The notes under the pieces: generated by a model | Databases searched by the model: none | What the model was told of the DNA's origin: nothing | The model's input: only the letters and a program-made list of their open reading frames with translations | Program-made: the position numbers and the translations under genes | Part shown: positions 1 through 64,000 of the stretch, piece after piece | Position numbering within the stretch: the stretch's first letter is position 1 | How the letters are laid out: the number at the start of each line of letters is the position of its first letter | Origin: Agrococcus sp. KRD186 | GTDB lineage: Bacteria; Actinomycetota; Actinomycetes; Actinomycetales; Microbacteriaceae | DNA length: 64,000 nucleotides | Reading direction: 5' to 3' | Assembly (NCBI RefSeq): GCF_017168255.1 | Contig: NZ_JABFAP010000001.1 | Span: 1,454,640-1,518,639 of the forward strand

Positions 1-2
1 GT

Positions 3-3000
3 TCAACGCACGGCGCCTGGCGGCAGTGGAGGCGGCTCTGGGAAGTCGCCGCCGAGCTGCGCCTCGAGGCGCGCCAGGTCAGGCAGGCCCTGCTGTGCCT
101 CCTCGCGGCTGATCACCTGCGGGAAGCTGAACGCGCCGACCTCCCAGTAGGCGCCACAGCTGCGGCAGCGCCGCACCTCCCCCATGAGCCGCTCGCTCTC
201 GCCGATCGTCACCGGTCCCCCGACGTGCGTGACCCAGTACGAGCTGCAGATCTCGCACGCACCCAGCCTCGGCTGGGTGACGCGCCAAGCACGCGTCGCC
301 TCGGCCGCCAGTGCTCGGTATCGCGGCCCGCCGCGCCCCCGATACAGGTCGCGCGAGTCGAATGCCCCACCCGACGCAGAGGGGTCGTGTTGGATGCGCG
401 AGGCGAGTTGGTCGAGGTACCCCGTGCCATCGCGCCGAAAGCCCGCGGTCTCCGTCGCATCGAGTCGGAGCAGCAGGGAGTTCTCCTGCTCGCTGCCGCT
501 GCGCTTGGTGGCGAGCAGCAGGTCGTGGCCGCTGTGCAGCAGCACCCATTCGCCGGGCTGAACCTCGACGACCTCGGCCGGCGCATCCTCGTGCATGCCA
601 CGCATCAATTCGAGGTGGCGCGCGATCCCTGCCCTGCGCTCGCGCGCCTTGCCGTCGGCATCCATGGATGCGAACGACGCCGCCCCCGCCCAGGCGAGGC
701 GAGGCGGCACCTCGCTCCATCGCATCCTGTCGAGCACGGCCGGATCGACGTGCTTGAAGATCGCGGCGCCGCGGATCGCCAGCCCCCACTCGAGCAGACG
801 CGTGCAGTCGAGGCACTCGAGGAAGCTGACGATCGTGTACTTCATGTCAGAGGCGAACAGGTCGATCATGTCTGCGAGCGGCACGTCGCCGACGATCGCT
901 CGCATGCGGCCGGCGGCGACGCGATCCTGCAGCGCCTGCGTGGTGGCATCGATGTCGATGTCGTACGGCGGCTTGCCGTCGGATCGCACCAATGCCGAGT
1001 CGCACGTCGCGCACGACTGCGGCTCGCTCACCGGGTCGAGCGGCGGCGCGACGTCTGGGTGCGCGCCGGCGGCACCCAGGCCGATGCGCGGGTCGGTGCG
1101 CACCCAGACCTCTCCGTCAGCGGATCCCGGCGGGCTGTCGACCAGCTCGAGGCCGAGCGCCTCGACCGCCTGCAGCAGCGCACCGCGCGCCTCCCCCGCC
1201 TGTCCGAGGGTGCAGCTGTCGAACAGCACCCAATGCACGTCCCAGCGGTCGAAGAAGCCGGTCACGGCCCATGCCCGTCTCAGGACGCCGACGGCAGCAC
1301 CATCGAGGGATGCCGCGTCGTCCAGCACTGCCTCACTCGCGGCGGCTGCGGCGAATCCGCGCCCCACGTCGTCGGCGCTCCACCACAGAGCCGCCGCAAC
1401 GACGGCCTCCTGCGTGAACGACTCGATCTCGAGGAAGGGGTCGACGAGTCGCTCGACGCCGGTCGCGGCGAGACCGAGCTCGGCTTCCCGCAGCACTGGC
1501 ACCAGCCCATCGGCCAGTGCGCACGGGCCGGCAAACGTGAAGACGCCGGTGGCGGGCGCGCTCCCAGCCAGCGCGAGCACCGCCGCAGGCACCTCCGGTT
1601 GCACGCCCGCGGCATCCACGGCGGATGCGCTGAGCGGGCTCGTGCGGTCGTTCGTCACGAGCAGGCCTCGGCCGTCGGCGGTGAACCACGCGTCGACGGT
1701 CGAGCCGTCGTCGTGCGCGTAGCCGTAGTGCGTGACACCGTCGACGATCACGGGCTCGCGGCCGCCGATCCGCGTCAGGACGGCCAGCCGATGGCGCAGC
1801 TCCCGCGGGTGCGTGCGTCGCAGCCTCGACTCGTCCATCGCCATCCGCAGCTGCGCACCGACGAGCGCCTGCTGGTCTGGAAGCCACGGGCCGTGCCGCT
1901 CGAGCGCGGTGATCCCGCCGCTGACGAACGTGCTGACCAACGCGAAGTAGTCGCCGAACTCGGGGACGGCGCGAAGATCCACGCTCACAGGATCGGTCGT
2001 TGCTCGCCCGATCGCGTCGGCGCCGAGCAAGAGCATGATCCCCTCGCCATGCTCCTCGTCCTCGATGCCGAACGTCAGCGTGCCGTCGGGCTGGCGCTCG
2101 CGCACGAAGGCCCAGAACGCTGCTTGCGCCGAAAGCGCATCGCCCGGTGCCCAGCGCTGCTCGTCGTCTTCGCCGTCGCTGAACAGCAGCGGACGCTGCG
2201 AGGCCAGCCTCGCCCGACCGGAACCCTCGCCGTCGCGCGACCGCACGGTGGCGTTGCAGACGACGCGGAACGTGCCCTCAGCAGCACCGACGAATGAGCG
2301 GATGCTGTGGTTCCGCACGAGCAGGCAAGAGCCCAGCCGATTCGGCGCACCGAATGTCACCACCTCAGCGAAGTCGCGCCACTCGCCTCGCGACTTGCCG
2401 CGACATACCCACCCGGTCCTCGGCGCATCCGCCAGGAACGGCTCGATGACTCTCGCGAGCACGGCCGAGAGCGGGAGCCGCGCAGGAACCTCGAAGGTCG
2501 CGGTGCGCTCTCCCTGGTCACCCGGATGCGCATCCTCGCGCCACAGCTCGACGGTGATCAGTTCATGCTGCTCACTGGCGTCGGACTCCTCATCGCCGGG
2601 CGGCGGCCACCGAAGGTCGAGCTCGCGCAGCACATAGGGCTCGGCGACGCCGTCGGTCGCGGCGTAGGCGGCGAAGATCTCGGCCGCCTCGTCGGCAGTC
2701 AGCACCTCGCTGGGTCGCAGCATCGTCTCGTGACGACCGCCGTCCCAGCTGACAGCCTCGGTCAGCGCTTCGCCCTCACCGCCCGCTCTGCCGAGCACGT
2801 GCTGGTGCGCAGTGCCGTCGGCATCGACGAAGCGCACCTCGACCGTCATCGCGGCGGCAGCGCCGGCGCATTGCATGTACGCATCGGCCTCGGGGATCTC
2901 CTGCTCGAGATCCAGCTCGGTCGGTGCTCGCCAGATCGCATACGACCAGCGCGATGAGCCGTCCATGCTGCGCAGTATCGCTCGCAGGTCCTCGAGCGTC

Positions 3001-3494
3001 GGTGGCGCGTCGAGCGGGAGCGCACGATTGCTCGAGCCGTTCCGCTGGTCGATGTGGGTGCCGTGCGTCATCGCAGCACCCTTGGCGCGCATGCGCGCCC
3101 AGTGTTGCCGCTCCACGTCGGCCTGTTGCTCGGCAACGGTGATCGCCGTCGCGGGGTCGACGGGCTCGAACGTGTCGACGAGGTCTTCGACCTGTCCCCC
3201 CATCTGCCGGTAGGCCCGCTGCCCGCCACCCTGGTCACGCGCCTGGCCGCTCGGCCAGACGCCGAGCTGCGCACCGGCGACGCCGACGCGCCACCCTTCA
3301 GGCTCGAGCTGCTCGCGCACGAGGCAGAGCGCTTCGAACGCGTCATCGGCGAGCGCCTCGACGGTGTCGAACTCGGCGCACTCGAGCGATACCGTCCAGC
3401 GGTAGTCGGCGGTCAGCTGCCACGCGACGGAGGCGGCATGCACGACACCGTCTCTGCTCAACTGCACGGCCTGCGGGCTCTCGATGATGCGCAC
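3..3494 (-). CDS. Large multi-module protein, probable polyimmunity protein
   Basis: A 1163-aa soluble protein with a GTG start; no signal peptide or membrane segment is visible. It reads as several modules. Residues 1-100 are a compact alpha/beta segment ending GGGQRAYR. Residues about 165-300 have the look of an Imm1-type immunity domain (YMQCAG, MTVEVRF, TADEAAEIFAAYAATD, then an LRELDL ending). The long middle is unrecognised. The last third carries two paired-cysteine zinc-ribbon-like parts, CATC with CLDC around residues 845-920 and CEIC with CRSC around 1080-1113. The two plus-strand neighbours beyond it are of SUFU-like and SMI1/KNR4-like type, both superfamilies used as immunity proteins against polymorphic toxins, so a concatenated immunity role fits. 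No toxin gene is inside the window. Confidence is high that this is a gene and moderate to low for the function. Confidence 0.6.
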   Translation of the reverse strand: MRIIESPQAVQLSRDGVVHAASVAWQLTADYRWTVSLECAEFDTVEALADDAFEALCLVREQLEPEGWRVGVAGAQLGVWPSGQARDQGGGQRAYRQMGGQVEDLVDTFEPVDPATAITVAEQQADVERQHWARMRAKGAAMTHGTHIDQRNGSSNRALPLDAPPTLEDLRAILRSMDGSSRWSYAIWRAPTELDLEQEIPEADAYMQCAGAAAAMTVEVRFVDADGTAHQHVLGRAGGEGEALTEAVSWDGGRHETMLRPSEVLTADEAAEIFAAYAATDGVAEPYVLRELDLRWPPPGDEESDASEQHELITVELWREDAHPGDQGERTATFEVPARLPLSAVLARVIEPFLADAPRTGWVCRGKSRGEWRDFAEVVTFGAPNRLGSCLLVRNHSIRSFVGAAEGTFRVVCNATVRSRDGEGSGRARLASQRPLLFSDGEDDEQRWAPGDALSAQAAFWAFVRERQPDGTLTFGIEDEEHGEGIMLLLGADAIGRATTDPVSVDLRAVPEFGDYFALVSTFVSGGITALERHGPWLPDQQALVGAQLRMAMDESRLRRTHPRELRHRLAVLTRIGGREPVIVDGVTHYGYAHDDGSTVDAWFTADGRGLLVTNDRTSPLSASAVDAAGVQPEVPAAVLALAGSAPATGVFTFAGPCALADGLVPVLREAELGLAATGVERLVDPFLEIESFTQEAVVAAALWWSADDVGRGFAAAAASEAVLDDAASLDGAAVGVLRRAWAVTGFFDRWDVHWVLFDSCTLGQAGEARGALLQAVEALGLELVDSPPGSADGEVWVRTDPRIGLGAAGAHPDVAPPLDPVSEPQSCATCDSALVRSDGKPPYDIDIDATTQALQDRVAAGRMRAIVGDVPLADMIDLFASDMKYTIVSFLECLDCTRLLEWGLAIRGAAIFKHVDPAVLDRMRWSEVPPRLAWAGAASFASMDADGKARERRAGIARHLELMRGMHEDAPAEVVEVQPGEWVLLHSGHDLLLATKRSGSEQENSLLLRLDATETAGFRRDGTGYLDQLASRIQHDPSASGGAFDSRDLYRGRGGPRYRALAAEATRAWRVTQPRLGACEICSSYWVTHVGGPVTIGESERLMGEVRRCRSCGAYWEVGAFSFPQVISREEAQQGLPDLARLEAQLGGDFPEPPPLPPGAVR

Positions 3495-3577
3495 GCACTT
3501 GACTGTATGCGGCGCCGCGCGGCCGCCTCACGGCATCCGCCCATGTTCACGCGTTCCCGCGCTGGTTGACTCGCGAC

Positions 3578-4393
3578 ATGGCCGATGCCCAAGCGTTCCC
3601 CTCCCATGTCTTCGACGCGCTGGGGGTCGACCCGCTCATGCACCCCGACCCGATCGGCGGCACGGTGCGCGTGGTGGAGAAGCGGCCGCCAGGCGGCCCG
3701 ATCGTCATGATGACGTCGGGCGCATCGCTGCTGCCGACCGATTCCGGCGAGCGCGTCGAGCTCGCGGTCGAGACGATCGAGGGCCAGCAGGGCGCGGCGA
3801 TCATCGCCATGAAGATCGTCTGCGACGACATGGCGACGAACCGTCGTGTGCCGCCTGTCGGTTCGCCGTGGCGCAACAGCGAGCCCTTCCTCAACGGCAC
3901 CCGCTTGTCAGCGATCATGGTCACGCCGTCGCGCTGGGGCGACGCGTTCGACGAGGTGCGGTCGGCAGATGGCGCGACCATCGGACACGTGCGGATGCTG
4001 CGACTGCTCACGGACTCGGAGGCGTCGTTCGCGCGGGCCAACGGCTGGGAGGCGCTGGTGGCTGCGGCGGGTTCGGTCGACGCGCTGCTCGATGTCACGC
4101 GCGCCGATACGGTCGCCGGAGCCGGATTGCCCGGCGATGCACCGGTCTTCCTCTCGAAGATGCACGCCGATCACCCGCCGCGCTGGGTCACGTTCACCGG
4201 CAACGACCTCGAGTCGTTCACGGGACTGGAGACCGACGAGTACATGGAAGACGCGGCCAATCGCGAGATCTGGTCGTACTCGTCGTTCCATGCGCGCTAC
4301 CCGTGGGTGGAGGGGTTCGTCAGCGAAGCCAGACCGGGGCAGACCGCGCTCTTCACCGACGGCTCGGGCGCCTACACGCTCGAGGACGACTGA
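3578..4393 (+). CDS. Suppressor-of-fused (SUFU)-like domain protein
   Basis: A 271-aa soluble protein. The N-terminal half resembles bacterial SUFU-like proteins: GGTVRVVEKRPPGGP, then MMTSGAS near residue 45, then GERVELAVETIEG and a hydrophobic strand before PSRWGDAFDEVR. Such proteins are common in toxin-immunity loci. The C-terminal part (HADHPPRWVTF, EIWSYSSFHARYPW) is not recognised. I start at the ATG at 3578; a TTG four codons upstream is also in frame, and neither has a strong ribosome binding site. It is divergent from the large multi-module gene, with 83 bp between the starts. The element at 4487 now separates it from the SMI1-like gene. An immunity role is inferred from family and neighbours. 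Confidence 0.55.
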   Translation: MADAQAFPSHVFDALGVDPLMHPDPIGGTVRVVEKRPPGGPIVMMTSGASLLPTDSGERVELAVETIEGQQGAAIIAMKIVCDDMATNRRVPPVGSPWRNSEPFLNGTRLSAIMVTPSRWGDAFDEVRSADGATIGHVRMLRLLTDSEASFARANGWEALVAAAGSVDALLDVTRADTVAGAGLPGDAPVFLSKMHADHPPRWVTFTGNDLESFTGLETDEYMEDAANREIWSYSSFHARYPWVEGFVSEARPGQTALFTDGSGAYTLEDD

Positions 4394-4486
4394 CGCGAGC
4401 CTGCCGTCGTGCTGGTCATCGGGCGAGCCAGCGTGGCGTCCCGTCGATCTCGCCCTGCTCGCGACGCCGCAGGGATCAGCCCCTAG

Positions 4487-4510
4487 GAGACTGCTGAACA
4501 ATCCGGCGGG
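4487..4510. repeat. Left terminal inverted repeat of IS1182-type element
   Basis: Starts GAGACTGCTGAACAA, followed by a T/C difference from the right end; about 21 of 24 positions match the reverse complement of 6281-6304. Confidence 0.85.
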
Positions 4511-4559
4511 TTGAGGCGTGCCTTCGGCCGGTGTGGCGGCGATGCCGGAAAATTGGGTC

Positions 4560-6116
4560 ATGCAGGGTCGCGATGATGGGCAGCGTCAGCTTCTGGATGT
4601 GGAGACGTGGGCGGGGCATCTGCTGCCGGCGGGGTCGGTGTTCGAGTTCCTCGCGCAGCATCGGCATGAGCTGTTCCCGGATGAGGCTTTTTCGGACCTG
4701 TTCCCGTCGAATCTTGGCCGGCGGTCGATTCCGGCGGAGGTGATCGCGTCGGTGCTGGTGCTGCAGACGCTCCACAACCTCTCGGATCGGGAGACGGCCG
4801 ATGCGGTCACGTTCGATCTGCGCTGGAAGGCGGCGTGCGGGTTCGGGATGACCGAGAGCAGCTTCCACCCCTCGGCGTTGACCTACTGGCGGCGCCGGCT
4901 GGCCGGCAGCGAGCGGCCGCACCGGATCTTCGACGCGGTCGCGGAGGTGATCGCGCAGTCGGGCGCGCTGGCGGGCCGGCGGCGTCGCGCGGTCGATTCG
5001 ACGATCCTGGACGACGCGGTCGCGCGGCAGGACACGGTCACGCAACTGATCGCGCAGATCCGCCGCGTCGCGCGAGAGATCCCCGCCACCGCCGAACTGA
5101 TCGCTGGCCTGCCCGGTCACGACTACTCGCAGCCGGGGAAGCCAGAGATCGCATGGGACGACGCGACGGCCAGGGACGCGCTGGTCTCGGCGCTGGTGTC
5201 CGACGCGCTCACCGTCCTCGAGCACACGCAGCCGCTGGAACTGACTGATCGGCAGCGGGAGGCGCTGGCGCTGCTGGCGCTGGTCGCCGGCCAGGACGTG
5301 GAGCCGGCGGAGGGCTCGGACGGCACCGACGGCCGCTGGCGCATCGCCCGGAAGGTCGCCCCGGACCGGGTGATCTCCACCGTCGACCCCGAGACCCGCC
5401 ACGCCCACAAGTCGCGCGAGAAGCGCCAAGACGGCTACAAGGCGCACGTCGTCATCGAACCCGACACAGGCCTGGTCACCGCGGCCGCGCTCACCGGCGC
5501 GTCCGGGCCCGCCAACAGCGACGCGGCGCGCGGCGCCGAGCTGCTCGAGGCGGATGCGAGCATCGGCGACGAGCCGGTGGAGGTGCTGGCCGATTCCGCT
5601 TACGGCTCGGGCGCGCTGCTCGAGCGCGTGCAGCGGGCCGGACACGTCGCCGTGATCAAGCCCATGCCGTTGCGGCGGGCCGTGCCCGACGGGTTCACCA
5701 TCGACGACTTCACCGTCGACCACGCCGCCGGCACCGCCACCTGCCCAGCCGGCACCACCCGACCGATCTCGCCCAAGGGCAAGGTCACCTTCGGCGCCGC
5801 CTGCGCGGGCTGCCCGCTCCGGCAGCGATGCACGACCGCCGCGCGCGGCCGGAAGATGACGCTCACCGAACACGACCGCATCAAGCGCGAGCACCGAGCC
5901 AGAGCGAAAGAGCCCGCCTTCCAGGCCGTCTATCGGCAGCACCGGCCGATGGTCGAACGCTCGATCGCGTGGATGACCCGCGGCGCACGCCGCGTCCCCT
6001 ACCGGGGCGTGGCCAGCAACCACGCCTGGTGGGTCACACGCGCGGCCGCGATCAACCTCCAGCGGCTCCTGAAACTCGGACTCAACCAGCGGGACAGGGC
6101 CTGGGCCCTCGCATAG
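4560..6116 (+). CDS. IS1182-family DDE transposase
   Basis: Transposase of the surrounding insertion sequence, 518 aa from the ATG at 4560; in-frame alternatives at 4542 (ATG) and 4518 (GTG) would add 6 or 14 residues. The N-terminal region (residues 10-120) has the family pattern of a DNA-binding part, with ELFPDEAFSDLF, LSDRETADAV and ALTYWRRRL. DDE-core landmarks follow: AVDSTILDDAV, then HKSREKRQDGYKAHV and VLADSAYGSG. Near the C-terminus come cysteines of a zinc-ribbon-like insert (CPAG, CAGCPLRQRC) and a YRQHRPMVERSIAW helix typical of IS1182-type enzymes. The frame is unbroken and the element has both ends, so it is probably active. It moves only its own element; there is no cargo. Confidence 0.9.
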   Translation: MQGRDDGQRQLLDVETWAGHLLPAGSVFEFLAQHRHELFPDEAFSDLFPSNLGRRSIPAEVIASVLVLQTLHNLSDRETADAVTFDLRWKAACGFGMTESSFHPSALTYWRRRLAGSERPHRIFDAVAEVIAQSGALAGRRRRAVDSTILDDAVARQDTVTQLIAQIRRVAREIPATAELIAGLPGHDYSQPGKPEIAWDDATARDALVSALVSDALTVLEHTQPLELTDRQREALALLALVAGQDVEPAEGSDGTDGRWRIARKVAPDRVISTVDPETRHAHKSREKRQDGYKAHVVIEPDTGLVTAAALTGASGPANSDAARGAELLEADASIGDEPVEVLADSAYGSGALLERVQRAGHVAVIKPMPLRRAVPDGFTIDDFTVDHAAGTATCPAGTTRPISPKGKVTFGAACAGCPLRQRCTTAARGRKMTLTEHDRIKREHRARAKEPAFQAVYRQHRPMVERSIAWMTRGARRVPYRGVASNHAWWVTRAAAINLQRLLKLGLNQRDRAWALA

Positions 6117-6280
6117 AGGCCTCCGGGGCCGTCCCGGCCCCGGACACAGCCCTGGAGCACCCCAACAGCGCCCGTCCTCGGCCAGAGCGGCCACACGAAT
6201 CGCATTTCGAAGCAGGATCCCTCACCGCCTCGGCTGCCGCCACGACTCACCTCTCTGCTGCGGCGGCACACCGCCACGCA

Positions 6281-6304
6281 CCAGACGGGTTGTTCAGCAG
6301 TCTC
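6281..6304. repeat. Right terminal inverted repeat of IS1182-type element
   Basis: Ends TTGTTCAGCAGTCTC, the reverse complement of the left end, followed directly by the CTAG duplication. Confidence 0.85.
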
Positions 6305-6317
6305 CTAGGCTCGAGCC

Positions 6318-6881
6318 GTGGAGATCGACACTGCATGGGACATCATCGAGCGCGTGCTGCATGACCGACTGCCTCACGTCGCGGGCACCCTCCGCGGGCC
6401 CGTCAGTGACGATGACCTCGAGCGTCTCGCTGGCACCGTGGGGCAGCAGCTGCCTGCGGACTTCGTGGCGAGCCTGCGCCGCCACGACGGCCAGGACAAT
6501 CCGACCGCCCTGCTCGACCTCTTCGACCACTTCACGCTACTCAGCGCCCAGGCGATGATCGCGACCTCCGACATGCGCGTCAGCGCACTCGGCGACGACG
6601 TCGACGACATCATCGACTGGATGGCGCCGGAGCGGGTCAGGCCGATCATGAACTGCCGGGGATGGCTGCAGTTCACCGCGGCGGAGGCCTACGGCCACGC
6701 CCTCGACCTCGATCCGCTGCCAGCAGGTCAGCGCGGCCAAGTCATCTCCTTGCCGGTGGACGGACCCACCCCTGCCCCGGACTTCCCCTCCTACGGGGCG
6801 TGGCTGTCATCGCTGGCAGAGAAGCTCGACGCGGGGGCGTTCACGATCGACGACACTCTCGGCCTCTGGCTCGACGTGTGA
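6318..6881 (+). CDS. SMI1/KNR4 (SUKH)-type protein, probable immunity protein
   Basis: A 187-aa protein with a GTG start. The pattern fits the SUKH superfamily: GPVSDDDLERLAGTVGQQLP (helix before the conserved LP), DFVASLRRHDGQ, then LLSAQAMI, and later RVRPIMNCRGWLQFT and a mid-protein LDLDPLPAGQRGQVISL strand pair, ending with a SLAEKLDAGAF helix. SUKH proteins bind and neutralise secreted or contact-delivered toxins in the cytoplasm. The insertion sequence ends 14 bp before the start codon, so the native leader has been replaced by element sequence; no ribosome binding site is visible, and expression may now depend on the element. Confidence 0.7.
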   Translation: MEIDTAWDIIERVLHDRLPHVAGTLRGPVSDDDLERLAGTVGQQLPADFVASLRRHDGQDNPTALLDLFDHFTLLSAQAMIATSDMRVSALGDDVDDIIDWMAPERVRPIMNCRGWLQFTAAEAYGHALDLDPLPAGQRGQVISLPVDGPTPAPDFPSYGAWLSSLAEKLDAGAFTIDDTLGLWLDV

Positions 6882-6892
6882 GGCCCGTGCCG

Positions 6893-7162
6893 TCACTTCA
6901 CGAGGTACGTGAAGTAGTTCGCGAGCTCGTCCAGTGCATCAGCCAAAAGCCCCTGGTGGCGTTCGCCCATGACGCCGCTCACTTCGTCGCCGATCTCTAT
7001 GAGCGTCTTCGAGCCCGACTCGATCTGGATCCGCATTGCCTCATCCAGGATCGCTCTCACCGCAGCTTGCGCGGCCTCAGACGGATGCTTGGACTGGAAG
7101 TCGGCTTCGTTCGGGCCCGGATAGTGCTTGAGCTTCAGCAAGATCGCTTCGCTGATGTCCAT
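6893..7162 (-). CDS. Small alpha-helical protein of unknown function
   Basis: An 89-aa, mostly helical, acidic protein beginning MDISEAILLKLKHYPGPNEADF. I do not recognise a family. The layout, with a short N-terminal helix, a central EAAQAAVRAILDEAMRI helix and a final LADALDELANYFTYLVK helix, is that of a small helical bundle. It is convergent with the SMI1-like gene, with 11 bp between their stops. Its place at the end of the immunity cluster makes an immunity or accessory role possible, but nothing in the sequence shows it. Confidence 0.6.
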   Translation of the reverse strand: MDISEAILLKLKHYPGPNEADFQSKHPSEAAQAAVRAILDEAMRIQIESGSKTLIEIGDEVSGVMGERHQGLLADALDELANYFTYLVK

Positions 7163-7221
7163 CGCACCATTCTTGCGGGCGCCGCTCCCGCGAGGCAGTG
7201 CTGAGCGCCTAGGGTCGACCC

Positions 7222-7830
7222 GTGGACACGACGCTCGTCATGCTGGTGATCTGCGCCGCGGTCGTCTTCGGCGCGGTCGTCGGCCTCAAGCGCTCCGGCG
7301 GCGCGAAGAAATGGGCGAGCGACGTCGCCGCGGGCCTGCGGCAGTGGCGACGTGCTGGCGTGCTCGGCACGATCGGGGGCGTCGCAGGACTGGTCTCTGC
7401 CGCGGGGGCGATCGTCATCTGGGCCATCTACACGCTCGACGACGTCGGTGGCTGGGCGGCAGGCAGACTATGGGGCGACCCTGTCTGGCCCGCGCACCAG
7501 GCGTACCCGGCATCCGCGCTGATCTTCGCCCTGGCGACGATCTGCGCGCTGTGCATGGCGAGCTTCGCGCTCCGCGACGCGCCCACCCGGGAGGGCATCG
7601 GGTCGAAATTCACGGTGGGGCTGTCGAGCGCTGGATTTGGGGCTGCGGCGCTCGTCGGCATGCTCGTGAGGAGCAACGAAGCAGCGCTGGAGCCGTCGAT
7701 CTGGCTGTACGCGCTGCCCGTGATCACCGCGACCCTCGCATCCGTCTGGGCGGTGCTGATGACGCTCGTCGCCGACCATCGAGCGAAGCGCGACGCGCTG
7801 CCAGAGCCGCCCGATACGGTTCGGCCATGA
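7222..7830 (+). CDS. Integral membrane protein of unknown function
   Basis: A 202-aa protein with a GTG start and about five hydrophobic segments: residues 5-22, 50-72, 92-118, 132-150 and 163-187. A basic stretch (LKRSGGAKKW) follows the first helix, consistent with a cytoplasmic loop. No catalytic motif or named family is recognised. The stop overlaps the next start (ATGA at 7827), so it is probably translated together with the damaged SseB-like gene behind it. Confidence 0.7.
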   Translation: MDTTLVMLVICAAVVFGAVVGLKRSGGAKKWASDVAAGLRQWRRAGVLGTIGGVAGLVSAAGAIVIWAIYTLDDVGGWAAGRLWGDPVWPAHQAYPASALIFALATICALCMASFALRDAPTREGIGSKFTVGLSSAGFGAAALVGMLVRSNEAALEPSIWLYALPVITATLASVWAVLMTLVADHRAKRDALPEPPDTVRP

Positions 7831-8290
7831 GCACCACGCCCTCCGGCCACTCAGATTCGAGTCGCGGCGCGCTGGAGCCGAGCCCGGAGTCGGTGGCTGA
7901 GATCGACCGCCTCAACCAGGTCGCCCAGGCTCGCCCTGGCGAGATCGAACCGCAGATCGAGCTCTGGCGAGCCGTGGCGAACCTGGATTTTTGGTTCGGC
8001 ATCAACAGGGGCACTCCCGAGGTCCTTCGTCCGTACATGCTGGCGGCCGAGCCCGGTCCGATGCTCTGCGTCTTCAGCAGCGCGACCCGCGCGAAGGAGG
8101 CCGCGCAGGCCAACGGCCTCATCGCCCCGGCGAGCCGGTCGCGCTGTTCATCGTGCAGTTGCCCGAGGCCCTGGACTGGGCGATGTCGTTCGGCGAGCAA
8201 GGCGTCACAGGGGTGACCATCGACTACCCCCGGCTCAGCTCCTGGTGCCCGCTGCCGAACCTCGCGAAGCTGCGGCGGAGCGACGTATAG
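7827..8290 (+). pseudogene. SseB-like N-terminal domain protein, frameshifted
   Basis: The first frame starts at ATG 7827 and encodes IEPQIELWRAVANLDFWFG and GPMLCVFSSATRAKEAAQANG, a pattern like the SseB N-terminal domain. After NGLIA the frame is lost. The continuation is in the next frame: GEPVALFIVQLPEALDWAMS to a TAG at 8288-8290. One missing C in the run at 8125-8128 would join the two. The function of SseB-like domains in Actinobacteria is not established. The defect is either a real frameshift or a sequencing error; the damage in nearby genes favours decay. Confidence 0.55.
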
Positions 8291-8732
8291 GTCTCGTGTC
8301 CGATGACGCTCTGCAGATCGATGGCGACCCGGAACGACTGATCGGGTGAGAGCTCTCTCGATCGTCAGAGAACCGTGGAGGCGTGTAGGCCGCCAGCATG
8401 CGGTCCCCGCCACGGAGCAGGACACGCGGGGTCGTGACTGAGGACCACCTGCCAGGGATCTGGAGCCCCTGGAGCAGGACGATCTCGTCGATGTCCTCGG
8501 CCGGCACGACCCGGCGCGGCGCGGCGACGGATCTCAGCTCGATCCGACGGCGATCGACGTGGGTCTCGACGTAGGACGGGAAGACGATGAGCCCCGCGAG
8601 CAGGGCGACTGCTCCGACCGTCGCGAATGCGAGTGCAAGCCCAACCAGTCCGCTCCCACACTGGGCAGAGATCCCGAGTACAGCCACGAGCGTGCAGACG
8701 AGGGCCACAAGGAGGGACACGAGCATGAACAC
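8224..8732 (-). pseudogene. Small membrane protein (PH-like tail), probably frameshifted
   Basis: Two hydrophobic helices at the N-terminus (VSLLVALVCTLVAVLGI and GLALAFATVGAVALLAGLI) are followed by a beta-rich soluble part (RRRIELRSVAAPRRVVPAEDIDEIVLL) of the kind seen in small membrane proteins with a PH-like domain. The frame runs well to PPRFSDDRE. Then the convincing continuation (LSPDQSFRVAIDLQSVIGHE, ending TAG at 8224) is in a different frame, which one missing base near 8350 would restore. Codons upstream of the GTG at 8732 also look coding (TIDCDSSTGFFAGR) but have no start, so the N-terminus may be damaged too. It overlaps the SseB-like gene tail to tail by about 67 bp. Confidence 0.45.
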
Positions 8733-8807
8733 GCGCCCCGCAAAGAAACCGGTGCTCGAGTCGCAGTCGATCGTTGGACTCCAGGTTCATCGGGCTAGCC
8801 TGTCTGG

Positions 8808-9155
8808 ATGCCTCGCACGTCTGCGGCCAGCGCCAAGAAGCTCACCGAGCGCCGCAAAGAGCTCGTCGCCCTGCTCGAAGACGCCGACCGTCAGCTTGCC
8901 GAGCTGCGCCACCTGAGAGAGTCGTTGCACGACGACGACGAGCACGACCCTGACGGCGTCTCGCTCTCGTCCGAGTGGTCGCGACTCGAGGGCCTGCGCC
9001 AGTCTCGACTCGAGGCGGTCGCAGAGATCGACGCCGCCGCCGCACGCCTCGATCGCGGCGAGTACGGCATCTGCAGCGTCTGCGGCAAGCCCATCGCGGC
9101 CGCACGACTCGACGCGCGTCCCGGAGCGACCGAATGCATCGACCACGCCCGCTGA
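8808..9155 (+). CDS. DksA/TraR-type zinc-finger protein
   Basis: A 115-aa protein. Residues 5-75 form a coiled-coil hairpin (KKLTERRKELVALLEDADRQ ... RQSRLEAVAEIDAAAARLD). A C-terminal DksA-type finger follows: GEYGICSVCGKPI, then RLDARPGATECIDHAR. Proteins of this type sit in the RNA polymerase secondary channel or have unassigned roles in Actinobacteria. The zinc site reads CxxC ... CxxH, so the usual fourth cysteine is a histidine. The frame is intact between two damaged genes. The start is the ATG at 8808; it is divergent from the membrane-protein pseudogene. Confidence 0.85.
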   Translation: MPRTSAASAKKLTERRKELVALLEDADRQLAELRHLRESLHDDDEHDPDGVSLSSEWSRLEGLRQSRLEAVAEIDAAAARLDRGEYGICSVCGKPIAAARLDARPGATECIDHAR

Positions 9156-9174
9156 CGATGCCCGCTGATCACGC

Positions 9175-9905
9175 TCACTCGATCGGCATCCACAGCTCGC
9201 AGTTCGCGTGGCTCTCGGTGAGCTCGAGGTAGCGCAGGATCGTCGGTCCCGGGCGCAGCCGCCACGGGTTCGACGGGAACCAGTCGGTCGCCGTCGCCGC
9301 CCAGACGCGCTGCAGCTCGTCCGGGAACGCACCCTTCGCGGCGAAGACCGCCCACTGACCCGCCTCGACGCGGATGAGGTCCAGGTCGTCGGGCACCGAC
9401 GCATCCGTCGTCAGTGCGACGCCGTGCAGGTAGGTGAGCGTCGAGCCCTACGGGGCATCCGGCTCCAGTCCGTGCGTGATGGCCAGGATGCCGGCCGGAT
9501 CGGTGTCGTTGAGGGCCTTGAGCCGTGCGTGCTCCGCCGGCGGGATCGATGCGGGCGGAACCGGAGCGTGGGTTGTGTGCTGAGCGGACCGCCGTCGCGG
9601 CGCACCTCGGCCGGCCCGGCGCCGTGCACCGCGCGGAACGCCCGCCCGAACGCCTCGGTGGAGCCGTACCCGTAGCGCACGGCCACGTCGAGCAGGCTGG
9701 GTGCTCCGGCTGCCAGATCGGCGCCGGCGAGCGTCATCCGCCGCCGCCGCGCGTACTCCGACAGCGGCATCCCCGAGAGCGCCGAGAACATCCTGCGCAG
9801 GTGGTACTCGGTCGTGCCGTGCTCGCGTGCCAAGCCTGCGACGTCGATCGTTGCGTCGAGGCCGTGCTCGACGAGCTCGACCAATGCGTTGAGCGTGCCG
9901 ATCAT
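9175..9905 (-). pseudogene. AraC-family regulator with GyrI-like effector domain, inactivated
   Basis: The start at 9905 has a strong ribosome binding site (AGGAAGGA, 5 bp upstream). The N-terminus is a complete AraC helix-turn-helix pair (IDVAGLAREHGTTEYHLRRM; LLDVAVRYGYGSTEAFGRAF). After TLRFR the frame is lost near 9550. The effector domain continues in another frame (ASIPPAEHARLKALNDTDP), meets an in-frame TAG at about 9448-9450, then runs on through LTYLHGVAL and ends ESHANCELWMPIE at 9175. So there are two independent lesions, a one-base deletion and a nonsense codon. Related intact proteins respond to small molecules through the GyrI-like domain. A truncated DNA-binding fragment could still be made. 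Confidence 0.75.
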
Positions 9906-10045
9906 GCGGTCCTTCCTATCGTGACCATCCTGCGCGCCGTGGCCGCGCCGCACCCGATCCCTGCGGCCCGATCCCATCGGGTGAGCTGCGGTCGCAGTGG
10001 CCGACGAGCAACTCATGGCGAAGGCAGGTGCGGCACACTCGACTC

Positions 10046-10486
10046 GTGGACGACCTGCATGTGCCGCCTGGGCCGGGAGCGCCGCGCGGCCTGCGGGTGC
10101 CGGCGGCGGAGCTCGTCGAGCAGTTCTCCCGGTCGTCCGGCCCGGGCGGTCAGGGCGTCAACACCACGGACTCGCGGGTGCAGCTCAGCCTCGACCTCGC
10201 GACGACCAGCGCGCTCGACGACGGGCAGCGCCGGCGTGCGCTCGCACGCCTCGCATCGAGACTCTCCGGCACGGTGCTGACCGTCAGCGCGTCCGAGCAC
10301 CGATCGCAGCTCGACAATCGGAACGCCGCGCGGCGCCGCATCATCGTGCTGCTGCGCGACGCCGTGGCGCCCGCCTCCACCCGGCGCGCGACCCGGCCGA
10401 CGAAGGGCTCGCAGCGGCGGCGGCTGCAGGCGAAGATCAGGCGCTCAGACACGAAGCAGCAGCGCAAGCCGCCGCGCGCGGAGTGA
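10046..10486 (+). CDS. arfB: ArfB/YaeJ-type peptidyl-tRNA hydrolase
   Basis: A 146-aa class-I release-factor-like protein. The catalytic GGQ is present in SGPGGQGVNTTDSRV near residue 35, the basis of ester-bond hydrolysis on stalled ribosomes. The C-terminal tail is very basic (KGSQRRRLQAKIRRSDTKQQ), as needed to enter an empty mRNA channel. It has no stop-codon recognition domain. These features match ArfB, which rescues ribosomes stalled on non-stop mRNA. I start at GTG 10046; a GTG at 10028 is also in frame. It is convergent with the DUF1801 gene, with 26 bp between them. Confidence 0.85.
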   Translation: MDDLHVPPGPGAPRGLRVPAAELVEQFSRSSGPGGQGVNTTDSRVQLSLDLATTSALDDGQRRRALARLASRLSGTVLTVSASEHRSQLDNRNAARRRIIVLLRDAVAPASTRRATRPTKGSQRRRLQAKIRRSDTKQQRKPPRAE

Positions 10487-10512
10487 CTGCTGTGGCGGCC
10501 GTGCCCTGCGTC

Positions 10513-10935
10513 TCAGCGCAGTGACTCCTCGAGCTCCGCGAGGGACTCGGCGACCAACGCGCGCAGCGCGTCGAGATCCACATCCCGCAATCGCGTGAGG
10601 TACAGGCAGACCTTGCTCGATCGGTGCTTGCCGAGCCGGGCGAGCAGATCGGGCCAGCGCTCGGCGAAGTCCTCCACGAGGTAGACGGTGTGCTGCTTCG
10701 CGCCGGTCGCGAACGCGAGCAGCGGCGCACGACCGCTGTGCCCGCTCTCGTAGCGGTACTCGTAGTCGCCGAAGCCGATGATCCTGCCGGCCCAGACGAC
10801 AGGAGGCTCGCCGCTCAGCTCGCCCATCATCGCCAGCAGCGTCTGCGCCTCCTCCCGTCGCGGTCCGGTGACACGATCGAGCACCTCAGGCACGGGCTGG
10901 TCCGACGGCGACATCGCCGGTTCGCTCGGGGCCAT
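10513..10935 (-). CDS. DUF1801 domain protein
   Basis: A 140-aa protein. The core matches DUF1801/YdhG-type proteins: GEPPVVWAGRIIGFGDYEYRYESGHSG, then LLAFATGAKQHTVYLV, LLARLGKHRSSKVCLYLTRL and DVDLDALRALVAESLA. These small alpha/beta proteins resemble the frataxin fold, and their biochemical role is not settled. The N-terminal 20 residues are low complexity, so a second ATG at 10914 is a possible start. It stands alone on the minus strand. Confidence 0.8.
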   Translation of the reverse strand: MAPSEPAMSPSDQPVPEVLDRVTGPRREEAQTLLAMMGELSGEPPVVWAGRIIGFGDYEYRYESGHSGRAPLLAFATGAKQHTVYLVEDFAERWPDLLARLGKHRSSKVCLYLTRLRDVDLDALRALVAESLAELEESLR

Positions 10936-10965
10936 CGCTCTCCGTTCGTCCGCTGCGTCGAAGCG

Positions 10966-11043
10966 TCAGTCGAGGCGGAACTCGTCGTAGCGCGCGACCC
11001 GCTCCGGCTCTGCGCAGTCGAACGTCACCTGGACCTGCCGCAT
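10966..11043 (-). pseudogene. 25-codon remnant of a VOC/glyoxalase-like gene
   Basis: An ATG at 11043 opens MRQVQVTFDCAEPERVAR, the characteristic first strand of many VOC proteins. It is joined directly to YDEFRLD and a stop, which resembles the usual VOC C-terminal end. About 100 codons in the middle are missing without a frameshift, so this looks like an internal deletion. The remaining 190 bp up to the gene at 11235 hold no gene I can support. Confidence 0.45.
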
Positions 11044-11234
11044 CGCTGTCGCCGTGGCGCCCACCGTAGCCCCCGGCGCTGCACCCCGACCGGTCGGAGC
11101 TCTCGCGCCGGAACTTCAGGCGCGCTCGATCGGGGGTCGGGTTCGCCAGCGAGGGGCGTGGTCGGCTCCGGTCAGCCCTGCGGCGTACCCTGAAGCCAGG
11201 AGCTGACCTCGGTTCCGCAATGATGGGAGCCCGG

Positions 11235-12431
11235 ATGTCCGGCGCCACGGAACCTTCGCCCTCTGTCCCGACCGCGGCACCCCGCGATGATCTGCGCACC
11301 CTCGGACTGCTCGCCGGCTCCTCGATGGAGAACGAGCAGCGACTGCCCATCCATCCTCATCACCTGGATCGCATCGACCCGGACGTGCGCGCGCGGATGA
11401 TCGTCGAGCGCGGCTACGGCGTCGACTTCCAACTGGAGCGCGGCTACGTCGAGTCGCGCGTCGGCAGGGTCGCGGATCGCGCAGAGGTGATCGAGTCTGC
11501 GGATGTGCTGCTGCTGCCCAAGCCGCAGGACGCGGACGTGGCGGCGATCCCCGTTGGCCGCGTGCTGTGGGGTTGGCCGCACTGCGTGCAGGACGCACGC
11601 ATGACGCAGACAGCGATCGATCGGCGACTCACCCTGATCGCCTTCGAGGCGATGAACCACTGGACCCACGGGGGCGACTTCAGCCTGCACGTCTTCCACA
11701 AGAACAACGAGCTCGCCGGCTACTGCTCGGTGCTGCACGCGCTCCACCTGATCGGCTCGACGGGCGACTACGGGCCGCGTCGCAGCGCGGTCGTCATCGG
11801 CTTCGGCGCGACGGCGCGGGGAGCCGTGACCGCGCTCAAGGCGCAGGGGATCCACGACATCCAAGTGCTCACGCAGCGCGGCGCTGCGGCGGTCGGCTCG
11901 CCGATACACGCCGCACACATCACCCAGCTCAACACCGACGACCGTCCGACCCATCTCGGCGAGGTCCTGACAGCGAACGGCTCCGTGCTCCTCCCGGCGT
12001 TCCTGGCGTCGCATGACATCGTCGTCAACTGCACGCTCCAGGACGTCGCAGCGCCGATGACCTACCTGCGCACCGAGGATCTGGATGCCTTCGCCACGGG
12101 AAGCATCATCATCGACGTCTCGTGCGACGAGGGCATGGGCTTCGAGTGGGCGAGGCCCACCACGTTCGACGACCCGATGTTCACGGTCGGCCAGGGCGTG
12201 CACTACTACGCCGTCGACCACAGTCCCTCGTACCTGTGGAACTCAGCCACGTGGGAGATCAGCGAGGCGCTCCTGCCGTTCCTGCGCACGGTCATGGAGG
12301 GACCAACCGCTTGGGCGAAGAGCTTCACCATCGCGCGTGCGATCGAGATCCACGACGGCGTGATCGAGAACCCGAGCATCCTGGCCTTCCAGGGTCGCGA
12401 TCCGGTCTATCCGCATGCCCGAACTGCCTAG
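11235..12431 (+). CDS. Alanine dehydrogenase/PNT-family enzyme, N5-(carboxyethyl)ornithine synthase-like
   Basis: A 398-aa cytosolic oxidoreductase. The N-terminal AlaDH/PNT domain has SMENEQRLPIHPHHLDRI (the conserved ExR region) and RMIVERGYGVDF. A second domain has a Rossmann fold: AVVIGFGATARGAVTALKAQG near residue 185. HVFHKNNELAGYCSVLHALH precedes it, and VDHSPSYLWNSATWEISEAL near the C-terminus is typical of this branch. The family includes alanine dehydrogenase, transhydrogenase subunits and N5-(carboxyethyl)ornithine synthase; this branch reductively condenses or oxidises an amino acid with NAD(P)H, but I cannot name the substrate. The ATG at 11235 has GGGAG 5 bp upstream. Its TAG stop shares the palindrome CTAG with the stop of the convergent UvrA-like gene. 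Confidence 0.75.
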   Translation: MSGATEPSPSVPTAAPRDDLRTLGLLAGSSMENEQRLPIHPHHLDRIDPDVRARMIVERGYGVDFQLERGYVESRVGRVADRAEVIESADVLLLPKPQDADVAAIPVGRVLWGWPHCVQDARMTQTAIDRRLTLIAFEAMNHWTHGGDFSLHVFHKNNELAGYCSVLHALHLIGSTGDYGPRRSAVVIGFGATARGAVTALKAQGIHDIQVLTQRGAAAVGSPIHAAHITQLNTDDRPTHLGEVLTANGSVLLPAFLASHDIVVNCTLQDVAAPMTYLRTEDLDAFATGSIIIDVSCDEGMGFEWARPTTFDDPMFTVGQGVHYYAVDHSPSYLWNSATWEISEALLPFLRTVMEGPTAWAKSFTIARAIEIHDGVIENPSILAFQGRDPVYPHARTA

Positions 12432-15016
12432 TCGTTCCGTCTCGTCAGCGCCGCCGCGAGGTACGGAGCCGTCCGGCCGGAGTCGCTCGCCGCGACCTGC
12501 TCCGGAGTGCCCTCCGCGACGATCCGGCCGCCGGCATCCCCGGAACCCGGGCCGAGGTCGACGACCCAGTCGGCCTCAGCGACGATCCGCATGTCGTGCT
12601 CGACCATGATGACCGTGCTGCCGCCGTCGACGAGGTGGTGCAGATGGGAGACGAGCCGGTCGGCGTCTGCCGCGTGCAGACCGGATGTCGGCTCGTCGAG
12701 GAGGTACAGGGTGTCACCACGCTGTCCTCGCTGCAGCTCCGAGGCGAGCTTCACGCGCTGCGCCTCGCCGCCGGAGAGCTCGGTCGCAGGCTGGCCCAGG
12801 GCGACGTAGCCGAGCCCCACATCGCACAGGGCGTCGAGGTGGCGGTTCACCTCAACGTCGTCGGTGAAGGACGCCCGGGCTTCGCTCACGCTCATCGCCA
12901 GCACGTCGGCCACGGTCCGCCCGTCGAGCTCGATCTCGAGCGTCTCCGGGTTGTAACGGCTGCCGCCGCAGGTCGCGCACGGTGCGTGGACCGTCGGAAG
13001 GAAGAGCAGCTCCACCTCCATGGTGCCCTCGCCTTTGCAGGTCGGGCAGCGGCCGGCGGGCAGGTTGAAGGAGAACCGGCTCGCGCTGTAGCGGCGCCGA
13101 CGCGCCTCCGGAGTCGCTGCGAAGAGCGCCCGCACGCGATCGAACAGACCCGTGTAGGTGGCCACATTCGATCGCGATGTACGGCCGATCGGCTTCTGGC
13201 TCACCTGCACGATGCGGCGCAACCGGCCACGCGGCCCTCGCGCCCGACCGCTCGTGGTGGCCTCAGCGCCCTGCGACAGCGGATCCTCGACGTCAGCAGG
13301 CTCATCCGCCCCCGACGCGTGCTCGTCGACCTCGCTGGCGAGACTCGCCTGCAGCAGGTCGGGCAGCGCCTGCACGACCAGCGATGACTTGCCCGATCCC
13401 GAGACGCCCGTGACGGCCGTGAGCGCGCCGAGCGGGAAGGCGACCGTGAGGTCACGCACGTTGTGCCGGCTGACGCGGGACAGCTCGAGGCGCTCGTCAC
13501 CGCTGCGGCGGGTGCGCACGGCGCGTTGACTGCCCGGCTCGGGGAAGAGGTAGTCGCGGGTGACGGAGCCGCTGGCGTGGCGCAGCCCTTCGAGGGCGCC
13601 GGAGTAGACGACCGTCCCGCCCTCTGATCCTGCACCGGGCCCGATGTCGACGATCCAGTCGGCCTGGCGGATGACGTCGAGCGAGTGCTCGACGAAGTAG
13701 ACGGTGTTGCCGGTGTCCCGCAGCGTCGCCAGGATCCGCAGCAGCGACTCGGTGTCGGCGGGATGCAGACCCGCCGACGGCTCGTCCAGCACGAAGACGA
13801 CACCGAACAGCTGTGAGAGCACCTGCGTCGCCAGGCGCATGCGCTGCAGTTCACCCGACGAGAGCGACGAGGTGGTGCGATCGAGGGAGAGCGAGCCGAG
13901 CCCGAGCTCGACGATCGGCGACAGGCGCGCGAGCAGGTCGGAGACGAGGCGTCGCGCGGCCAGCAGCTGCTCGGGAGCGATCGCGTCGCGCCCGGTGGCG
14001 GCTGGCTCGGCTCGAGGCGTCCAGTCCGGCTCGAGCACGGCGTGAAGCACGGCAGCTACGTCGTCGAGCGGCATCGCGGCGAGCTCTGTGATGCCATATC
14101 CCTCGAAGGTGACCGCCAGCGCTTCCGGCTTCAAGCGCCGACCGCCGCAGTTGGGGCATCGGACGCTGACCATGAAGGATGCCGCGCGCTCACGCATGCG
14201 CGCGCTCTTCGAGTTGGCGAAGGTGTTCAGCACGAAGCTGCGTACGCCCTGGAAGGTGCTCATGTAGCTCGGCTCGACGCCGGCAGCGACGGCCTTCCGC
14301 ACCTCCGCGGGCTCCCGATCGGTGAACACCGGCACCTGTGGCGACTCCGCGGTGAACAGTGCCCAGTCGCGCTGCTCCCGAGGCAGGTCGCGCCATGGCA
14401 CGTCGACGTCGTAGCCGAGCGAGATGAGGCTGTCGCGCAGCTGCTTGCCATGCCATGCCGTGGGCCACGCAGCAAGCGCGCCCTCGCGGATCGTGAGCGA
14501 ATCATCCGGCACCATCAGGGATTCCGGCACGTCATGCACCTGCCCAAGCCCGTGGCAGGTGGGGCACGCACCCTGCACGGTATTCATCGAGAAGTCCTCG
14601 GCCAGCAGCATCGGCGCGCCCGGCGGGTACGTGCCAACCCGCGAGTAGAGCATGCGGAGGACATTGGCGATGGTGGTGGCGCTGCCGACCGTCGACCGGG
14701 CAGAGCCGCCCGAGCGTTGCTGCGGCAGGGCGACCGCCGGTGGCAGCCCATCGATGGTGTCGACGTCGGGGGCGCCGACCTGGCTGATCAGCCGGCGGGC
14801 GTAGGGAGCGACCGACTCGAAGTAGCGGCGCTGCGACTCGGCGTAGATCGTGCCGAAGGCGAGCGAGCTCTTGCCGGAGCCGGAGATGCCGGTGAACGCC
14901 ACCAGTGCATCGCGCGGGATGTCGAGATCGACGCTCTTGAGGTTGTGCTCGCGGGCGCCGCGCACGCGGATGCCCCCGAGGTCGGGAGCGTGCGGCGGGC
15001 GTGAGGGTGCATCCAT
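12428..15016 (-). CDS. UvrA-like ABC ATPase (short UvrA paralogue)
   Basis: An 862-aa soluble protein with two ABC ATPase halves. The first Walker A is GISGSGKSS (residues 43-51), with signature SSGELQRMRLA and Walker B VFVLDEPSAGLH. The second is GVSGSGKSS (about 545), with SGGEAQRVKLA and LYLLDEPTSGLH near the C-terminus. Zinc-module cysteines are present (CPTCHGLG, CPNCGG, CPTCKGEG, CATCGG). It is about 90 residues shorter than housekeeping UvrA (about 950) and has a disordered acidic insert after the second Walker A, so it is probably a class-II-type UvrA paralogue, several of which protect against DNA-binding drugs. It stands alone, with no uvrB or uvrC nearby. The start is the ATG at 15016. 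Confidence 0.9.
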   Translation of the reverse strand: MDAPSRPPHAPDLGGIRVRGAREHNLKSVDLDIPRDALVAFTGISGSGKSSLAFGTIYAESQRRYFESVAPYARRLISQVGAPDVDTIDGLPPAVALPQQRSGGSARSTVGSATTIANVLRMLYSRVGTYPPGAPMLLAEDFSMNTVQGACPTCHGLGQVHDVPESLMVPDDSLTIREGALAAWPTAWHGKQLRDSLISLGYDVDVPWRDLPREQRDWALFTAESPQVPVFTDREPAEVRKAVAAGVEPSYMSTFQGVRSFVLNTFANSKSARMRERAASFMVSVRCPNCGGRRLKPEALAVTFEGYGITELAAMPLDDVAAVLHAVLEPDWTPRAEPAATGRDAIAPEQLLAARRLVSDLLARLSPIVELGLGSLSLDRTTSSLSSGELQRMRLATQVLSQLFGVVFVLDEPSAGLHPADTESLLRILATLRDTGNTVYFVEHSLDVIRQADWIVDIGPGAGSEGGTVVYSGALEGLRHASGSVTRDYLFPEPGSQRAVRTRRSGDERLELSRVSRHNVRDLTVAFPLGALTAVTGVSGSGKSSLVVQALPDLLQASLASEVDEHASGADEPADVEDPLSQGAEATTSGRARGPRGRLRRIVQVSQKPIGRTSRSNVATYTGLFDRVRALFAATPEARRRRYSASRFSFNLPAGRCPTCKGEGTMEVELLFLPTVHAPCATCGGSRYNPETLEIELDGRTVADVLAMSVSEARASFTDDVEVNRHLDALCDVGLGYVALGQPATELSGGEAQRVKLASELQRGQRGDTLYLLDEPTSGLHAADADRLVSHLHHLVDGGSTVIMVEHDMRIVAEADWVVDLGPGSGDAGGRIVAEGTPEQVAASDSGRTAPYLAAALTRRND

Positions 15017-15058
15017 CCGACCAGTCTTCCGCGAAGTGGCTGAGAGCGGCGATCGCGC

Positions 15059-15370
15059 TCAGCCGAGTGAGCGCCGGATGCCCTCGAGCCGCTCTACCGC
15101 CTGGTGGAGGCGCGCCTGGTCGGTGCCGCGGACCACGATGCTGGTGCCGTAGACGGGGCGGTCATGGAACCGATACGAGTCGGAGGTGAGATCGCACAGC
15201 TCGGCCGCGAGATCGCGTAGCGATGCGGCGATGAGACCCTCGCCCACCTCGAAGCGCAGCTCGTCGGAGAGGATGAGCTGACCCGACTGCAGAACCGGCA
15301 GCGAGCGAGCGTCGTCGCGCACATCGATCTCGGAGCCTGTCAAGTCTTTTGTGTAAGCGGTCTGGTCCAT
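15059..15370 (-). pseudogene. Small gene whose N-terminus is replaced by the IS256 end
   Basis: The current frame encodes 103 aa. The first 12 residues (MDQTAYTKDLTG) come from the terminal repeat of the insertion sequence. The native part starts around SEIDVRDDARSLPVL and continues LSDELRFEVGEGLIAASLRD to VERLEGIRRSLG. I do not recognise the family. On the far side of the element (16788-16840) the same frame continues upstream as FVRPLQRAFDIE, so the element sits inside the gene. I see no clear original start codon there, so the gene may have been damaged before. The displaced start belongs to the stretch directly downstream of the old ychF stop. Confidence 0.5.
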
Positions 15371-16787
15371 GGATGGTCAGAGGTATCGATTGATGCGCTC
15401 GGGGTAGACGAGTGAGAGCTGTTCAAGGGCCTGCTTCCAGTTCGTGGTGACCTGGCCCTCGACGAGCCGGCCGGAGGCTTTGCGCTGGTCTGATCGCAGG
15501 CCTCGCTCCTTCGCTCGGTCGCGTGCTCGCTTGTCCTCGATGTTGCAGATCGCCAGCCAGAGCAGCTTCACGACCGCCTGGTCGTTCGGGAAGTGGCCGC
15601 GGTTCTTGGTCACCTTCCGCAGCTGGTAGTTGAGCGACTCGATGGAGTTGGTCGTGTAGATCACGCGCCGCAGCTCGGGCGGGAAGGCGAGGAAGGGCGT
15701 GAACCGGTCCCACGCGTCGTGGAACGATTTCACCGCCGACGGGTAGCGGCGGCCGAGTTCGGACGCCTCGAACGCCTCCAGCGCCTCGAGCGCGGCGTCC
15801 TCGTTCGCGGCCTGATAGATGGGCTTGAGCGCGGCGACGGCCTTGCGGTCCTTGTAGTTCACGAACCGCATCGCGGCGCGGATCAGGTGCACCACGCACG
15901 TCTGCACGGTCGCTTTCGGCCAGGTCGCCTCGACCGCCTCGGGGAAGCCGGTGAGGCCGTCGCAGCAGACGATCAGCACGTCCCGCACGCCCCGGTTGGC
16001 GAGCTCGGCGCAGACGGCCGCCCAGAACTTCGCGCCCTCGGTCGCCTGCACCCAGATGCCCAGCACGTGCTTGGCGCCGTCCACGTCGACGCCCACGGCG
16101 ATATGCGCCGCCTTGTTGCGCACGTGCCCGCCGTCGCGGACCTCCACGATGATCGCGTCCAGGAAGATCACCGGATAGAGCGCCTCCAGCGGCCTGGTCT
16201 GCCAGGCGAGGATCTCCTCGGCGACCTGCTCGGTGATCTTCGAGATCGTCTCGTGCGAGAGGTCCGTGCCGAGCGTGGAGGCGAGGTGGTGCTGGATGTC
16301 GCGGATCGTCATGCCGCCGGCGTAGAGCGAGATGATCATGCCATCGAGCCCGTCCAGCCGCCGCTGCCCCTTCGGGACCAGCATCGGCGTGAACGTGCCG
16401 TTCCGGTCGCGCGGGATCGCGAGCTCGAGATCGCCGATCTCGGTCGCGACCGTCTTCGACGACGTGCCGTTGCGGGAGTTCTGGTGCAGCGACGCCTCTG
16501 CATCGCCGCGCTCGTAGCCGACGTGCTCGGTCAGCTCCGCCTCCAGGCCCCGCTCCAGCGCGGCCTTCAGCATGGTGCCGATCAGGCCGCCCTCGCCGGT
16601 GAGCGGCTCGCCCGCGTCGATCTTCGCGAAGATGTCATCCATCGCTCCCGACGCCTTCAAATGGTCAGCGAGCTCCTGCTGCTGCCGGCGACGCTCCTCG
16701 CGCTCCGGGCTCTGCTTCGTCATAGTCACAGTCTGTTCTCCTTCGAACGGTGACCCCATCGCTTACACAGACCATCTGACACCCTCC
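15332..16787 (-). mobile_element. IS256-type insertion sequence, intact
   Basis: A 1456-bp element with one transposase. The ends are imperfect inverted repeats, about 22 of 30 positions (GGAG, then TGTCA, then GTGTAAGCG shared by both ends). The 6-bp sequence GATCTC lies immediately outside both ends (15326-15331 and 16788-16793) and is the best candidate target duplication, although 8-9 bp is usual for the family. It disrupts the small gene at 15059. Confidence 0.85.
15377..16723 (-). CDS. IS256-family mutator-type transposase
   Basis: A 448-aa transposase from the ATG at 16723; a GTG two codons upstream (16729) sits at better distance from an AAGGAG and may be the real start. Family landmarks are in order: LKAALERGLEAELTEHVGYE, RNGTSSKTV, IPRDRNGTFTPMLVPK, then VIFLDAIIVEVRDGG (first D), VLIVCCDGLTGFPEAVEATWP (second D), CVVHLIRAAMRFV, and YTTNSIESLNYQLRKVTKNR (catalytic E). 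The length is normal and the frame intact, so it is probably functional. Confidence 0.95.
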   Translation of the reverse strand: MTKQSPEREERRRQQQELADHLKASGAMDDIFAKIDAGEPLTGEGGLIGTMLKAALERGLEAELTEHVGYERGDAEASLHQNSRNGTSSKTVATEIGDLELAIPRDRNGTFTPMLVPKGQRRLDGLDGMIISLYAGGMTIRDIQHHLASTLGTDLSHETISKITEQVAEEILAWQTRPLEALYPVIFLDAIIVEVRDGGHVRNKAAHIAVGVDVDGAKHVLGIWVQATEGAKFWAAVCAELANRGVRDVLIVCCDGLTGFPEAVEATWPKATVQTCVVHLIRAAMRFVNYKDRKAVAALKPIYQAANEDAALEALEAFEASELGRRYPSAVKSFHDAWDRFTPFLAFPPELRRVIYTTNSIESLNYQLRKVTKNRGHFPNDQAVVKLLWLAICNIEDKRARDRAKERGLRSDQRKASGRLVEGQVTTNWKQALEQLSLVYPERINRYL

Positions 16788-16859
16788 GATCTCGATGTCG
16801 AACGCTCGTTGCAGCGGGCGAACGAAGACTCCGACTTCGCCGCGACCACGGGCGCCTAC

Positions 16860-16889
16860 ACGTTGAAGCGGAACTCCACCACGTCGCCG
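16860..16889 (-). repeat. Displaced 3' end of ychF (direct-repeat copy 1)
   Basis: On the minus strand this 30-bp segment encodes GDVVEFRFNV followed by TAG, exactly the YchF C-terminus, but with no ychF in front of it. It matches 18331-18360 at 28 of 30 bases, with 21 in a row identical (16869-16889). Its terminal codons (CGC TTC AAC GTG) follow the high-GC codon habit of the genome. Confidence 0.9.
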
Positions 16890-16901
16890 CAGCTACCAAC
16901 C

Positions 16902-17726
16902 TCAGCGGACACTGGTCCGCGAGTCGCTGGCCTGATCGCGGGATAACCAGCGGCGAAGCACGTCGATCCACTCGTCGAAGGCGTCGAGGTGCGCATCATG
17001 GCTGCCGCCGGAGAGATCGACTCTGACCGTCTCGGGCCTGCGCCGGATCAGCTCGTCCTTGTCGGCATCGCTGAACATCCCGTGCTTGGCGAAAATCGCG
17101 AGCGTCGGAACCTGCAGAGCTTCCCACTCGTCCCAGCGCGGTTCATGCACAGCCTCGATCGTGCGTTGCATGACCGCGGAGTCGAAACGCGGGACGAGCC
17201 CATCATCCGTCGACTGGAGATCCGCTACCCAGGCATCAACGATCGCGTCATCACCGAGGAACTCGCGGGCAGCGGCCTCTCCCCGGAACGGAACCGGCCA
17301 GGACGCGAAGTACGCGCCGAGACCAGCAGCCTCGCGCGGATCGTCGCTCCCCGACACATGACCTTCGAGCATCACGAGCCCCTCGACCAGGTCTGGATGC
17401 GCTGCTGCTGCGAGAAAAGCAGTGTGGGCTCCCATCGACTGCCCGACGAGCGTCGCTCGACGCCCTGGGGCGAGCTCCTCGATCGCCGCCACGACGTCGC
17501 CGACGAACGCGTCGCGGGATAGATCATCGGGAAGCCGCGTGCTCGCACCGTGCCCTCGCTGGTCCACGATCAGGACCCGATGATCCTGCAACGCTCGCGC
17601 CGTGCGCAGCAACTCCCGCGAACTCCCGGCAAGCCCGTGCAGCAGCACGACGACAGGGCCGTCGCCGCCGAGGTCGGTGACGGCGATACAGACGCCTCCG
17701 GGGCGCTGCACGACGCAGCTGGTCAC
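16902..17726 (-). CDS. Alpha/beta hydrolase coupled to the higBA operon
   Basis: A 274-aa alpha/beta hydrolase. It has VVVLLHGLAGSSRE (oxyanion-hole HG, residues 26-38), VLIVDQRGHGAS, the nucleophile elbow GQSMGAHT near residue 94, a late aspartate in the KDELIRRRP region and a final histidine in SGGSHDAHLDAFDEW. No signal peptide, so cytosolic. The substrate is unknown; esterase, thioesterase and epoxide-hydrolase-like roles are all possible. The GTG start overlaps the higA stop by 4 bp (GTGA), so it is translationally coupled to the toxin-antitoxin pair. Its stop lies 12 bp from the displaced ychF end. A hydrolase as third gene of a higBA operon is unusual. Confidence 0.8.
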   Translation of the reverse strand: MTSCVVQRPGGVCIAVTDLGGDGPVVVLLHGLAGSSRELLRTARALQDHRVLIVDQRGHGASTRLPDDLSRDAFVGDVVAAIEELAPGRRATLVGQSMGAHTAFLAAAAHPDLVEGLVMLEGHVSGSDDPREAAGLGAYFASWPVPFRGEAAAREFLGDDAIVDAWVADLQSTDDGLVPRFDSAVMQRTIEAVHEPRWDEWEALQVPTLAIFAKHGMFSDADKDELIRRRPETVRVDLSGGSHDAHLDAFDEWIDVLRRWLSRDQASDSRTSVR

Positions 17727-18025
17727 GCGACCTGCAGCGGCGCGATCGCCGCGATCTGCTCACCTGCTGCGTCCTCGGCGCGGTCAAGCTCGTAATGGCT
17801 CTGCAGGTTGATCCAGAACTCGGCCGAGGTGCCGAAGTACTTCGCGAGCCGCAGCGCCGTGTCTGCGGTGATCCCTCGCTTGCCGTGCACGATCTCGTTG
17901 ATCCGTCGCGGCGGAACGCCGATGGATACGGCGAGCTTGTTCTGCGTGATGCCGAAGCCCTCGATGAAGTCCTCCATGAGCACCTCGCCCGGGTGGATCG
18001 GCTCGATCTTGTCAGTGGTAGTCAA
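17723..18025 (-). CDS. higA: HigA-family antitoxin
   Basis: A 100-aa protein with a Xre-type helix-turn-helix: PGEVLMEDFIEGFGITQNKLA, VSIGVPPRRINEIVHGKRG, ITADTALRLAKYFGTSAEFW. This is the HigA/VapI pattern. It binds HigB and represses the operon. The start is TTG at 18025, overlapping the higB stop by 14 bp; no ATG or GTG is available nearby. It overlaps the hydrolase start at its own stop. The paired palindromes at 18306-18336 in front of higB are its likely operator. Confidence 0.9.
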   Translation of the reverse strand: MTTTDKIEPIHPGEVLMEDFIEGFGITQNKLAVSIGVPPRRINEIVHGKRGITADTALRLAKYFGTSAEFWINLQSHYELDRAEDAAGEQIAAIAPLQVA

Positions 18026-18293
18026 CGATCTGCACCTCCTCTGGTCCGGCGGCGGTCCACACGAAGCAGATCCGCCACTGGTCGTTGATCCTGATGCTGT
18101 GCTGCCCGGCACGGTCGCCCTTGAGAGCTTCGAGGCGGTTGCCGGGTGGGACACGGAGGTCCTCGATGGACTCCGCGGACCCCACCTGACGAAGCTTGCG
18201 CAATGCGACTCGATGGATCCTCGGATCAATCGACCTCACGCGTTCACGACGCCACAGCCGTTCGGTCTCCTTGTCGCCGAACGATCTGATCAC
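18012..18293 (-). CDS. higB: HigB-family toxin (RelE superfamily)
   Basis: A 93-aa protein with the HigB pattern: MIRSFGDKETERLWRRERV, RIHRVALRKLRQVGSAESIEDL, VPPGNRLEALKGDRAGQHSIRINDQWRI and CFVWTAAGPEEVQIVDYH. Members cut mRNA on the ribosome, and the conserved basic core is present. The GTG start lies about 7 nt after a TATACT box, so the mRNA may be leaderless. The toxin gene comes first and the antitoxin second, the normal order for higBA. Confidence 0.9.
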   Translation of the reverse strand: MIRSFGDKETERLWRRERVRSIDPRIHRVALRKLRQVGSAESIEDLRVPPGNRLEALKGDRAGQHSIRINDQWRICFVWTAAGPEEVQIVDYH

Positions 18294-18299
18294 GGAACC

Positions 18300-18337
18300 A
18301 GTATATAACGGCGAGCGTCATTAACGCTATACGTTAA
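18300..18337 (-). promoter_or_regulatory. higBA promoter with two operator-like palindromes
   Basis: Two 15-bp sites of the form TAACG-N5-CGTYA lie one base apart, at 18306-18320 and 18322-18336. The second, with flanks, is the perfect palindrome TTAACGctataCGTTAA (18321-18337), and it also covers the ychF stop codon. A minus-strand TATACT box (18300-18305) puts the start of transcription at about the first base of higB. This is the most AT-rich spot of the neighbourhood. Confidence 0.5.
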
Positions 18338-19400
18338 ACCGGAACTCCACCACGTCGCCGTCGGCCATCACGTAGTCCTTGCCCTCGATGCGCACGCGGC
18401 CGGCGGCCTTCGCATCGGCCATCGAGCCGTGCTCGTCGAGGTCGGCGAAGGAGACGACCTCTGCCTTGATGAAGCCGCGCTCGAAGTCGGTGTGGATGAC
18501 GCCCGCCGCCTGCGGGGCCGTGTCTCCCTTGCGGATCGTCCAGGCGCGCGCCTCCTTCGGGCCAGCCGTCAGGTAGGTCTGCAGGCCGAGCGTCTCGAAG
18601 CCGATGCGGGCGAGCTGGTCGAGGCCCGACTCGTCCTGGCCCAGCGACTGCAGCAGCTCGAGCGCCTCCTCGGGCTCGAGGTCGACGAGCTCCGACTCGA
18701 CCTTCGCGTCGAGGAAGACGGCCTTCGCGGGCGCGACCAGCGCTGCCAGCTCGGCCTTCTTCGCGTCGTCCGCCAGCACATCCTCATCGACGTTGAACAC
18801 GAACAGCACGGGCTTCGCGGTGAGCAGGCCCAGCTCGCGGATCGGCGCGGTGTCGAAGCCCGCCTGCGAGAGGGTGCGGCCCGAGTTCAGGATCTCGTTC
18901 GCCTCGACGGCGGCGGCGAGCACCGAGGCGTCGATCTTCTTGCCCTTGAGCTCCTTCTCGAGCCGCGGGATCGCCTTCTCGAGCGTCTGCATGTCGGCGA
19001 GCATCAGCTCGGTGTTGATGGTCTCCATGTCGGAGGACGGGTCGACCGTGCCCTCGACGTGCACCACGTCGCTGTCGCCGAAGCCGCGCACGACCTGCGC
19101 GATCGCGTCGGCCTCGCGGATGTTCGCGAGGAACTTGTTGCCGAGCCCCTCGCCCTCGCTCGCGCCCTTGACGATGCCGGCGATGTCGACGAACGAGACG
19201 GCAGCGGGCAGGATGCGCTGCGAGCCGTGGATCTCTGCGAGGCGCGTCAGGCGCACATCCGGCAGCTCGACCACCCCGATGTTCGGCTCGATCGTTGCGA
19301 ACGGGTAGTTCGCCGCGAGCACGGTGTTCTTGGTGAGAGCGTTGAAGAGGGTCGACTTGCCCACGTTGGGGAGACCGACGATGCCGATGGTGAGTGCCAC
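18327..19400 (-). CDS. ychF: Ribosome-binding ATPase YchF
   Basis: A 357-aa Obg-family P-loop protein that binds ribosomes and prefers ATP. G1 is GLPNVGKSTLFNAL at residues 8-21; the switch region TIEPNIGVVELPD and FVDIAGIVKGASEGEGLGNKFL follow, then FVFNVDEDV (the non-canonical NxxE-type specificity site). A helical domain around residues 130-200 and a C-terminal TGS domain end in GDVVEFRFNV. I start at GTG 19400, which gives the usual N-terminus; the longer open frame is not coding. The last five codons have been replaced synonymously by the islet on its 3' side, so the protein is unchanged. Confidence 0.95.
   Translation of the reverse strand: MALTIGIVGLPNVGKSTLFNALTKNTVLAANYPFATIEPNIGVVELPDVRLTRLAEIHGSQRILPAAVSFVDIAGIVKGASEGEGLGNKFLANIREADAIAQVVRGFGDSDVVHVEGTVDPSSDMETINTELMLADMQTLEKAIPRLEKELKGKKIDASVLAAAVEANEILNSGRTLSQAGFDTAPIRELGLLTAKPVLFVFNVDEDVLADDAKKAELAALVAPAKAVFLDAKVESELVDLEPEEALELLQSLGQDESGLDQLARIGFETLGLQTYLTAGPKEARAWTIRKGDTAPQAAGVIHTDFERGFIKAEVVSFADLDEHGSMADAKAAGRVRIEGKDYVMADGDVVEFRFNV
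18331..18360 (-). repeat. Current 3' end of ychF (direct-repeat copy 2)
   Basis: The partner of 16860-16889. The two share 28 of 30 bases. Differences fall at third codon positions, so both encode the same YchF C-terminus. Confidence 0.9.
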
Positions 19401-19528
19401 GACAGACCAGCCTACCGGCGACGGAGCAGGCCGGCAGACGGATGGGTCGGGTCCCGAAACGAGGGCTGGAGGCGCGACGTCGATGGGCCTAGGGTGGGCC
19501 GCGAGAACCCCCGACGGTGGGAGGGACG

Positions 19529-19915
19529 ATGAGCTGGCACCAGCACGCGCCGGATCCGGTGGATCGGGAAGGCCGCGGCGAGGAGTACATCGAGCACTAC
19601 GAGGTGCCGCCGGGCAGCGGCACGCCGAGCTCGTTCTCGGCACGCCACAACGAGTTCCCGCCCGGGCATGGTCACCAGGGCGCCGCGCACGACCCGAAGA
19701 CCGGCGAGCCCGTGCACGGCGACGGCACAGCCAGCGAGACGGAGCCATCCGACTGGCAGCAGGGAGCGGCGAGCGGGCAGGACCCGGCCGCAGCCGACGT
19801 CGCCGAGCACCGCGACGACGACGACCGCTACGACGAGGGGTCGCGAGCGGCGCCCGAGAGGCGCTCGACTCGAGAGCTCGAGGACGACGAGGAGCAGCGG
19901 GAGGCCACCCGCTGA
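19529..19915 (+). CDS. Disordered acidic protein, paralogue of the 20028 gene
   Basis: A 128-aa, very hydrophilic protein with no predicted folded core. A central 40-residue block (SGTPSSFSARHNEFPPGHGH, then AAHDPKTGEPVHGDGT) is nearly repeated in the protein encoded at 20028. The C-terminal third is Asp/Glu/Arg-rich. The start at 19529 has GGGAGGGA 3 bp upstream, a strong ribosome binding site. I know no family or function. The neighbours (acylphosphatase, PRC-barrel protein) are typical of stress or stationary-phase groups, so a desiccation-type role is possible but is inference. Confidence 0.75.
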   Translation: MSWHQHAPDPVDREGRGEEYIEHYEVPPGSGTPSSFSARHNEFPPGHGHQGAAHDPKTGEPVHGDGTASETEPSDWQQGAASGQDPAAADVAEHRDDDDRYDEGSRAAPERRSTRELEDDEEQREATR

Positions 19916-20027
19916 CCCACGGCACCCACCCGCGGCAGCCGACCGGCGGCATTCAGGTTGCCCGCGTACCGTCACCTCCACAGCGACGGGGGCTGCTGGC
20001 CCTCGCGACGCGAAAGGGGCGAACATC

Positions 20028-20378
20028 ATGGCTGCAGAGCACACGACCGACCCGGACTACGACCGTCGCCAGGGCGACCCGGTCTACCACGAGCGGCCGC
20101 CGGCTGACAGCGGCACGGCGAGCTCGTTCGCCAACCGGCACAACGAGGGCCCGCCCGGCGAGGGCCACGACGCGGCCGCGCACGACCGGCAGACGGGTGC
20201 GCCCGTGCACGGCGACGGCACGCCCATGGAGGACCCGCCGGCGCACTGGCAGCGCGGCGAGTCGTCCGGCACAGATCCGGCTGCGACCGAGACGCAAGCG
20301 GATGCGCTGGGTCGCGACCGGCGACCGGCCGGCGAGGGGCAGGCGCGCGAGGCGCACCCCGAGGAGCCCGAGCGCTGA
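20028..20378 (+). CDS. Disordered protein, paralogue of the 19529 gene
   Basis: A 116-aa hydrophilic protein. SGTASSFANRHNEGPPGEGH and AAHDRQTGAPVHGDGT align with the block in the upstream paralogue, while the ends are unrelated. So the conserved motif is SGTxSSFxxRHNExPPGxGH plus AAHDxxTGxPVHGDGT. There is a GAAAGGGG ribosome binding site 8 bp upstream. The two genes are 112 bp apart in the same direction, probably a tandem duplication. Function unknown. Confidence 0.75.
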   Translation: MAAEHTTDPDYDRRQGDPVYHERPPADSGTASSFANRHNEGPPGEGHDAAAHDRQTGAPVHGDGTPMEDPPAHWQRGESSGTDPAATETQADALGRDRRPAGEGQAREAHPEEPER

Positions 20379-20385
20379 GAATCCG

Positions 20386-20664
20386 ATGCCGACCGACCGC
20401 ATCCGCCGGCGCTTCGTCGTGCACGGCAGCGTGCAGGGCGTGGGCTTCCGCGTGGCTGCGGCCGCCGAGGCACGACGCCGGGGCGTCACCGGCAGCGCCC
20501 GCAACCGCTTCGACGGCACCGTCGAGGCAGAGGTCGAGGGGCACGCGGATGCGGTGGACGAGATGGCCGCATGGCTCGCTCACGGGCCGCCATCGGCGCG
20601 AGTCGATCACGTCGAGGCCGACGAGATCGATCCGCGCGGCGACGCGGGATTCCGCATCGCATGA
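20386..20664 (+). CDS. acyP: Acylphosphatase
   Basis: A 92-aa protein with the acylphosphatase fold. The catalytic region is RRRFVVHGSVQGVGFRVAAA (residues 7-26), with the phosphate-binding VQGVGFR loop and its catalytic arginine. The second catalytic residue, asparagine, is in ARNRFDGTVEAEVEG. It hydrolyses acyl-phosphate bonds such as those of carbamoyl phosphate and 1,3-bisphosphoglycerate in the cytosol. It starts 8 bp after the disordered-protein gene, so it is probably cotranscribed. Confidence 0.92.
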   Translation: MPTDRIRRRFVVHGSVQGVGFRVAAAAEARRRGVTGSARNRFDGTVEAEVEGHADAVDEMAAWLAHGPPSARVDHVEADEIDPRGDAGFRIA

Positions 20665-20706
20665 CCGACCGCTCGCAGCAGCGGGCATCGATGAAGGAGG
20701 ACAGCA

Positions 20707-21294
20707 ATGACATTCCAGGGCACCATCGAGGACGGCGCAGAGGTCTTCGGCAGCGACGGACACAAGCTCGGCAGGGTCGGCCAGGTGTTCGTGCTCCAGG
20801 GCACGGACGAACCGACCTGGATCGCCGTGCAGACGGGTCTGTTCGGCATGCAGGAGTCGTTCGTACCGGTCGCAGGAGCGAGCATGCGCGGCGACGAGTT
20901 CGTCGTCGCCTACGACAAGGCCTTCGTGAAGGATGCGCCGCGCATCTCGGACTCCGACGACCTGACCGCCGAGCAGGAGGCCGAGCTCTACCGCTACTAC
21001 GGGGTGGAGCCGCCCCGACGCTCGCCGGATGCGACGGACGATCTCGCCCGCGAGACGCATCGCATCGATGACCAGCCGCAGGACGAGCGCGGGGCGCGCG
21101 ATGCCCACGAGCAGCGGTCGGGCGACCACGAGCGAGCGGCGGCAGCAGCCGGTCCGCGCTCGGGCGAGGGCGGCCCGCGCCTGCGCCGGCGCATCGTGAC
21201 CGAGATGCAGACCGTGCAGGTGCCGGTGCAGCGCGAGGAGATCGTCGTCGAGGGCGAGGGCATCGCCTCCGACGACGACGCCGAGCGGCGCTGA
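20707..21294 (+). CDS. PRC-barrel protein with C-terminal DUF2382-like segment
   Basis: A 195-aa soluble protein. Residues 5-80 are a PRC-barrel: GAEVFGSDGHKLGRVGQVFV, WIAVQTGLFGMQESFVPVAG, GDEFVVAYDKAFVKDAPRI. A charged, disordered linker (100-155) follows. The end (RLRRRIVTEMQTVQVPVQREEIVVE) matches the repeat of DUF2382, a domain often joined to PRC-barrels in Actinobacteria and Deinococcus. The role is probably stress-related, but no activity is known. AAGGAGG lies 7 bp upstream of the ATG. Confidence 0.85.
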   Translation: MTFQGTIEDGAEVFGSDGHKLGRVGQVFVLQGTDEPTWIAVQTGLFGMQESFVPVAGASMRGDEFVVAYDKAFVKDAPRISDSDDLTAEQEAELYRYYGVEPPRRSPDATDDLARETHRIDDQPQDERGARDAHEQRSGDHERAAAAAGPRSGEGGPRLRRRIVTEMQTVQVPVQREEIVVEGEGIASDDDAERR

Positions 21295-21483
21295 GCGGCA
21301 GCGGTCGAGCTGCGCATTCGCGCGCAGCGGATCCGTCCCCCACTGCGCACCTCGCGCAACTCGCGCTCGCCCGCTTGCGCGCGTCGCGCATCCGCTCCAA
21401 GATCGATGTGACCGCGCGACCCGCGGCCCGAAATCGGCTGCACCGCACACGACGCGGCGCATGCACTCAATGAGGAGAGCACC

Positions 21484-22548
21484 ATGAGCGCAGTCCCGGA
21501 GTTCACGCACGAGCGCGTCCTGACAGCACAGGGCGCCCGCAGCGGGCTCGTCATCACCGTCGCGCTGCACTCGAGCGCACTCGGGCCAGCGCTCGGCGGC
21601 TGCCGCATGTGGACGTACCCGACGTGGGCGGACGGACAGGCGGATGCGCTGCGGCTCTCGGCTGCCATGACGCTCAAGAACGCCGCGGCCGGCCTCGACG
21701 CGGGCGGCGGCAAGTCAGTCATCGCGCTGCCCATGGGCGAGCACGTCGACAGCGACCGCAGGCGCGCGGCGCTGCTCGACCTCGGCGACCTGGTCGAACT
21801 GATGGACGGCCGCTACCGCACCGCCGAGGATGTCGGCACGACCGAGCACGACATGGTGGTCGTGCGCGAGCGCACCGCGCACGTCGTGGGCCTGCCCGCC
21901 GACAAGGGCGGAGCGGGCGAGCCCGCCGGTGCCACGGCGCTGGGCGTCTTCTCGGCCATCGCCCCGACCCTGGAGGCCGCGTTCGGCTCCGAGCAGATCG
22001 AGGGCCGCTCGTTCGTCATCTCCGGCCTCGGCCAGGTCGGCGGCCGCCTCGCGCGCATGCTCGCCGGCCAGGGCGCCCGACTGATCATCACCGACATCGA
22101 CGACCGCAAGCGGCAGCTCGCCAGCGAGCTCGACGCCAAGTGGATCTCCCCCGACCGCGCCCTGACGACCGAGGCCGACGTGCTCGTGCTGGCAGGCCTG
22201 GGCGGCATCCTCACCGACGAGGCCATCGACGCCCTGCCGGTGCGCGCCGTCGTCGGCCCGGCGAACAATCCGCTCGCCGACCGTTCCGGCGCTGCCCGCC
22301 TGCAGGAGCGCGGCATCGTGTACGCGCCCGACTTCGTCGTCAACGCCGGCGGCGTCATCCACCTCGAGGGCATCGGCCACGGCCTCGAGTGGCCCGCCAT
22401 CGCCGAGCGCCTGACCGGCATCGGCGACACCGTGCGCAGCGTGCTCGCGGCCGCCCGCGACCACGGCACCACGACGCTCGAAGCCGCCGAGGCGCTCGCC
22501 TACGCGCGCATCGACGCGGCACGCGCGCGCCAGAGCGTCGGCGTCTGA
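21484..22548 (+). CDS. Glu/Leu/Phe/Val-type amino-acid dehydrogenase
   Basis: A 354-aa NAD-dependent oxidative deaminase of the leucine/valine dehydrogenase type. The substrate-binding region is GPALGGCRMW, then SAAMTLKNAAAGLDAGGGKSVI, whose lysines bind substrate and catalyse. RTAEDVGTTEHDM follows. The Rossmann domain has ISGLGQVGGRLARML near residue 182 and ITDIDDRKR. APDFVVNAGGVIHLEGI is the typical end of the active-site cleft. It converts branched-chain amino acids to keto acids plus ammonia; the exact substrate is not determined. It has a GAGGAG site 7 bp upstream and is followed by a hairpin. Confidence 0.88.
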   Translation: MSAVPEFTHERVLTAQGARSGLVITVALHSSALGPALGGCRMWTYPTWADGQADALRLSAAMTLKNAAAGLDAGGGKSVIALPMGEHVDSDRRRAALLDLGDLVELMDGRYRTAEDVGTTEHDMVVVRERTAHVVGLPADKGGAGEPAGATALGVFSAIAPTLEAAFGSEQIEGRSFVISGLGQVGGRLARMLAGQGARLIITDIDDRKRQLASELDAKWISPDRALTTEADVLVLAGLGGILTDEAIDALPVRAVVGPANNPLADRSGAARLQERGIVYAPDFVVNAGGVIHLEGIGHGLEWPAIAERLTGIGDTVRSVLAAARDHGTTTLEAAEALAYARIDAARARQSVGV

Positions 22549-22570
22549 CGCATCCGCCCCTCGTCGTCGG

Positions 22571-22593
22571 CGTGCCGCGCCAGTTGCGGCACG
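22571..22593 (+). terminator. Hairpin after the amino-acid dehydrogenase
   Basis: A perfect 8-bp stem (CGTGCCGC / GCGGCACG) around a 7-nt loop, 22 bp after the stop. There is no U-run, so it may be a weak or factor-assisted terminator. Confidence 0.4.
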
Positions 22594-22679
22594 CACCGAT
22601 CGCCCCATGGCGCGGGGGCGAGGGTCGGCGTAGCGTCGGCGGTGGCACGGCGACGACGCCGCGCCGGAGGAGGACGGCG

Positions 22680-22901
22680 ATGAGCAAGGATCACAAGCCC
22701 CAGTCGACGCACCGGCACCACAGTGCGGCGCAGGACGCCTCCGTGGTCGACGGCGGCGCGCACGGCGGCGCGCACGTCGAGCAGCCCACGGTCGGCGAGG
22801 ATGCGAAGGAGAACCCGGCGGAGGGCTGGGACCCGGGTGCCCCCGAGCAGGCAGACCCCGAGCAGGACGACTCGCAGACGGAGCGCTTCTCGGCTCGCTG
22901 A
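22680..22901 (+). CDS. Small His/Glu-rich disordered protein
   Basis: A 73-aa protein with a histidine-rich start (THRHHSAAQ, GGAHGGAHVEQ) and an acidic, proline-rich end (PEQADPEQDDSQTERFS). It has no fold or family I recognise. A strong site (GGAGGAGGA) precedes the ATG, which supports translation. Composition and place suggest the same sort of stress protein as the pair at 19.5-20.4 kb, but it does not share their motif. Confidence 0.6.
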   Translation: MSKDHKPQSTHRHHSAAQDASVVDGGAHGGAHVEQPTVGEDAKENPAEGWDPGAPEQADPEQDDSQTERFSAR

Positions 22902-22914
22902 CGCGCCCGCGCCG

Positions 22915-23003
22915 GCCTCAGGCGCGTTCGCCTCGGCGTCGTCGGCCAGCCAGGGCGTCAGCTCGCCGAACGGCCTGCCGACGCAGTCGCCGAGGTAGCC
23001 GAC
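22915..23003 (-). pseudogene. Possible gene fragment upstream of padR
   Basis: Read on the minus strand, this stretch gives VGYLGDCVGRPFGELTPWLA and DDAEANAPEAG, with coding-like codon use but neither start nor clean stop. It could be the tail of a reductase-type target gene once divergent from padR. Weak evidence only. Confidence 0.2.
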
Positions 23004-23006
23004 CGA

Positions 23007-23030
23007 GACTAGTTGACAAGTCTCCTAGTC
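23007..23030 (+). promoter_or_regulatory. padR promoter with dyad operator
   Basis: GACTAG and CTAGTC form a 6-bp inverted repeat with a 12-bp spacer. A TTGACA box starts directly after the first half-site (23013-23018). The dyad therefore covers the likely -35 region, a good place for self-repression by the PadR protein starting at 23049. Confidence 0.45.
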
Positions 23031-23048
23031 CCGTGCTCGACTGAGCGC

Positions 23049-23570
23049 ATGATCCTCTCCCGCATCATCCTCGGCCTGCTGGCCATCGCCCCGATGTCGG
23101 GCGCCGACCTCAAGCGGCAGTTCGACACCACCGTCAACCACTTCTGGTCCGCCGACAAGGCCCAGATCTACCGCACCCTCGCCGCGCTCGTCGACGAGCG
23201 ACTCGCGAGCGTCACCGTCGTACCCGGCACGACCGCGCCCGACAGTCAGGAGCACCGCATCACCGATGCCGGTCGCGTCGCGCTCGTCGCCTGGCTCGAC
23301 TCCGAGCTCGACCGGCAGCCGGAGCGCGATGCGTTCATCGCCCGCATCTTCCTCGCCGAGAGCCTGAGCGACGATGCCGTCGGTCGCCTGATCGAGCGCC
23401 GCCGCGCGGCCGCCCTCGAACAGCTGGCAGCGCTCGAGACGATCGAGGCGTCGGCCGCCCCGGCACGCACCCGCGGCGAGCACCTGCGGCTCGCCACGCT
23501 CGACCACGGCCTGCGCCATGTGCGCACCGAGCTGGAGTGGCTCGACACCGTCGAGGAGCAGCTGCCGTGA
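23049..23570 (+). CDS. PadR-family transcriptional regulator
   Basis: A 173-aa regulator. The N-terminal winged helix is MILSRIILGLLAIAPMSGAD, LKRQFDTTVNHFWSADKAQIYRTLAALVDERLASV and HRITDAGRVALVAWLD, the PadR pattern with the conserved Y-R-x-L recognition helix. The C-terminal half (residues 85-170) is the helical dimerisation domain. The ligand is unknown. The start is the ATG at 23049 rather than an upstream in-frame codon, since it gives the family N-terminus. Its stop overlaps the start of the hydrolase gene (GTGA), so the pair is an operon. Confidence 0.88.
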   Translation: MILSRIILGLLAIAPMSGADLKRQFDTTVNHFWSADKAQIYRTLAALVDERLASVTVVPGTTAPDSQEHRITDAGRVALVAWLDSELDRQPERDAFIARIFLAESLSDDAVGRLIERRRAAALEQLAALETIEASAAPARTRGEHLRLATLDHGLRHVRTELEWLDTVEEQLP

Positions 23571-24343
23571 CCCAGCACTTCCCCGAAGCGCACGACGCAT
23601 CCTCCCCGATCGGCCACCGCCCCATCGTGCTGCTCCACGGCGGCAACGTCGCCAACTGGATGTGGGAGCCGCAGCTGCCCGCCCTCACCGATCGTCTCGT
23701 GCTCACACCGCACCTGCCCGGCTTCGGCGCACGCACGGCGGAGCCGTGGCCCGGCCTCGCCGCAGCTGCCGACGACGCGGCCGCACGCATCCGCTCCCTT
23801 GCCGGCGACGGCCCGGTCGACGTCGTCGGGCTCTCGCTCGGCGGCGTGGTCGCGCTCCACCTTGCCGCCCGCCACCCTGAGCTCGCCGCCTCGGTGCTCA
23901 CGAGCGGCGCCGCGGTCGAGCGGGTCGGCGGAGTCGCCAGGGCCACCTCGGGCATCCAGCTCGCCCTGTGGGACAAGCGCTGGTTCTGGAAGGGCCAGGC
24001 CGTCGCCTTCGGGCTGCCAGCCGACTCCCACGAGCTCTACGTCGAGCACGGGCTGTCGGTGCGGCGCGAGACCGCGCGGGCGATGCTCGCCGAGGTGTAC
24101 GCCGGCGGCGTGCCCGAGCACCTTGCCGACTACAGGGGGCGGATGCTGCTGGTCGCGGGTGAGAAGGAGCCGGCGGTCATGCGCCGCTCGCTCGAGACCC
24201 TGCAGCGAGTCCAGCCGCGCGCGCACACCCGCATCGCCCCCGGCATGCATCACGTCTGGAGCGTCGAGGACACCGAGCACTGGAACGCGATGCTGCGCGC
24301 ATGGCTCGCCGGTGAGCTCCACGAGTGGCTCGTGCCCGCCTGA
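23567..24343 (+). CDS. Alpha/beta hydrolase, padR operon
   Basis: A 258-aa alpha/beta hydrolase. It has RPIVLLHGGNVANWMW (oxyanion HGG), LTPHLPGFGAR, nucleophile elbow GLSLGGVVALHLAARHP near residue 97, and the catalytic histidine in MHHVWSVEDTEHW. A cap segment rich in Trp and Lys (WDKRWFWKGQAV) lies between. It has no signal peptide and an unknown ester or lactone substrate. The GTG start overlaps the padR stop by 4 bp, so the PadR protein probably regulates this enzyme's expression. Confidence 0.85.
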   Translation: MTQHFPEAHDASSPIGHRPIVLLHGGNVANWMWEPQLPALTDRLVLTPHLPGFGARTAEPWPGLAAAADDAAARIRSLAGDGPVDVVGLSLGGVVALHLAARHPELAASVLTSGAAVERVGGVARATSGIQLALWDKRWFWKGQAVAFGLPADSHELYVEHGLSVRRETARAMLAEVYAGGVPEHLADYRGRMLLVAGEKEPAVMRRSLETLQRVQPRAHTRIAPGMHHVWSVEDTEHWNAMLRAWLAGELHEWLVPA

Positions 24344-24362
24344 GCGCGGCGACCGGTGGCGC

Positions 24363-24911
24363 TCACGCGGATGCCGGATCCGGCGGCCACTGCACGCCGG
24401 AGCCGACCACCCGTGCCGTCTCGCTGACCGGGTGCGGGCGCAGGCTCCCGTCGTGCATCAGGTGCAGCACCTCGGCGCCGTGCAGCACGCTCGCGACATC
24501 GGCCACCACGCGGCGGTGGCAGCGCCACCACACCGCCTCCGAGCACATGACCGCCGTGCGCCGCTCGCCCGCGTCCGCCAGCACTGCGGCGAGGCCGGCT
24601 GCGAACTCCGGCGTGCGGGTCCACTCGGCGTAGGCGCGGAAGGCCGCGACCCGCCACCAGCCATCGGGCGAGGCCGCGTCCTGCTCCTTCGTCAGCCGCC
24701 GGCGGCCGCCGAGCCGCTCCTCCCAGCGCCAGTCGATGCCGCCAGTGCCGAGCTCCTGCTCGATCGCGTCGCGCGACGCCGCCGGGTTCGCGCGGCTGCC
24801 CGGGAACCGGCGGATGTCGACCACCAGCTCGACGCCGGCGCCCGCCAGCAGCGTCCGCAGGCCCTCCCCGTCGAGGCGCCCGTGGCCGAAGGTGAGCAGG
24901 GTGGTGGCTAT
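24363..24911 (-). CDS. DUF488 family protein, non-standard start
   Basis: About 182 aa. The DUF488 pattern is clear: LLTFGHGRLDGEGLRTLLAG, ELVVDIRRFPGSRANP, IDWRWEERLGGRR, then AFRAYAEWTRTPEF and the cysteine pair region RTAVMCSEAVWWRCHRRVVAD near the end. The function of the family is unknown. There is no ATG, GTG or TTG near the expected start. The ATA at 24911, overlapping the ddl stop as ATAG, is in the position where an ATGA overlap would be expected; the next candidate is a CTG at 24899. It is the last gene of the leuC-ddl operon. Confidence 0.7.
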   Translation of the reverse strand: MATTLLTFGHGRLDGEGLRTLLAGAGVELVVDIRRFPGSRANPAASRDAIEQELGTGGIDWRWEERLGGRRRLTKEQDAASPDGWWRVAAFRAYAEWTRTPEFAAGLAAVLADAGERRTAVMCSEAVWWRCHRRVVADVASVLHGAEVLHLMHDGSLRPHPVSETARVVGSGVQWPPDPASA

Positions 24912-26035
24912 CGCGCCGCCTGCAATCCCAGGTCGATGAGCTCGCTGATGAGCTCGCCGTACCCGATGCCGCTCGCCTGCCACACCACCGGGAACATCGA
25001 GATCGACGTGAAGCCGGGCATGGTGTTCACCTCGTTGAGCACGATGCCGTGCTCGGGCGAGACGAAGAAGTCGACGCGGGCGAGGCCTGAGCCGTCGATC
25101 GCCTCGAAGGCGTGGATGGCGGTGGTCTGCAGCGCCTCGATGGTCGCCTCGTCGAGGTCGGCGGGGCATTCGGTGCGAGCCGTGGGCAGGCCGCGGTACT
25201 TGGCGTCGAAGTCGTAGAAGGTGCCCTCGTCGAGCACGATCTCGCCCGGCAGCGAGGCGCGCGCTCGAGCACCGCCGTGCCCGCCGAGCACGCCGACCTC
25301 GATCTCGCGGCCGGTCACGCCCGCCTCGACCAGCGCCCGGGTGTCCTCCGCCAGCGCGAGGTCCATCGCCGCATCGAAGTCGAGCACGCTCGCGACCCGG
25401 CTGACGCCGACCGAGGAGCCGGCGCGGGCGGGCTTCACGAACACCGGCATGGGGAAGTCGCCCAGCCGCGCGCGCACCGCGTCACGGTCGGCGGCCCAGT
25501 CGGCGCGCGAGACCGTCATCCACGGTGCGACCCGGATGCCGACGTGCTCGAGCACGGCCTTCGCGAAGTGCTTGTCCATCGCGACCGCGCTCGCCAGCAC
25601 GCCGTTGCCGACGTAGGGCATGTCGATGAGGTCGAGCTGGCCCTGCACCGTGCCGTCCTCGCCGAAGCGGCCGTGCAGGATGGGGAAGACGATGTCGATC
25701 TCGCCCAGCTCGCGGACGCGACCGGACGCATCCGTCGCCGTGAGCATGCGCGAGGTGCTGGAGTCGGGCAGCCGCACCGCGTCCCCGCCGGTCACCTCCG
25801 GCATGCGCTCGAGCGCGAGCGGTGCGGGGTCGTCGGCCTGCAGCACCAGCCGGCCGTCGCGGGTGATGCCGATCGGCACCACCTCGTAGCGCTCGCGGTC
25901 GATGTGCTCGAGCACGCTGCCGGCGGTCGCGCACGAGATGGTGTGCTCGCTCGAGCGGCCGCCGAACAGCAGCGCGACGCGGGTCTTGCGGTCAGGCGGG
26001 CCGGGCACCCGGTCGTCGTGCTGTGGCACGGTCAC
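24908..26035 (-). CDS. ddl: D-alanine--D-alanine ligase
   Basis: A 375-aa ATP-grasp enzyme that joins two D-alanines for peptidoglycan. VALLFGGRSSEHTISCATAG (residues 18-37) is the first substrate site, FPILHGRFGEDGTVQG follows, then the ATP-grasp lysines (VAMDKHFAK; FVKPARAGSSVGVSRV) and Mg ligands in RVDFFVSPEHGIVLNEVNTMPGFT near the C-terminus. The GTG start overlaps the gpsA stop (GTGA). It is in a lipid and cell-wall operon with murA, plsC and gpsA. The length is normal for the family. Confidence 0.95.
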   Translation of the reverse strand: MTVPQHDDRVPGPPDRKTRVALLFGGRSSEHTISCATAGSVLEHIDRERYEVVPIGITRDGRLVLQADDPAPLALERMPEVTGGDAVRLPDSSTSRMLTATDASGRVRELGEIDIVFPILHGRFGEDGTVQGQLDLIDMPYVGNGVLASAVAMDKHFAKAVLEHVGIRVAPWMTVSRADWAADRDAVRARLGDFPMPVFVKPARAGSSVGVSRVASVLDFDAAMDLALAEDTRALVEAGVTGREIEVGVLGGHGGARARASLPGEIVLDEGTFYDFDAKYRGLPTARTECPADLDEATIEALQTTAIHAFEAIDGSGLARVDFFVSPEHGIVLNEVNTMPGFTSISMFPVVWQASGIGYGELISELIDLGLQAAR

Positions 26036-27030
26036 TCCTCGATCGGCTCGTCGTCGGTCGTCAGGTGCGGCGCGATGTCGCGCGGGTCCATGGCGCCGTC
26101 GAGCACGAGCCGCACCTGCTCGAGGATAGGCATCCGCACGCCCTTCGCCGCTGCGAGCTCTGCCACCGGGTCGACCGACGCCAACCCCTCGGCGACCTGC
26201 TCCATGCGGGCGATGACGTCGGTGCGCGAGTAGCCCATGCCGAGCAGCCGACCGGCGGTGAAGTTGCGCGAGAGCGGCGAGCCGCACGTGGCGATCAGGT
26301 CGCCGAGCCCCGCGAGCCCGCGCATCGTCTTGCGCTCGGCCCCGTGCGCGACGGCGAAGTCGGTCATCTCGGCGAGCCCGCGGGTGATGATCGAGGCCTT
26401 GGTGTTCTCGCCGTAGCCGACGCCGTCGACGATGCCGATCGCGAGCGCGACCAGGTTCTTGAGCACGCCGCCGAACTCGGTGCCGACCACGTCGGCGTTG
26501 ATGAACGAGTGGAAGTAGTCGTTGCGCGCGAGCTTCGCGATCGCGCGCGCGGTGTCGCCGCTGCTCGAGGAGATCACGGCGGCGGTGGGCTGCTGCTGCG
26601 CGATCTCGAGCGCGAGGTTCGGGCCGGAGACCGCGGCGATGCGGGCGGCGTCGACCCGCAGCTCCTGCGCGATCACCTCGGTCATGCGCAGGCGGGTGCC
26701 CGACTCGACGCCCTTCATGAGCGTCACGATCGGCACGCCGGGCTCGATCGCGTCGCCGTGGTCGCGCAGCAGCTGCCGCAGCTGCTGGCTGGGCACGGCG
26801 AGGAAGACGGCGGATGCGTCGGCCAGGGCCGCGCGGATGTCGCTCGTCGCGTGCAGCCCGGCGGGCAGCGTGATGCCGGGCAGGTAGCGGGTGTTGCGGC
26901 GGGACTCGTCGATCTCCCTCGCCGCTTCGGGGCGGCGCGCCCACAGCACCGTGTCGGCGCCGCCGTCGGCGAGCACCTTCGCGAACGTCGTGCCCCAGCT
27001 GCCGGCGCCCAGGACGACGGCGTCAGCCAT
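26032..27030 (-). CDS. gpsA: Glycerol-3-phosphate dehydrogenase [NAD(P)+]
   Basis: A 332-aa enzyme that reduces dihydroxyacetone phosphate to sn-glycerol 3-phosphate, the backbone for phospholipid. The NAD(P) site VVLGAGSWGTTFAKVLADGG is at residues 5-24. VFLAVPSQQLRQLL and VTLMKGVESGT are the substrate-domain landmarks, AAVSGPNLALEIAQ and GVLKNLVALAIGIVDGVGYG carry the catalytic lysine, and NTKASIITRGLAEM is the family signature. I start at ATG 27030, which overlaps the plsC stop by 8 bp. The next gene, ddl, overlaps its stop. Confidence 0.95.
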   Translation of the reverse strand: MADAVVLGAGSWGTTFAKVLADGGADTVLWARRPEAAREIDESRRNTRYLPGITLPAGLHATSDIRAALADASAVFLAVPSQQLRQLLRDHGDAIEPGVPIVTLMKGVESGTRLRMTEVIAQELRVDAARIAAVSGPNLALEIAQQQPTAAVISSSSGDTARAIAKLARNDYFHSFINADVVGTEFGGVLKNLVALAIGIVDGVGYGENTKASIITRGLAEMTDFAVAHGAERKTMRGLAGLGDLIATCGSPLSRNFTAGRLLGMGYSRTDVIARMEQVAEGLASVDPVAELAAAKGVRMPILEQVRLVLDGAMDPRDIAPHLTTDDEPIEE

Positions 27031-27778
27031 CGAACCGTCCCGTCTCGGTCTGCCCATGCTGGCCGGGGTCATGCCGCTGCGCGGGCGGCGTCTCGCCGCG
27101 CAGCTCGCCGAGCAGCTCGGCGATCGCTGCCATCAGCCGCTCGGTGGCGGCGGTCATCGACCGCTGATTGGTCCTGCCCTCGAACTCCGACAGGTCGAGG
27201 GGCGGGCCGAAGAGGATCTGGATGTGCTTGCGCGGGAACGGGCGGATGCCCTTCCCGTAGCGCGGCATGAGGTGCTGGGTGCCCCAGTGCGCGGCGGGGA
27301 TGAGCGGCACGCCCGCCTCGAGCGCCATGCGCACGGCGCCGGTCTTGCCGCGCATCGGCCACAGATCGGCGTCGCGGGTGAGCGAGCCCTCCGGGTAGAT
27401 GATCACGCCCAGCTCCTCGCGCACCAGCGTGCGCGCGGCCTCCATGGGTGCGCCGCCGACGGTCGCACGGCCGGCGCGCTCGACGGGGATCTGGCCGGCG
27501 GCGGTCAGGATGCGGCCGACCACCGGCACCTTGAACAGGCTGGCCTTCGCCATGAAGCGCGGCACCCTGCCCGACTTCCAGATCGCGATCGCCATCACGA
27601 TCGGGTCGATCTCGCTGTAATGGTTCGGCGAGAGCACGAAGGCGCCCGTCGCCGGGATGTGCTCGTGCCCGCGGATGTGCAGCTTCGCCATCGCGCTCAG
27701 CGAAGGGATGATCGCGGCCGCGAGCCCCACGTAGACCGGCTTGCGCTCGCGCTTCGGCGGCTTCCCGGGCAGCGCCAT
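27023..27778 (-). CDS. plsC: 1-acyl-sn-glycerol-3-phosphate acyltransferase (PlsC type)
   Basis: A 251-aa acyltransferase that makes phosphatidic acid. The catalytic HX4D motif is in SPNHYSEIDPIV near residue 56. GQIPVERAG and IIYPEGSLTRD (the EGT/S motif that binds the glycerol phosphate) follow, then GVPLIPAAHWGTQ. One hydrophobic stretch near the N-terminus (VGLAAAIIPSLSAM) may anchor it at the membrane. The disordered C-terminus (residues 225-251) is usual in Actinobacteria. The ATG overlaps the murA stop as TGATG. GpsA, next in the operon, makes the substrate backbone. Confidence 0.92.
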   Translation of the reverse strand: MALPGKPPKRERKPVYVGLAAAIIPSLSAMAKLHIRGHEHIPATGAFVLSPNHYSEIDPIVMAIAIWKSGRVPRFMAKASLFKVPVVGRILTAAGQIPVERAGRATVGGAPMEAARTLVREELGVIIYPEGSLTRDADLWPMRGKTGAVRMALEAGVPLIPAAHWGTQHLMPRYGKGIRPFPRKHIQILFGPPLDLSEFEGRTNQRSMTAATERLMAAIAELLGELRGETPPAQRHDPGQHGQTETGRFDG

Positions 27779-29139
27779 CAGCCCTCCACGTCGAAGTCTG
27801 CGCCCAGCGTCTCCAGCTTCTCGATGAAGCGCTCGTAGCCGCGCGCGATGATGCCGACGTTCGAGATGTGGCTGGTGCCCGTCGCCGTGAGCGCCGCCAC
27901 CAGATGGCTGAAGCCGCCGCGCAGGTCGGGCACGATGATGTCGGCGCCGTGCAGCTCGACCGGGCCGGCGATCACTGCCGAGTGCTCGTAGTTGCGCTGC
28001 CCGAAGCGGCACGCGTGGCTGCCGAGGCAGTCGGTGTGGATCTGGATGCGCGCGCCCATCTCCACCAGCGCCTCGGTGAACCCGAAGCGCTGCTCGTAGA
28101 CGGTCTCGTGCACGATCGAGATGCCCTCGGCCTTCGCGAGCGCGACCACGAGCGGCTGCTGCCAGTCGGTCATGAAGCCGGGGTGCACATCCGTCTCCAC
28201 CACCACCGGCTTGAGCGCGCCGCCCGGGTGCCAGAAGCGGATCCCGTCGTCCTGGATCTGGAAGGCGCCGCCGGCCTTGCGGAAGACGTTGAGGAACGTC
28301 GTCATCTCGGGCTGCCGGGCGCCCTCGAGGAAGATGTCGCCGTCGGTCGCGAGCGCCGCGCACGCCCAGGAGGCGGCCTCGTTGCGGTCGAACAGGGCGG
28401 TGTGGCTGTAGCCGACCAGCTTGTCGACGCCCTCGATGCGGATCGTGCGGTCGGTGTCGACCTGGATCTCGGCGCCCATCTTCTGCAGGATCGCGATGAG
28501 ATCCATGATCTCGGGCTCGACGGCGGCGTTGGTGAGCTCGGTGCGGCCCTTCGCGCGCACCGCGCCCAGCAGCACCTGCTCGGTCGCGCCCACCGAGGGG
28601 TAGGGCAGCTCGATCTTCGCGCCGTGCAGCCCGTTCGGTGCCGTCATGCGGATGCCGCTGGGCAGCTTCTCGACCACGGCGCCGAAGTTGCGCAGCACGT
28701 CGAGGTGGAAGTCGATCGGCCGGTCGCCGATGTGGCAGCCGCCCAGGTCGGGGATGAACGCCTCACCGAGCTGGTGCAGCAGCGGCCCGCAGAACAGGAT
28801 CGGGATGCGGCTGGAGCCGGCGTGCGCGTTGATCGAGGTCTCGTGCGCGGTGCGCACGTTCGCGGGGTCGAGCCGCAGCGTGTCGCCGTCGCGCTCGACC
28901 GTCACGCCATGCAGCTCGAGCAGGCCCTGCACGACGCGCACGTCGCTGATCTCGGGCACGCTGCGCAGCTCGGAGGGGCCCTCGCCCAGGAGCGCCGCGA
29001 CCATCGCCTTGGTGACGAGGTTCTTGGCGCCCTTCATCTGGATGCGACCCTTGAGCGGCTTGCCGCCGCGCACGGTGATGCGGTCGACGTTCATGCCGAC
29101 GGCGGCACCCGCGCTCTTGCTGAACTCGGTGAGGTTCAC
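27778..29139 (-). CDS. murA: UDP-N-acetylglucosamine 1-carboxyvinyltransferase
   Basis: A 453-aa enzyme that transfers enolpyruvate from PEP to UDP-GlcNAc, the first committed step of peptidoglycan. [16 protein letters not shown] (residues 36-51) holds the conserved K-N pair. The catalytic loop is [13 protein letters not shown], with the cysteine that fosfomycin alkylates; many Actinobacteria have aspartate here, so this form should be fosfomycin-sensitive. [17 protein letters not shown] and [17 protein letters not shown] are typical later motifs. The first 15 residues are an extra extension. The GTG start overlaps the leuD stop, an unusual join of leucine and cell-wall genes. Confidence 0.93.
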
Positions 29140-29744
29140 TGCGTTCCTTCTCTGACGGGCTGCGTGGTCGGCATCCAGGAGGGACGCTTCGCCTCGAATG
29201 CTGTGATCGAGGCCTCGTCGCGGAGGGTCAGTGCGATGTCATCGAGGCCTTCGAGCAGGCGCCAGCGAGTGTAGTCGTCGATCTGGAAGTCGTGGCTGAC
29301 GCCGTCGGCGGTCGCGGTGCGCGCCTCCAGGTCGACGGTGATCTCCGCGCCCGGGCTCGCCTTCGCGACCGCCCACAGCGCCTCCATCGTCTCCTCCGAG
29401 ATCTGGCCGACGAGCAGGCCCTGCTTGCCGGCGTTGCCGCGGAAGATCTCGCCGAAGCGTGGGCCGAGGACGGCGGTGAAGCCGAAGTCGCGCAGCGCCC
29501 AGACGGCGTGCTCGCGGCTCGAGCCGGTGCCGAAGTCGTGGCCGACGACGAGCACGCCGCCGCGCTTGTACGGCTCCTGGTTGAGCACGAAGTCGGGGTC
29601 CTGCCGCCACGAGTGGAAGAGCGCGTCGTCGTAGCCGGTCTTGGTGACGCGCTTGAGGAACACCGCGGGGATGATCTGGTCGGTGTCGACGTTCGAGCGC
29701 TCCAGCGGCACGATCGTGCCGGTCAGCGTGCTGATCTTCTCCAT
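29136..29744 (-). CDS. leuD: 3-isopropylmalate dehydratase small subunit
   Basis: A 202-aa subunit of isopropylmalate isomerase, leucine synthesis. Landmarks are [25 protein letters not shown] near the N-terminus, [24 protein letters not shown] (residues 66-89, substrate loop), [17 protein letters not shown], and the C-terminal swivel part. It needs LeuC, encoded 1 bp upstream, for activity. It ends in a 4-bp overlap with murA. Confidence 0.96.
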
Positions 29745-29745
29745 C

Positions 29746-31170
29746 TCAGGCCTCCTCGCCGATCGTCTGCTCGAGATCCCAGGGGCTCGAGAGCGTGCCG
29801 CGGATCGCGGTCGCGGCCGCGACCAGCGGCGAGACCAGGTGGGTGCGGCCGCCCTTGCCCTGCCGGCCCTCGAAGTTGCGGTTCGAGGTCGATGCGCAGC
29901 GCTCGCCGGGGGCGAGCTGGTCGGGGTTCATGCCCAGGCACATCGAGCAGCCCGCGAAGCGCCACTCGGCGCCGAAGTCCTTGAAGACCTTGTCGAGCCC
30001 CAGCGCCTCCGCCTCGAGCCGCACCCGTGCCGAGCCCGGCACGACCATGACCTTCACCCCATCCGCTTTCTGCTTGCCGCGGATGATCTCGGCGGCGGCC
30101 GTGAGGTCCTCGACGCGCGAGTTGGTGCAGGAGCCGATGAACACCGTGTCGACCGGGATGTCCTTGAGCTTCGTGCCCGGCTGCAGATCCATGTACTCGA
30201 GCGCGCGTTCGGCGGCGGCGCGGTCGGTCGGGTCGGTGAACGAGTCGGGCGCCGGCACCTCGCCCGAGAGCGAGACGCCCTGACCGGGGTTCGTGCCCCA
30301 GGTGACGAAGGGCTCGAGCTCGTTCGCGTCGATGAAGATCTCGTTGTCGAACACCGCGTCGTCGTCGGTGGGCAGCGTCTTCCAGTACTCGACGGCCGCA
30401 TCCCAGTCGGCGCCCTGCGGCGCGTGCGGCTTGTCCTTCACGTACGCGAAGGTGGTCTCGTCGGGCGCGACCATGCCCGCGCGGGCACCCGCCTCGATCG
30501 ACATGTTGCAGATCGTCATGCGGCCCTCGACCGAGAGCGCGCGGATGGCGCTGCCGCGGTACTCGAAGACGTAGCCGGCGCCGCCACCGGTGCCGGTCTT
30601 GGCGATCACGGCGAGGATGATGTCCTTCGCCGTCACGCCCGGGCGCAGCTCGCCCTCGACGTTGATGGCCATCGTCTTGAAGGGCTTGAGCGGCAGCGTC
30701 TGGGTCGCCATCACGTGCTCGACCTCGCTCGTGCCGATGCCGAACGCCATCGCGCCGAACGCCCCGTGCGTCGAGGTGTGCGAGTCGCCGCAGACGACCG
30801 TGACGCCCGGCATGGTCAGCCCCAGCTGCGGGCCGACCAGGTGCACGATGCCCTGCTCCTTGTCGCCCAGCGAGTGGATGCGCACGCCGAACTCGGCGGC
30901 ATTCTCGCGCAGCGTCTCGATCTGCTTGCGGCTGGTCGGATCCTGGATGGGCTTGTCGATCTCGAGCGTCGGGGTGTTGTGATCCTCCGTCGCGACCGTG
31001 AGGTCGGTGCGGCGCATGGCGCGGCCCGCCTGGCGGAGCCCGTCGAAGGCCTGCGGGCTGGTCACCTCGTGCACGAGGTGGAGGTCGATGTAGATGAGGT
31101 CGGGCGCGCCGTCCTCGCCCTTCACGACGACGTGGTCGTCCCACACCTTCTCAGCGAGCGTCTTGCCCAT
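29746..31170 (-). CDS. leuC: 3-isopropylmalate dehydratase large subunit
   Basis: A 474-aa aconitase-family protein that isomerises 2- to 3-isopropylmalate with Leu[21 protein letters not shown] (near residue 130) and [17 protein letters not shown] and [13 protein letters not shown] provide the three [4Fe-4S] cysteines. The end [19 protein letters not shown] is typical. The ATG at 31170 has GAGAGAAC upstream. It is the first gene of the seven-gene minus-strand operon that ends in the DUF488 gene, and divergent from corA. Confidence 0.96.
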
Positions 31171-31338
31171 ACGGTTCTCTCCCAACACGGACGGGCTCCC
31201 GAGCACCGACGAAGGCAGTGCAGCCCGTCTGCCAAGTCTACGCGCGACCCCGCGCCGATCCTCTTTCGGCGAACGCCGGGCGTGAGGTGGACCGCTGGGC
31301 CTATATTGCGAGCGTGAGCCGCACCGGAGGGATCGCGC

Positions 31339-32337
31339 ATGGCCATCGCTGACGCATCCGTCTGGACGGCCGACGGCAGGGTCGCGGGCCGCGTGCCGTT
31401 CGACGAGCTGCTGGAATCCGCCGCGCGCCACGACGGCTTCGCCTGGATCGAGCTCGTCGATCCCAGCCAGGACGAGCTGCTGGCCGTCGCGCGCGAGCTC
31501 GAGCTGCACCACCTGCTCGTCGAGGACGTGCTGCAGCGCGGGCAGCGGCCGAAGCTCGAGCCCTACGACGGCATCACCTACTGCGTCGTGCACCGGCTCG
31601 AGCGGCGGGGTGACGCGCTCGAGCCGCAGGAGCTGCACGCGATCATCGCCGAGCGCTGCGCCGTCACGGTCTCGTGGTCGAGCCCGCTCGAGGCGCTGCG
31701 CGCGCGGCTCGCCGAGGGCACGCCATCGGTGCCCCGCTCCCCCGCGGCGCTGCTGTACCTGCTGCTCGACGACACCGCCGATGCGCATGCCGACCTCGCC
31801 GAGGAGCTGCGGGAGGAGATCGTCGAGCTCGAGTCGGCGTTCTTCGGCGACGCCGACCCGGCGACGGTCGAGGTGTACCGGGCGATGCGGCGGGTGCTGG
31901 CGCTCGAGCGGGTGGCAGAGCCCATCGCGGGGATCGTCGAGCGCTTCGCCGGCCGGCTGCCCGACGACGCCGACGAGCTGCACCGGCACCTGCGCGATGT
32001 CGACGACCACGCGCGTCGCACCGCTGCGCGGGCGGGCGGCATGCGCACCCTGCTCACCGGCCTGCTGCAGCTGGCGGCAGCGCGGGTGACGGAGCGGCAG
32101 AACGATGAGATGCGCGCGATGACCGAGCAGCAGGTGGTGCAGAACGACCAGACCAAGCGGGTCACCTCATGGGCCGCGATCCTCTTCGCCCCGACGCTGA
32201 TCGCAGGCATCTACGGCATGAACTTCCGCACCATGCCCGAGCTGCACTGGCTGCTCGGCTACCCCTTCGCGCTGCTGCTGATGGTGCTGCTGGCGCTCGG
32301 CCTGTATCTGGCGTTCAAGCGCAAGCACTGGCTGTGA
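31339..32337 (+). CDS. corA: CorA-family divalent cation transporter
   Basis: A 332-aa protein. The cytoplasmic funnel domain takes up residues 1-265 ([40 protein letters not shown]). Two C-terminal membrane helices follow ([20 protein letters not shown] and [17 protein letters not shown]), with the YGMNF selectivity motif between them and a basic tail (KRKHW). It moves Mg2+ or Co2+ inwards. The ATG has GGAGGG 8 bp upstream; a TATATT at 31302-31307 may be its -10 box. It is divergent from leuC. Confidence 0.93.
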
Positions 32338-32363
32338 GGCGCCCGCGGCGGTTGGATGGGGGC

Positions 32364-33362
32364 ATGGACGCCTCCTCACCCCGCCCCGTGACCGTGACCG
32401 TCACCGGCGGCGCCGGCCAGATCGGCTACCAGCTGCTGTTCCGCATCGCCGCCGGCGACATGCTCGGGCCCGACCGGCCCGTGCGGCTGCGCATCCTCGA
32501 GATCGAGCCGGCGCTGCCCGCCCTCGAGGGCGTCGTGATGGAGCTGCACGACGCCGCCTTCCCGCTGCTGGCGGCGGTGGACACGACGGCGGATGCGGGG
32601 GTCGCCTTCGAGGGTGCCGATCACGCGCTGCTCGTGGGCGCGCGGCCGCGCAGCAAGGGCATGGAGCGCGGCGACCTGCTGGCCGCCAACGGTGCCATCT
32701 TCGCCTCGCAGGGACGCGCGATCCAGGAGCACGCGAGCGCCGACATCCGCATCACCGTCACCGGCAACCCGGCGAACACGAACGCGCTGATCGCAGCGGC
32801 GGCCGCGCCCGACATCCCTCGGGAGCGCTTCTCGGCGCTCACTCGCCTGGATCACAACCGCGCACTGGCGCAGCTGGCAGCCAAGACCGGCGCGGCCGTG
32901 GGCGACATCCGCCGCATGATCGTGTGGGGCAACCACTCTGCGACGCAGGTGCCCGATGTGACGCACGCCGTGGTCGCCGGTCAGCCTGCGGTGGATCTGG
33001 TGGAGCGCGCGTGGGTGAAGGACACGTTCGTGCCGACCGTCGCCAACCGCGGCGCCGCCATCATCGAGGCCCGCGGTGCCTCGTCGGCAGCCTCTGCCGC
33101 CTCGGCGACGATCGACCACGTGCGCTCCTGGATGCTGGGGACGCCGGCCGATGACTGGACCTCGATGTCGGTGCTCTCGCGCGGCGACTACGGCGTGCCG
33201 GAGGGCCTCGTCTCGTCCTTCCCCGTCACGACCGCGCACGGCGAGTGGTCGATCGTCGAGGGCCTCGACGTCGATCGGGATGTGCGCGCACAGCTCGACC
33301 GCTCCGTCGCCGAGCTCGCCGAGGAGCGCGACGCCGTGCGGGCGCTGGGCCTCCTCGGCTGA
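32364..33362 (+). CDS. mdh: Malate dehydrogenase
   Basis: A 332-aa NAD-dependent enzyme of the TCA cycle. [21 protein letters not shown] (residues 9-29) is the nucleotide-binding site. [27 protein letters not shown] contains the mobile loop and substrate arginines, [13 protein letters not shown] follows, and the catalytic pair is in [14 protein letters not shown] (Asp) and [14 protein letters not shown] (His). Its last 12 codons, with the stop, occur again at 34613-34652 beyond a DUF559 gene, so something inserted exactly at its 3' end. The protein itself is complete. Confidence 0.96.
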
Positions 33363-33363
33363 C
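33324..33363 (+). repeat. mdh 3' end, direct-repeat copy 1 (in the gene)
   Basis: A 40-bp segment encoding [12 protein letters not shown] and the TGA stop. It matches 34613-34652 at 39 of 40 bases. The match ends one base after the stop codon. Confidence 0.9.
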
Positions 33364-33428
33364 AGCGCTGACCCGCCGCGGCGCCGCGGCAGACGGCGCT
33401 CAGCGGCCTCACACACCCCGTCCCGAGC

Positions 33429-33503
33429 TGAGGACGGATTCGCGATCCGTCGCCGGATGAGGATGGATTCCGCTTCTCCGGGTGTTCGTCCTCAATTCGC
33501 GAC
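33429..33503. repeat. REP-like motif group, mdh side
   Basis: Three related motifs in 75 bp: TGAGGACGGATTCGC at 33429-33443, CCGGATGAGGATGGATTC at 33453-33470, and an inverted GAGGAC-type copy at 33487-33501. The middle one is an exact inverted repeat of 34557-34574. Confidence 0.75.
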
Positions 33504-33512
33504 GCCCGCGCG

Positions 33513-34358
33513 TCAGCCCGCCAGCCGCACACCCGGGCGGCCCTGCGCCATCACGAGCTCGATGGTCGAGATCGTGCGATCCGGCTCGTGGACCACCTCG
33601 GCGTAGCCGAACCGCAACCACCGGTCGCCCTGATCCGTGATCGCACGATTGCGACGCCGGTCCTTCGCCGCCTGTCGCTCGTTGTCATGCCACTCGTCGC
33701 CGTCCGCCTCGACGTACAGCCAGCCGTCGAGCAGCAGGTCGCTGCGACCACCGCCAGGCGCCGGCACCTGCGACTCGACCCGCCAGCCCCTGTCGAGGCA
33801 CGGCACGCGCACAAGCGACTCGAGCCCGGAGTCGGCCTTCGGGTCGAGCAGCCCGCGCCACCGCGCGCATCGCTGCGGAAGCTTCCGGAACAGCGGGTCG
33901 AGGTCGCGCTCGGCGATCAGCCCACGATGCCAGGCGCTGTCGATCGAGGCGACCGCGTGCTCTCGCTCCACTCGCCGCGCGTGTTGGGCGAGTGCGTCGA
34001 CGACGCTGACGCGCCACGCCTTGTCATCCACCTCGAACGACTCCCAGATGCGGTCCCCCGCTGACGTGGCCGCGACCCCGGTGGTCGGCCTCGTCGCGAT
34101 CTGCAGCCGCGGCTCCTCGGTGACCCACACGCCGTAGGTGCGCAACGCCGTGGCACCGCCGAGCACGCCGCCCGCTGCCAGCGCAGCCTTGATCGCGCCG
34201 TCGGCTTCGAGTGGCATCACCCAGCTGCGGCCGACCGCTTGCACCTCACCCCGCTCCACTGCGGCGCGGATCTGACGGCTCGTGTGCCCACGGGCGCGCA
34301 GAGCTTTGCGGGTCGCTGCGCCGCCGGCGGCGAGCACGTCCACTTGGATGTCACGCAT
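33513..34358 (-). CDS. DUF559/AbiEi-type protein with endonuclease-like C-terminus
   Basis: A 281-aa protein. Residues 1-50 look like an AbiEi-type winged helix (AAGGAATRKALRARGHTSRQ, IRAAVERGEVQAVGRSWVM). The C-terminal 110 residues match DUF559, a Vsr-like PD-(D/E)XK fold: SGLESLVRVPCLDRGWRVES, VPAPGGGRSDLLLDGWLYVEADGDEWHDNERQAAKDRRRN. The R-x-D-L-L and E-x-D residues are where the metal site would be. It is therefore probably a DNA nuclease or a nuclease-derived factor. I start at ATG 34358; the frame stays open to 34580 through the repeat group. It is the only gene of the islet. Confidence 0.8.
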   Translation of the reverse strand: MRDIQVDVLAAGGAATRKALRARGHTSRQIRAAVERGEVQAVGRSWVMPLEADGAIKAALAAGGVLGGATALRTYGVWVTEEPRLQIATRPTTGVAATSAGDRIWESFEVDDKAWRVSVVDALAQHARRVEREHAVASIDSAWHRGLIAERDLDPLFRKLPQRCARWRGLLDPKADSGLESLVRVPCLDRGWRVESQVPAPGGGRSDLLLDGWLYVEADGDEWHDNERQAAKDRRRNRAITDQGDRWLRFGYAEVVHEPDRTISTIELVMAQGRPGVRLAG

Positions 34359-34495
34359 GCGAGGACTCTGGCGCACGGACTCGATTCCTGGCCCCGGCAT
34401 GGTCCCGCGCTGTGGAGAGTGCACTCCGGACGGCGACGCCGACCGACGCGGCGGCGCGGCGGCGCGCTGTGGCACGACGCCACAGGGCGCAGGCG

Positions 34496-34578
34496 TCACC
34501 AGATGAGGACGCGGTGCGGATGCGACCGAATTGATCCTCGACTGGTGACGGAATGCGAATCCATCCTCATCCGGTGAC
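34496..34578. repeat. REP-like motif group, distal side
   Basis: Three motifs in 83 bp. TCACCAGATGAGGA (34496-34509) pairs with TCCTCGACTGGTGA (34535-34548) as a 14-bp inverted repeat with two mismatches and a 25-nt loop. The third (34557-34578) is the inverted partner of 33449-33470, differing at one base in 22. Confidence 0.75.
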
Positions 34579-34612
34579 ATGGCACCGCGCGACGGCCGGG
34601 TGCGGTGACGCC

Positions 34613-34652
34613 GAGCGCGACGCCGTGCGGGCGCTGTGCCTCCTCGGCTGAC
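34613..34652 (+). repeat. Displaced mdh 3' end, direct-repeat copy 2
   Basis: Encodes [12 protein letters not shown] and TGA with no mdh in front. One G-to-T change separates it from the copy in the gene. It lies 6 bp from the stop of the convergent zinc-ribbon gene. Confidence 0.9.
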
Positions 34653-34658
34653 GCGCGA

Positions 34659-35075
34659 CTACCCGAGGATGTCGCCCAGCCAGCTGCCCTTGCGGCGGCG
34701 GTCGTCGTAGCGCGGGTCGCGGCGCTCGTCGTACCGGCCGTCGCGCCGGTCGTCGTACCGTGGGTCACGGCGCTCGTCGTAGCGGTCGTCGCGCCCCTGG
34801 CTGCGCCGCTGCACCTCGCCGAGCAGCCGCTCGGCCGCGGCGCCCAGCCCGCCGGACGATCCGGCCGGGCGCTGCTGATCCCCGTGCTGCGGGTTTGGAC
34901 CCGGCTGCGGCTGCGCCTGCTGCCACTGCGGCGCAGGCTGCTCGGCCGACCGCTCGATCAACTTGTCGAGCTCGCCCCGGTCGAGCCAGATGCCCCGGCA
35001 CTCGGGGCAGTAGTCGATCTCGATGCCGCTGCGCTCGCTCATCACGAGCGTGGTCGCGTCGTTCGGACACTGCAT
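34659..35075 (-). CDS. TFIIB-type zinc-ribbon protein with Arg/Asp tandem repeats
   Basis: A 138-aa protein. The N-terminus is a zinc ribbon: MQCPNDATTLVMSERSGIEI then DYCPECRGIWLDRGELDKLI, the zf-TFIIB pattern with one CxxN-type and one CxxC knuckle. The middle is Gln/Pro-rich. The end is a tandem repeat of RYDERRDP/RYDDRRDG-like units (residues 95-130) before KGSWLGDILG. The arrangement is common for small actinobacterial proteins of unknown function. ATG 35075 was chosen because it places the cysteines at the very start. Confidence 0.8.
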   Translation of the reverse strand: MQCPNDATTLVMSERSGIEIDYCPECRGIWLDRGELDKLIERSAEQPAPQWQQAQPQPGPNPQHGDQQRPAGSSGGLGAAAERLLGEVQRRSQGRDDRYDERRDPRYDDRRDGRYDERRDPRYDDRRRKGSWLGDILG

Positions 35076-35201
35076 GTGTCTCCTCTCGTCAGACCGCTTC
35101 ATCCTTTCGGGCGCGGATGTGCGGCAGCCATGTGGCCACGGGGGCCGATGCTTGTCTCATCGCGAGGACGCCCGTATGCTCGAGAGCAATAATCGAAGCA
35201 C

Positions 35202-35220
35202 GTGTTCATATAGAGAACAC
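35202..35220 (+). promoter_or_regulatory. Palindromic operator before the aromatic hydroxylase
   Basis: GTGTTCATATAGAGAACAC is a perfect dyad of 6-bp arms with a 7-bp spacer, 45 bp before the hydroxylase start. The GTTC-N7-GAAC core resembles the GTTC-N8-GAAC site before the IclR gene at 39995, which makes that regulator a candidate ligand of both. Confidence 0.45.
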
Positions 35221-35265
35221 CACGACGATGACGTCAGTCGTCTCACACAGGAGTGAGGAAGCCCC

Positions 35266-37158
35266 GTGCAGTTCCACCACCACGGATACGTATCCACCGA
35301 CCCGCGCGTGCAGCCCGCTGCAGGCATCGGCCTCGACCGGCCGGCCGACCTCCCCGACGAGGTCGACGTGCTGATCGTCGGCTCCGGCCCCGCGGGCATG
35401 ATCACGGCGGCGCAGCTCGCGCAGTTCCCGGATGTCAACGTGCGCATCATCGAGCGACGCCCCGGCCGCCTCGCGATCGGGCAGGCCGACGGCATCCAGG
35501 CTCGCAGCGTCGAGACGTTCCAGGCGTTCGGCTTCGCCGACCACATCATCGCCGAGGCCTACCGCATCAGCGAGATGGCCTTCTGGGGCCCCGACCCCGA
35601 GGACCCCTCGCGCATCATCCGCACCTCGAGCCCCGAGGACGACCCCGCCGGCATCAGCGAGTTCCCGCACCTGATCGTCAACCAGGCGCGCGTGCTCGAC
35701 TACTTCGCCGAGGCCGCGGCCTTCGCCCCCGGCCGCCTCACGCCCGACTACGGCTACGAGCTCAAGGGACTCACCGTCACCGGCGAGGGCGAGTACCCGG
35801 TGGAGGCGACCGTCGCACACACCGACGGCGTGCGCACCGGCGAGCGCACCATCCGGGCCAAGTACGTCGTGGGCGCCGACGGCGCCCGAAGCGGCGTGCG
35901 CAGCGCGATCGGCTGCACGCTCGCCGGCCAGTCGGCCAACCACGCCTGGGGCGTCATGGACGTGCTGGCCAACACCGACTTCCCCGACATCCGCACGAAG
36001 TGCGCGATCCAGTCGGCCTCGGGCGGCAACATCCTGCTCATCCCCCGGGAGGGCGGCTACCTGTTCCGCATGTACGTCGACCTCGGCGAGGTGGCGGAGG
36101 ACGACGACCACAAGGTGCGCAGCACCCCGATGGAAGAGGTCATCCGCAAGGCGAACGACATCATCGCCCCGTACTCGCTCGACGTGAAGGACATCGCCTG
36201 GAGCTCGATCTACGAGGTCGGGCACCGCATCACCGACCGCTTCGACGACGTGCTGGCCGAGGACCGCGGCACGCGCACGCCGCGCGTGTTCATCACCGGC
36301 GACGCCTGCCACACGCACAGCGCGAAGGCCGGCCAGGGCATGAACGTGTCGATGCAGGACGGCTGGAACATCGGCTGGAAGCTCGGCCACGTCCTCGACG
36401 GCCGCGCCGACGAGGCGCTGCTCGACACCTACTCGCTCGAGCGCCAGGTGGTCGCGCAGAACCTCATCGACTTCGACAAGGAGTGGTCGACGCTCATGGC
36501 GAAGCCCGCGAGCGAGTTCGAGAACCCGCAGGCGGTCGCCGACTTCTACACGCAGACGATGGAGTTCCCGGCCGGCTTCATGACCGAGTACGTGCCGTCG
36601 ATGATCGTCGCTGACACCGCGCACCAGGAGCTCGCGACCGGCTTCCCGCTCGGCAAGCGCTTCAAGTCGGCGCGCGCGACGAAGGTTGCTGACACGAACG
36701 ACGTGCACATCGGCCACTTCCACACCGCTGACGGCCGCTGGCGCATCTACGCCTTCGCCGACGCGGCAGCTCCGGGCGAGGCATCGGCGATGACCGACTG
36801 GGCCGAGTGGATCGCGAACGCCCCCGAATCGCCCATCGTCGTGCACACGCCCGCCGGTGCCGACACGAGCTCGCTGTTCGACATCCGGGCGATCTACCAG
36901 CAGCAGCACGACGACGTCTGGCTCAACCGGGTGCCGGATGCGTTCAAGCCGATCGTGGGACCGTTCGAGCTCGTCAACCTCGAGAACGTCTACGCGGCGC
37001 TGCCGGACGACGACATCTTCGACATCCGCGGCATCTCGCGCGATGGCGCCGTCGTCGTGGTGCGCCCCGACCACTACGTGGCGCACATCCTGCCGCTGGG
37101 CGCGACGGCCGAGCTGGCGGCGTTCTTCCGCGGCGCGCTGCGGCCCGCCTCGCGGTAG
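35266..37158 (+). CDS. FAD-dependent aromatic hydroxylase (phenol 2-monooxygenase / 3-hydroxybenzoate 4-monooxygenase type)
   Basis: A 630-aa group-A flavoprotein hydroxylase. FAD binding: DVLIVGSGPAGMITAAQLAQ at residues 34-53, then GADGARSGVRSAIG (the DG motif) and FITGDACHTHSAKAGQGMNV (the GD motif, about 345). The C-terminal 180 residues are the thioredoxin-like dimer domain of phenol hydroxylases. It adds one hydroxyl ortho or para to a phenolic ring with NAD(P)H and O2. The N-terminus (MQFHHHGYVSTDPRV) is that of 3-hydroxybenzoate 4-hydroxylase-like enzymes, but the substrate is not proven. The GTG start has AGGAGTGAGGA upstream. A perfect palindrome precedes it and a strong terminator follows. 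Confidence 0.88.
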   Translation: MQFHHHGYVSTDPRVQPAAGIGLDRPADLPDEVDVLIVGSGPAGMITAAQLAQFPDVNVRIIERRPGRLAIGQADGIQARSVETFQAFGFADHIIAEAYRISEMAFWGPDPEDPSRIIRTSSPEDDPAGISEFPHLIVNQARVLDYFAEAAAFAPGRLTPDYGYELKGLTVTGEGEYPVEATVAHTDGVRTGERTIRAKYVVGADGARSGVRSAIGCTLAGQSANHAWGVMDVLANTDFPDIRTKCAIQSASGGNILLIPREGGYLFRMYVDLGEVAEDDDHKVRSTPMEEVIRKANDIIAPYSLDVKDIAWSSIYEVGHRITDRFDDVLAEDRGTRTPRVFITGDACHTHSAKAGQGMNVSMQDGWNIGWKLGHVLDGRADEALLDTYSLERQVVAQNLIDFDKEWSTLMAKPASEFENPQAVADFYTQTMEFPAGFMTEYVPSMIVADTAHQELATGFPLGKRFKSARATKVADTNDVHIGHFHTADGRWRIYAFADAAAPGEASAMTDWAEWIANAPESPIVVHTPAGADTSSLFDIRAIYQQQHDDVWLNRVPDAFKPIVGPFELVNLENVYAALPDDDIFDIRGISRDGAVVVVRPDHYVAHILPLGATAELAAFFRGALRPASR

Positions 37159-37270
37159 CCACGGGCGAGCGGATGGGCTCCGGCCGGCGGCCGGGGTCCG
37201 TCCCGTCTGCGCTCGGCGCGGGCCGCGCAGCGCGCGGTCTGCCCGCGGGATCCTTGCCCGCGCATGCGAA

Positions 37271-37302
37271 GAGCCCCCGGTCTGTGGACCGGGGGCTCTT
37301 TT
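37271..37302 (+). terminator. Rho-independent terminator
   Basis: A 12-bp perfect stem (GAGCCCCCGGTC / GACCGGGGGCTC) with a 4-nt loop, followed by TTTT on the plus strand. It ends the hydroxylase transcript and can also stop the minus-strand tRNA transcript. Confidence 0.88.
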
Positions 37303-37306
37303 GCTG

Positions 37307-37379
37307 TGACCCCAGCGGGATTCGAACCCGCGTTACCGCCGTGAGAGGGCGGCGTACTAGGCCGCTATACGATGGGGCC
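37307..37379 (-). tRNA. tRNA-Glu (anticodon CUC)
   Basis: A 73-nt cloverleaf on the minus strand: acceptor GGCCCCA pairing with TGGGGTC, discriminator A, D-arm GTATAGCGGCCTAGTAC, anticodon loop CTCTCAC with CUC at positions 34-36, and T-arm GCGGGTTCGAATCCCGC. CCA is not encoded. A single tRNA gene between a hydroxylase and a lipid kinase; no integrase is nearby. Confidence 0.95.
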
Positions 37380-37462
37380 TTGTCGCTTCACTTGCGTTTG
37401 CAACCTGGATAGTTTGCCACACGATCTGCCCGTGCGCCAAATCGGCGGCGGCGCGCTCGCGA

Positions 37463-38353
37463 TCAGCGGATGCGCAGCACCCGCAGCGCCCCCGGCATGA
37501 CGCTGCAGCGCACCGGCAGGCGCCCGACGATCTCGCCGTCCGCGCACACGATCACGGTCTCGCCGCTCGCCAGCTCGGCCGTCTCGCACTCGACCACGTG
37601 CACGCGCGGATCGGCCTCGTGGCGGCCGCGCAGCACCTTGCCGAGCAGCCACAGGAAGCGCGGGTAGGAGAGCTCGTCGGCGAACACCGCCGTCAGCCGA
37701 CCGTCCCGCACATCGGCCCCCGGCGCGATGGGGATGCCGCCGCCGAAGATGCGGTTGTTGGCGATCGCGGCCACCAGCGTGCGCCAGGTGCGCGCCTCTC
37801 CGCCGTCGAGCCGCACCTGGAAGCTGCGGTGCCTCGGCCGCAGCACGGTGGCGAGGATGGCGGCCTGGTAGCGCAGCCGGCTCGGCACCCGGGTGAAGCC
37901 GAACGAGCGCACGTTGACGTCGGCGTCGAAGCCCACCGAGACGATGCCGGCGGCCAGCGCGACGCCGTCGGGATGCTCGATGCGCACCAGGTCGATGCGG
38001 TCGGGCTCGGCGGCCAGCAGCGCCTCCAACGAGGCGACCACCTGCTCGGTCGAACCGAGTCCGAGGGTCTTCGCGAAGTCGTTGCCGCTGCCGCTGGGCA
38101 CGATGATCAGCCGCTTGGACGTGCCGCCGACGATGTTGGCCGCCAGGTGCACCATGCCGTCCCCGCCCACGACGACCAGCACATCCGCCCCGATCATCGC
38201 GAAGCGCGTCTGCTCCAGCTGGCCGGCGTAGTCGACCGCGGCGATGTGCTGCACCGCATGGCCCAGGTCGGCGATGCGGGCGGCCACGATCGCGCCCACC
38301 GGCGCGGCGCGGCCGAAGCGCGCAGTGGGGTTGGAGGCGACGACGACCTGCAC
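37463..38353 (-). CDS. Diacylglycerol kinase-family lipid kinase
   Basis: A 296-aa protein of the DAGK catalytic family. VVVGGDGMVHLAANIVGG (residues 60-77) is the nucleotide-binding GGDG motif, and LIIVPSGSGNDFAKTLGLG the second conserved motif. ALAAGIVSVGFDADVN and a C-terminal beta-rich domain with CADGEIVGRLPVRCSVMPGALRVL are typical of YegS/DgkB-like enzymes. It phosphorylates diacylglycerol or a related lipid at the membrane surface. The GTG start is divergent from the metallo-beta-lactamase-fold gene. Confidence 0.88.
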   Translation of the reverse strand: MQVVVASNPTARFGRAAPVGAIVAARIADLGHAVQHIAAVDYAGQLEQTRFAMIGADVLVVVGGDGMVHLAANIVGGTSKRLIIVPSGSGNDFAKTLGLGSTEQVVASLEALLAAEPDRIDLVRIEHPDGVALAAGIVSVGFDADVNVRSFGFTRVPSRLRYQAAILATVLRPRHRSFQVRLDGGEARTWRTLVAAIANNRIFGGGIPIAPGADVRDGRLTAVFADELSYPRFLWLLGKVLRGRHEADPRVHVVECETAELASGETVIVCADGEIVGRLPVRCSVMPGALRVLRIR

Positions 38354-38454
38354 CGTCTGAGCCTACGGCCGCCGCCGCCGCGGCGAGCGCCGCGCCGGAC
38401 CGCCGGACACGCGCGACTCGACCCCTCGGGCGCGCGGCCGATATCGTGGCTGGC

Positions 38455-39087
38455 ATGCGAGTGACCAAGCGAGAGCACGCGTGCATGATCCTCGGCGACG
38501 AGGGGCAGAGCCTCGTCATCGACCCGGGCAACCAGACCGGCCCGATCTCGGCGCCGGGACTCGTCGCGATCGTGATCACGCACGAGCACGCCGACCACTG
38601 GGATGCCGAGCACCTCGCCACCCTCCGCGCCAGCAACCCGAACGTGCCGATCTACGGCCCCGCCGGCGTCGCCGAGGCCGCAGAAGGCTTCGACGTGACG
38701 GTCGTCGAGGCGGGCGAGCGGGTCACCGCCAGCCCCTTCCGGCTGCGCTTCTTCGGCGGCACACACGCCGAGATCCACCGCTCGATCCCGCTGGTCGACA
38801 ACCTCGGCGTGCTCGTGAACGAGCGCTTCTACTACCCGGGCGACTCCTACGCGGTGCCCGACGTGCCGGTCGAGCTGCTCGCGACCCCCGCCGGCGCGCC
38901 CTGGCTGAAGATCGGCGAGGTGATGGACTTCGTGACCGAGGTCGCGCCGAAGATGACCTTCGCCGTGCACGACGCCCCGCTGTCGGAGATGGGCCTGGCC
39001 ATGGCGCACGCGCGCATCGAGGGCGCGGTCGGCGAGGGCGGCGGCGAGCACCACCGCCTCTCCCCCGGCGACGCGATCGAGCTCTGA
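38455..39087 (+). CDS. Metallo-beta-lactamase-fold hydrolase (UlaG-like)
   Basis: A 210-aa cytosolic protein. The metal motif is VIVITHEHADHWDAEHL (HxHxDH, near residue 45). Later ligands are in FFGGTHAEIHRS and YYPGDSYAVPDV, and FAVHDAPLSEMG near the end. No signal peptide. It belongs to the short UlaG/L-ascorbate-6-phosphate-lactonase-like branch; the substrate is unknown. The start is the ATG at 38455. It precedes the TauE/SafE gene by 40 bp and may share its transcript. Confidence 0.85.
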   Translation: MRVTKREHACMILGDEGQSLVIDPGNQTGPISAPGLVAIVITHEHADHWDAEHLATLRASNPNVPIYGPAGVAEAAEGFDVTVVEAGERVTASPFRLRFFGGTHAEIHRSIPLVDNLGVLVNERFYYPGDSYAVPDVPVELLATPAGAPWLKIGEVMDFVTEVAPKMTFAVHDAPLSEMGLAMAHARIEGAVGEGGGEHHRLSPGDAIEL

Positions 39088-39127
39088 CTCGCCGCGCTGA
39101 TCGCGCGCGGGCGACTGCCCCCGTCGC

Positions 39128-39889
39128 GTGATCGATCCCGTCACGCTGCTGCTCTACGCGGCGGCCCTCTTCGTCGCGACCGTCGCGCAGCGCGTCATCG
39201 GCCTGGGCTTCGGGCTTGTCATGGGCCCGGTCTCGGCGATCGTCGCCGGCCCGATCGCCGCGGTGCCGCTCAACTGCATCTTCGCGGTCGTCGCCTGCAC
39301 CCTCATGCTGCCCGGGGTCTGGCGCGACATCGACTGGCGCCGCATGGCCTGGCTGCTGGTGCCAGCGATCCCCGCGAGCGTCGCGGGACTGCTACTGGCG
39401 CGCGTGGTGTCGACGGATGCGCTGCGCATCACGATCGGCATCGTCGCGATCGCGGGCGTGCTGGTCTCCGTCGCCTTCACCCGCACCTCGCACACGCTCG
39501 ACGGCGCGACCACGCGGCTCGTCTCCGGCGTCGCGATCGGCGGCTTCAACGCCGCCGTCGGCGTCGGCGCGCCGCTCGTGGGCGCGTACGCGCTCGTGAG
39601 CCGCTGGGATGCGCGCGTGCTCGCCGCGACCATGCAGCCGTTCTGGGTCATCCTCAACCTCGTCACGCTCGGGCAGCGCGCAGTGCTTGTGCCCGAGGGC
39701 TTCCCGCAGTGGCCGTGGTGGGCGTGGCTGGGCTCGGGCGCGGCGGCTGCCGCCGGCACGGTGTTCGCGCATCGCATCGCCCACCGCATCTCGCCGAGCG
39801 TCGCACGCTGGACGATCGTGGTGCTCTCGCTGATCGGCGGCGCAGCGGTGATCGCGACGGGGATCGCGGGCATCGCCGGCACCGCATGA
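39128..39889 (+). CDS. TauE/SafE-family membrane transporter, copy 1
   Basis: A 253-aa integral membrane protein with about eight helices in two related halves, as in the TSUP/TauE family. FVATVAQRVIGLGFGLVMGP (first half) and IGGFNAAVGVGAPLVGAY (second half) are the paired family motifs. ATMQPFWVILNLV and PEGFPQWPWWAW are shared with the second copy at 40740. Family members export sulfite or sulfonate-type anions, or take up carboxylates. GTG start. The IclR gene follows after 105 bp. Confidence 0.85.
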   Translation: MIDPVTLLLYAAALFVATVAQRVIGLGFGLVMGPVSAIVAGPIAAVPLNCIFAVVACTLMLPGVWRDIDWRRMAWLLVPAIPASVAGLLLARVVSTDALRITIGIVAIAGVLVSVAFTRTSHTLDGATTRLVSGVAIGGFNAAVGVGAPLVGAYALVSRWDARVLAATMQPFWVILNLVTLGQRAVLVPEGFPQWPWWAWLGSGAAAAAGTVFAHRIAHRISPSVARWTIVVLSLIGGAAVIATGIAGIAGTA

Positions 39890-39904
39890 CGAGTGCGCCC
39901 GCAG

Positions 39905-39929
39905 GTTCCACTATCTGAACGCGCTGTTC
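39905..39929 (+). promoter_or_regulatory. GTTC/GAAC dyads before the IclR gene
   Basis: GTTC-N8-GAAC (39905-39920) followed by N5 and another GTTC (39926-39929) give two overlapping dyads 66 bp upstream of the IclR start. The half-site is the same as in the 35202-35220 palindrome. Probable autoregulation site. Confidence 0.35.
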
Positions 39930-39994
39930 TATGCTCGATCATGAGTCCGCAGCCGAACGGCCCGCGGGCGCGATGGTGACGAGAGCGAGCGACG

Positions 39995-40726
39995 ATGCCC
40001 GAGACCACGGCGAAGCCCGAGAGCGCTGCGGGCAAGCCCGAGACCAGCGGCTCGCAGACACTCTCCCGCGGGCTCACCGCCCTGTCGCTGCTGGCCGACC
40101 ACGGCAGCCAGTCGATCCAGTCGCTGGCAGCGCTGCTGGGCGTCCACCGCTCGGTCGCCTACCGCCTCGTGCGCACCCTCGAGGAGCACCGCCTGGTCGT
40201 GCGCGACAGCGGCGGCATGCTCTCGCTCGGCCCGCAGCTGGTCATCCTCGCCCGCGACGTCGAGCACGACCTGCAGTCGGCCTCGCTCACCCACCTCCAG
40301 CAGCTCGCCGATGAGCTCGGCGCGACCGCCTTCCTGACCGTGCGCGACGGCGACGACGCCGTCACCCTCGTGACGGCCGTGCCCCGCGGCGTCAACGCAT
40401 CCGTCGCCCAGCATCCCGGCCACCGTCACCCGATCGCGCTCGGCGCGCCCGGCATCGCCCTGCAGGCCATGCTGAGCGAGGCAGCGTGGCGCGAGCTCGG
40501 CCACGACGAGCCCATGCACCCGGCCGTCGCCGACGTGCACGCGCAGGGCTTCGCGGTGAGCGCGAACGAGGTGATCCAGGGCATCACCTCGGTCGGCGCC
40601 CCGATCAGGGCGCGCGGCACGACGGATGCGTCGGTCGCGGTGGTCACGGTCGGCGAGCCGGATGCGCAGGCGCTGGGCGCCGCCGTGCTGCGGGCCGCCA
40701 GGGCGATCGAGGCCGACCTGCGCTAG
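39995..40726 (+). CDS. IclR-family transcriptional regulator
   Basis: A 243-aa regulator. The winged helix is SRGLTALSLLADHGSQSIQS, LAALLGVHRSVAYRLVRTLEEHRLV (residues 24-70). The effector domain follows: LQQLADELGATAFLTVRDGD, HRHPIALGAPGIALQAMLSE, then GFAVSANEVIQGITSVGAPI, the typical IclR ligand-pocket end. IclR proteins often control uptake and breakdown of aromatic or organic acids. It lies between two TauE/SafE transporters, so it probably regulates them. Confidence 0.9.
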   Translation: MPETTAKPESAAGKPETSGSQTLSRGLTALSLLADHGSQSIQSLAALLGVHRSVAYRLVRTLEEHRLVVRDSGGMLSLGPQLVILARDVEHDLQSASLTHLQQLADELGATAFLTVRDGDDAVTLVTAVPRGVNASVAQHPGHRHPIALGAPGIALQAMLSEAAWRELGHDEPMHPAVADVHAQGFAVSANEVIQGITSVGAPIRARGTTDASVAVVTVGEPDAQALGAAVLRAARAIEADLR

Positions 40727-40739
40727 CGGGTCGCCGCGC

Positions 40740-41492
40740 ATGGATCTCGTCTCCTTCGTCGTCGCGCTGGTGGCCGTGCTGATCGGCGCCGCCGGCCAGC
40801 GCATGATCGGCATGGGCTGGGGGCTCGTCGTCACCCCCGCGGTCGCGCTCGTCGCCGGTCCGCTCGCGGCGGTGCTGGTCGTGAACCTCTACGGCGCGAT
40901 CGCCTGCATCGTGATCCTGCCGAAGGTGTGGCACGACATCGACTGGAAGCGACTGCTCTGGCTCGCCGTGCCCGCGATCGCGCTCATGGTGCCGGGGCTG
41001 CTGCTGGCGAAGGGGCTCGACACCGACGTGCTGCGCATCGCCGTCGGCGTCATCGCCATGGCAGGCGTCGTCATCACGGTCGCCTTCACGAGCGCCGAGC
41101 GCTCGCACGACGGGCCGGCGCTGCGGGTGGTGACCGGCGCGACGATCGGCGTGCTGAACGCGAGCGTCGGCATGGGCGCACCCGCGCTCGGCGTCTACAC
41201 GCTGCTCTCCGGCTGGCAGGACCGCACCTTCGTCGCCACCATGCAGCCGTTCTGGGTGATCGTCAGCGGCGTGATCGTCGCCATCCGGCCGTTCGTGGCG
41301 CCCGAGGGCAGCCCCGACTGGCCGCTGTGGGCGTGGCTGGTGCTCGGCATTCCGGTGGTCGGGGGCGTGCTGCTCGGCAATCGCCTCGCGCACCTCGTCA
41401 AGCCCACCGTGGTGCGCTGGTCGATCATCGCGCTGTCGGTGCTCGGCGGAGCGGCGCTGATCGTGACGGGCGCGCTCGGTCTGCTGGGCTGA
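40740..41492 (+). CDS. TauE/SafE-family membrane transporter, copy 2
   Basis: A 250-aa paralogue of the 39128 protein. AAGQRMIGMGWGLVVTP and IGVLNASVGMGAPALGVY are the two half-motifs; ATMQPFWVIVSG and PEGSPDWPLWAW match the first copy. There are about eight hydrophobic segments. It starts 13 bp after the IclR stop and so is in the same operon. Two related transporters around one regulator suggest related substrates or a two-step exchange; neither substrate can be read from the sequence. Confidence 0.85.
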   Translation: MDLVSFVVALVAVLIGAAGQRMIGMGWGLVVTPAVALVAGPLAAVLVVNLYGAIACIVILPKVWHDIDWKRLLWLAVPAIALMVPGLLLAKGLDTDVLRIAVGVIAMAGVVITVAFTSAERSHDGPALRVVTGATIGVLNASVGMGAPALGVYTLLSGWQDRTFVATMQPFWVIVSGVIVAIRPFVAPEGSPDWPLWAWLVLGIPVVGGVLLGNRLAHLVKPTVVRWSIIALSVLGGAALIVTGALGLLG

Positions 41493-41494
41493 GC

Positions 41495-42457
41495 TCAGGC
41501 CTCGAGCGCCACCGGCACCGCGATGTGCGCGACGGCATCACCCGCGTGCACGATCGGGGCACGGGTGAGGCCGATGACGATGCCGGCCCGATCGGCACGC
41601 ACGATGCGGCCGGCCGTGCCGAACGCATCCGCCACCCTGCCGAGCCTGGCGCCGGCCTCCACCCGCTCGCCGAGCTCGACGTCGAGGTGCAGGATGCCGG
41701 TGCCGCGGGCCCGCACCCAGCCGCTCTCGCGGCTCTCGGCAGGTGCGACCGCGGGCTCGGGCGCGTCGTCGATCATGTCGAGCGCGGCGAGCACTCGCAG
41801 CACGCCGTCGACGCCGGCCGCGATCGGCTCGGCGCCGAAGCGCAGCGCCTCGCCCGCCTCGTAGAGCAGGGCGATGGCGCCCGCCTCGCGCGCGGCCTGG
41901 CGCAGCGAGCCGTCGCGCAGCTTCGCGTGCAGCATCACCGGGGCGGCGAACGCCTCCGCGAGCCTGCGTGTCTCGGGGTGGTCGAGATCGGCACGGATCT
42001 GCGGCAGGTTGTCGCGGTGGTCGGCGCCGGTGTGCAGGTCGATGCCGACGTCGCACTTGGCGACCACCTCGGTCATCAGCAGGTGAGCGATGCGGCTCGC
42101 GAGCGAGCCTCGCGCCGCGCCCGGGAACGAGCGGTTGAGGTCGCGCCGGTCGGGCAGGTACCGATCGCCGGTCATGAAGCCGAGCACGTTGACGACCGGC
42201 ACCGCCAGCAGCGTGCCGCGCAGCGTGCGTGGCGTGACCAGGGCGAGCACCTGCCGCACGACCTCGACGCCGAGCACCTCGTCGCCGTGGATCGCCGCGT
42301 CGAGCCAGACCGCCGGCCCGGGCTCGCGGCCGTGCACGACCCGCACCGGCAGCGAGACGTCGCCGCCGGTGACGAGCTTGGTGATCGGCAGCTCGACGCT
42401 CTTCGCCTGACCGGCGCGCACCCGCACCGCGCCGATCGCGAACGACTCACGCGCCAC
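41495..42457 (-). CDS. AstE/AspA-family zinc carboxypeptidase-like protein of the rim cluster
   Basis: A 320-aa protein of the succinylglutamate desuccinylase/aspartoacylase family. The zinc ligands are in WLDAAIHGDEVLGVEVV (HxxE) and CDVGIDLHTGADHRDNLPQ (His). DRRDLNRSFPGAARGS carries the substrate arginines, and the catalytic glutamate is probably in ALLYEAGEAL. A C-terminal beta domain with GILHLDVELGERVEAGARLG follows. It may trim glutamate or acyl groups added by RimK. The GTG start at 42457 overlaps the previous gene by 11 bp; the longer open frame upstream is the other gene's shadow. Confidence 0.85.
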   Translation of the reverse strand: MARESFAIGAVRVRAGQAKSVELPITKLVTGGDVSLPVRVVHGREPGPAVWLDAAIHGDEVLGVEVVRQVLALVTPRTLRGTLLAVPVVNVLGFMTGDRYLPDRRDLNRSFPGAARGSLASRIAHLLMTEVVAKCDVGIDLHTGADHRDNLPQIRADLDHPETRRLAEAFAAPVMLHAKLRDGSLRQAAREAGAIALLYEAGEALRFGAEPIAAGVDGVLRVLAALDMIDDAPEPAVAPAESRESGWVRARGTGILHLDVELGERVEAGARLGRVADAFGTAGRIVRADRAGIVIGLTRAPIVHAGDAVAHIAVPVALEA

Positions 42458-42935
42458 TGCGCCCCCGATTGCGAAGCCGCACCCCGCGGGGCGGGCGGCC
42501 GCCCAAATACGACGCGGCCGAATCCACCAGGAACCCCTGCCGCAGCGCCTCTCGCCCCACGAGCATCCGGAACCCCATCTCATCGCGGCGCGTGAGCGTC
42601 ACCTCGGTCGTCACCGAGCGCCCCAGCAGCGCGATCGCCGTGCGGATGACGATGCGCTCCTGCTCGTGGCCGGTCGACGAGCGCACGCGCCTGCGATCGT
42701 GCACGGGGCACTCGACGACCGCCTCGTCGGCCTTCGAGCGCTGCCACGGGTGCACGGCGAACCGCACCCAGTCGGCGCCGTCGCGCGTGAGCTCCTCGAG
42801 GTCGAAGGCGTGCAGCGCGCTCGTGCGGGCACCGGTGTCGAGCTTGGCCTTCACGTGCGGCACCCCGAGCGCCGGCAGTGCGACCCATTCGCGCCAGCCG
42901 GCGGTCGCCGGGGTGCTTGGATGGTCTCTGCCCAT
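42447..42935 (-). CDS. rimB: Retropepsin-like zinc protease-family protein (RimB-like)
   Basis: A 162-aa protein. KLDTGARTSALHAFDLEEL (near residue 30) is the aspartic-type DTGA motif of the family once named ATP-dependent zinc protease. VRFAVHP, RRVRSSTGHEQERIVIRTAIALLG and EVTLTRRDEMGFRMLVGREAL complete the pattern. In Pseudomonas a protein of this family (RimB) is encoded with RimK and counters its polyglutamylation of ribosomal protein S6. Here it is divergent from rimK, with 33 bp between the starts, and cotranscribed with the AstE-like gene. Confidence 0.8.
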   Translation of the reverse strand: MGRDHPSTPATAGWREWVALPALGVPHVKAKLDTGARTSALHAFDLEELTRDGADWVRFAVHPWQRSKADEAVVECPVHDRRRVRSSTGHEQERIVIRTAIALLGRSVTTEVTLTRRDEMGFRMLVGREALRQGFLVDSAASYLGGRPPRGVRLRNRGRSGA

Positions 42936-42968
42936 GCGGCAATCCAACCAGGAAAGGCAGGTGCCCTC

Positions 42969-44159
42969 GTGCGGCTCGCGATCCTCTCCCGCGCACCGCG
43001 CTCGTACAGCACGCGGCGCCTGCGCGCGGCCGCGGTCGAGCGCGGCCACGACGTCAAGGTGCTGAACACGCTGCGCTTCGCCATCGACCTCTCCGGCGGC
43101 GCGCCCGATCTGCTCTTCCGCGGCAAGCACCTGCGCGACTACGACGCGGTGCTGCCGCGCATCGGCAACTCGATCACCTACTTCGGCACCGCGGTCGTGC
43201 GGCAGTTCGAGCAGATGGACGTCTACACGCCCAACACCGCCAACGGCATCAGCAACTCGCGCGACAAGCTGCGCGCGACGCAGATCCTGGCACGGCACGA
43301 CATCGGGATGCCCGAGACGGCGTTCGTGCGCAACCGGGCTGACGTGATCCCCGCGATCGAGCGCGTCGGCGGGGCGCCCGTGGTGCTGAAGCTGCTCGAG
43401 GGCACGCAGGGCATCGGCGTGATCCTGGCGCCCTCGATCAAGGTGGCGGAGGCGATCATCGAGACGCTCCAGAGCACGAGGCAGCAGGTGCTCATCCAGC
43501 ACTTCGTGCAGGAGAGCAAGGGCCGCGACATCCGCGCCCTGGTGGTGGGCGACCGGGTGGTCGGTGCGATGCGCCGCACCGCCGTCGGCGACGAGTTCCG
43601 CTCGAACGTGCATCGGGGCGGCACCGTCGAGGCGGTCGCGCTCGAGCCGGAGTACGAGCGGGTCGCGGTGCGCGCGGCGCAGATCATGGGCCTCAAGGTC
43701 GCGGGCGTCGACATGCTCGAGGGCAACGACGGGCCGCTCGTGATGGAGGTCAACTCCTCCCCCGGTCTCGAGGGCATCGAGCTCGCGACGAACCTCGACA
43801 TCGCCGGCGCGATCATCGACTACATCGGCAACCAGGTCGCCTTCCCGCAGATCGACGTGCGCGAGCGCCTGAGCGTCTCGACCGGCTTCGGCGTGGCCGA
43901 GCTCGAGGTGCACGGCGATGCCGACCTGGTCGGGCTGAGCATCAAGGAGTCGGGCCTGTGGGATCGCGACATCACGGTGCTGACGCTGCACCGCGGCACC
44001 GCGGTGATCCCGAACCCCAAGGGGCGCGAGGTGCTGCAGGCCGAGGACCGGCTGCTGTGCTTCGGCCGGCTGGAGGAGATGCGCTCGATGATCCCGGCCC
44101 GCCCGAAGCGCCGGGCGCGGGTGAAGCGACTGCCGAAGCAGCCGATGGCCGAGGGCTGA
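42969..44159 (+). CDS. rimK: RimK-type ATP-grasp glutamate ligase fused to an RCK_C domain
   Basis: A 396-aa protein. Residues 1-295 are a full RimK: RLAILSRAPRSYSTRRLRAA, RIGNSITYFGTAVVRQFEQM, NGISNSRDKLRATQILARHD, VVLKLLEGTQGIGVILA, ALVVGDRVVGAMRRTA and GVDMLEGNDGPLVMEVNSSPGLEGIE (Mg site). RimK adds glutamates to the S6 C-terminus. After residue 300 comes an extra domain with the RCK_C (TrkA-C) pattern: AELEVHGDADLVGLSIKESG, ITVLTLHRGTAVIPNPKGRE, LQAEDRLLCFGRLEEM. Such domains bind small ligands, so the ligase may be allosterically controlled. The basic tail (RPKRRARVKRLPKQ) could contact RNA. GTG start with AGGAAAGG upstream. Confidence 0.9.
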   Translation: MRLAILSRAPRSYSTRRLRAAAVERGHDVKVLNTLRFAIDLSGGAPDLLFRGKHLRDYDAVLPRIGNSITYFGTAVVRQFEQMDVYTPNTANGISNSRDKLRATQILARHDIGMPETAFVRNRADVIPAIERVGGAPVVLKLLEGTQGIGVILAPSIKVAEAIIETLQSTRQQVLIQHFVQESKGRDIRALVVGDRVVGAMRRTAVGDEFRSNVHRGGTVEAVALEPEYERVAVRAAQIMGLKVAGVDMLEGNDGPLVMEVNSSPGLEGIELATNLDIAGAIIDYIGNQVAFPQIDVRERLSVSTGFGVAELEVHGDADLVGLSIKESGLWDRDITVLTLHRGTAVIPNPKGREVLQAEDRLLCFGRLEEMRSMIPARPKRRARVKRLPKQPMAEG

Positions 44160-44171
44160 GCCGCCGCGCCG

Positions 44172-47165
44172 CTACACCGTCGCGACCGGCGTGAGCGCCT
44201 CGGTGAGCACGCCGTCGGCCCAGTCCACTGCTGCCTCGGCCGCCGGCACCGGCCCGCCCGCGTCGTGCCGGCCGTACTCGCCGACCCGGATCGCACCGCA
44301 CGTGGCGAGCGCCTCGTCGATGAGCTCCGAGCCGCGCGAGTAGGTCTTCGTGTAGCTGCGGTCGCCCATGCCGAACACGGCGTAGCGCAGCCCCGCGAGA
44401 TCCGGCCGCGCTGCCAGCGCCCGGTGGAAGGGTCGGGCGCTCGTCGGCACCTCGCCGTCGCCGTAGGTCGCGCACACCACCAGGTGCAGGCGGGATGCGT
44501 CCAGGTCGTCGGGCGCGATGTCGGCAAGATCCTGCACCACCACGTCGGCGCGGTGCGCGAGCGTGCGACGCAGCTCCTCGGCGACCAGCTCCGCGCCGCC
44601 CGACTCGGTGCCGAACAGCACCGTGACCGGCGCACCGCCGTCACCGGTCGCATCCGTCTCTGCCTCGATCTCCGGCAGCGGGATCGTCTCGTCGGCGGCC
44701 GCCTCGAGCAGCGCCGCGACGCCGCGCAGCTTCGCGCGCGAGCGGCCAGGCGCGGCGCCCAGCTGCTCGCGCACGTCGATGCGGCGCCAGCCGTCGAAGC
44801 CGGTCTCGCCGGTGATCGCCGGCAGGCCCGGCGCGCCGATCGCGACTGCACCGGTCTCGAGGTCCTCGGCGATCGTGCGGGCGAGCTCGCGCGCGTCGGT
44901 GCGCTGGTCGGGGATGGTGCCGCGCGGGCCGCGCCGCAGCCAGCCGGCGGTGTAGAGGCCCGCCTCCACTCGGCCGTCCTGATGGGCGCCGGGCACCGCG
45001 AGCGTCTCGGCGTCGCCGGCGAAGCCGACCGCGGTCACCACCGAGTCGGTCGGGATCGAGACCTCGGCGTCGGCAGCGGTGCCGGCGAACACCATGTGCT
45101 CGACCGAGCCGTCGCCCACGAGCCGCTCGGGCGTGAGCCCGAACCACCAGTGGACCGTGATGCGCGGCAGTTGCGGGCGCGTCTCGTCGAGCAGCCGCAC
45201 CGCGTCGAGCCGGGCGTCCTTGCCGGGCTCGACGAGCCCCAGGTCGGCGCCGTGCACGCGATGGGCGACGCCGGAGAGGCCGGCGAGCTCGCGCACCATC
45301 ACGGGGTCGAACTTCGCGGCCGTCGGCGCGCTGCGGCCGACGACGTGGATGGTGCGCAGCTCGGAGGCGAGCGCGCGCCGGGCGTCGTCGTCGACGTCGG
45401 TGCCGTCGAGCTCCGCCTCGTCGCGGGCCAGCAGCCGCACGACATCCATCGCGACGTTCCCGTGCCCGACCACGAGCGTCGTCGTGCCGAGCGACGGCGC
45501 GGCGGGCTCGTCCGGGTGCGCGTTCAGCAGCCGGGTGATGCGGCCGGCGCCGTGCACACCGCCCAGCTCACAGCCCGGGATGCCGAGCGGCCGGTCGAGC
45601 CGGAGCCCCGAGGCGAGCACGACCGCGTCGTACGCCGAGCGCAGCCGGTCGATCGAGACGGCCCCCTCGCGCGCACCGTTGTCGACGCGCAGGTTGCCGC
45701 GGAAGCGCACGCCCTCGTGCAGGAAGAGCCGGTCGAACTGCCGCGCGACCGACTTCGTGCCGCCATGGTCGGCGGCGACGCCCGAACGGATCAGCCCGTA
45801 CGGCACCGGCAGTGCGTCGAGCACGTCGATCTCGGCGGCCGGCAGCCGCCGGCGCAACGCCTGCGCGGTGAACGAGCCAGCCGGTCCCGAGCCGACGATG
45901 CCGATCCGGGGCGCGGGCCCGCCCGCCCGCACCGCGGCAGTCGGCGCGGTCGTGGCAGCGGCGGCGCCTGACGTCACCGACGACCAGCGCACCGGCAGCT
46001 TGAGCATGCCGCGGAAGACCCATCCGCCGATCTCCGCAGGGTCCTCCGGCACCAGCTCCAGCCCCTGCAGTCGCCCGAAGAGCATCGGCAGCGCCACATC
46101 GGCGATCTCCGAGCGCGCGACCCAGGCGCCGAGGCACACGTGCACGCCCTTGCTGAAGGCCAGGTGCGGCTTCACCTCGCGGCGGATGTCGAAGGCGGAC
46201 GCGTCGTCCCAGACGCGCTCGTCGCGGTTCGCCGAGAGGATGCAGATGCCCAGTCGTGCCCCGGCGGGCAGCCGCACACCGGTCAGGTCGACCTCGCGGG
46301 TCGTCTGGCGGGAGTAGAGCCCGATCGGGGCGATCCAGCGGAGCGTCTCGTCGAACGCCGCATGCCACAGGCTCGGGTCGGCCTCGACGGCGCGGCGCTG
46401 CTCGGGGTGCGACAGCAGCCCCCAGGCGGCGACGCCGAGCACATCGCGCGGCTCGTTGAGCCCGCCGCCGATCGTCATCTTGACGTTCGCGCGGATGCGC
46501 TCCATCGGCATCTCGTAGCCCGGGATGCGCAGCAGCTGCGACAGCAGCGACTCGTTCGGGTTGGCCGCGTGCCACGGCAGCATCTCGTCGAGCACCGCGT
46601 CGACCTCGTCGAAGGAGCGCTTGCCCTTCGCCCACACCGCAGGGTCGTCGGCGTAGTTGCCGGTCGCGTCGATCAGGGTCTGCGACCAGCGCTGCAGATC
46701 CTGCTGCGTGGCGTTGTGCAGGCCGATGATCTGGCGCAGGCTCTCGGCCGCGAACGGGGCGGCGAAGTCCCAGATCAGATCGGCGGCGCTGCCCTTCGCG
46801 AGCATCTCCTCGAGGTAGCGCTCGGCGGTCTGCTCGAACACGCCCCGCCAGTGGCGCTTGACGACGCCCGGCCGCAGCGTCGGCTGCCAGGCCCTGCGCT
46901 CGAGGTAGTGCTCGGGGTCGTCGCGGCGCAGCATCGAGTGCCCCATCGCCCGGATCTGCAGCGAGCCCTGCTCGTTGGCCGAGAAGGTCGTCTGGTCGAG
47001 CTCGGTCTCGTGCACCGCCTGGTACGACGAGACGAGGTAGCGCCCGACCGCCGGCACCCAGTGCACGCCGCCCTCGGCGCGCAGGCGCTCGTAGATCGGG
47101 AACGGGTCGCTGTAGAGGTCCGGGATCGTCACCCAGTCGGCGACGGGAGCTTCCTTGCTCGGCAT
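44172..47165 (-). CDS. Cytochrome P450 - ferredoxin reductase - flavodoxin fusion
   Basis: A 997-aa self-contained P450 system. Residues 1-405 are the P450: SANRDERVWDDASAFDIRRE and the heme loop HLAFSKGVHVCLGAWVARSE with Cys near 344. The I-helix reads GGGLNEPRDVLG, lacking the usual acid-Thr pair; a Q/N-E-P at this place is also found in the guaiacol O-demethylase GcoA. Residues about 418-770 are an adrenodoxin-reductase/FprA-type flavoprotein: IGIVGSGPAGSFTAQALR and LVVGHGNVAMDVVRLLARDE. Residues 845-985 are a flavodoxin: LFGTESGGAELVAEELRRTL, CATYGDGEVPTSARPF, FGMGDRSYTKTYSRGSEL. Electrons can pass NADPH, FAD, FMN, heme. The substrate is probably an aromatic compound, inferred from neighbours. 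It is divergent from a LysR gene. Confidence 0.9.
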   Translation of the reverse strand: MPSKEAPVADWVTIPDLYSDPFPIYERLRAEGGVHWVPAVGRYLVSSYQAVHETELDQTTFSANEQGSLQIRAMGHSMLRRDDPEHYLERRAWQPTLRPGVVKRHWRGVFEQTAERYLEEMLAKGSAADLIWDFAAPFAAESLRQIIGLHNATQQDLQRWSQTLIDATGNYADDPAVWAKGKRSFDEVDAVLDEMLPWHAANPNESLLSQLLRIPGYEMPMERIRANVKMTIGGGLNEPRDVLGVAAWGLLSHPEQRRAVEADPSLWHAAFDETLRWIAPIGLYSRQTTREVDLTGVRLPAGARLGICILSANRDERVWDDASAFDIRREVKPHLAFSKGVHVCLGAWVARSEIADVALPMLFGRLQGLELVPEDPAEIGGWVFRGMLKLPVRWSSVTSGAAAATTAPTAAVRAGGPAPRIGIVGSGPAGSFTAQALRRRLPAAEIDVLDALPVPYGLIRSGVAADHGGTKSVARQFDRLFLHEGVRFRGNLRVDNGAREGAVSIDRLRSAYDAVVLASGLRLDRPLGIPGCELGGVHGAGRITRLLNAHPDEPAAPSLGTTTLVVGHGNVAMDVVRLLARDEAELDGTDVDDDARRALASELRTIHVVGRSAPTAAKFDPVMVRELAGLSGVAHRVHGADLGLVEPGKDARLDAVRLLDETRPQLPRITVHWWFGLTPERLVGDGSVEHMVFAGTAADAEVSIPTDSVVTAVGFAGDAETLAVPGAHQDGRVEAGLYTAGWLRRGPRGTIPDQRTDARELARTIAEDLETGAVAIGAPGLPAITGETGFDGWRRIDVREQLGAAPGRSRAKLRGVAALLEAAADETIPLPEIEAETDATGDGGAPVTVLFGTESGGAELVAEELRRTLAHRADVVVQDLADIAPDDLDASRLHLVVCATYGDGEVPTSARPFHRALAARPDLAGLRYAVFGMGDRSYTKTYSRGSELIDEALATCGAIRVGEYGRHDAGGPVPAAEAAVDWADGVLTEALTPVATV

Positions 47166-47277
47166 GGCACACACATCCTCGTGGTCGGTGCGCATCCATC
47201 GCGCACGATCTCAGTGTGCCCGCGCCCGCTACCGTTGGGAAAGCGGATTTATCGACACATCAACATCGGAGGAACCG

Positions 47278-48204
47278 ATGATCGAACGCTTGGAAGCGCC
47301 CGCCTTCACGCTCCGGCAGCTCTCCTTCCTGGTCTGCGCCGCCGACGAGGGGACGATCGCCGCCGCCGCCGCGCGGCTGCACGCCTCCCCTTCGGCGGTC
47401 TCCGAGGCGATCACCGAGCTCGAGCGCGGCCTCGGCACGCCGCTGACGGTGCGCCGTCGCGCGAGGGGCCTGACGCTGACGAGCACGGGGGCGGATGTCG
47501 TCGCTCGCGCCCGCGCGCTGCTCGCGTCGTCCCGCGAGCTCGAGGCGTCGCTGCGCGGCGCCCCGGGCGAGCTCGTCGGGCCCGTCACCATCGGCTGCTA
47601 CCCGACGCTCGCGCCCACGATCCTGCCCGCCCTGCTGCAGGGGTTCGGGCGCGCCCACCCGCGTGTGGAGCTCGCGATCCTCGAGGCCACCCACGACCGC
47701 CTGCAGGGCCGGCTCGAGGCTGGGCAGGTCGATGTGGCCTTCGTCTACGACACGCTCATCCCCGGCGAGCCGCAGCGCGCGAAGCTCTTCGAGCTGCCCG
47801 CGCACGTCGTGGTCGCCGGTGATGACCCGCTCGCGAGCGCCGACTCGGTGCGCCTCGACGAGCTCGTCGAGCGCGACCTGATCCTGCTCGACGCGCCGCC
47901 CTCGAGCGAGCACACGATGTCGCTGTTCGCCGCCCGCGGGCTCGCGCCGCGAGTGCGCCACCGGGTGCAGAGCTACGAGGCAGTGCGGGCGCTGGTGGGG
48001 CGCGGCCTCGGCTACGGCATCCTGGTGCAGCGGCCCGCCAATCCGGCGAGCTACGAGGGCTATCCTGTGGCGATGAAGGAGATCGCGCCGCCGGTCGCGC
48101 CGGTGGGCGTCGATGTCATCTGGCCGGCCACTCCGGCTCCCACCGCACGCGCCCGAGCGCTCATCGACTACGCCAGGTCGCTGCCCTGGCCGCAGCCCCG
48201 ATGA
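47278..48204 (+). CDS. LysR-family transcriptional regulator
   Basis: A 308-aa regulator. The helix-turn-helix is LRQLSFLVCAADEGTIAAAA, ARLHASPSAVSEAITELERGLGTPLTVRR at residues 10-58. The effector domain starts at PVTIGCYPTLAPTILPALLQ and includes DVAFVYDTLIPG and LVGRGLGYGILVQRP. CGGAGGAA lies 4 bp upstream of the ATG at 47278. It is divergent from the P450 fusion with a 112-bp shared region containing an AT-rich patch (about 47243-47262), so it is the probable regulator of that gene. The ligand is unknown. Confidence 0.9.
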   Translation: MIERLEAPAFTLRQLSFLVCAADEGTIAAAAARLHASPSAVSEAITELERGLGTPLTVRRRARGLTLTSTGADVVARARALLASSRELEASLRGAPGELVGPVTIGCYPTLAPTILPALLQGFGRAHPRVELAILEATHDRLQGRLEAGQVDVAFVYDTLIPGEPQRAKLFELPAHVVVAGDDPLASADSVRLDELVERDLILLDAPPSSEHTMSLFAARGLAPRVRHRVQSYEAVRALVGRGLGYGILVQRPANPASYEGYPVAMKEIAPPVAPVGVDVIWPATPAPTARARALIDYARSLPWPQPR

Positions 48205-48602
48205 GCGCCCTGCGCTGGGGCATCAAGGCCTCCCTGCTCGGCTACGTGCGAGGCATGCCCGACGGCGCTGTGACGCTCGCCGGCGGTGCCGAGGAGGTCG
48301 AGGGCGGGTTCCGCTTCCCCGCCGCCGGCGACCTCGCGTTCCGCGGCACGGTGACGCTCACCGGTCACAGCGGCATGATGCGCGTGGTCATCGCCGATCC
48401 TGCAATCGTGGGCGGCGACGGCGACTGGGCGCTCGAGATCGCCGATCCCGATGAAGCCCCCGCGCGGCTGCGGTTCGCGACCCTCAGCGGTTTCGACGGC
48501 GTGCGCGCGACCGGCGCTGCGCTCACCGAGGACGGCGCCGATCTGTTCTTCGGCCCCTACGAGCGCGGCACGCCGCTCGACGACGCGACTGTCGTCGACT
48601 GA
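48201..48602 (+). CDS. HtaA-like domain protein
   Basis: A 133-aa protein without a signal peptide. LRWGIKASLLGYVRGMPDGA, FRFPAAGDLAFRGTVTLTGH and SGMMRVVIADPAI follow the order of the HtaA domain (WGxKxSF..Y, FxF, GxVxFxGH, LxxxxxDP), which in secreted proteins binds heme. Here it is short and cytosolic, so a heme-transport role is doubtful; it could be a small-molecule or heme-binding accessory of the P450 locus. It overlaps the LysR stop as ATGA, so the two are cotranslated. Confidence 0.6.
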   Translation: MSALRWGIKASLLGYVRGMPDGAVTLAGGAEEVEGGFRFPAAGDLAFRGTVTLTGHSGMMRVVIADPAIVGGDGDWALEIADPDEAPARLRFATLSGFDGVRATGAALTEDGADLFFGPYERGTPLDDATVVD

Positions 48603-48665
48603 CCCCGGCGCAACGCGAGACGGGCCCGGCCGAAGCGGGACCCGTCTGCGCGGCGAAGCGACCGA

Positions 48666-50090
48666 TCAGGCCTTCGGGCGCTCGGCGGCGGCGTGCGCCT
48701 CGGCGTCGACCGGCGAGAGCTCCTCGTACGCGTCGCCGCGACGGAAGGTCTCCCAGTGGCCCGAGTGCTCGTACTCGATCGAGAGCGGCACACCGGTGCG
48801 GTCCTTCATCAGCAGCGTCCCGATGACCGAGATCACGACCGTCGCCAGCAGGTAGCCGACGATCGCCCACGTCGAGCCGGTCGCGTTGAGCAGCGCCTGC
48901 GCGATGGTCGGTGCGAACGCGCCACCGATCACTGCACCGATCGCGTAGGCGATCGAGACGCCCGAGTAGCGGATCGAGGCCGGGAACGACTCCGCGTACC
49001 AGGCGGCCTGCGCACCGTAGGTGAGGCCGAGGCCGACGCCCAGGATGATCGTCGCCCACGCGACACCGGCGACACCGGTCTGCACGAGCGTGAACAGCGG
49101 CACGATGCCCGCGGCGAGGGTCGCCCAGCCGATGAGGTAGAGCGTCTTGCGGCCGATGCGGTCCGACAGCCAACCCGCGACGAACGTGAACACGAGCCAC
49201 GACAGCGAGCCGGCGAACGCCGCCAGCTGCACGCCCACCGGGTCGAAGCCGTAGCCGGGCGGGGTGCCGTCGACCGGGCGCGATGCCAGGCCCTGCACGT
49301 AGCCGCCGGTGGTCATGTACCCGGTGGCGTTGTTGGCCATGAAGACCATCGCGGCGAACGCGACGATCGCGCCGTACTTCTTGAAGACCTGGATGATCGG
49401 CGCGGACTCCTGCTGCGCCGTCTGCTTGATCTCCTGGAACACGGGCGACTCGTCGACCGAGCGGCGCACGATAAAGCCGACCAGCACGAGGATGATCGAG
49501 ATGAAGAACGGGATGCGCCAGCCGACCTCGAGGAACGAGTCACCGGGGAACATCGCACGGATGGCAGCCAGGATGCCCGTCGCCAGCAGCATGCCGATCG
49601 GCACGCCCGCCTGCACGAAGGAGCCGTAGAGGCCGCGGCGGTTCGACGGGGCGTGCTCGATGGCCATGAGCACGGCACCGCCCCACTCGCCGCCGGCCGA
49701 GAGGCCCTGCAGGATGCGCAGCAGCATCAGGAGGATCGGCGCCAGGATGCCGATCGCCTCGTAGGTGGGCAGTGCGCCGACGAGCGTGGTCGACGCGCCC
49801 ATCAGCAGCAGCGTGATGACGAGCATCGGGCGGCGGCCGACCTTGTCGCCGAAGTGGCCGGCGAGGAAGGCGCCGAGCGGTCGGAACAGGAACGAGATGC
49901 CGATCGACACCAGCGAGATGATCTGGCCGAGCTGCGCGCCGGCCGGCTCGAAGAAGAGCTGCGCGAAGACCAGGTTCGCCATGAAGGCGTAGATGAAGAA
50001 GTCGTACCACTCGATGGTGGTGCCGACGACGACAGCGGCGAGGACCTTGTTGCGCTCGCGTGCGCTGGTGTGAGTCGTGCTGTGGGACAC
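48666..50090 (-). CDS. MFS transporter, metabolite:H+ symporter type
   Basis: A 474-aa protein with 12 membrane helices. VVGTTIEWYDFFIYAFMANL at residues 17-36 is the MHS (metabolite:H+ symporter) signature. GHFGDKVGRRPMLVITLLLM (the loop 2-3 motif), LRILQGLSAGGEWGGAVLMA and WLSDRIGRKTLYLIG follow. It probably imports the aromatic acid degraded by the divergent hpa operon. The start is GTG 50090 with AAAGGAG upstream. An AATCGTATATG-type site, similar to the operator of the hpa operon, lies 50 bp upstream. Confidence 0.92.
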   Translation of the reverse strand: MSHSTTHTSARERNKVLAAVVVGTTIEWYDFFIYAFMANLVFAQLFFEPAGAQLGQIISLVSIGISFLFRPLGAFLAGHFGDKVGRRPMLVITLLLMGASTTLVGALPTYEAIGILAPILLMLLRILQGLSAGGEWGGAVLMAIEHAPSNRRGLYGSFVQAGVPIGMLLATGILAAIRAMFPGDSFLEVGWRIPFFISIILVLVGFIVRRSVDESPVFQEIKQTAQQESAPIIQVFKKYGAIVAFAAMVFMANNATGYMTTGGYVQGLASRPVDGTPPGYGFDPVGVQLAAFAGSLSWLVFTFVAGWLSDRIGRKTLYLIGWATLAAGIVPLFTLVQTGVAGVAWATIILGVGLGLTYGAQAAWYAESFPASIRYSGVSIAYAIGAVIGGAFAPTIAQALLNATGSTWAIVGYLLATVVISVIGTLLMKDRTGVPLSIEYEHSGHWETFRRGDAYEELSPVDAEAHAAAERPKA

Positions 50091-50139
50091 GCTGACTCCT
50101 TTGTCAGGAAGAGGGCCGCTCGGCCCGGGACTGGATGGA

Positions 50140-50151
50140 ACATATACGATT
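50140..50151 (-). promoter_or_regulatory. Operator-like site before the MHS transporter
   Basis: On the minus strand the site reads AATCGTATATGT, a one-sided match to the perfect palindrome before the hpa operon. A common GntR regulator is the simplest explanation. Confidence 0.45.
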
Positions 50152-50228
50152 TCATGCACGACGGTCAAGGGGGCTGTCCCAGGCGTGTCGTCGCGGGACC
50201 GGTCACCCCCTTGCAGATGAGATTCGGA

Positions 50229-50240
50229 ATCGTATACGAT
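50229..50240 (+). promoter_or_regulatory. hpa operon operator/-10 element
   Basis: ATCGTATACGAT is a perfect 12-bp palindrome 6 bp before the ATG at 50247. Its TATACG core is at -10 distance from that ATG, and there is no ribosome binding site, so transcription may start at the ATG (leaderless). A bound repressor would block the promoter. The GntR protein of this operon is the likely ligand. Confidence 0.55.
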
Positions 50241-50246
50241 GCCCGC

Positions 50247-51770
50247 ATGGATGCATCGTCGCAGCCCGATACGGGCGCCCCTCAGGCCGCAGTCGACGCT
50301 TGGCAGCTGCTCGGCTCCCGGCCCCCGAAGATCTTCGCGATGCACATCGGCTACCGCGCCCGTGCCGCCCAGAAGGGCCGCACCCCCGAGGCCCCCGGCT
50401 ACTTCCTCAAGCCCGCCACCTCCCTCTCCCTCGGTGGCGAGGTCGTCGCTCCCGCAGGCACCGAGATCTTCGGCTTCGAGGGCGAGATCGCCGTCGTGAT
50501 CGGCTCCGCTGCCCGCGCTGTGAGTGAAGCGGATGCGTGGGGTCACGTCGCGTACGTCACCGCATCGAACGATCTGGGCGTGTTCGACCTGCGCTGGGTC
50601 GACAAGGGCTCGAACATCCGCTCCAAGGGCGGCGACGGCTTCACCCCGATCGGCCCGAAGCTGCTGGATGCCGCGCAGCTCGACCCGAACGCCATCGAGG
50701 TGCGCACCTGGCTCGACGGCGAGCTCGTGCAGGCGGATTCGACCTCCACCCTGATCTTCTCGCTCGCGCAGATCGTGAGCGATCTCTCACAGCTCGTCAC
50801 GCTCGAGCCCGGCGACGTCATCCTCACCGGCACGCCCGCGAACGCCTCCACCTTCTCCCCCGGCCAGTCCGTCGAGGTCGAGGTCACCGCCACGACGCTG
50901 CGCGGCGAGCAGGTCTCCACCGGCCGCCTCACCTCCACCGTGCGGGTGGGTGAGCAGCAGCTGCCGGCGTACTCCGCACAGCCGAAGCCGACGCCCGAGC
51001 AGTGGGCCGACGCATCCGGTCGCCCGATCTCCGAGTTCCAGGAGGCGGCCGCACCGGTGCTCGACGACGAGCTGCGCGAGCAGCTCTCGACCATCGCCCT
51101 GGCGACCATCTCCTCCGCGCTGCGCAAGCGCGGGCTCAACAACGTCTCGATCGACGGCCTGCGCTCGACGCAGCCGGGCAAGCGCATCGTCGGCACGGCG
51201 CGCACGCTGCGCTACGTGCCCAACCGCGAGGATCTGTTCAAGAGCCACGGCGGCGGCTACAACGCGCAGAAGCGCCTCTTCGACGATCTGCACGAGGGCG
51301 ACGTCGTCGTCATCGAGGCGCGCGGCGACAACCGCTCCGGCACGCTCGGCGACATCCTCGCCCTGCGCGCCCGCCACCTCGGCGCAGCCGGCATCATCAC
51401 CGACGGCGGCGTGCGCGACCTCGACGTCGTCACCGAGATCGGCGTGCCGACCTACCACGGCGGCGGCCACCCCGCGGTGCTCGGGCGGCTGCACGTGCCG
51501 TGGAGCTTCGACGAGACCGTCGCCTGCGGGGGCGCGACCGTGCAGCCCGGCGACGTCATCGTCGCCGACGGCGACGGCGTGCTCGTCATCCCGCCCGCGC
51601 TGGTGCGCGAGCTCGTCGCCGAGTGCATCGAGGCAGAGCGCGCCGAGGAGTACATCGCGCAGCAGATGGATGCCGGTGAGCGCCTCGACGGGCTCTTCCC
51701 GATGAACGCCCAGTGGCGCGCGAAGTATGAGGCGACGCAGGGCTCCGCGCCGGCGGCGGACGAGCGATGA
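50247..51770 (+). CDS. hpaG: FAH-family isomerase/decarboxylase fused to an RraA-like domain
   Basis: A 507-aa two-domain protein. Residues 25-255 are the fumarylacetoacetate hydrolase fold: PGYFLKPATSLSLGGEVV, GFEGEIAVVIG, YVTASNDLGVFDLRWVDKGS, DVILTGTPANAS. It fits 2-hydroxyhepta-2,4-diene-1,7-dioate isomerase/5-oxopent-3-ene decarboxylase (HpaG). Residues 285-490 are an RraA/HMG-aldolase fold: TISSALRKRGLNNVSIDGLR, GDILALRARHLGAAGIITDGG followed by VRDLDVV, the metal-binding GxRD. RraA-like enzymes can be oxaloacetate decarboxylases or 4-hydroxy-4-methyl-2-oxoglutarate aldolases. E. coli HpaG instead has two FAH halves. First gene of the operon. Confidence 0.85.
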   Translation: MDASSQPDTGAPQAAVDAWQLLGSRPPKIFAMHIGYRARAAQKGRTPEAPGYFLKPATSLSLGGEVVAPAGTEIFGFEGEIAVVIGSAARAVSEADAWGHVAYVTASNDLGVFDLRWVDKGSNIRSKGGDGFTPIGPKLLDAAQLDPNAIEVRTWLDGELVQADSTSTLIFSLAQIVSDLSQLVTLEPGDVILTGTPANASTFSPGQSVEVEVTATTLRGEQVSTGRLTSTVRVGEQQLPAYSAQPKPTPEQWADASGRPISEFQEAAAPVLDDELREQLSTIALATISSALRKRGLNNVSIDGLRSTQPGKRIVGTARTLRYVPNREDLFKSHGGGYNAQKRLFDDLHEGDVVVIEARGDNRSGTLGDILALRARHLGAAGIITDGGVRDLDVVTEIGVPTYHGGGHPAVLGRLHVPWSFDETVACGGATVQPGDVIVADGDGVLVIPPALVRELVAECIEAERAEEYIAQQMDAGERLDGLFPMNAQWRAKYEATQGSAPAADER

Positions 51771-52483
51771 GCCCCACGCGCGCCAAGGCGGCCGAGGTCG
51801 CCAAAACCGCTGGCGCCACCGCGCCGTCGAAGTCGCAGCGCGCCTACCAGCTGCTCCACGACCGCATCGTCGACGGCAGCTACTCCCCCGGCTACCGCCT
51901 GGTGCTCGACGCGATCGGCCGCGAGCTCGACATGAGCGTCGTGCCCGTGCGCGAGGCCATCCGACGACTGGAGGCCGAGGGCCTCGTCACCTTCGAGCGC
52001 AACATCGGCGCCCGGGTGGCCGAGATCGACGAGCTCGAGTACCACGACACGATGGAGACGCTCTCGTTCGTCGAGGGCGCCGCCATCTCGCTCGCCGCCG
52101 GCCTCTACTCGAAGAGCGATGTCGATGAGGCGCGCGCGATCAACGAGCAGATGCGCGAGTCACTGGCGGCCTTCGACCCGGTCAAGTTCACCGCCCTCAA
52201 CGAGGCCTTCCACCGGCGGCTCAGCGACGTCTCGCCCAACGCCGTCCTCGGCGACGTGATCGACACGTGCTGGAAGCGCCTCGCCCGACTGCGTCAGTCG
52301 ACCTTCTCCTTCGTGCCCAGCCGCGCACTACCCTCCGTCGACGAGCACGAGGCGATCCTCGGCCTCATCGAGGAGGGCTCCGACCCGCGGAGCATCGAGC
52401 TCGCCGTGCGCGCCCACCGGCTCGCGACGCCCGACGCCTACTTCCACCGCTCGCACGCAGACACCAGCCAGAACCGACCGTAA
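51767..52483 (+). CDS. GntR-family regulator (FCD subfamily)
   Basis: A 238-aa regulator encoded inside the hpa operon. The DNA-binding part is QRAYQLLHDRIVDGSYSPGY, RLVLDAIGRELDMSVVPVREAIRRLEAEGLV (residues 25-75). The C-terminal helical FCD domain has the metal or ligand residues in LNEAFHRRLSDVSPN and VDEHEAILGLIEEG. FadR-type regulators bind TNGTNNNACNA-like palindromes; ATCGTATACGAT before the operon is of that kind. Autoregulation with a pathway intermediate as inducer is likely. ATGA overlap with the gene before. Confidence 0.9.
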   Translation: MSPTRAKAAEVAKTAGATAPSKSQRAYQLLHDRIVDGSYSPGYRLVLDAIGRELDMSVVPVREAIRRLEAEGLVTFERNIGARVAEIDELEYHDTMETLSFVEGAAISLAAGLYSKSDVDEARAINEQMRESLAAFDPVKFTALNEAFHRRLSDVSPNAVLGDVIDTCWKRLARLRQSTFSFVPSRALPSVDEHEAILGLIEEGSDPRSIELAVRAHRLATPDAYFHRSHADTSQNRP

Positions 52484-52492
52484 GGAGCCACC

Positions 52493-53986
52493 ATGGCGAA
52501 CCAGCCCGCAGGCATCCCCGACCTGATCCCCCACTACATCGACGGCGAGCGCGTGCCTTCCGTCGACGGCGACACGTTCGGCGTGCTGAACCCGGTGACG
52601 AACGAGGACTACACCGTCGCCGCCTCCGGCAAGCAGGCCGACATCGACCTCGCCGTGGCCGCCGCCACGCGCGCCTTCCACGAGGGCCCCTGGCCGCGCA
52701 TGAAGAACCGCGAGCGCGCCCGCATCCTCAGCCGCATCGCCGACATCGTCGAGTCGCGCGACCAGGAGCTCGCGCAGCTCGAGTCCTGGGATTCCGGCCT
52801 GCCGATCACGCAGGCGAGGGGCCAGGCGCAGCGCGCGGCCGAGAACTTCCGCTTCTTCGCCGACCTCATCGTCGCCGGCCGCGACGACACCTACAAGGTG
52901 CCCGGCAGCCAGGTCAACTACGTCAACCGCAAGCCCAAGGGCGTCGCAGGCCTGATCACCCCCTGGAACACGCCCTTCATGCTCGAGTCGTGGAAGCTCG
53001 GCCCCGCGCTGGCCTCCGGCTGCACGGTGGTGCTGAAGCCCGCCGAGTTCACGCCGCTGTCGGCCTCGCTCTGGGCCGGCATCTTCGAGGAGGCCGAGCT
53101 GCCCAAGGGCGTGTTCAACCTCGTCAACGGCTTCGGCGAGACCGCCGGCGACGCGCTCGTCAAGCACCCCGACGTGCCGCTCATCTCGTTCACGGGCGAG
53201 TCGAGCACCGGCAAGCTCATCTTCGGCAACTCCGCGCCGCACCTGAAGGCGCTCTCGATGGAGCTCGGCGGCAAGAGCCCGGCCGTCGTCTTCGCCGACG
53301 CCGACCTCGACGCCGCGATCGACTCGACGCTCTTCGGCGTCTTCTCGCTGAACGGCGAGCGCTGCACCGCCGGCAGCCGCATCCTGGTCGAGCGCTCGAT
53401 CTACGAGGAGTTCCTCGAGCGCTACGCCGAGCGGGCGAAGAACATCGTCGTCGGCGACCCGCACGACCCCAAGACCGAAGTGGGCGCGCTCGTGCACCCC
53501 GAGCACTTCGACAAGGTGATGTCCTACGTCGAGCTCGGCAAGCAGGAGGGCCGACTGCTCGCCGGCGGCGGCCGCCCCGAGGGCCTGCCGGAGGGCAACT
53601 ACGTCGCCCCGACCGTGTTCGCCGATGTGGCGCCGGATGCGCGCATCTTCCAGGAGGAGATCTTCGGCCCGGTCGTCTCGATCACCCCGTTCGACTCCGA
53701 CGAGGAGGCGCTCGAGCTCGCGAACAACACCCGCTACGGCCTGGCCGCCTACATCTGGACGAACAACCTCAAGCGCGCGCACCTGTTCTCGCAGAACGTG
53801 GAAGCGGGCATGGTGTGGCTCAACAGCCACAACGTGCGCGACCTGCGCAGCCCGTTCGGCGGCGTGAAGGCGTCCGGCCTCGGCCACGAGGGCGGCTACC
53901 GCTCGCTCGACTTCTACAGCGACCAGCAGGCCGTGCACATCACGCTCGGCGACGTCCACACCACCCGCTTCGGCGCATCCGCCTGA
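52493..53986 (+). CDS. hpaE: 5-carboxymethyl-2-hydroxymuconate semialdehyde dehydrogenase
   Basis: A 497-aa aldehyde dehydrogenase. GLITPWNTPFMLESWKLGPA (residues 156-175) is the NAD-binding part, SFTGESSTGKLIFGN and LSMELGGKSPAVVFADADL give the catalytic glutamate, and FSLNGERCTAGSRILVE the catalytic cysteine near 291. EEIFGPVVSITPFDSDEEAL is the C-terminal landmark. By family and context it oxidises the ring-fission product of homoprotocatechuate. It has TAAGGAGCC 4 bp upstream and starts 10 bp after the GntR gene. Confidence 0.92.
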   Translation: MANQPAGIPDLIPHYIDGERVPSVDGDTFGVLNPVTNEDYTVAASGKQADIDLAVAAATRAFHEGPWPRMKNRERARILSRIADIVESRDQELAQLESWDSGLPITQARGQAQRAAENFRFFADLIVAGRDDTYKVPGSQVNYVNRKPKGVAGLITPWNTPFMLESWKLGPALASGCTVVLKPAEFTPLSASLWAGIFEEAELPKGVFNLVNGFGETAGDALVKHPDVPLISFTGESSTGKLIFGNSAPHLKALSMELGGKSPAVVFADADLDAAIDSTLFGVFSLNGERCTAGSRILVERSIYEEFLERYAERAKNIVVGDPHDPKTEVGALVHPEHFDKVMSYVELGKQEGRLLAGGGRPEGLPEGNYVAPTVFADVAPDARIFQEEIFGPVVSITPFDSDEEALELANNTRYGLAAYIWTNNLKRAHLFSQNVEAGMVWLNSHNVRDLRSPFGGVKASGLGHEGGYRSLDFYSDQQAVHITLGDVHTTRFGASA

Positions 53987-54017
53987 CACCCCCGCACACT
54001 TCGAAGGAGCAGCACCC

Positions 54018-55142
54018 ATGAACGAGATCCCCAAGCCCGAGATCCCGAAGCCCGAGATCCCAAAGCCCGGTGTCCCCGCACCCGACATCATCCGCTGCGC
54101 GGCGATGGACCTCGTGGTCACCGACCTCGAGGCGAGCCGTCGCTTCTACGTCGACATCCTCGGCCTGCACGTGACCGAGGAGGACGACGAGGCGATCTAC
54201 CTGCGGTCGTTCGAGGAGTTCATCCACCACAACCTCGTGCTGCGCAAGGGGCCGGTCGCGGCGGTGGCCGCGTTCGCCTACCGGGTGCGCACCCCCGAGG
54301 ACGTCGACCGCGCCGAGGCCTACTACCGGGAGCTCGGCTGCCGCACCGAGCGTCGTGCCGACGGCTTCCAGAAGGGCTTCGGCGACAGCGTGCGCGTCGA
54401 GGACCCGCTGGGCTTCCCGTACGAGTTCTTCTACGCCACCGAGCACGCCGAGCGCCTGCACCAGCGCTACGACCTGATCTCGGCGGGCGAGCTCGTGCGC
54501 CTCGACCACTTCAACCAGGTCACCCCTGACGTGCCGCGCGGCCGCAAGTACCTCGAGGACCTCGGCTTCCGCGTCACCGAGGACATCCAGGACGACCAGG
54601 GCGTCACCTACGCCGCGTGGATGCAGCGGAAGGGCACCGTGCACGACACGGCGCTCACGGGCGGGAACGGCCCGCGCATGCACCACATCGCGTTCTCGAC
54701 GCACGAGAAGCACAACATCATCCAGATCTGCGACAAGCTCGGCGCGCTCCGGATGTCCGACCACATCGAGCGCGGCCCGGGCCGCCACGGCGTGTCCAAC
54801 GCGTTCTACCTCTACATCACCGACCCCGACGGGCACCGCGTCGAGATCTACACGCAGGACTACTGGACCGGCGACCCCGACAACCCCGTCATCACGTGGG
54901 ACGTGCACGACAACCAGCGCCGCGACTGGTGGGGCAACCCAGTCGTGCCCTCCTGGTACACCGAGGCATCGCCGGTGCTCGACCTCGACGGCAACCTCGT
55001 CGAGGTCGTCGAGCGCACCGACTCCAGCGAGCTGGAGGTCACGATCGGGGCCGACGGCTTCTCCTACACGCGCGCCGGCGACGATGACGGCACGTATCGC
55101 GGCGAGGCGGCGAAGGGCTTCAAGCTCGGACACCAGCTGTGA
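54018..55142 (+). CDS. hpaD: 3,4-dihydroxyphenylacetate 2,3-dioxygenase
   Basis: A 374-aa extradiol dioxygenase of the vicinal-oxygen-chelate type, close in layout to the Brevibacterium and Arthrobacter enzymes. The N-terminal module is residues 25-140. The metal ligands are His in VRLDHFNQVTPDVPRG, His in GPRMHHIAFSTHEKH and Glu in GHRVEIYTQDYWTG, the 2-His-1-carboxylate triad for Fe(II) or Mn(II). It cleaves homoprotocatechuate proximal to the hydroxyls. The first 24 residues contain a triple PKPEI-type repeat (EIPKPEIPKPEIPKP) of no known function. AAGGAG is 9 bp upstream. Third enzyme of the operon. Confidence 0.93.
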   Translation: MNEIPKPEIPKPEIPKPGVPAPDIIRCAAMDLVVTDLEASRRFYVDILGLHVTEEDDEAIYLRSFEEFIHHNLVLRKGPVAAVAAFAYRVRTPEDVDRAEAYYRELGCRTERRADGFQKGFGDSVRVEDPLGFPYEFFYATEHAERLHQRYDLISAGELVRLDHFNQVTPDVPRGRKYLEDLGFRVTEDIQDDQGVTYAAWMQRKGTVHDTALTGGNGPRMHHIAFSTHEKHNIIQICDKLGALRMSDHIERGPGRHGVSNAFYLYITDPDGHRVEIYTQDYWTGDPDNPVITWDVHDNQRRDWWGNPVVPSWYTEASPVLDLDGNLVEVVERTDSSELEVTIGADGFSYTRAGDDDGTYRGEAAKGFKLGHQL

Positions 55143-55975
55143 CGGCCGGTCCTGTGCAGTCTGGGTCCGCCGGATCCGGGCCCGGGCGGGGCCTCGACGA
55201 CGCGACCGTGACGCGGATCGCGGACGAGCTCGCCGAGGCCACACGCTCGCGCGGCACGATCGAGAGGATCTCGACCCGCTTCCCCGAGGCGACGATCGAG
55301 GACTCCTACGCGGTGCAGCGCATCTGGCGCGCGCGCCGCGAGGAGGCCGGAGCCCGGCTGGTCGGCCGCAAGATCGGCCTGACGAGCAAGGCGATGCAGT
55401 TCGCGACCGGCATCGCAGAGCCCGACTACGGCGTCATCTTCGCCGACCAGGCCTACCGCTCCGGCGACACGGTCGAGCACGCGCAGTGGTCGAACGTGCG
55501 CGTCGAGGTGGAGCTCGCCTTCGTGCTGCGCTCGCCCCTCGAGGGCGAGGGCCTCACCGTCGAGCAGGTGCTCGACGCGACCGAGGTCGTCGTGCCGGCG
55601 CTCGAGATCCTCGACTCGCACATCGAGCTCGAGGGCCGCACGATCGTCGACACGATCAGCGACAATGCGGCGCTCGGCGCGATCGTCGTCGGCGACGTCG
55701 AGGTCGGCCCGCGCGAGCGGAACCTCGCGTGGGTCGGGGCGCACTGCCTCGTGAACGGCGAGATCATCGAGACCGGTGTCTCCGGCGGCGTACTCGGGCA
55801 CCCCGCCAACGGCGTCTCATGGCTCGCGGGCAAGCTCGCCCAGCACGGCGACCGGCTCGAGGCGGGCGAGCTCATCCTCGCCGGCTCCTTCACGCGTCCG
55901 GTGTGGGTGCAGCCCGGTGACGTCGTCACCGTCCACTTCCAGGACATGGGCACCGTCGCGGTGACGTTCCGGTGA
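55139..55975 (+). CDS. hpaH: 2-oxo-hept-4-ene-1,7-dioate hydratase
   Basis: A 278-aa enzyme of the FAH-related hydratase/decarboxylase family (MhpD/HpaH). ARLVGRKIGLTSKAMQFATG (residues 75-94) and PDYGVIFADQAYRSGD are its motifs. VEVELAFVLRSPLEGEGLTV carries the ExE metal ligands, and VSGGVLGHPANGVSWLAGKL and SFTRPVWVQPGDVVTVHF the C-terminal core. It adds water to the diene product before aldol cleavage. The GTG start overlaps the hpaD stop by 4 bp. Confidence 0.92.
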   Translation: MTAGPVQSGSAGSGPGRGLDDATVTRIADELAEATRSRGTIERISTRFPEATIEDSYAVQRIWRARREEAGARLVGRKIGLTSKAMQFATGIAEPDYGVIFADQAYRSGDTVEHAQWSNVRVEVELAFVLRSPLEGEGLTVEQVLDATEVVVPALEILDSHIELEGRTIVDTISDNAALGAIVVGDVEVGPRERNLAWVGAHCLVNGEIIETGVSGGVLGHPANGVSWLAGKLAQHGDRLEAGELILAGSFTRPVWVQPGDVVTVHFQDMGTVAVTFR

Positions 55976-56769
55976 GCACCTTCCGCGACGCGCTCGCCGC
56001 GGCGCAGGCTCCGCTCGTGGGCCTGTGGAACGCATCCGGCAGCTCCGTCGCCGCCGAGATCATGGCCGGCTCCGGCGCCGACCTGCTGCTCGTCGACGGC
56101 GAGCACGGACCGATCTCGATCTCCGAGATGCTGCCGATCCTGCAGGCGGCCGCCGCATACCCGGTGACGACGATCATCCGCGTGCCGTGGAACGACCCCG
56201 TCATCATCAAGCAGGCGCTCGATCTCGGCGCGCAGAACCTGCTCGTGCCGATGATCTCGACGGCGGCGGATGCCGAGGCTGCCGTCCGCGCAGCCCGCTA
56301 CCCGGGCGGCGAGGACGCTCGCGCGGGCACTCGCGGCATCGGCTCGGCTCTCGCCCGCTCGTCGCGCTGGGGCCGCATCGCGGGCTATGTGCAGGATGCG
56401 GATGCGCACGTGTCGGTGACCGTGCAGATCGAGACCGCCGCGGGCGTCGCGAACGCGGCCGAGATCGCAGCGGTCGACGGGGTGGATACGGTGTTCATCG
56501 GCCCCGCGGATCTCGCGGGATCGATGGGTCACCCTGGGCGTCCCTCGGAGCAGGCGGTGGTGGATGCGGTCGACGCGACGATCGATGCGGTGCGGGCTGC
56601 GGGCAAGCCCGTCGGCGTCAACACCTTCGCGGAGGCCGACGCCGACCGCTGCATCGCCCGCGGCGCATCCTTCGTCTTCGTCGCCGCTGACGTGACGCTC
56701 ATGGCGCGCGGCTCGGAAGCGGCGGTCGCGCGACTGAAGCACTCCCGCGGTAGGTCCGACGCATACTGA
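55972..56769 (+). CDS. hpaI: 4-hydroxy-2-oxo-heptane-1,7-dioate aldolase (HpcH/HpaI family)
   Basis: A 265-aa class-II aldolase that yields pyruvate and succinate semialdehyde. LVDGEHGPISISEMLPIL (residues 38-55) carries the catalytic histidine, QNLLVPMISTAADAEAAVRA, RGIGSALARSSRWGR and VQIETAAGVANAAEIAAVDG (Mg ligand Glu) follow, then VFIGPADLAGSMGHPGRPS (Mg ligand Asp). The GTG start overlaps the hpaH stop. Last gene of the hpa operon; the nuo operon begins 107 bp later. Confidence 0.93.
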   Translation: MSTFRDALAAAQAPLVGLWNASGSSVAAEIMAGSGADLLLVDGEHGPISISEMLPILQAAAAYPVTTIIRVPWNDPVIIKQALDLGAQNLLVPMISTAADAEAAVRAARYPGGEDARAGTRGIGSALARSSRWGRIAGYVQDADAHVSVTVQIETAAGVANAAEIAAVDGVDTVFIGPADLAGSMGHPGRPSEQAVVDAVDATIDAVRAAGKPVGVNTFAEADADRCIARGASFVFVAADVTLMARGSEAAVARLKHSRGRSDAY

Positions 56770-56875
56770 TCGGCTGCGACTCCGCCCGGGCGCGACGGCG
56801 CGGAGGAGGTCGACTGCTCAGGAGGTGCGCCCTGGGACACCTCTTCGGTAGGGTCCGAGGAGGAAAGGGGCAACC

Positions 56876-57217
56876 GTGGCTGGGGTCGTGACGATGCTTG
56901 GGATCGCCTTGGTGGCGATCGTTCTGCTGTACGGTGCTTCGCTGCTCGTCACCGTCGACCGCCGCCCGATCGTCTCCTTGCCGTACCTTTCAGGTTCAGA
57001 CCCGGAGCAGCACGCGCTCTCCCGCTTCCACGCGCGCTGGTACGTGGCGACCGTCGTGTTCCTCGCCTTCGACATCGAGATGCTCTTCATGTATCCGTGG
57101 GCGGTCGTGGTGGCCACGATGGGTCCGACCGCCGTCGTGGAGATGTTCCTGTTCCTCGGTGTCCTGTTCGTCGCAGTGTTCTGGGCCTGGCGGGAAGGTG
57201 CTTTCCGGTGGGCGTGA
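56876..57217 (+). CDS. nuoA: NADH-quinone oxidoreductase subunit A-like protein
   Basis: A 113-aa membrane protein with three helices (residues 5-24, 55-74, 82-104). Family motifs are present: LSRFHARWYVATVVFLAFDIEMLFMYPWAV, with the conserved D/E residues of the loop near the quinone channel. It starts at GTG 56876 with GAGGAGGAAAGGGG upstream, so translation should be strong. It is the first gene of the complex-I-like operon. Confidence 0.92.
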   Translation: MAGVVTMLGIALVAIVLLYGASLLVTVDRRPIVSLPYLSGSDPEQHALSRFHARWYVATVVFLAFDIEMLFMYPWAVVVATMGPTAVVEMFLFLGVLFVAVFWAWREGAFRWA

Positions 57218-58842
57218 CGCATGCGCTCGCGAAGTTTGCCGCGCAGCGTGTCCACGTCCTCCTCGTCGAGGCGCCGGACGGCTGGCGGGCGCGAGTGGAG
57301 GCGGAGCATGCGACCGTCGCACTCGGGTGGCACGTATCGTTGTCTCCCGCGGATGCGGATGTGCTGGTGGTGTGCGGCTCCGCGGGGCCGGAACTGGCGG
57401 CGACCGTGGACCGCATCTGGGAGCAGCTCCCCGGTCCGCGCGTGCGGATCCAGGTCGACCGTGCGGCCGAGGTGCTACCGGGTCTGGAGCAGGCGCGCCG
57501 CAACCTGTCCGCGGTGGACGCGCATGCCGACGACGCGAGGACGCGTCCGCGCGTCGCCAGCGTGAGTTCGGCGAGCGGAGCTCACGGCGAGTCGCCAGGC
57601 GGTGCCAGCATGGACCACTCCGGCATGGGCCACGGCGGCACGGACCACAGCCAGATGGACCACTCCGGCATGGACCACAGCACCATGGACCACTCCGGCA
57701 TGGACCACAGCACCATGGACCACTCCGGCATGGACCACAGCACCATGGACCACTCCGGCATGGACCACAGCACCATGGACCACTCCGGCATGGACCACAG
57801 CACCATGGACCACTCCGGCATGGACCACAGCACCATGGACCACTCCGGCATGGACCACAGCACCATGGACCACTCCGGCATGGACCACAGCACCATGGAC
57901 CACTCCGGCATGGACCACAGCACCATGGACCACTCCGGCATGGACCACAGCACCATGGACCACTCCGGCATGGACCACAGCACCATGGACCACTCCGGCA
58001 TGGACCACAGCACCATGGACCACTCCGGCATGGACCACAGCACCATGGACCACTCCGGCATGGACCACAGCACCATGGACCACTCCGGCATGGACCACAG
58101 CACCATGGACCACTCCGGCATGGACCACTCCGGCATGGACCACTCCGGCATGGACCACTCCGGCATGGACCACTCCGGCATGGACATGGCACCAGGGGGG
58201 ATCCCTCTGGCCGACGGGGCCACCGACCGCGATGGACTGGAGATGGACACGCTGAAGGTACAGCTCGGTCCCGTGCTGCCCTACTGGCCGCCGGGCCTCG
58301 TGCTGCACTGCTCCTTGAACGGCGACGTCATCACCCGGGCGCAGGCCCGTGCGCTCGACGACGCGTGGGAGGGGCTCAGCGCGCCTGGCGGCCGCGACGC
58401 GGCAGCTCGACACTGCGACGATGCGGCCGCGGTGCTTGCGCTCGCGGGAGCGTCAGACCTCGCAGCCGATGCGCGCCGACTCCGCAGCGCGCTGCTGCGC
58501 GGCGACGCCTCGACGGCCGGGACGGCACTGGAACGTCTCGAGCGCCGCATCCGCCGTTCTCTGCTCCGCTGGAGCCTGGGCCGGCTGGGAGTCGTGGACG
58601 ATTCCGCGCTCGCCCAGCACCTCGGTCTGGCGCACGCGGGCGGCGTCTTCGATCGGCTCCTGGGGATGCTCGGCGCCGCGCGCGATGCGATCAACGGCTC
58701 CACCGAGGAACGACGAGACGCGAGACGCCTCATCACGGCGCTGCCGCAGCTCGTGACCGGTCTCGACCTCGCAGCCGCAAGGCTCGTCGTCGCAAGTCTC
58801 GGTCTGCCTTCGCTCGCCGCAGATCGGCATGCTCATGACTGA
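57214..58842 (+). CDS. NuoB/NuoD-like fusion with a Met/His/Asp-rich repeat array
   Basis: A 542-aa cytoplasmic protein. Residues 1-115 resemble a reduced NuoB: DADVLVVCGSAGPELAATVD and RIWEQLPGPRVRI sit where NuoB has its conserved loop, but the four Fe-S cysteines are absent. Residues 133-324 consist almost wholly of MDHSGMDHST repeats. From 340 a NuoD-like start follows (MDTLKVQLGPVLPYWPPGLV, LHCSLNGDVITRAQARALDD) and then a helical part. NuoD quinone-site residues are not evident. The protein takes the place of nuoB, C, D in the operon. MDHS-type repeats occur in copper-handling proteins, so metal binding is likely. GTG 57214 overlaps the nuoA stop; GTG 57208 is also possible. Confidence 0.8.
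   Translation: MTHALAKFAAQRVHVLLVEAPDGWRARVEAEHATVALGWHVSLSPADADVLVVCGSAGPELAATVDRIWEQLPGPRVRIQVDRAAEVLPGLEQARRNLSAVDAHADDARTRPRVASVSSASGAHGESPGGASMDHSGMGHGGTDHSQMDHSGMDHSTMDHSGMDHSTMDHSGMDHSTMDHSGMDHSTMDHSGMDHSTMDHSGMDHSTMDHSGMDHSTMDHSGMDHSTMDHSGMDHSTMDHSGMDHSTMDHSGMDHSTMDHSGMDHSTMDHSGMDHSTMDHSGMDHSTMDHSGMDHSTMDHSGMDHSGMDHSGMDHSGMDHSGMDMAPGGIPLADGATDRDGLEMDTLKVQLGPVLPYWPPGLVLHCSLNGDVITRAQARALDDAWEGLSAPGGRDAAARHCDDAAAVLALAGASDLAADARRLRSALLRGDASTAGTALERLERRIRRSLLRWSLGRLGVVDDSALAQHLGLAHAGGVFDRLLGMLGAARDAINGSTEERRDARRLITALPQLVTGLDLAAARLVVASLGLPSLAADRHAHD
57661..58185 (+). repeat. Perfect 30-bp / 15-bp coding tandem repeat
   Basis: Fifteen identical 30-bp units (57661-58110), each encoding HSGMDHSTMD in frame, followed by five identical 15-bp units (58111-58185) encoding HSGMD. 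I see no base difference between copies. The array keeps the reading frame and makes all six frames open, hence many false ORFs here. Confidence 0.98.
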
Positions 58843-59770
58843 CACCGTGATCGAGGTCGGACCATGGTGGGCGGTCGTTGGCGCCCTACTGCTCGCGGCA
58901 CTGGTGTTCGCAGCGGTGACCTTCGACGGGATGCTTGCTGCAAGGGCGCAGGGCGGATCTCCAGCAGCAGCGCTCCGCTGGCCCGCAGCGGAAACGGCAC
59001 GCCTGCTCCGGCAGCGCCGACGGACCACCGTGGCAGCGGACTCGCTGCTGTGGCGCATCGGCGGCGGCGGAATGCTCGTCGCGGCACTGCTGAAGATCAC
59101 CGTCGTCCCGTTCGGCGAGTGGACGCTGTTCGACTTCGAGGCGGGACTGGTCTGGTTCAACGCGATGGATGTGCTGGTCTGGGCCTTCGTCTGGCTCGTC
59201 GGTTGGGGCGGCAATTCGGCGCACGCGCTCGTGGGCGGCTACCGCTTCCTCGCACTCGCCGTGGCGTACGAGCTGCCGCTGATGTTCGCGCTCATCGCCC
59301 CGGCGATCGCCGCCGAGAGCCTGAATGTGGGCACGATCGTGGCAGCGCAGTCGGAGCTCTGGTTCATCGTGTGGATGCCGGTGGCGTTCGTGATCTACTC
59401 GGTCGGTGTGGTCGCGTTCTCCGTGTGGGGCCCGTTCGGCTCGTCGCTCGGATCCGACATCGCCGGCGGGGTCGCCGCCGAGCTGTCGGGCGTGGACCGG
59501 CTCGTCTTCTTCGCCGGCCGCTATGGCGTGCTCGTCGCGGGCGCGGCATTCGCGGTGCCACTGTTCCTGGGCGGAGGCTCGGGCGCGTTCCTGCCGGAGT
59601 GGTCCTGGTCGCTGCTGAAGACCGTGCTGGTGCTCGCCGCCTTCGTCTGGATCCGGCGCAAGATCCCGCTGATGCGACCCGAGAAGTTCATGGAAGTCGG
59701 CTGGATGCTGCTCATTCCAGCGGGGATGCTGCAGGACCTACTGGTCGCAATGGTGGTGGTGAACCGATGA
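58835..59770 (+). CDS. nuoH: NADH-quinone oxidoreductase subunit H-like protein
   Basis: A 311-aa membrane protein with about eight helices. The C-terminal half is recognisably NuoH: AAELSGVDRLVFFAGRYGVL, VPLFLGGGSGAFLPEWSWSL, LKTVLVLAAFVWIRRKIPLM and FMEVGWMLLIPAGML. The N-terminal quinone-loop motif of standard NuoH is missing or strongly altered. The ATG at 58835 overlaps the fusion-gene stop by 8 bp. This subunit normally forms the quinone site with NuoB and NuoD; here those partners are degenerate. Confidence 0.85.
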   Translation: MTDTVIEVGPWWAVVGALLLAALVFAAVTFDGMLAARAQGGSPAAALRWPAAETARLLRQRRRTTVAADSLLWRIGGGGMLVAALLKITVVPFGEWTLFDFEAGLVWFNAMDVLVWAFVWLVGWGGNSAHALVGGYRFLALAVAYELPLMFALIAPAIAAESLNVGTIVAAQSELWFIVWMPVAFVIYSVGVVAFSVWGPFGSSLGSDIAGGVAAELSGVDRLVFFAGRYGVLVAGAAFAVPLFLGGGSGAFLPEWSWSLLKTVLVLAAFVWIRRKIPLMRPEKFMEVGWMLLIPAGMLQDLLVAMVVVNR

Positions 59771-60336
59771 CCCTGATCGGCGACGTGATGTTCTGGGCGC
59801 TGGGCGTGATAGCCGTGCTCTCCGGCGTCGCGGTGTTCTGGGTGAACTCCATGGCGCGGGCCACCTACGCACTCGCCATATCGTTCGTGGCGGTCGGCCT
59901 GCATCTGCTGCTGCTCGACCAGGCATATCTGGGCGTCATCACCATCCTGATGATGGTCATGGAGATGGCGGTCATGGCCGTCTACATGATCATGTTCATG
60001 GGGATGAACCCGGCGCTCATGCCGATGAGCATGGTGCACGACAAGCGGCTCTCGCTCGTCATCGCGCTCGTCACGTTCGCGCTGCTCGCCGCCGGCATCC
60101 TGCTGACACCGTGGCCCGCGGGCAGCCCGGCGCCGACCGAGGGCGTCACCATGGCGCTCGGCGAGGCGCTCATGGAGTCGAAGATGCTGGCCATGATCGT
60201 GCTGAGCCCGGTGATGGTGGCGACGATCATCGCCGGCGTGAGCCTCAGTCTGCACCGCGGTCGCTACGACCGCTACGGCGACGACCTCAAACGGCCGAAG
60301 GCCGACGATCCGCAGCCGGGCGGTGTGGGCCGATGA
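59767..60336 (+). CDS. nuoJ: NADH-quinone oxidoreductase subunit J-like protein, Met-rich
   Basis: A 189-aa membrane protein with five helices. The family order is kept: MFWALGVIAVLSGVAVFWVN, NSMARATYALAISFVAVGLH, LLLLDQAYLGVITILMMVME, then two later helices. Helix 3 and the loop after it have twelve methionines in 28 residues (MMVMEMAVMAVYMIMFMGMN and on to PALMPMSM), far above normal NuoJ. The tail is charged and disordered. ATGA overlap with nuoH. Confidence 0.88.
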   Translation: MTLIGDVMFWALGVIAVLSGVAVFWVNSMARATYALAISFVAVGLHLLLLDQAYLGVITILMMVMEMAVMAVYMIMFMGMNPALMPMSMVHDKRLSLVIALVTFALLAAGILLTPWPAGSPAPTEGVTMALGEALMESKMLAMIVLSPVMVATIIAGVSLSLHRGRYDRYGDDLKRPKADDPQPGGVGR

Positions 60337-60635
60337 CCCTGGAGATGGTGCTCCTGATCGCGGCCGCGCTGTTCAGCGTGGGCCTGTACGGGGCGATCTC
60401 GCAGCAGGTCGTGGTGATGGTGATGATGGGCCTGGAGCTGATGCTCAACGGTGTCATCCTCGCCGCGGGCGCGTTCTGGTGGTTCCTCTCGCCCGAGCCG
60501 ACCGGTCAGGTGCTGCTGCTCGTCATCATCGCCGCGATGACGATCGAGATGGCCATGGGCTTCGCGCTGGCGACGCTCGTGCATCGTGTGCGTGGCAGCG
60601 ACATGACCGACACAGCGTCGGAGCTGAAGCAGTGA
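60333..60635 (+). CDS. nuoK: NADH-quinone oxidoreductase subunit K
   Basis: A 100-aa, three-helix membrane protein. SVGLYGAISQQVVVMVMMGL, ELMLNGVILAAGAFWWF contains the conserved glutamate in helix 2, and LLLVIIAAMTIEMAMGFALA the second in helix 3; both take part in proton transfer. The start overlaps the nuoJ stop (ATGA). Length is normal. Confidence 0.93.
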   Translation: MTLEMVLLIAAALFSVGLYGAISQQVVVMVMMGLELMLNGVILAAGAFWWFLSPEPTGQVLLLVIIAAMTIEMAMGFALATLVHRVRGSDMTDTASELKQ

Positions 60636-60654
60636 GCCGGCTCGGGGTCGAGCG

Positions 60655-62577
60655 ATGAGCGCGACGGCCGCACTCTGGCTACTGGTGCTGCTGCCTGCGA
60701 TCGCCGGTGCGCTGCTGTGCCTCCTGCCACGGGCGGAGCGCGTGGCAGGAGTCGTCGCGGTCGGTGTCGCCGCTGTCAGCCTCGTCCTCGCCGTCGTGGT
60801 CGCGGTCGCCCAGCCGACCGCCGCCGTGCCGTTCATCGCCGGCGCCGGATTCGATCTGCGCGTAGATGGGCTCTCCGCGATCTTGCTGCCGACGGTCGCC
60901 GCGGTGACGCTGTTGGTGCTGATCTTCGCTGCTGGTGACATCCGGGAGGGACGCCCTCGGTTCTACGGCCTGATGCTGATCTTCGCCGCCGCGGCGCTGC
61001 TCACCGCCGTCGCCGGGAACCTCGTCACGCTGCTGTTCGCCTGGGAGATCATGGGAGCCACCTCCTATGCGCTGATCGGGTTCTGGTGGCGCGACGGCCA
61101 CCGGTTGGCAAGCGGCACCACAGCGTTCATCACCACCCGCGCCGGGGATCTCGGGCTCTACGCGGCGGCGGGTGCTGCGCTCGGCGGGGGCGCTGGCCTC
61201 GGACTCGCCGCGCTTCCGGACGCGACGGCAGGCTGGCGGGACGTCGTGGCCGCCGGCATCCTCGTCGCGGCGCTCGGCAAGGCGGCGCAGCTGCCCTTCT
61301 CGTTCTGGCTCTCCCGAGCCATGGATGGCCCGAGTCCGGTCAGCGCGCTGCTGCACTCCGCGGCAATGGTGGCTATGGGCGGCTATCTCCTGCTCCGCGC
61401 CGCGCCGCTGCTCGAATCGACCGGTTGGGCTGACACGGCTGCGGCATGGATCGGTGCCGCAACCGCGCTGCTGCTGGGCGCGGTCGCCGTGGCACAGCGG
61501 GATGTGAAGCAGCTGCTCGCCGCCTCCACCGCGGCACAGCTGGGGTTCGTCGTGCTTGCCGCTGGCCTCAGCGCGCAGGGCGCCGGTGTCGCGCACCTGG
61601 TCGCGCACGCCTCGACCAAGGCTGCGCTGTTCATCGCCGCCGGCGCCTGGCTGACCGCGCTCGGCACACGACGCCTCTCCAGCCTGGCCGGTGCCGCGCG
61701 GCGCTGGCGCGTGCTCGGTGTGTCCGCGAGCATCGCGGCCCTCGCCCTTGCGGGCATCCCACCCCTGTCGCTCTGGGCGACGAAGGATGCCGTGCTCACC
61801 GCAGCGCTCGAGGAGTCGCTGTGGCTCTACATCGTCGGCCTCGCTGCCTCCGCGCTGTCGGCCGTCTACGCCGGCAAGCTGATCGTCGCGATCTGGCGGA
61901 GACCCGACGCGCAGACCGCGACGCACTACGACGAGGACGAGCGAGGGACCCGCCATGTCGGCGCACTCGAATCGGCCCCTGTCGCGGTGCTCGCAGCCGG
62001 CGCGGCGGTGCTCGGCATGCTCGCGCTCCCGCCGCTCAGTGGCGCGGTCGCGCAGGCGATCGGTCAGGAGCCTGCTGCGCCGGGCGTCTGGGAGCTGGTC
62101 GCCTCAGGGGCCATCGCCCTGGTGCTGGTGCTCGCTGCGACGCGGTGGCGGCCCCCCGAGCCGCGCTGGGCCGCCGACTGGCTGGGACTCGAGCTGGCCG
62201 CGGATCGGCTCCTGGTACGGCCCACGTTGCGACTCGCGGACCGCCTCGCGCGTGTCGACGACGCCGGCATCGACGCGGCCGCGGATGGCGCGGCGACGGC
62301 ATCGCTGGCGATCGCGCGCAGGGCAGCCTCCCTCGATGACGCCGGGATCGATGCGGCAGCCGACGGCGCGGCGGCTGCGTCGCTGGCGATCGCGCGCGGT
62401 GCGGCTTCGTTCGACGATCGGGGGGTCGACCGCTCGGTCGACGGGTTCGCCCGACGCATCTGGCGCGCAGGTCGCGACAGCGCACGTGCGCAGAACGGCC
62501 AACTGCACCACTACTACGCGCAAGCGGTCGCTCTGCTCAGCGTTGCAGTCGTGCTCCTCCTCGTGATCGAAAGGTGA
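60655..62577 (+). CDS. nuoL: NADH-quinone oxidoreductase subunit L
   Basis: A 640-aa antiporter-like subunit with about 15 helices. Key proton-path residues are present: Glu in LLFAWEIMGATSYALIGFWW, Lys in ALGKAAQLPFSFWLSRAMDG, PSPVSALLHSAAMVAMGGYL, and AQRDVKQLLAASTAAQLGF and VAHASTKAALFIAAGAW. The C-terminal stretch before the last helix contains a tandem repeat of 26 residues (DDAGIDAAADGA type), in the region that in normal NuoL forms the long lateral helix. ATG 60655. Confidence 0.93.
   Translation: MSATAALWLLVLLPAIAGALLCLLPRAERVAGVVAVGVAAVSLVLAVVVAVAQPTAAVPFIAGAGFDLRVDGLSAILLPTVAAVTLLVLIFAAGDIREGRPRFYGLMLIFAAAALLTAVAGNLVTLLFAWEIMGATSYALIGFWWRDGHRLASGTTAFITTRAGDLGLYAAAGAALGGGAGLGLAALPDATAGWRDVVAAGILVAALGKAAQLPFSFWLSRAMDGPSPVSALLHSAAMVAMGGYLLLRAAPLLESTGWADTAAAWIGAATALLLGAVAVAQRDVKQLLAASTAAQLGFVVLAAGLSAQGAGVAHLVAHASTKAALFIAAGAWLTALGTRRLSSLAGAARRWRVLGVSASIAALALAGIPPLSLWATKDAVLTAALEESLWLYIVGLAASALSAVYAGKLIVAIWRRPDAQTATHYDEDERGTRHVGALESAPVAVLAAGAAVLGMLALPPLSGAVAQAIGQEPAAPGVWELVASGAIALVLVLAATRWRPPEPRWAADWLGLELAADRLLVRPTLRLADRLARVDDAGIDAAADGAATASLAIARRAASLDDAGIDAAADGAAAASLAIARGAASFDDRGVDRSVDGFARRIWRAGRDSARAQNGQLHHYYAQAVALLSVAVVLLLVIER
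62257..62457 (+). repeat. 78-bp coding tandem repeat in nuoL
   Basis: Two full 26-codon units (62257-62334, 62335-62412) and a partial, more diverged third (62413-62457). The units encode DDAGIDAAADGAAxASLAIA then RxAAS. The DNA copies differ at third positions, so this is older than the MDHS array. Confidence 0.85.
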
Positions 62578-62580
62578 CCC

Positions 62581-64000
62581 ATGCTGAGTGCCATCGTCTT
62601 CCTGCCGCTCGTCGCCGCGCTGCTGCTCGCCGTGCCGGCCATCCCGGATCGCGTCGCACGCTGGATCTGGGTAGCGGTTGCGGCAGTGGATCTCGCGCTG
62701 GTCGCCGTGGTCTGGGCGAACTTCGAGGAGCCGCCGGAGGGCCAGCTCGCGTTCGAGGAGCGCCTGGCGTGGATCCCGGGCGTCGGCGCCAGCTACCACA
62801 TCGGCGTGGACGGTCTGTCCCTGCCGCTCGTCGGGATGACGGCGATCGTCTTCCTCGCGTGCGCCATCTATGCGCTGCGGGACGACGACCGCCCGCGCAT
62901 CCAGGCGGCACTGTTCCTCTTCCTGCAGAGCGTCAGCCTCGGCGTGTTCGTCGCTGCCGACCTGATCCTCTTCTTCGTCTTCTTCGACCTCTCGATCGTC
63001 GGCATGTACTTCGTCATCGCCGGCTGGGGTCACGGAGCCACTGCCGGGCGCTCCGCGCTGAAGTTCTTCCTCTACACCTTCCTCGGGTCGCTCGCACTGC
63101 TGCTGGGCTTCATCGGACTGTACGTCTCTGCCGACACGCCGACGTTCGACATGGTCGAGCTCGTCGAGATGATGCCGCTGCAGGGCGAGCCGGTGATCGG
63201 CGGGGCGGTGCTCGCGGCCATCCTGATCGGACTGGCCGTCAAGACCCCCACCGTTCCCTTCCACACCTGGCTCCCGCCAGCCCACACCGATGCGCCCGCC
63301 ATCGGGTCCGCGGTGCTCGCAGGGGTGCTGCTGAAGATGGGCACCTACGGCTTCGTGCGCATCGCGATGCCGATGCTCCCGGAAGCGTGGCAGGACTGGG
63401 CGTGGCCCATCATCATCGTCGGCGTGGTCTCGGTGCTGTACGGCGCTCTCGTCGCACTCGCTCAGCGGGACGTCAAGCGCATGGTCGCCTACACATCCGT
63501 CAACCACATGGGCTACGTCGTGCTCGCGGTCGGCGTGGCCGGCCTCGTGGGCAGCGGCACGGACGATGCCCGGCGCCTGGCGATCGTCGGGGCGGAGACG
63601 CAGATGGTGAGTCACGGACTGATCACCGCGGCGCTCTTCCTGCTCGTCGGCGTGCTGCGCGATCGAGCGGGCACCTACGAGCTCTCGGCATACGGAGGCC
63701 TCGCGGGTCCTGCACCGAGGCTCACCACCCTGTTCGCGATCGGCGCGTTCGCGTCGCTCGGGCTCCCAGCCTTCTCCGGCTTCATCGCCGAGTTCCAGAT
63801 CTTCGCAGGTGCCGTCGGCACCGCCCCGATCACCGCCGTGGCGCTGCTCGGCATCCTGCTCACCGCCGCGATGTTCCTGCGGGCCGTGCAGCGCCTCTTC
63901 GCCGGCGAGACGCGCGGCGGTTCGATCGGGTTCCGCGACCTGTCGGCGACCGAGCTGTGGTCGGCGGGACCCCTGCTGGCGCTCTCGCTCCTCATCGGTG
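62581..64000 (+). CDS. nuoM: NADH-quinone oxidoreductase subunit M (cut by window end)
   Basis: The first 473 codons of a NuoM-type antiporter subunit; no stop inside the window. GVDGLSLPLVGMTAIVFLAC, the lysine in GLAVKTPTVPFHTWLPPAHT, DAPAIGSAVLAGVLLKMGTY, LAQRDVKRMVAYTSVNHMGY and SHGLITAALFLLVGVL are all standard. The helix-5 carboxylate, glutamate in E. coli NuoM (E144), is aspartate here (D136, in FFVFFDLSIVGMYF). It starts 3 bp after nuoL with AAAGG upstream. nuoN would be expected next. Confidence 0.93.
   Translation, partial: MLSAIVFLPLVAALLLAVPAIPDRVARWIWVAVAAVDLALVAVVWANFEEPPEGQLAFEERLAWIPGVGASYHIGVDGLSLPLVGMTAIVFLACAIYALRDDDRPRIQAALFLFLQSVSLGVFVAADLILFFVFFDLSIVGMYFVIAGWGHGATAGRSALKFFLYTFLGSLALLLGFIGLYVSADTPTFDMVELVEMMPLQGEPVIGGAVLAAILIGLAVKTPTVPFHTWLPPAHTDAPAIGSAVLAGVLLKMGTYGFVRIAMPMLPEAWQDWAWPIIIVGVVSVLYGALVALAQRDVKRMVAYTSVNHMGYVVLAVGVAGLVGSGTDDARRLAIVGAETQMVSHGLITAALFLLVGVLRDRAGTYELSAYGGLAGPAPRLTTLFAIGAFASLGLPAFSGFIAEFQIFAGAVGTAPITAVALLGILLTAAMFLRAVQRLFAGETRGGSIGFRDLSATELWSAGPLLALSLLIG

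Follow-up and report, generated by a model that had tools for sequence, protein, structure and literature searches.

An operon of the same general make-up as the one analyzed here has been published from Salinispora, Streptomyces and Kocuria as the partial NDH-1 operon 2, also known as the nuoAHJKLMN “marine adaptation” genes, and the passages available to us propose that it supports the upkeep of a proton or sodium gradient in marine strains (PMC3314556, PMC6676996, PMC6002675, PMC8622039). The published gene order is the same as in the present operon and includes a gene for a hypothetical protein between nuoA and nuoH; in the part of that source available to us, a figure legend describes hypothetical proteins without UniProt or PDB homologs (PMC6676996). 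The apparent origin of this protein from NuoB and NuoD, its putative metal arm, the methionine stripe in NuoJ and the copper neighborhood, all described below for the present operon, go beyond the content of these passages.

The operon shares with complex I (NDH-1) homologous A, B-like, D-like, H, J, K, L, M and N components that are encoded together, and a largely intact proton relay. Unlike complex I, it lacks the C, E, F, G and I genes in the 20 loci examined, its B-like component lacks the N2 cysteine pair, its D-like component lacks the GPQHPSTHG motif, and the glutamates of the NuoH cavity are altered. Mrp-type Na+/H+ antiporters also contain NuoL/M-like subunits and have no redox cofactors, and the NuoL and NuoM proteins of the operon match Mrp models as well. 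To our knowledge, the Mrp antiporters lack NuoA and NuoH as well as any B/D-like subunit or metal arm.

Among the systems that handle copper, human CTR1 (SLC31A1) contains an MxxxM motif in a transmembrane helix. Its flexible arm outside the cell carries His-Met-Asp clusters which, in the passage available to us, are described as binding Cu(I)/Cu(II) (PMC8867124). The likeness to the present locus lies in the His-Met-Asp arm and in the spaced Met of a membrane helix, and no homology is claimed; CTR1 differs in being an importer and in bearing its arm on the opposite side of the membrane from the present, putatively cytoplasmic array. Bacteria are known to export copper mainly through P-type ATPases and through RND pumps that are driven by protons. 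The RND copper pumps are covered in a review of bacterial copper homeostasis, and the text of this review, as far as it was accessible, contains no ‘nuo’ and matches ‘complex I’ only through phrases such as ‘complex is’ (PMC7558416).

A copper role for the operon was not found in the searchable literature, as judged from titles, the starts of abstracts and a few passages; nor was the motif MDHSGM found in the literature searched, outside of which lie most subscription papers and every bioRxiv preprint. A 2025 survey of Nuo clusters treats partial clusters in general terms in the part available to us (PMC12361115). As a separate observation, lower DNA methylation of nuoH/I/J/K/M/N has been reported in Acidithiobacillus ferrooxidans under copper stress, in a passage that contains nothing identifying those nuo genes as the present operon (PMC12668529).

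Organization of the operon and its membrane-arm residues

The window, that is, the whole stretch of DNA that was analyzed, comprises 64,000 nucleotides (C1:1454640-1518639) of the 3.1-Mb genome of Agrococcus sp. KRD186, of which the nearest named relative found is Agrococcus sediminis (80% identity in the best segment of the carrier). The features of the operon are collected in Table 1. The order A-BD-H-J-K-L-M-N, where BD denotes the carrier gene between nuoA and nuoH, is present in all 20 chromosomal loci examined, with the BD frame broken by assembly Ns in two of them (L051 and L064). In the window, BD has a GTG start codon that overlaps the end of nuoA, and its own end overlaps the start of nuoH.

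Table 1. Features of the operon and the gene downstream of it; C1 positions are contig positions, and all others are positions in the window
Feature	Position	Strand	Description
nuoA	56876..57217	+	PF00507, E 2.3e-24; E. coli D79/E81 conserved
BD (carrier gene)	57208..58842	+	544 aa; NuoB-like domain, putative metal arm and NuoD-like domain
NuoB-like domain	57208..57537	+	first 110 residues; family profile and hhalign
Met/His/Asp array	57607..58185	+	aa 134-326 of BD; proposed copper-binding arm
NuoD-like domain	58186..58839	+	last 218 residues; profile links through proteobacterial intermediates
nuoH	58829..59770	+	PF00146, E 6e-43
nuoJ	59767..60336	+	PF00499; clade-specific Met
NuoJ Met stripe	59947..60039	+	residues 61-91, LMMVMEMAVMAVYMIMFMGMNPALMPMSMVH
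nuoK	60333..60635	+	PF00420; equivalents of E. coli E36 and E72 kept
nuoL	60655..62577	+	PF00361; E144, K229, H254, H338, K342 and K399 conserved
nuoM	62581..63999, continues beyond the window	+	TIGR01972; K234, K265, H348 and E407 conserved
nuoN	C1:1518714-1520120, outside the window		after nuoM
Multicopper oxidase	C1:1520237-1521781, outside the window		after nuoN

Bearers of the carrier gene account for 8 of the 150 sampled genomes of the family and 26 of the 394 of the class, the window genome being included in both samples; altogether, 33 distinct genomes with 34 copies were collected. Three loci with assembly gaps or a broken frame (L016, L029 and L048) were excluded from the sequence counts, which leaves 31 proteins including that of the window.

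An earlier note on this DNA had described the membrane part as a proton-pumping arm, and the comparison of the 20 loci with E. coli K-12 complex I, at the residues that we take to carry protons, is consistent with an arm of this type. In the alignments, the proton-relay residues of NuoA, NuoK, NuoL, NuoM and NuoN are largely intact. The NuoA pair D79/E81 is kept in all loci, the key residues of A, K and L are kept in 19-20 of the 20, with the single exception of NuoL H334 (11/20), and NuoN K217, K247 and K395 are kept in 18-20, K217 in 18. NuoM E144 is replaced by Asp in all 20 loci and NuoN E133 by Leu in 19. In NuoH, as aligned, the equivalents of E. coli E36, E71 and E216 are lost, with E36 and E216 falling in gaps, and E157, D79 and E228 are kept.

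The carrier protein and its linker

The description of the carrier as NuoB/NuoD-like, also made in the earlier note, is supported by profile comparisons, which are significant but cover only part of the domain at the NuoB-like end and run through intermediates at the NuoD-like end. The profile of the 31-sequence family, when compared with the PDB, yields the NuoB chain 2fug_6 (best E 6.5e-7, over about 40 residues), the matching segment of BD being SPRQADVMIVAG...WEQMPDPK, and hhalign of the N-domain with E. coli NuoB gives a probability of 83.7%. The window protein scores under every curated NuoB cut-off, and PF01058 is never above its cut-off. The N2 cysteine pair (CC) occurs in 0 of the 31 N-domains of the family, which contain between none and three Cys each, most frequently at the V-C-G position (19/31). 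By these comparisons, the first 110 residues of BD appear to be a remnant of NuoB.

The kinship of the other end with NuoD is settled only via proteobacterial intermediates, the direct match being too weak: hhalign of the actinobacterial C-domain with NuoD gives a probability of 1.6%, and PF00346 has no match in the window protein itself. The actinobacterial and proteobacterial C-domain alignments match each other at 99.6% (E 6e-25), the proteobacterial C-domain matches canonical NuoD at 99.5% (E 5e-23), and PF00346 is above the cut-off in all six proteobacterial relatives scanned. Along this chain of matches, the last 218 residues of BD are a remnant of NuoD. The canonical quinone-site motif GPQHPSTHG reads GPVLPYWPPG in the window protein; at the aligned columns, the initial GP is found in 31/31 proteins and QHP in 0/31. 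Alignment comparisons with NuoL and with NuoB alignments yielded nothing, and structure predictions for the window sequence and one named relative were poor (pLDDT 50 for the C-domain and 45 for the N-domain).

The window genome contains neither a PF01058 nor a PF00346 match, and therefore, the operon there has no canonical NuoB or NuoD partner to borrow. PF00346 is absent from all eight Microbacteriaceae bearers, and a canonical NuoD is encoded elsewhere in the genome in 25 of the 33 bearers. From the lack of a signal peptide, as judged by eye, and the topology of complex I, we infer that BD is located in the cytoplasm.

Between its two domains, the window protein contains the array that the earlier note described as about 190 residues of MDHSGMDHST, in frame, with approximately one Met, one His and one Asp in every five residues. 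The array consists of 193 residues (M 38, H 38, D 38, S 38, G 24, T 16), and its frame is the coding frame, as shown by the overlaps of the gene with nuoA and nuoH and by the conservation of the flanking domains among relatives. A few diverged units at the front are followed by 15 exact copies of the 30-mer ATGGACCACAGCACCATGGACCACTCCGGC (57670 to 58119) and by four more 15-bp MDHSG units (58120-58179), or five, the number originally given, if the second half of the last 30-mer is included. TRF confirms a single array (57608-58185, period 30, 19.3 copies, 96% matches, score 1023), the runner-up among the 12 rows for the window scoring 160. The exact copy number in the window may be a product of assembly; a run of 91 Ns breaks the corresponding array of the sister species Agrococcus sediminis (L001), in which the commonest unit is MDHTGTDHSQ, with a DH pair every five residues and Thr in place of half of the Met. 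The crude repeat-to-repeat ratio of nonsynonymous to synonymous differences, pooled over all arrays, is 0.28, from few differences; in the window array alone, there are 11 nonsynonymous vs 3 synonymous differences, from which constraint is not evident. Matches of the array to Pfam and NCBIfam models (pentapeptide repeats, DotG/IcmE, CopI) were discarded as low-complexity matches.

Among the 31 proteins, the length of this linker varies from 15 to 224 residues. His and Met together make up a median fraction of 0.21 of the linker, compared with 0.03 for each of the domains that flank it; this fraction is at least 0.15 in 23 proteins, and none of the 31 linkers contains cysteine. The repeat units are lineage-specific, including MDHSGMDHST, MDHGG, HEGMDHGS, DHGDM, DMDHTGH, GGHEDH and others, suggesting that the composition of the linker was rebuilt more than once in the course of evolution. 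Relatives without the array, which had been named beforehand as speaking against a metal-binding role, do occur: L035 and L038 (2/31) have no array and L032 has almost none, so a long array is not needed everywhere.

In four of the six proteobacterial relatives scanned, the linker contains one to three copies of PF19335 (HMBD) above the cut-off, beside runs of the MDH type; no PF19335 was detected in L158 and L159. HMBD is a domain known from copper/silver export proteins. It has no match in the window protein, where the MDH array occupies the same position. All five named plasmid relatives read contain one to five CPM[HA] motifs together with His runs. The presence of PF19335 at the position of the array, together with the CPM[HA] motifs and the His runs, makes the strongest case for regarding the array as a metal-binding module.

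Membrane methionines and the copper neighborhood

A pattern of five methionines, M...M..M...M...M, is present in the NuoJ proteins of all 41 actinobacterial operons in which NuoJ was found (of 43 loci, some of them near-duplicates), vs none of the 14 canonical NuoJ sequences from 14 bearer genomes. The best 30-residue segment of NuoJ contains 11-13 Met in the former set (n=41) and 2-4 in the latter (n=14). The same pattern was detected in 13 of 13 others, namely eight proteobacterial and five named plasmid copies, Rubrobacter included, with 10-12 Met. If the stretch is helical, M63, M67, M70, M74 and M78 fall within an 80-degree arc. NuoK carries clade-specific Met at positions 29, 31, 69, 73, 75 and 91, most of which are close to the two coupling Glu, and, among the six subunits compared (H and J-N), 28 columns hold clade-specific Met, 21 of which belong to NuoJ and NuoK. 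In the phylum sample of 396 genomes, the codon pattern of the stripe is found in four, all of them known bearers, and the reversed codon pattern, used as a control, has no match in this sample. The conservation of the stripe in NuoJ suggests the membrane arm as the part through which copper passes or on which it acts.

The genes within 20 kb of the carrier gene in the 33 genomes were compared with expectation. With P values that treat genomes as independent and ignore ancestry, multicopper oxidases (PF07731) are found in 7 of the 33 (expected 0.60, P 1.1e-6), DUF305 proteins (PF03713) in 12 (expected 0.77, P 1.8e-12), and CsoR-family regulators (PF02583) in 11 (expected 0.74, P 4.5e-11). At least one of these three markers is present in 19 genomes, from nine families, and none within 20 kb in the other 14. 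Around the best canonical NuoD hit, the counts of the same markers are 0, 0 and 0 (25 genomes). Copper genes are co-located with the operon beyond chance. Of the metals proposed in the earlier note, copper, nickel and zinc, it is copper specifically to which the enrichment of these neighbors and the presence of PF19335 in the linker point; a zinc/cobalt-type transporter family used as a control (PF01545) is not enriched (2/33 vs 1.28 expected, P 0.37).

Scanned with NCBIfam models, the two DUF305 neighbors both match the CopM metallochaperone model, one of them above the cut-off; a DUF326 neighbor matches the Csp1 copper-storage model, below the cut-off; one P-type ATPase neighbor is above the cut-off of the copper-ATPase model; and the best match of two plasmid regulators is RicR, below the cut-off. 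PF02583 covers persulfide and other sensors besides those of copper. Among the five chromosomal PF02583 neighbors read, three show the C-H-C pattern of CsoR, and those without it are the window's own neighbor and that of genome G395, in which it is the sole marker. Palindromes of the CsoR type within 400 bp upstream of nuoA were detected at 3 of 31 loci with at least 11 of 12 positions matching (0.56 expected), and at 7 of 31 with 10 of 12 (1.4 expected), two of these seven being near-duplicates and close to a divergent regulator gene; nuoA of the window has no such site within 400 bp upstream. The number of Met was also seen to vary with the copper neighborhood (p 3e-4, not corrected for ancestry), an observation on which we do not lean.

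The operon is also found on plasmids. The C-domain is present in 14 actinobacterial plasmid records, of which 11 were read, and seven of these 11 regions contain copper or heavy-metal genes within 14 kb, namely those of Arthrobacter FB24, Curtobacterium C1, Pseudonocardia alni, P. autotrophica, M. avium, M. intracellulare and M. paragordonae. The named plasmids on which the operon lies inside copper clusters are those of Arthrobacter FB24, Curtobacterium C1, two Pseudonocardia, Roseovarius, Rubrobacter, Sulfitobacter and Nitratireductor. In Curtobacterium, a gene for a heavy-metal P-type ATPase ends 81 bases upstream of nuoA; in Pseudonocardia, genes for a CsoR-type regulator, a heavy-metal-associated protein and a P-type ATPase are divergent from nuoA. 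The Ornithinimicrobium plasmid has a DUF305 gene about 11 kb off; that of R. oxybenzonivorans has CopY-family regulators only, and nuoJ was not found there; the Gordonia and R. pyridinivorans plasmids show no annotated copper genes within 14 kb.

Candidate functions and distribution

We favor, as the probable explanation, an operon that encodes a redox-dead relative of complex I devoted to copper, with the array as its copper arm, leaving aside direction and transport. As to the parts of this reading, judged from sequence, the operon very likely handles copper and the array is likely to be a copper-binding arm; that the complex transports copper itself is a tentative proposal. Under this scenario, a complex I-like membrane assembly would no longer perform NADH/quinone chemistry, and BD, a fused pseudo-NuoB/NuoD, would cap the end of the membrane arm at the former quinone site. 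The linker would hang in the cytoplasm and bind copper, through the MDHSG/MDHST array in this genome and through heavy-metal-binding domains and His/Met runs elsewhere (many Proteobacteria and Rubrobacter), raising the local copper concentration and handing copper over to the NuoH/J/K end. Cu(I) might be collected on the cytoplasmic side in analogy to the His-Met-Asp clusters of CTR1 outside the cell, and, on a path along NuoJ and NuoK, could be driven by, or could gate, the flow of protons through NuoL/M/N. The most likely outcome would be the expulsion of copper, with the multicopper oxidase and the CopM/DUF305 proteins handling it outside; the export direction is proposed because of the resistance context only. 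His, Met and Asp are weak ligands when set against thiol-buffered cytosolic Cu(I), which counts against the copper-arm reading. It is conceivable, if somewhat doubtful, that the operon represents a class of proton-driven Cu(I) exporters that arose from the complex I membrane arm, with the quinone module converted into a copper-loading arm and the NuoJ/NuoK coupling helices into a Met-lined copper path.

Several alternatives have to be weighed against a copper-devoted complex. As a sub-case of the copper reading, the assembly might be a copper-sensing valve, in which binding at the arm or the Met stripe opens or closes the proton flow and protects the energetics of the membrane, with no copper transport. 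Such a valve fits the same data as the copper arm, along with the clade-specific Met of NuoJ and those of NuoK close to its coupling Glu, and appears unlikely, five Met in an 80-degree arc seeming more than a sensor site would need. The operon could also encode an H+/Na+ pump or antiporter that serves under stress from salt or pH, with the array collecting cations or protons and the copper genes as island passengers; indeed, the operon and the copper genes could merely share mobile islands. The largely intact relay residues of NuoL/M/N agree with a pump or antiporter, as does the description of the operon as marine adaptation genes in the passages available (PMC3314556, PMC6676996, PMC6002675, PMC8622039). 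Nevertheless, salt leaves unexplained the HMBD domains in the linker, the clade-specific stripe in NuoJ, and the enrichment of copper genes with its negative zinc/cobalt-transporter control, and we regard this explanation as quite unlikely.

The remaining alternative concerns the array itself, which might have no function of its own and have grown neutrally when a short seed within a disordered linker underwent slippage. The 15 identical units do point to a recent expansion, and the linker ranges from 15 to 224 residues, with array-less relatives in existence. Neutral growth does not account for the same His/Met/acidic make-up being reached with different units, or for a known metal-binding domain at the same spot in other relatives, and it appears very unlikely to us.

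If the operon is indeed a copper machine derived from complex I, it would add a transport class and would explain an operon that currently carries the annotation of NADH dehydrogenase and to which marine adaptation is attributed. It would further provide a natural experiment on the coupling of the far end to proton pumping in complex I because the trigger would be a metal and not the reduction of quinone. A copper-devoted member of the complex I superfamily would, we claim, be categorically new as a system, all of its parts being relatives of known ones.

Beyond the actinobacteria, the C-domain profile has matches, several of them only weak, in 15 of 229 genomes from the class to which a Psychrobacter genome belongs. 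Nine proteobacterial loci were fetched, of which eight have the whole gene order (L166 with ambiguous bases); in the ninth, L160, on a 5.6-kb contig, nuoA and BD are followed by a P-type ATPase in place of nuoH, which indicates that the gene order is not universal. The profile search found 0 of 240 genomes in the alphaproteobacterial class; tblastn found alphaproteobacterial plasmid copies, so this zero reflects a limit of sensitivity or sampling and not absence. When the proteobacterial C-domain was compared with plasmids, 39 records matched. The best twelve, ten from Alphaproteobacteria and two from Rubrobacter, are annotated as heavy metal-binding domain proteins, and the remaining listed matches are hydrogenase or NuoD-type relatives or unannotated. 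In each of the five that were read among these twelve heavy-metal-domain records, genes for copper or heavy metals lie close by.

Regulator and possible mobile-element border downstream of the operon

In the window's own genome, beyond the end of the window, the perfect CsoR-type palindrome ATACCCCCGGGGTAT lies immediately ahead of a thioredoxin gene and a gene for a regulator of the PF02583 family. Judged by its ligand pattern, C..N..C, this regulator looks more like a persulfide sensor than CsoR. Approximately 6 kb 3' of nuoN, a transposase-like reading frame, of the IS3 type by eye, adjoins a run of N and suggests a mobile-element border. The coordinates of these features and of other repeats are collected in the table.

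Features in the window and in the fetched loci
Feature	Position	Remark
CsoR-type palindrome, thioredoxin gene, PF02583 regulator	L050:11632-11646 and 12079-12309	beyond the window in its own genome
Transposase-like reading frame	L050:15347-16414	own genome
15-bp tandem repeat coding IPKPEIPKPEIPKP	window 54018-54080	start of reading frame 54018-55142
Imperfect tandem repeat, period 24/48	window 34695-34795	
Assembly gap in array	L001:6664-6754	Agrococcus sediminis

Operon copies, gene order and array length

The whole operon is present in two copies within a single genome, G531 (loci L024 and L049; L058 and L059), with a multicopper oxidase at most 3 kb from each copy. In a proteobacterial relative (L160, an entire 5.6-kb contig of genome G1220), the place of nuoH, after nuoA and the carrier gene, is taken by a gene for a heavy-metal P-type ATPase, which reflects either a real rearrangement or a misassembly. 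Because the A. sediminis array holds an assembly gap, array lengths from short-read genomes may be wrong.

His-rich protein ends

Many carrier proteins have a short C-terminal tail containing His, and those of L031 and L047 show a further His-rich stretch at this end. The NuoJ C-termini of two proteobacterial relatives (L158 and L159) also include a His-rich stretch.
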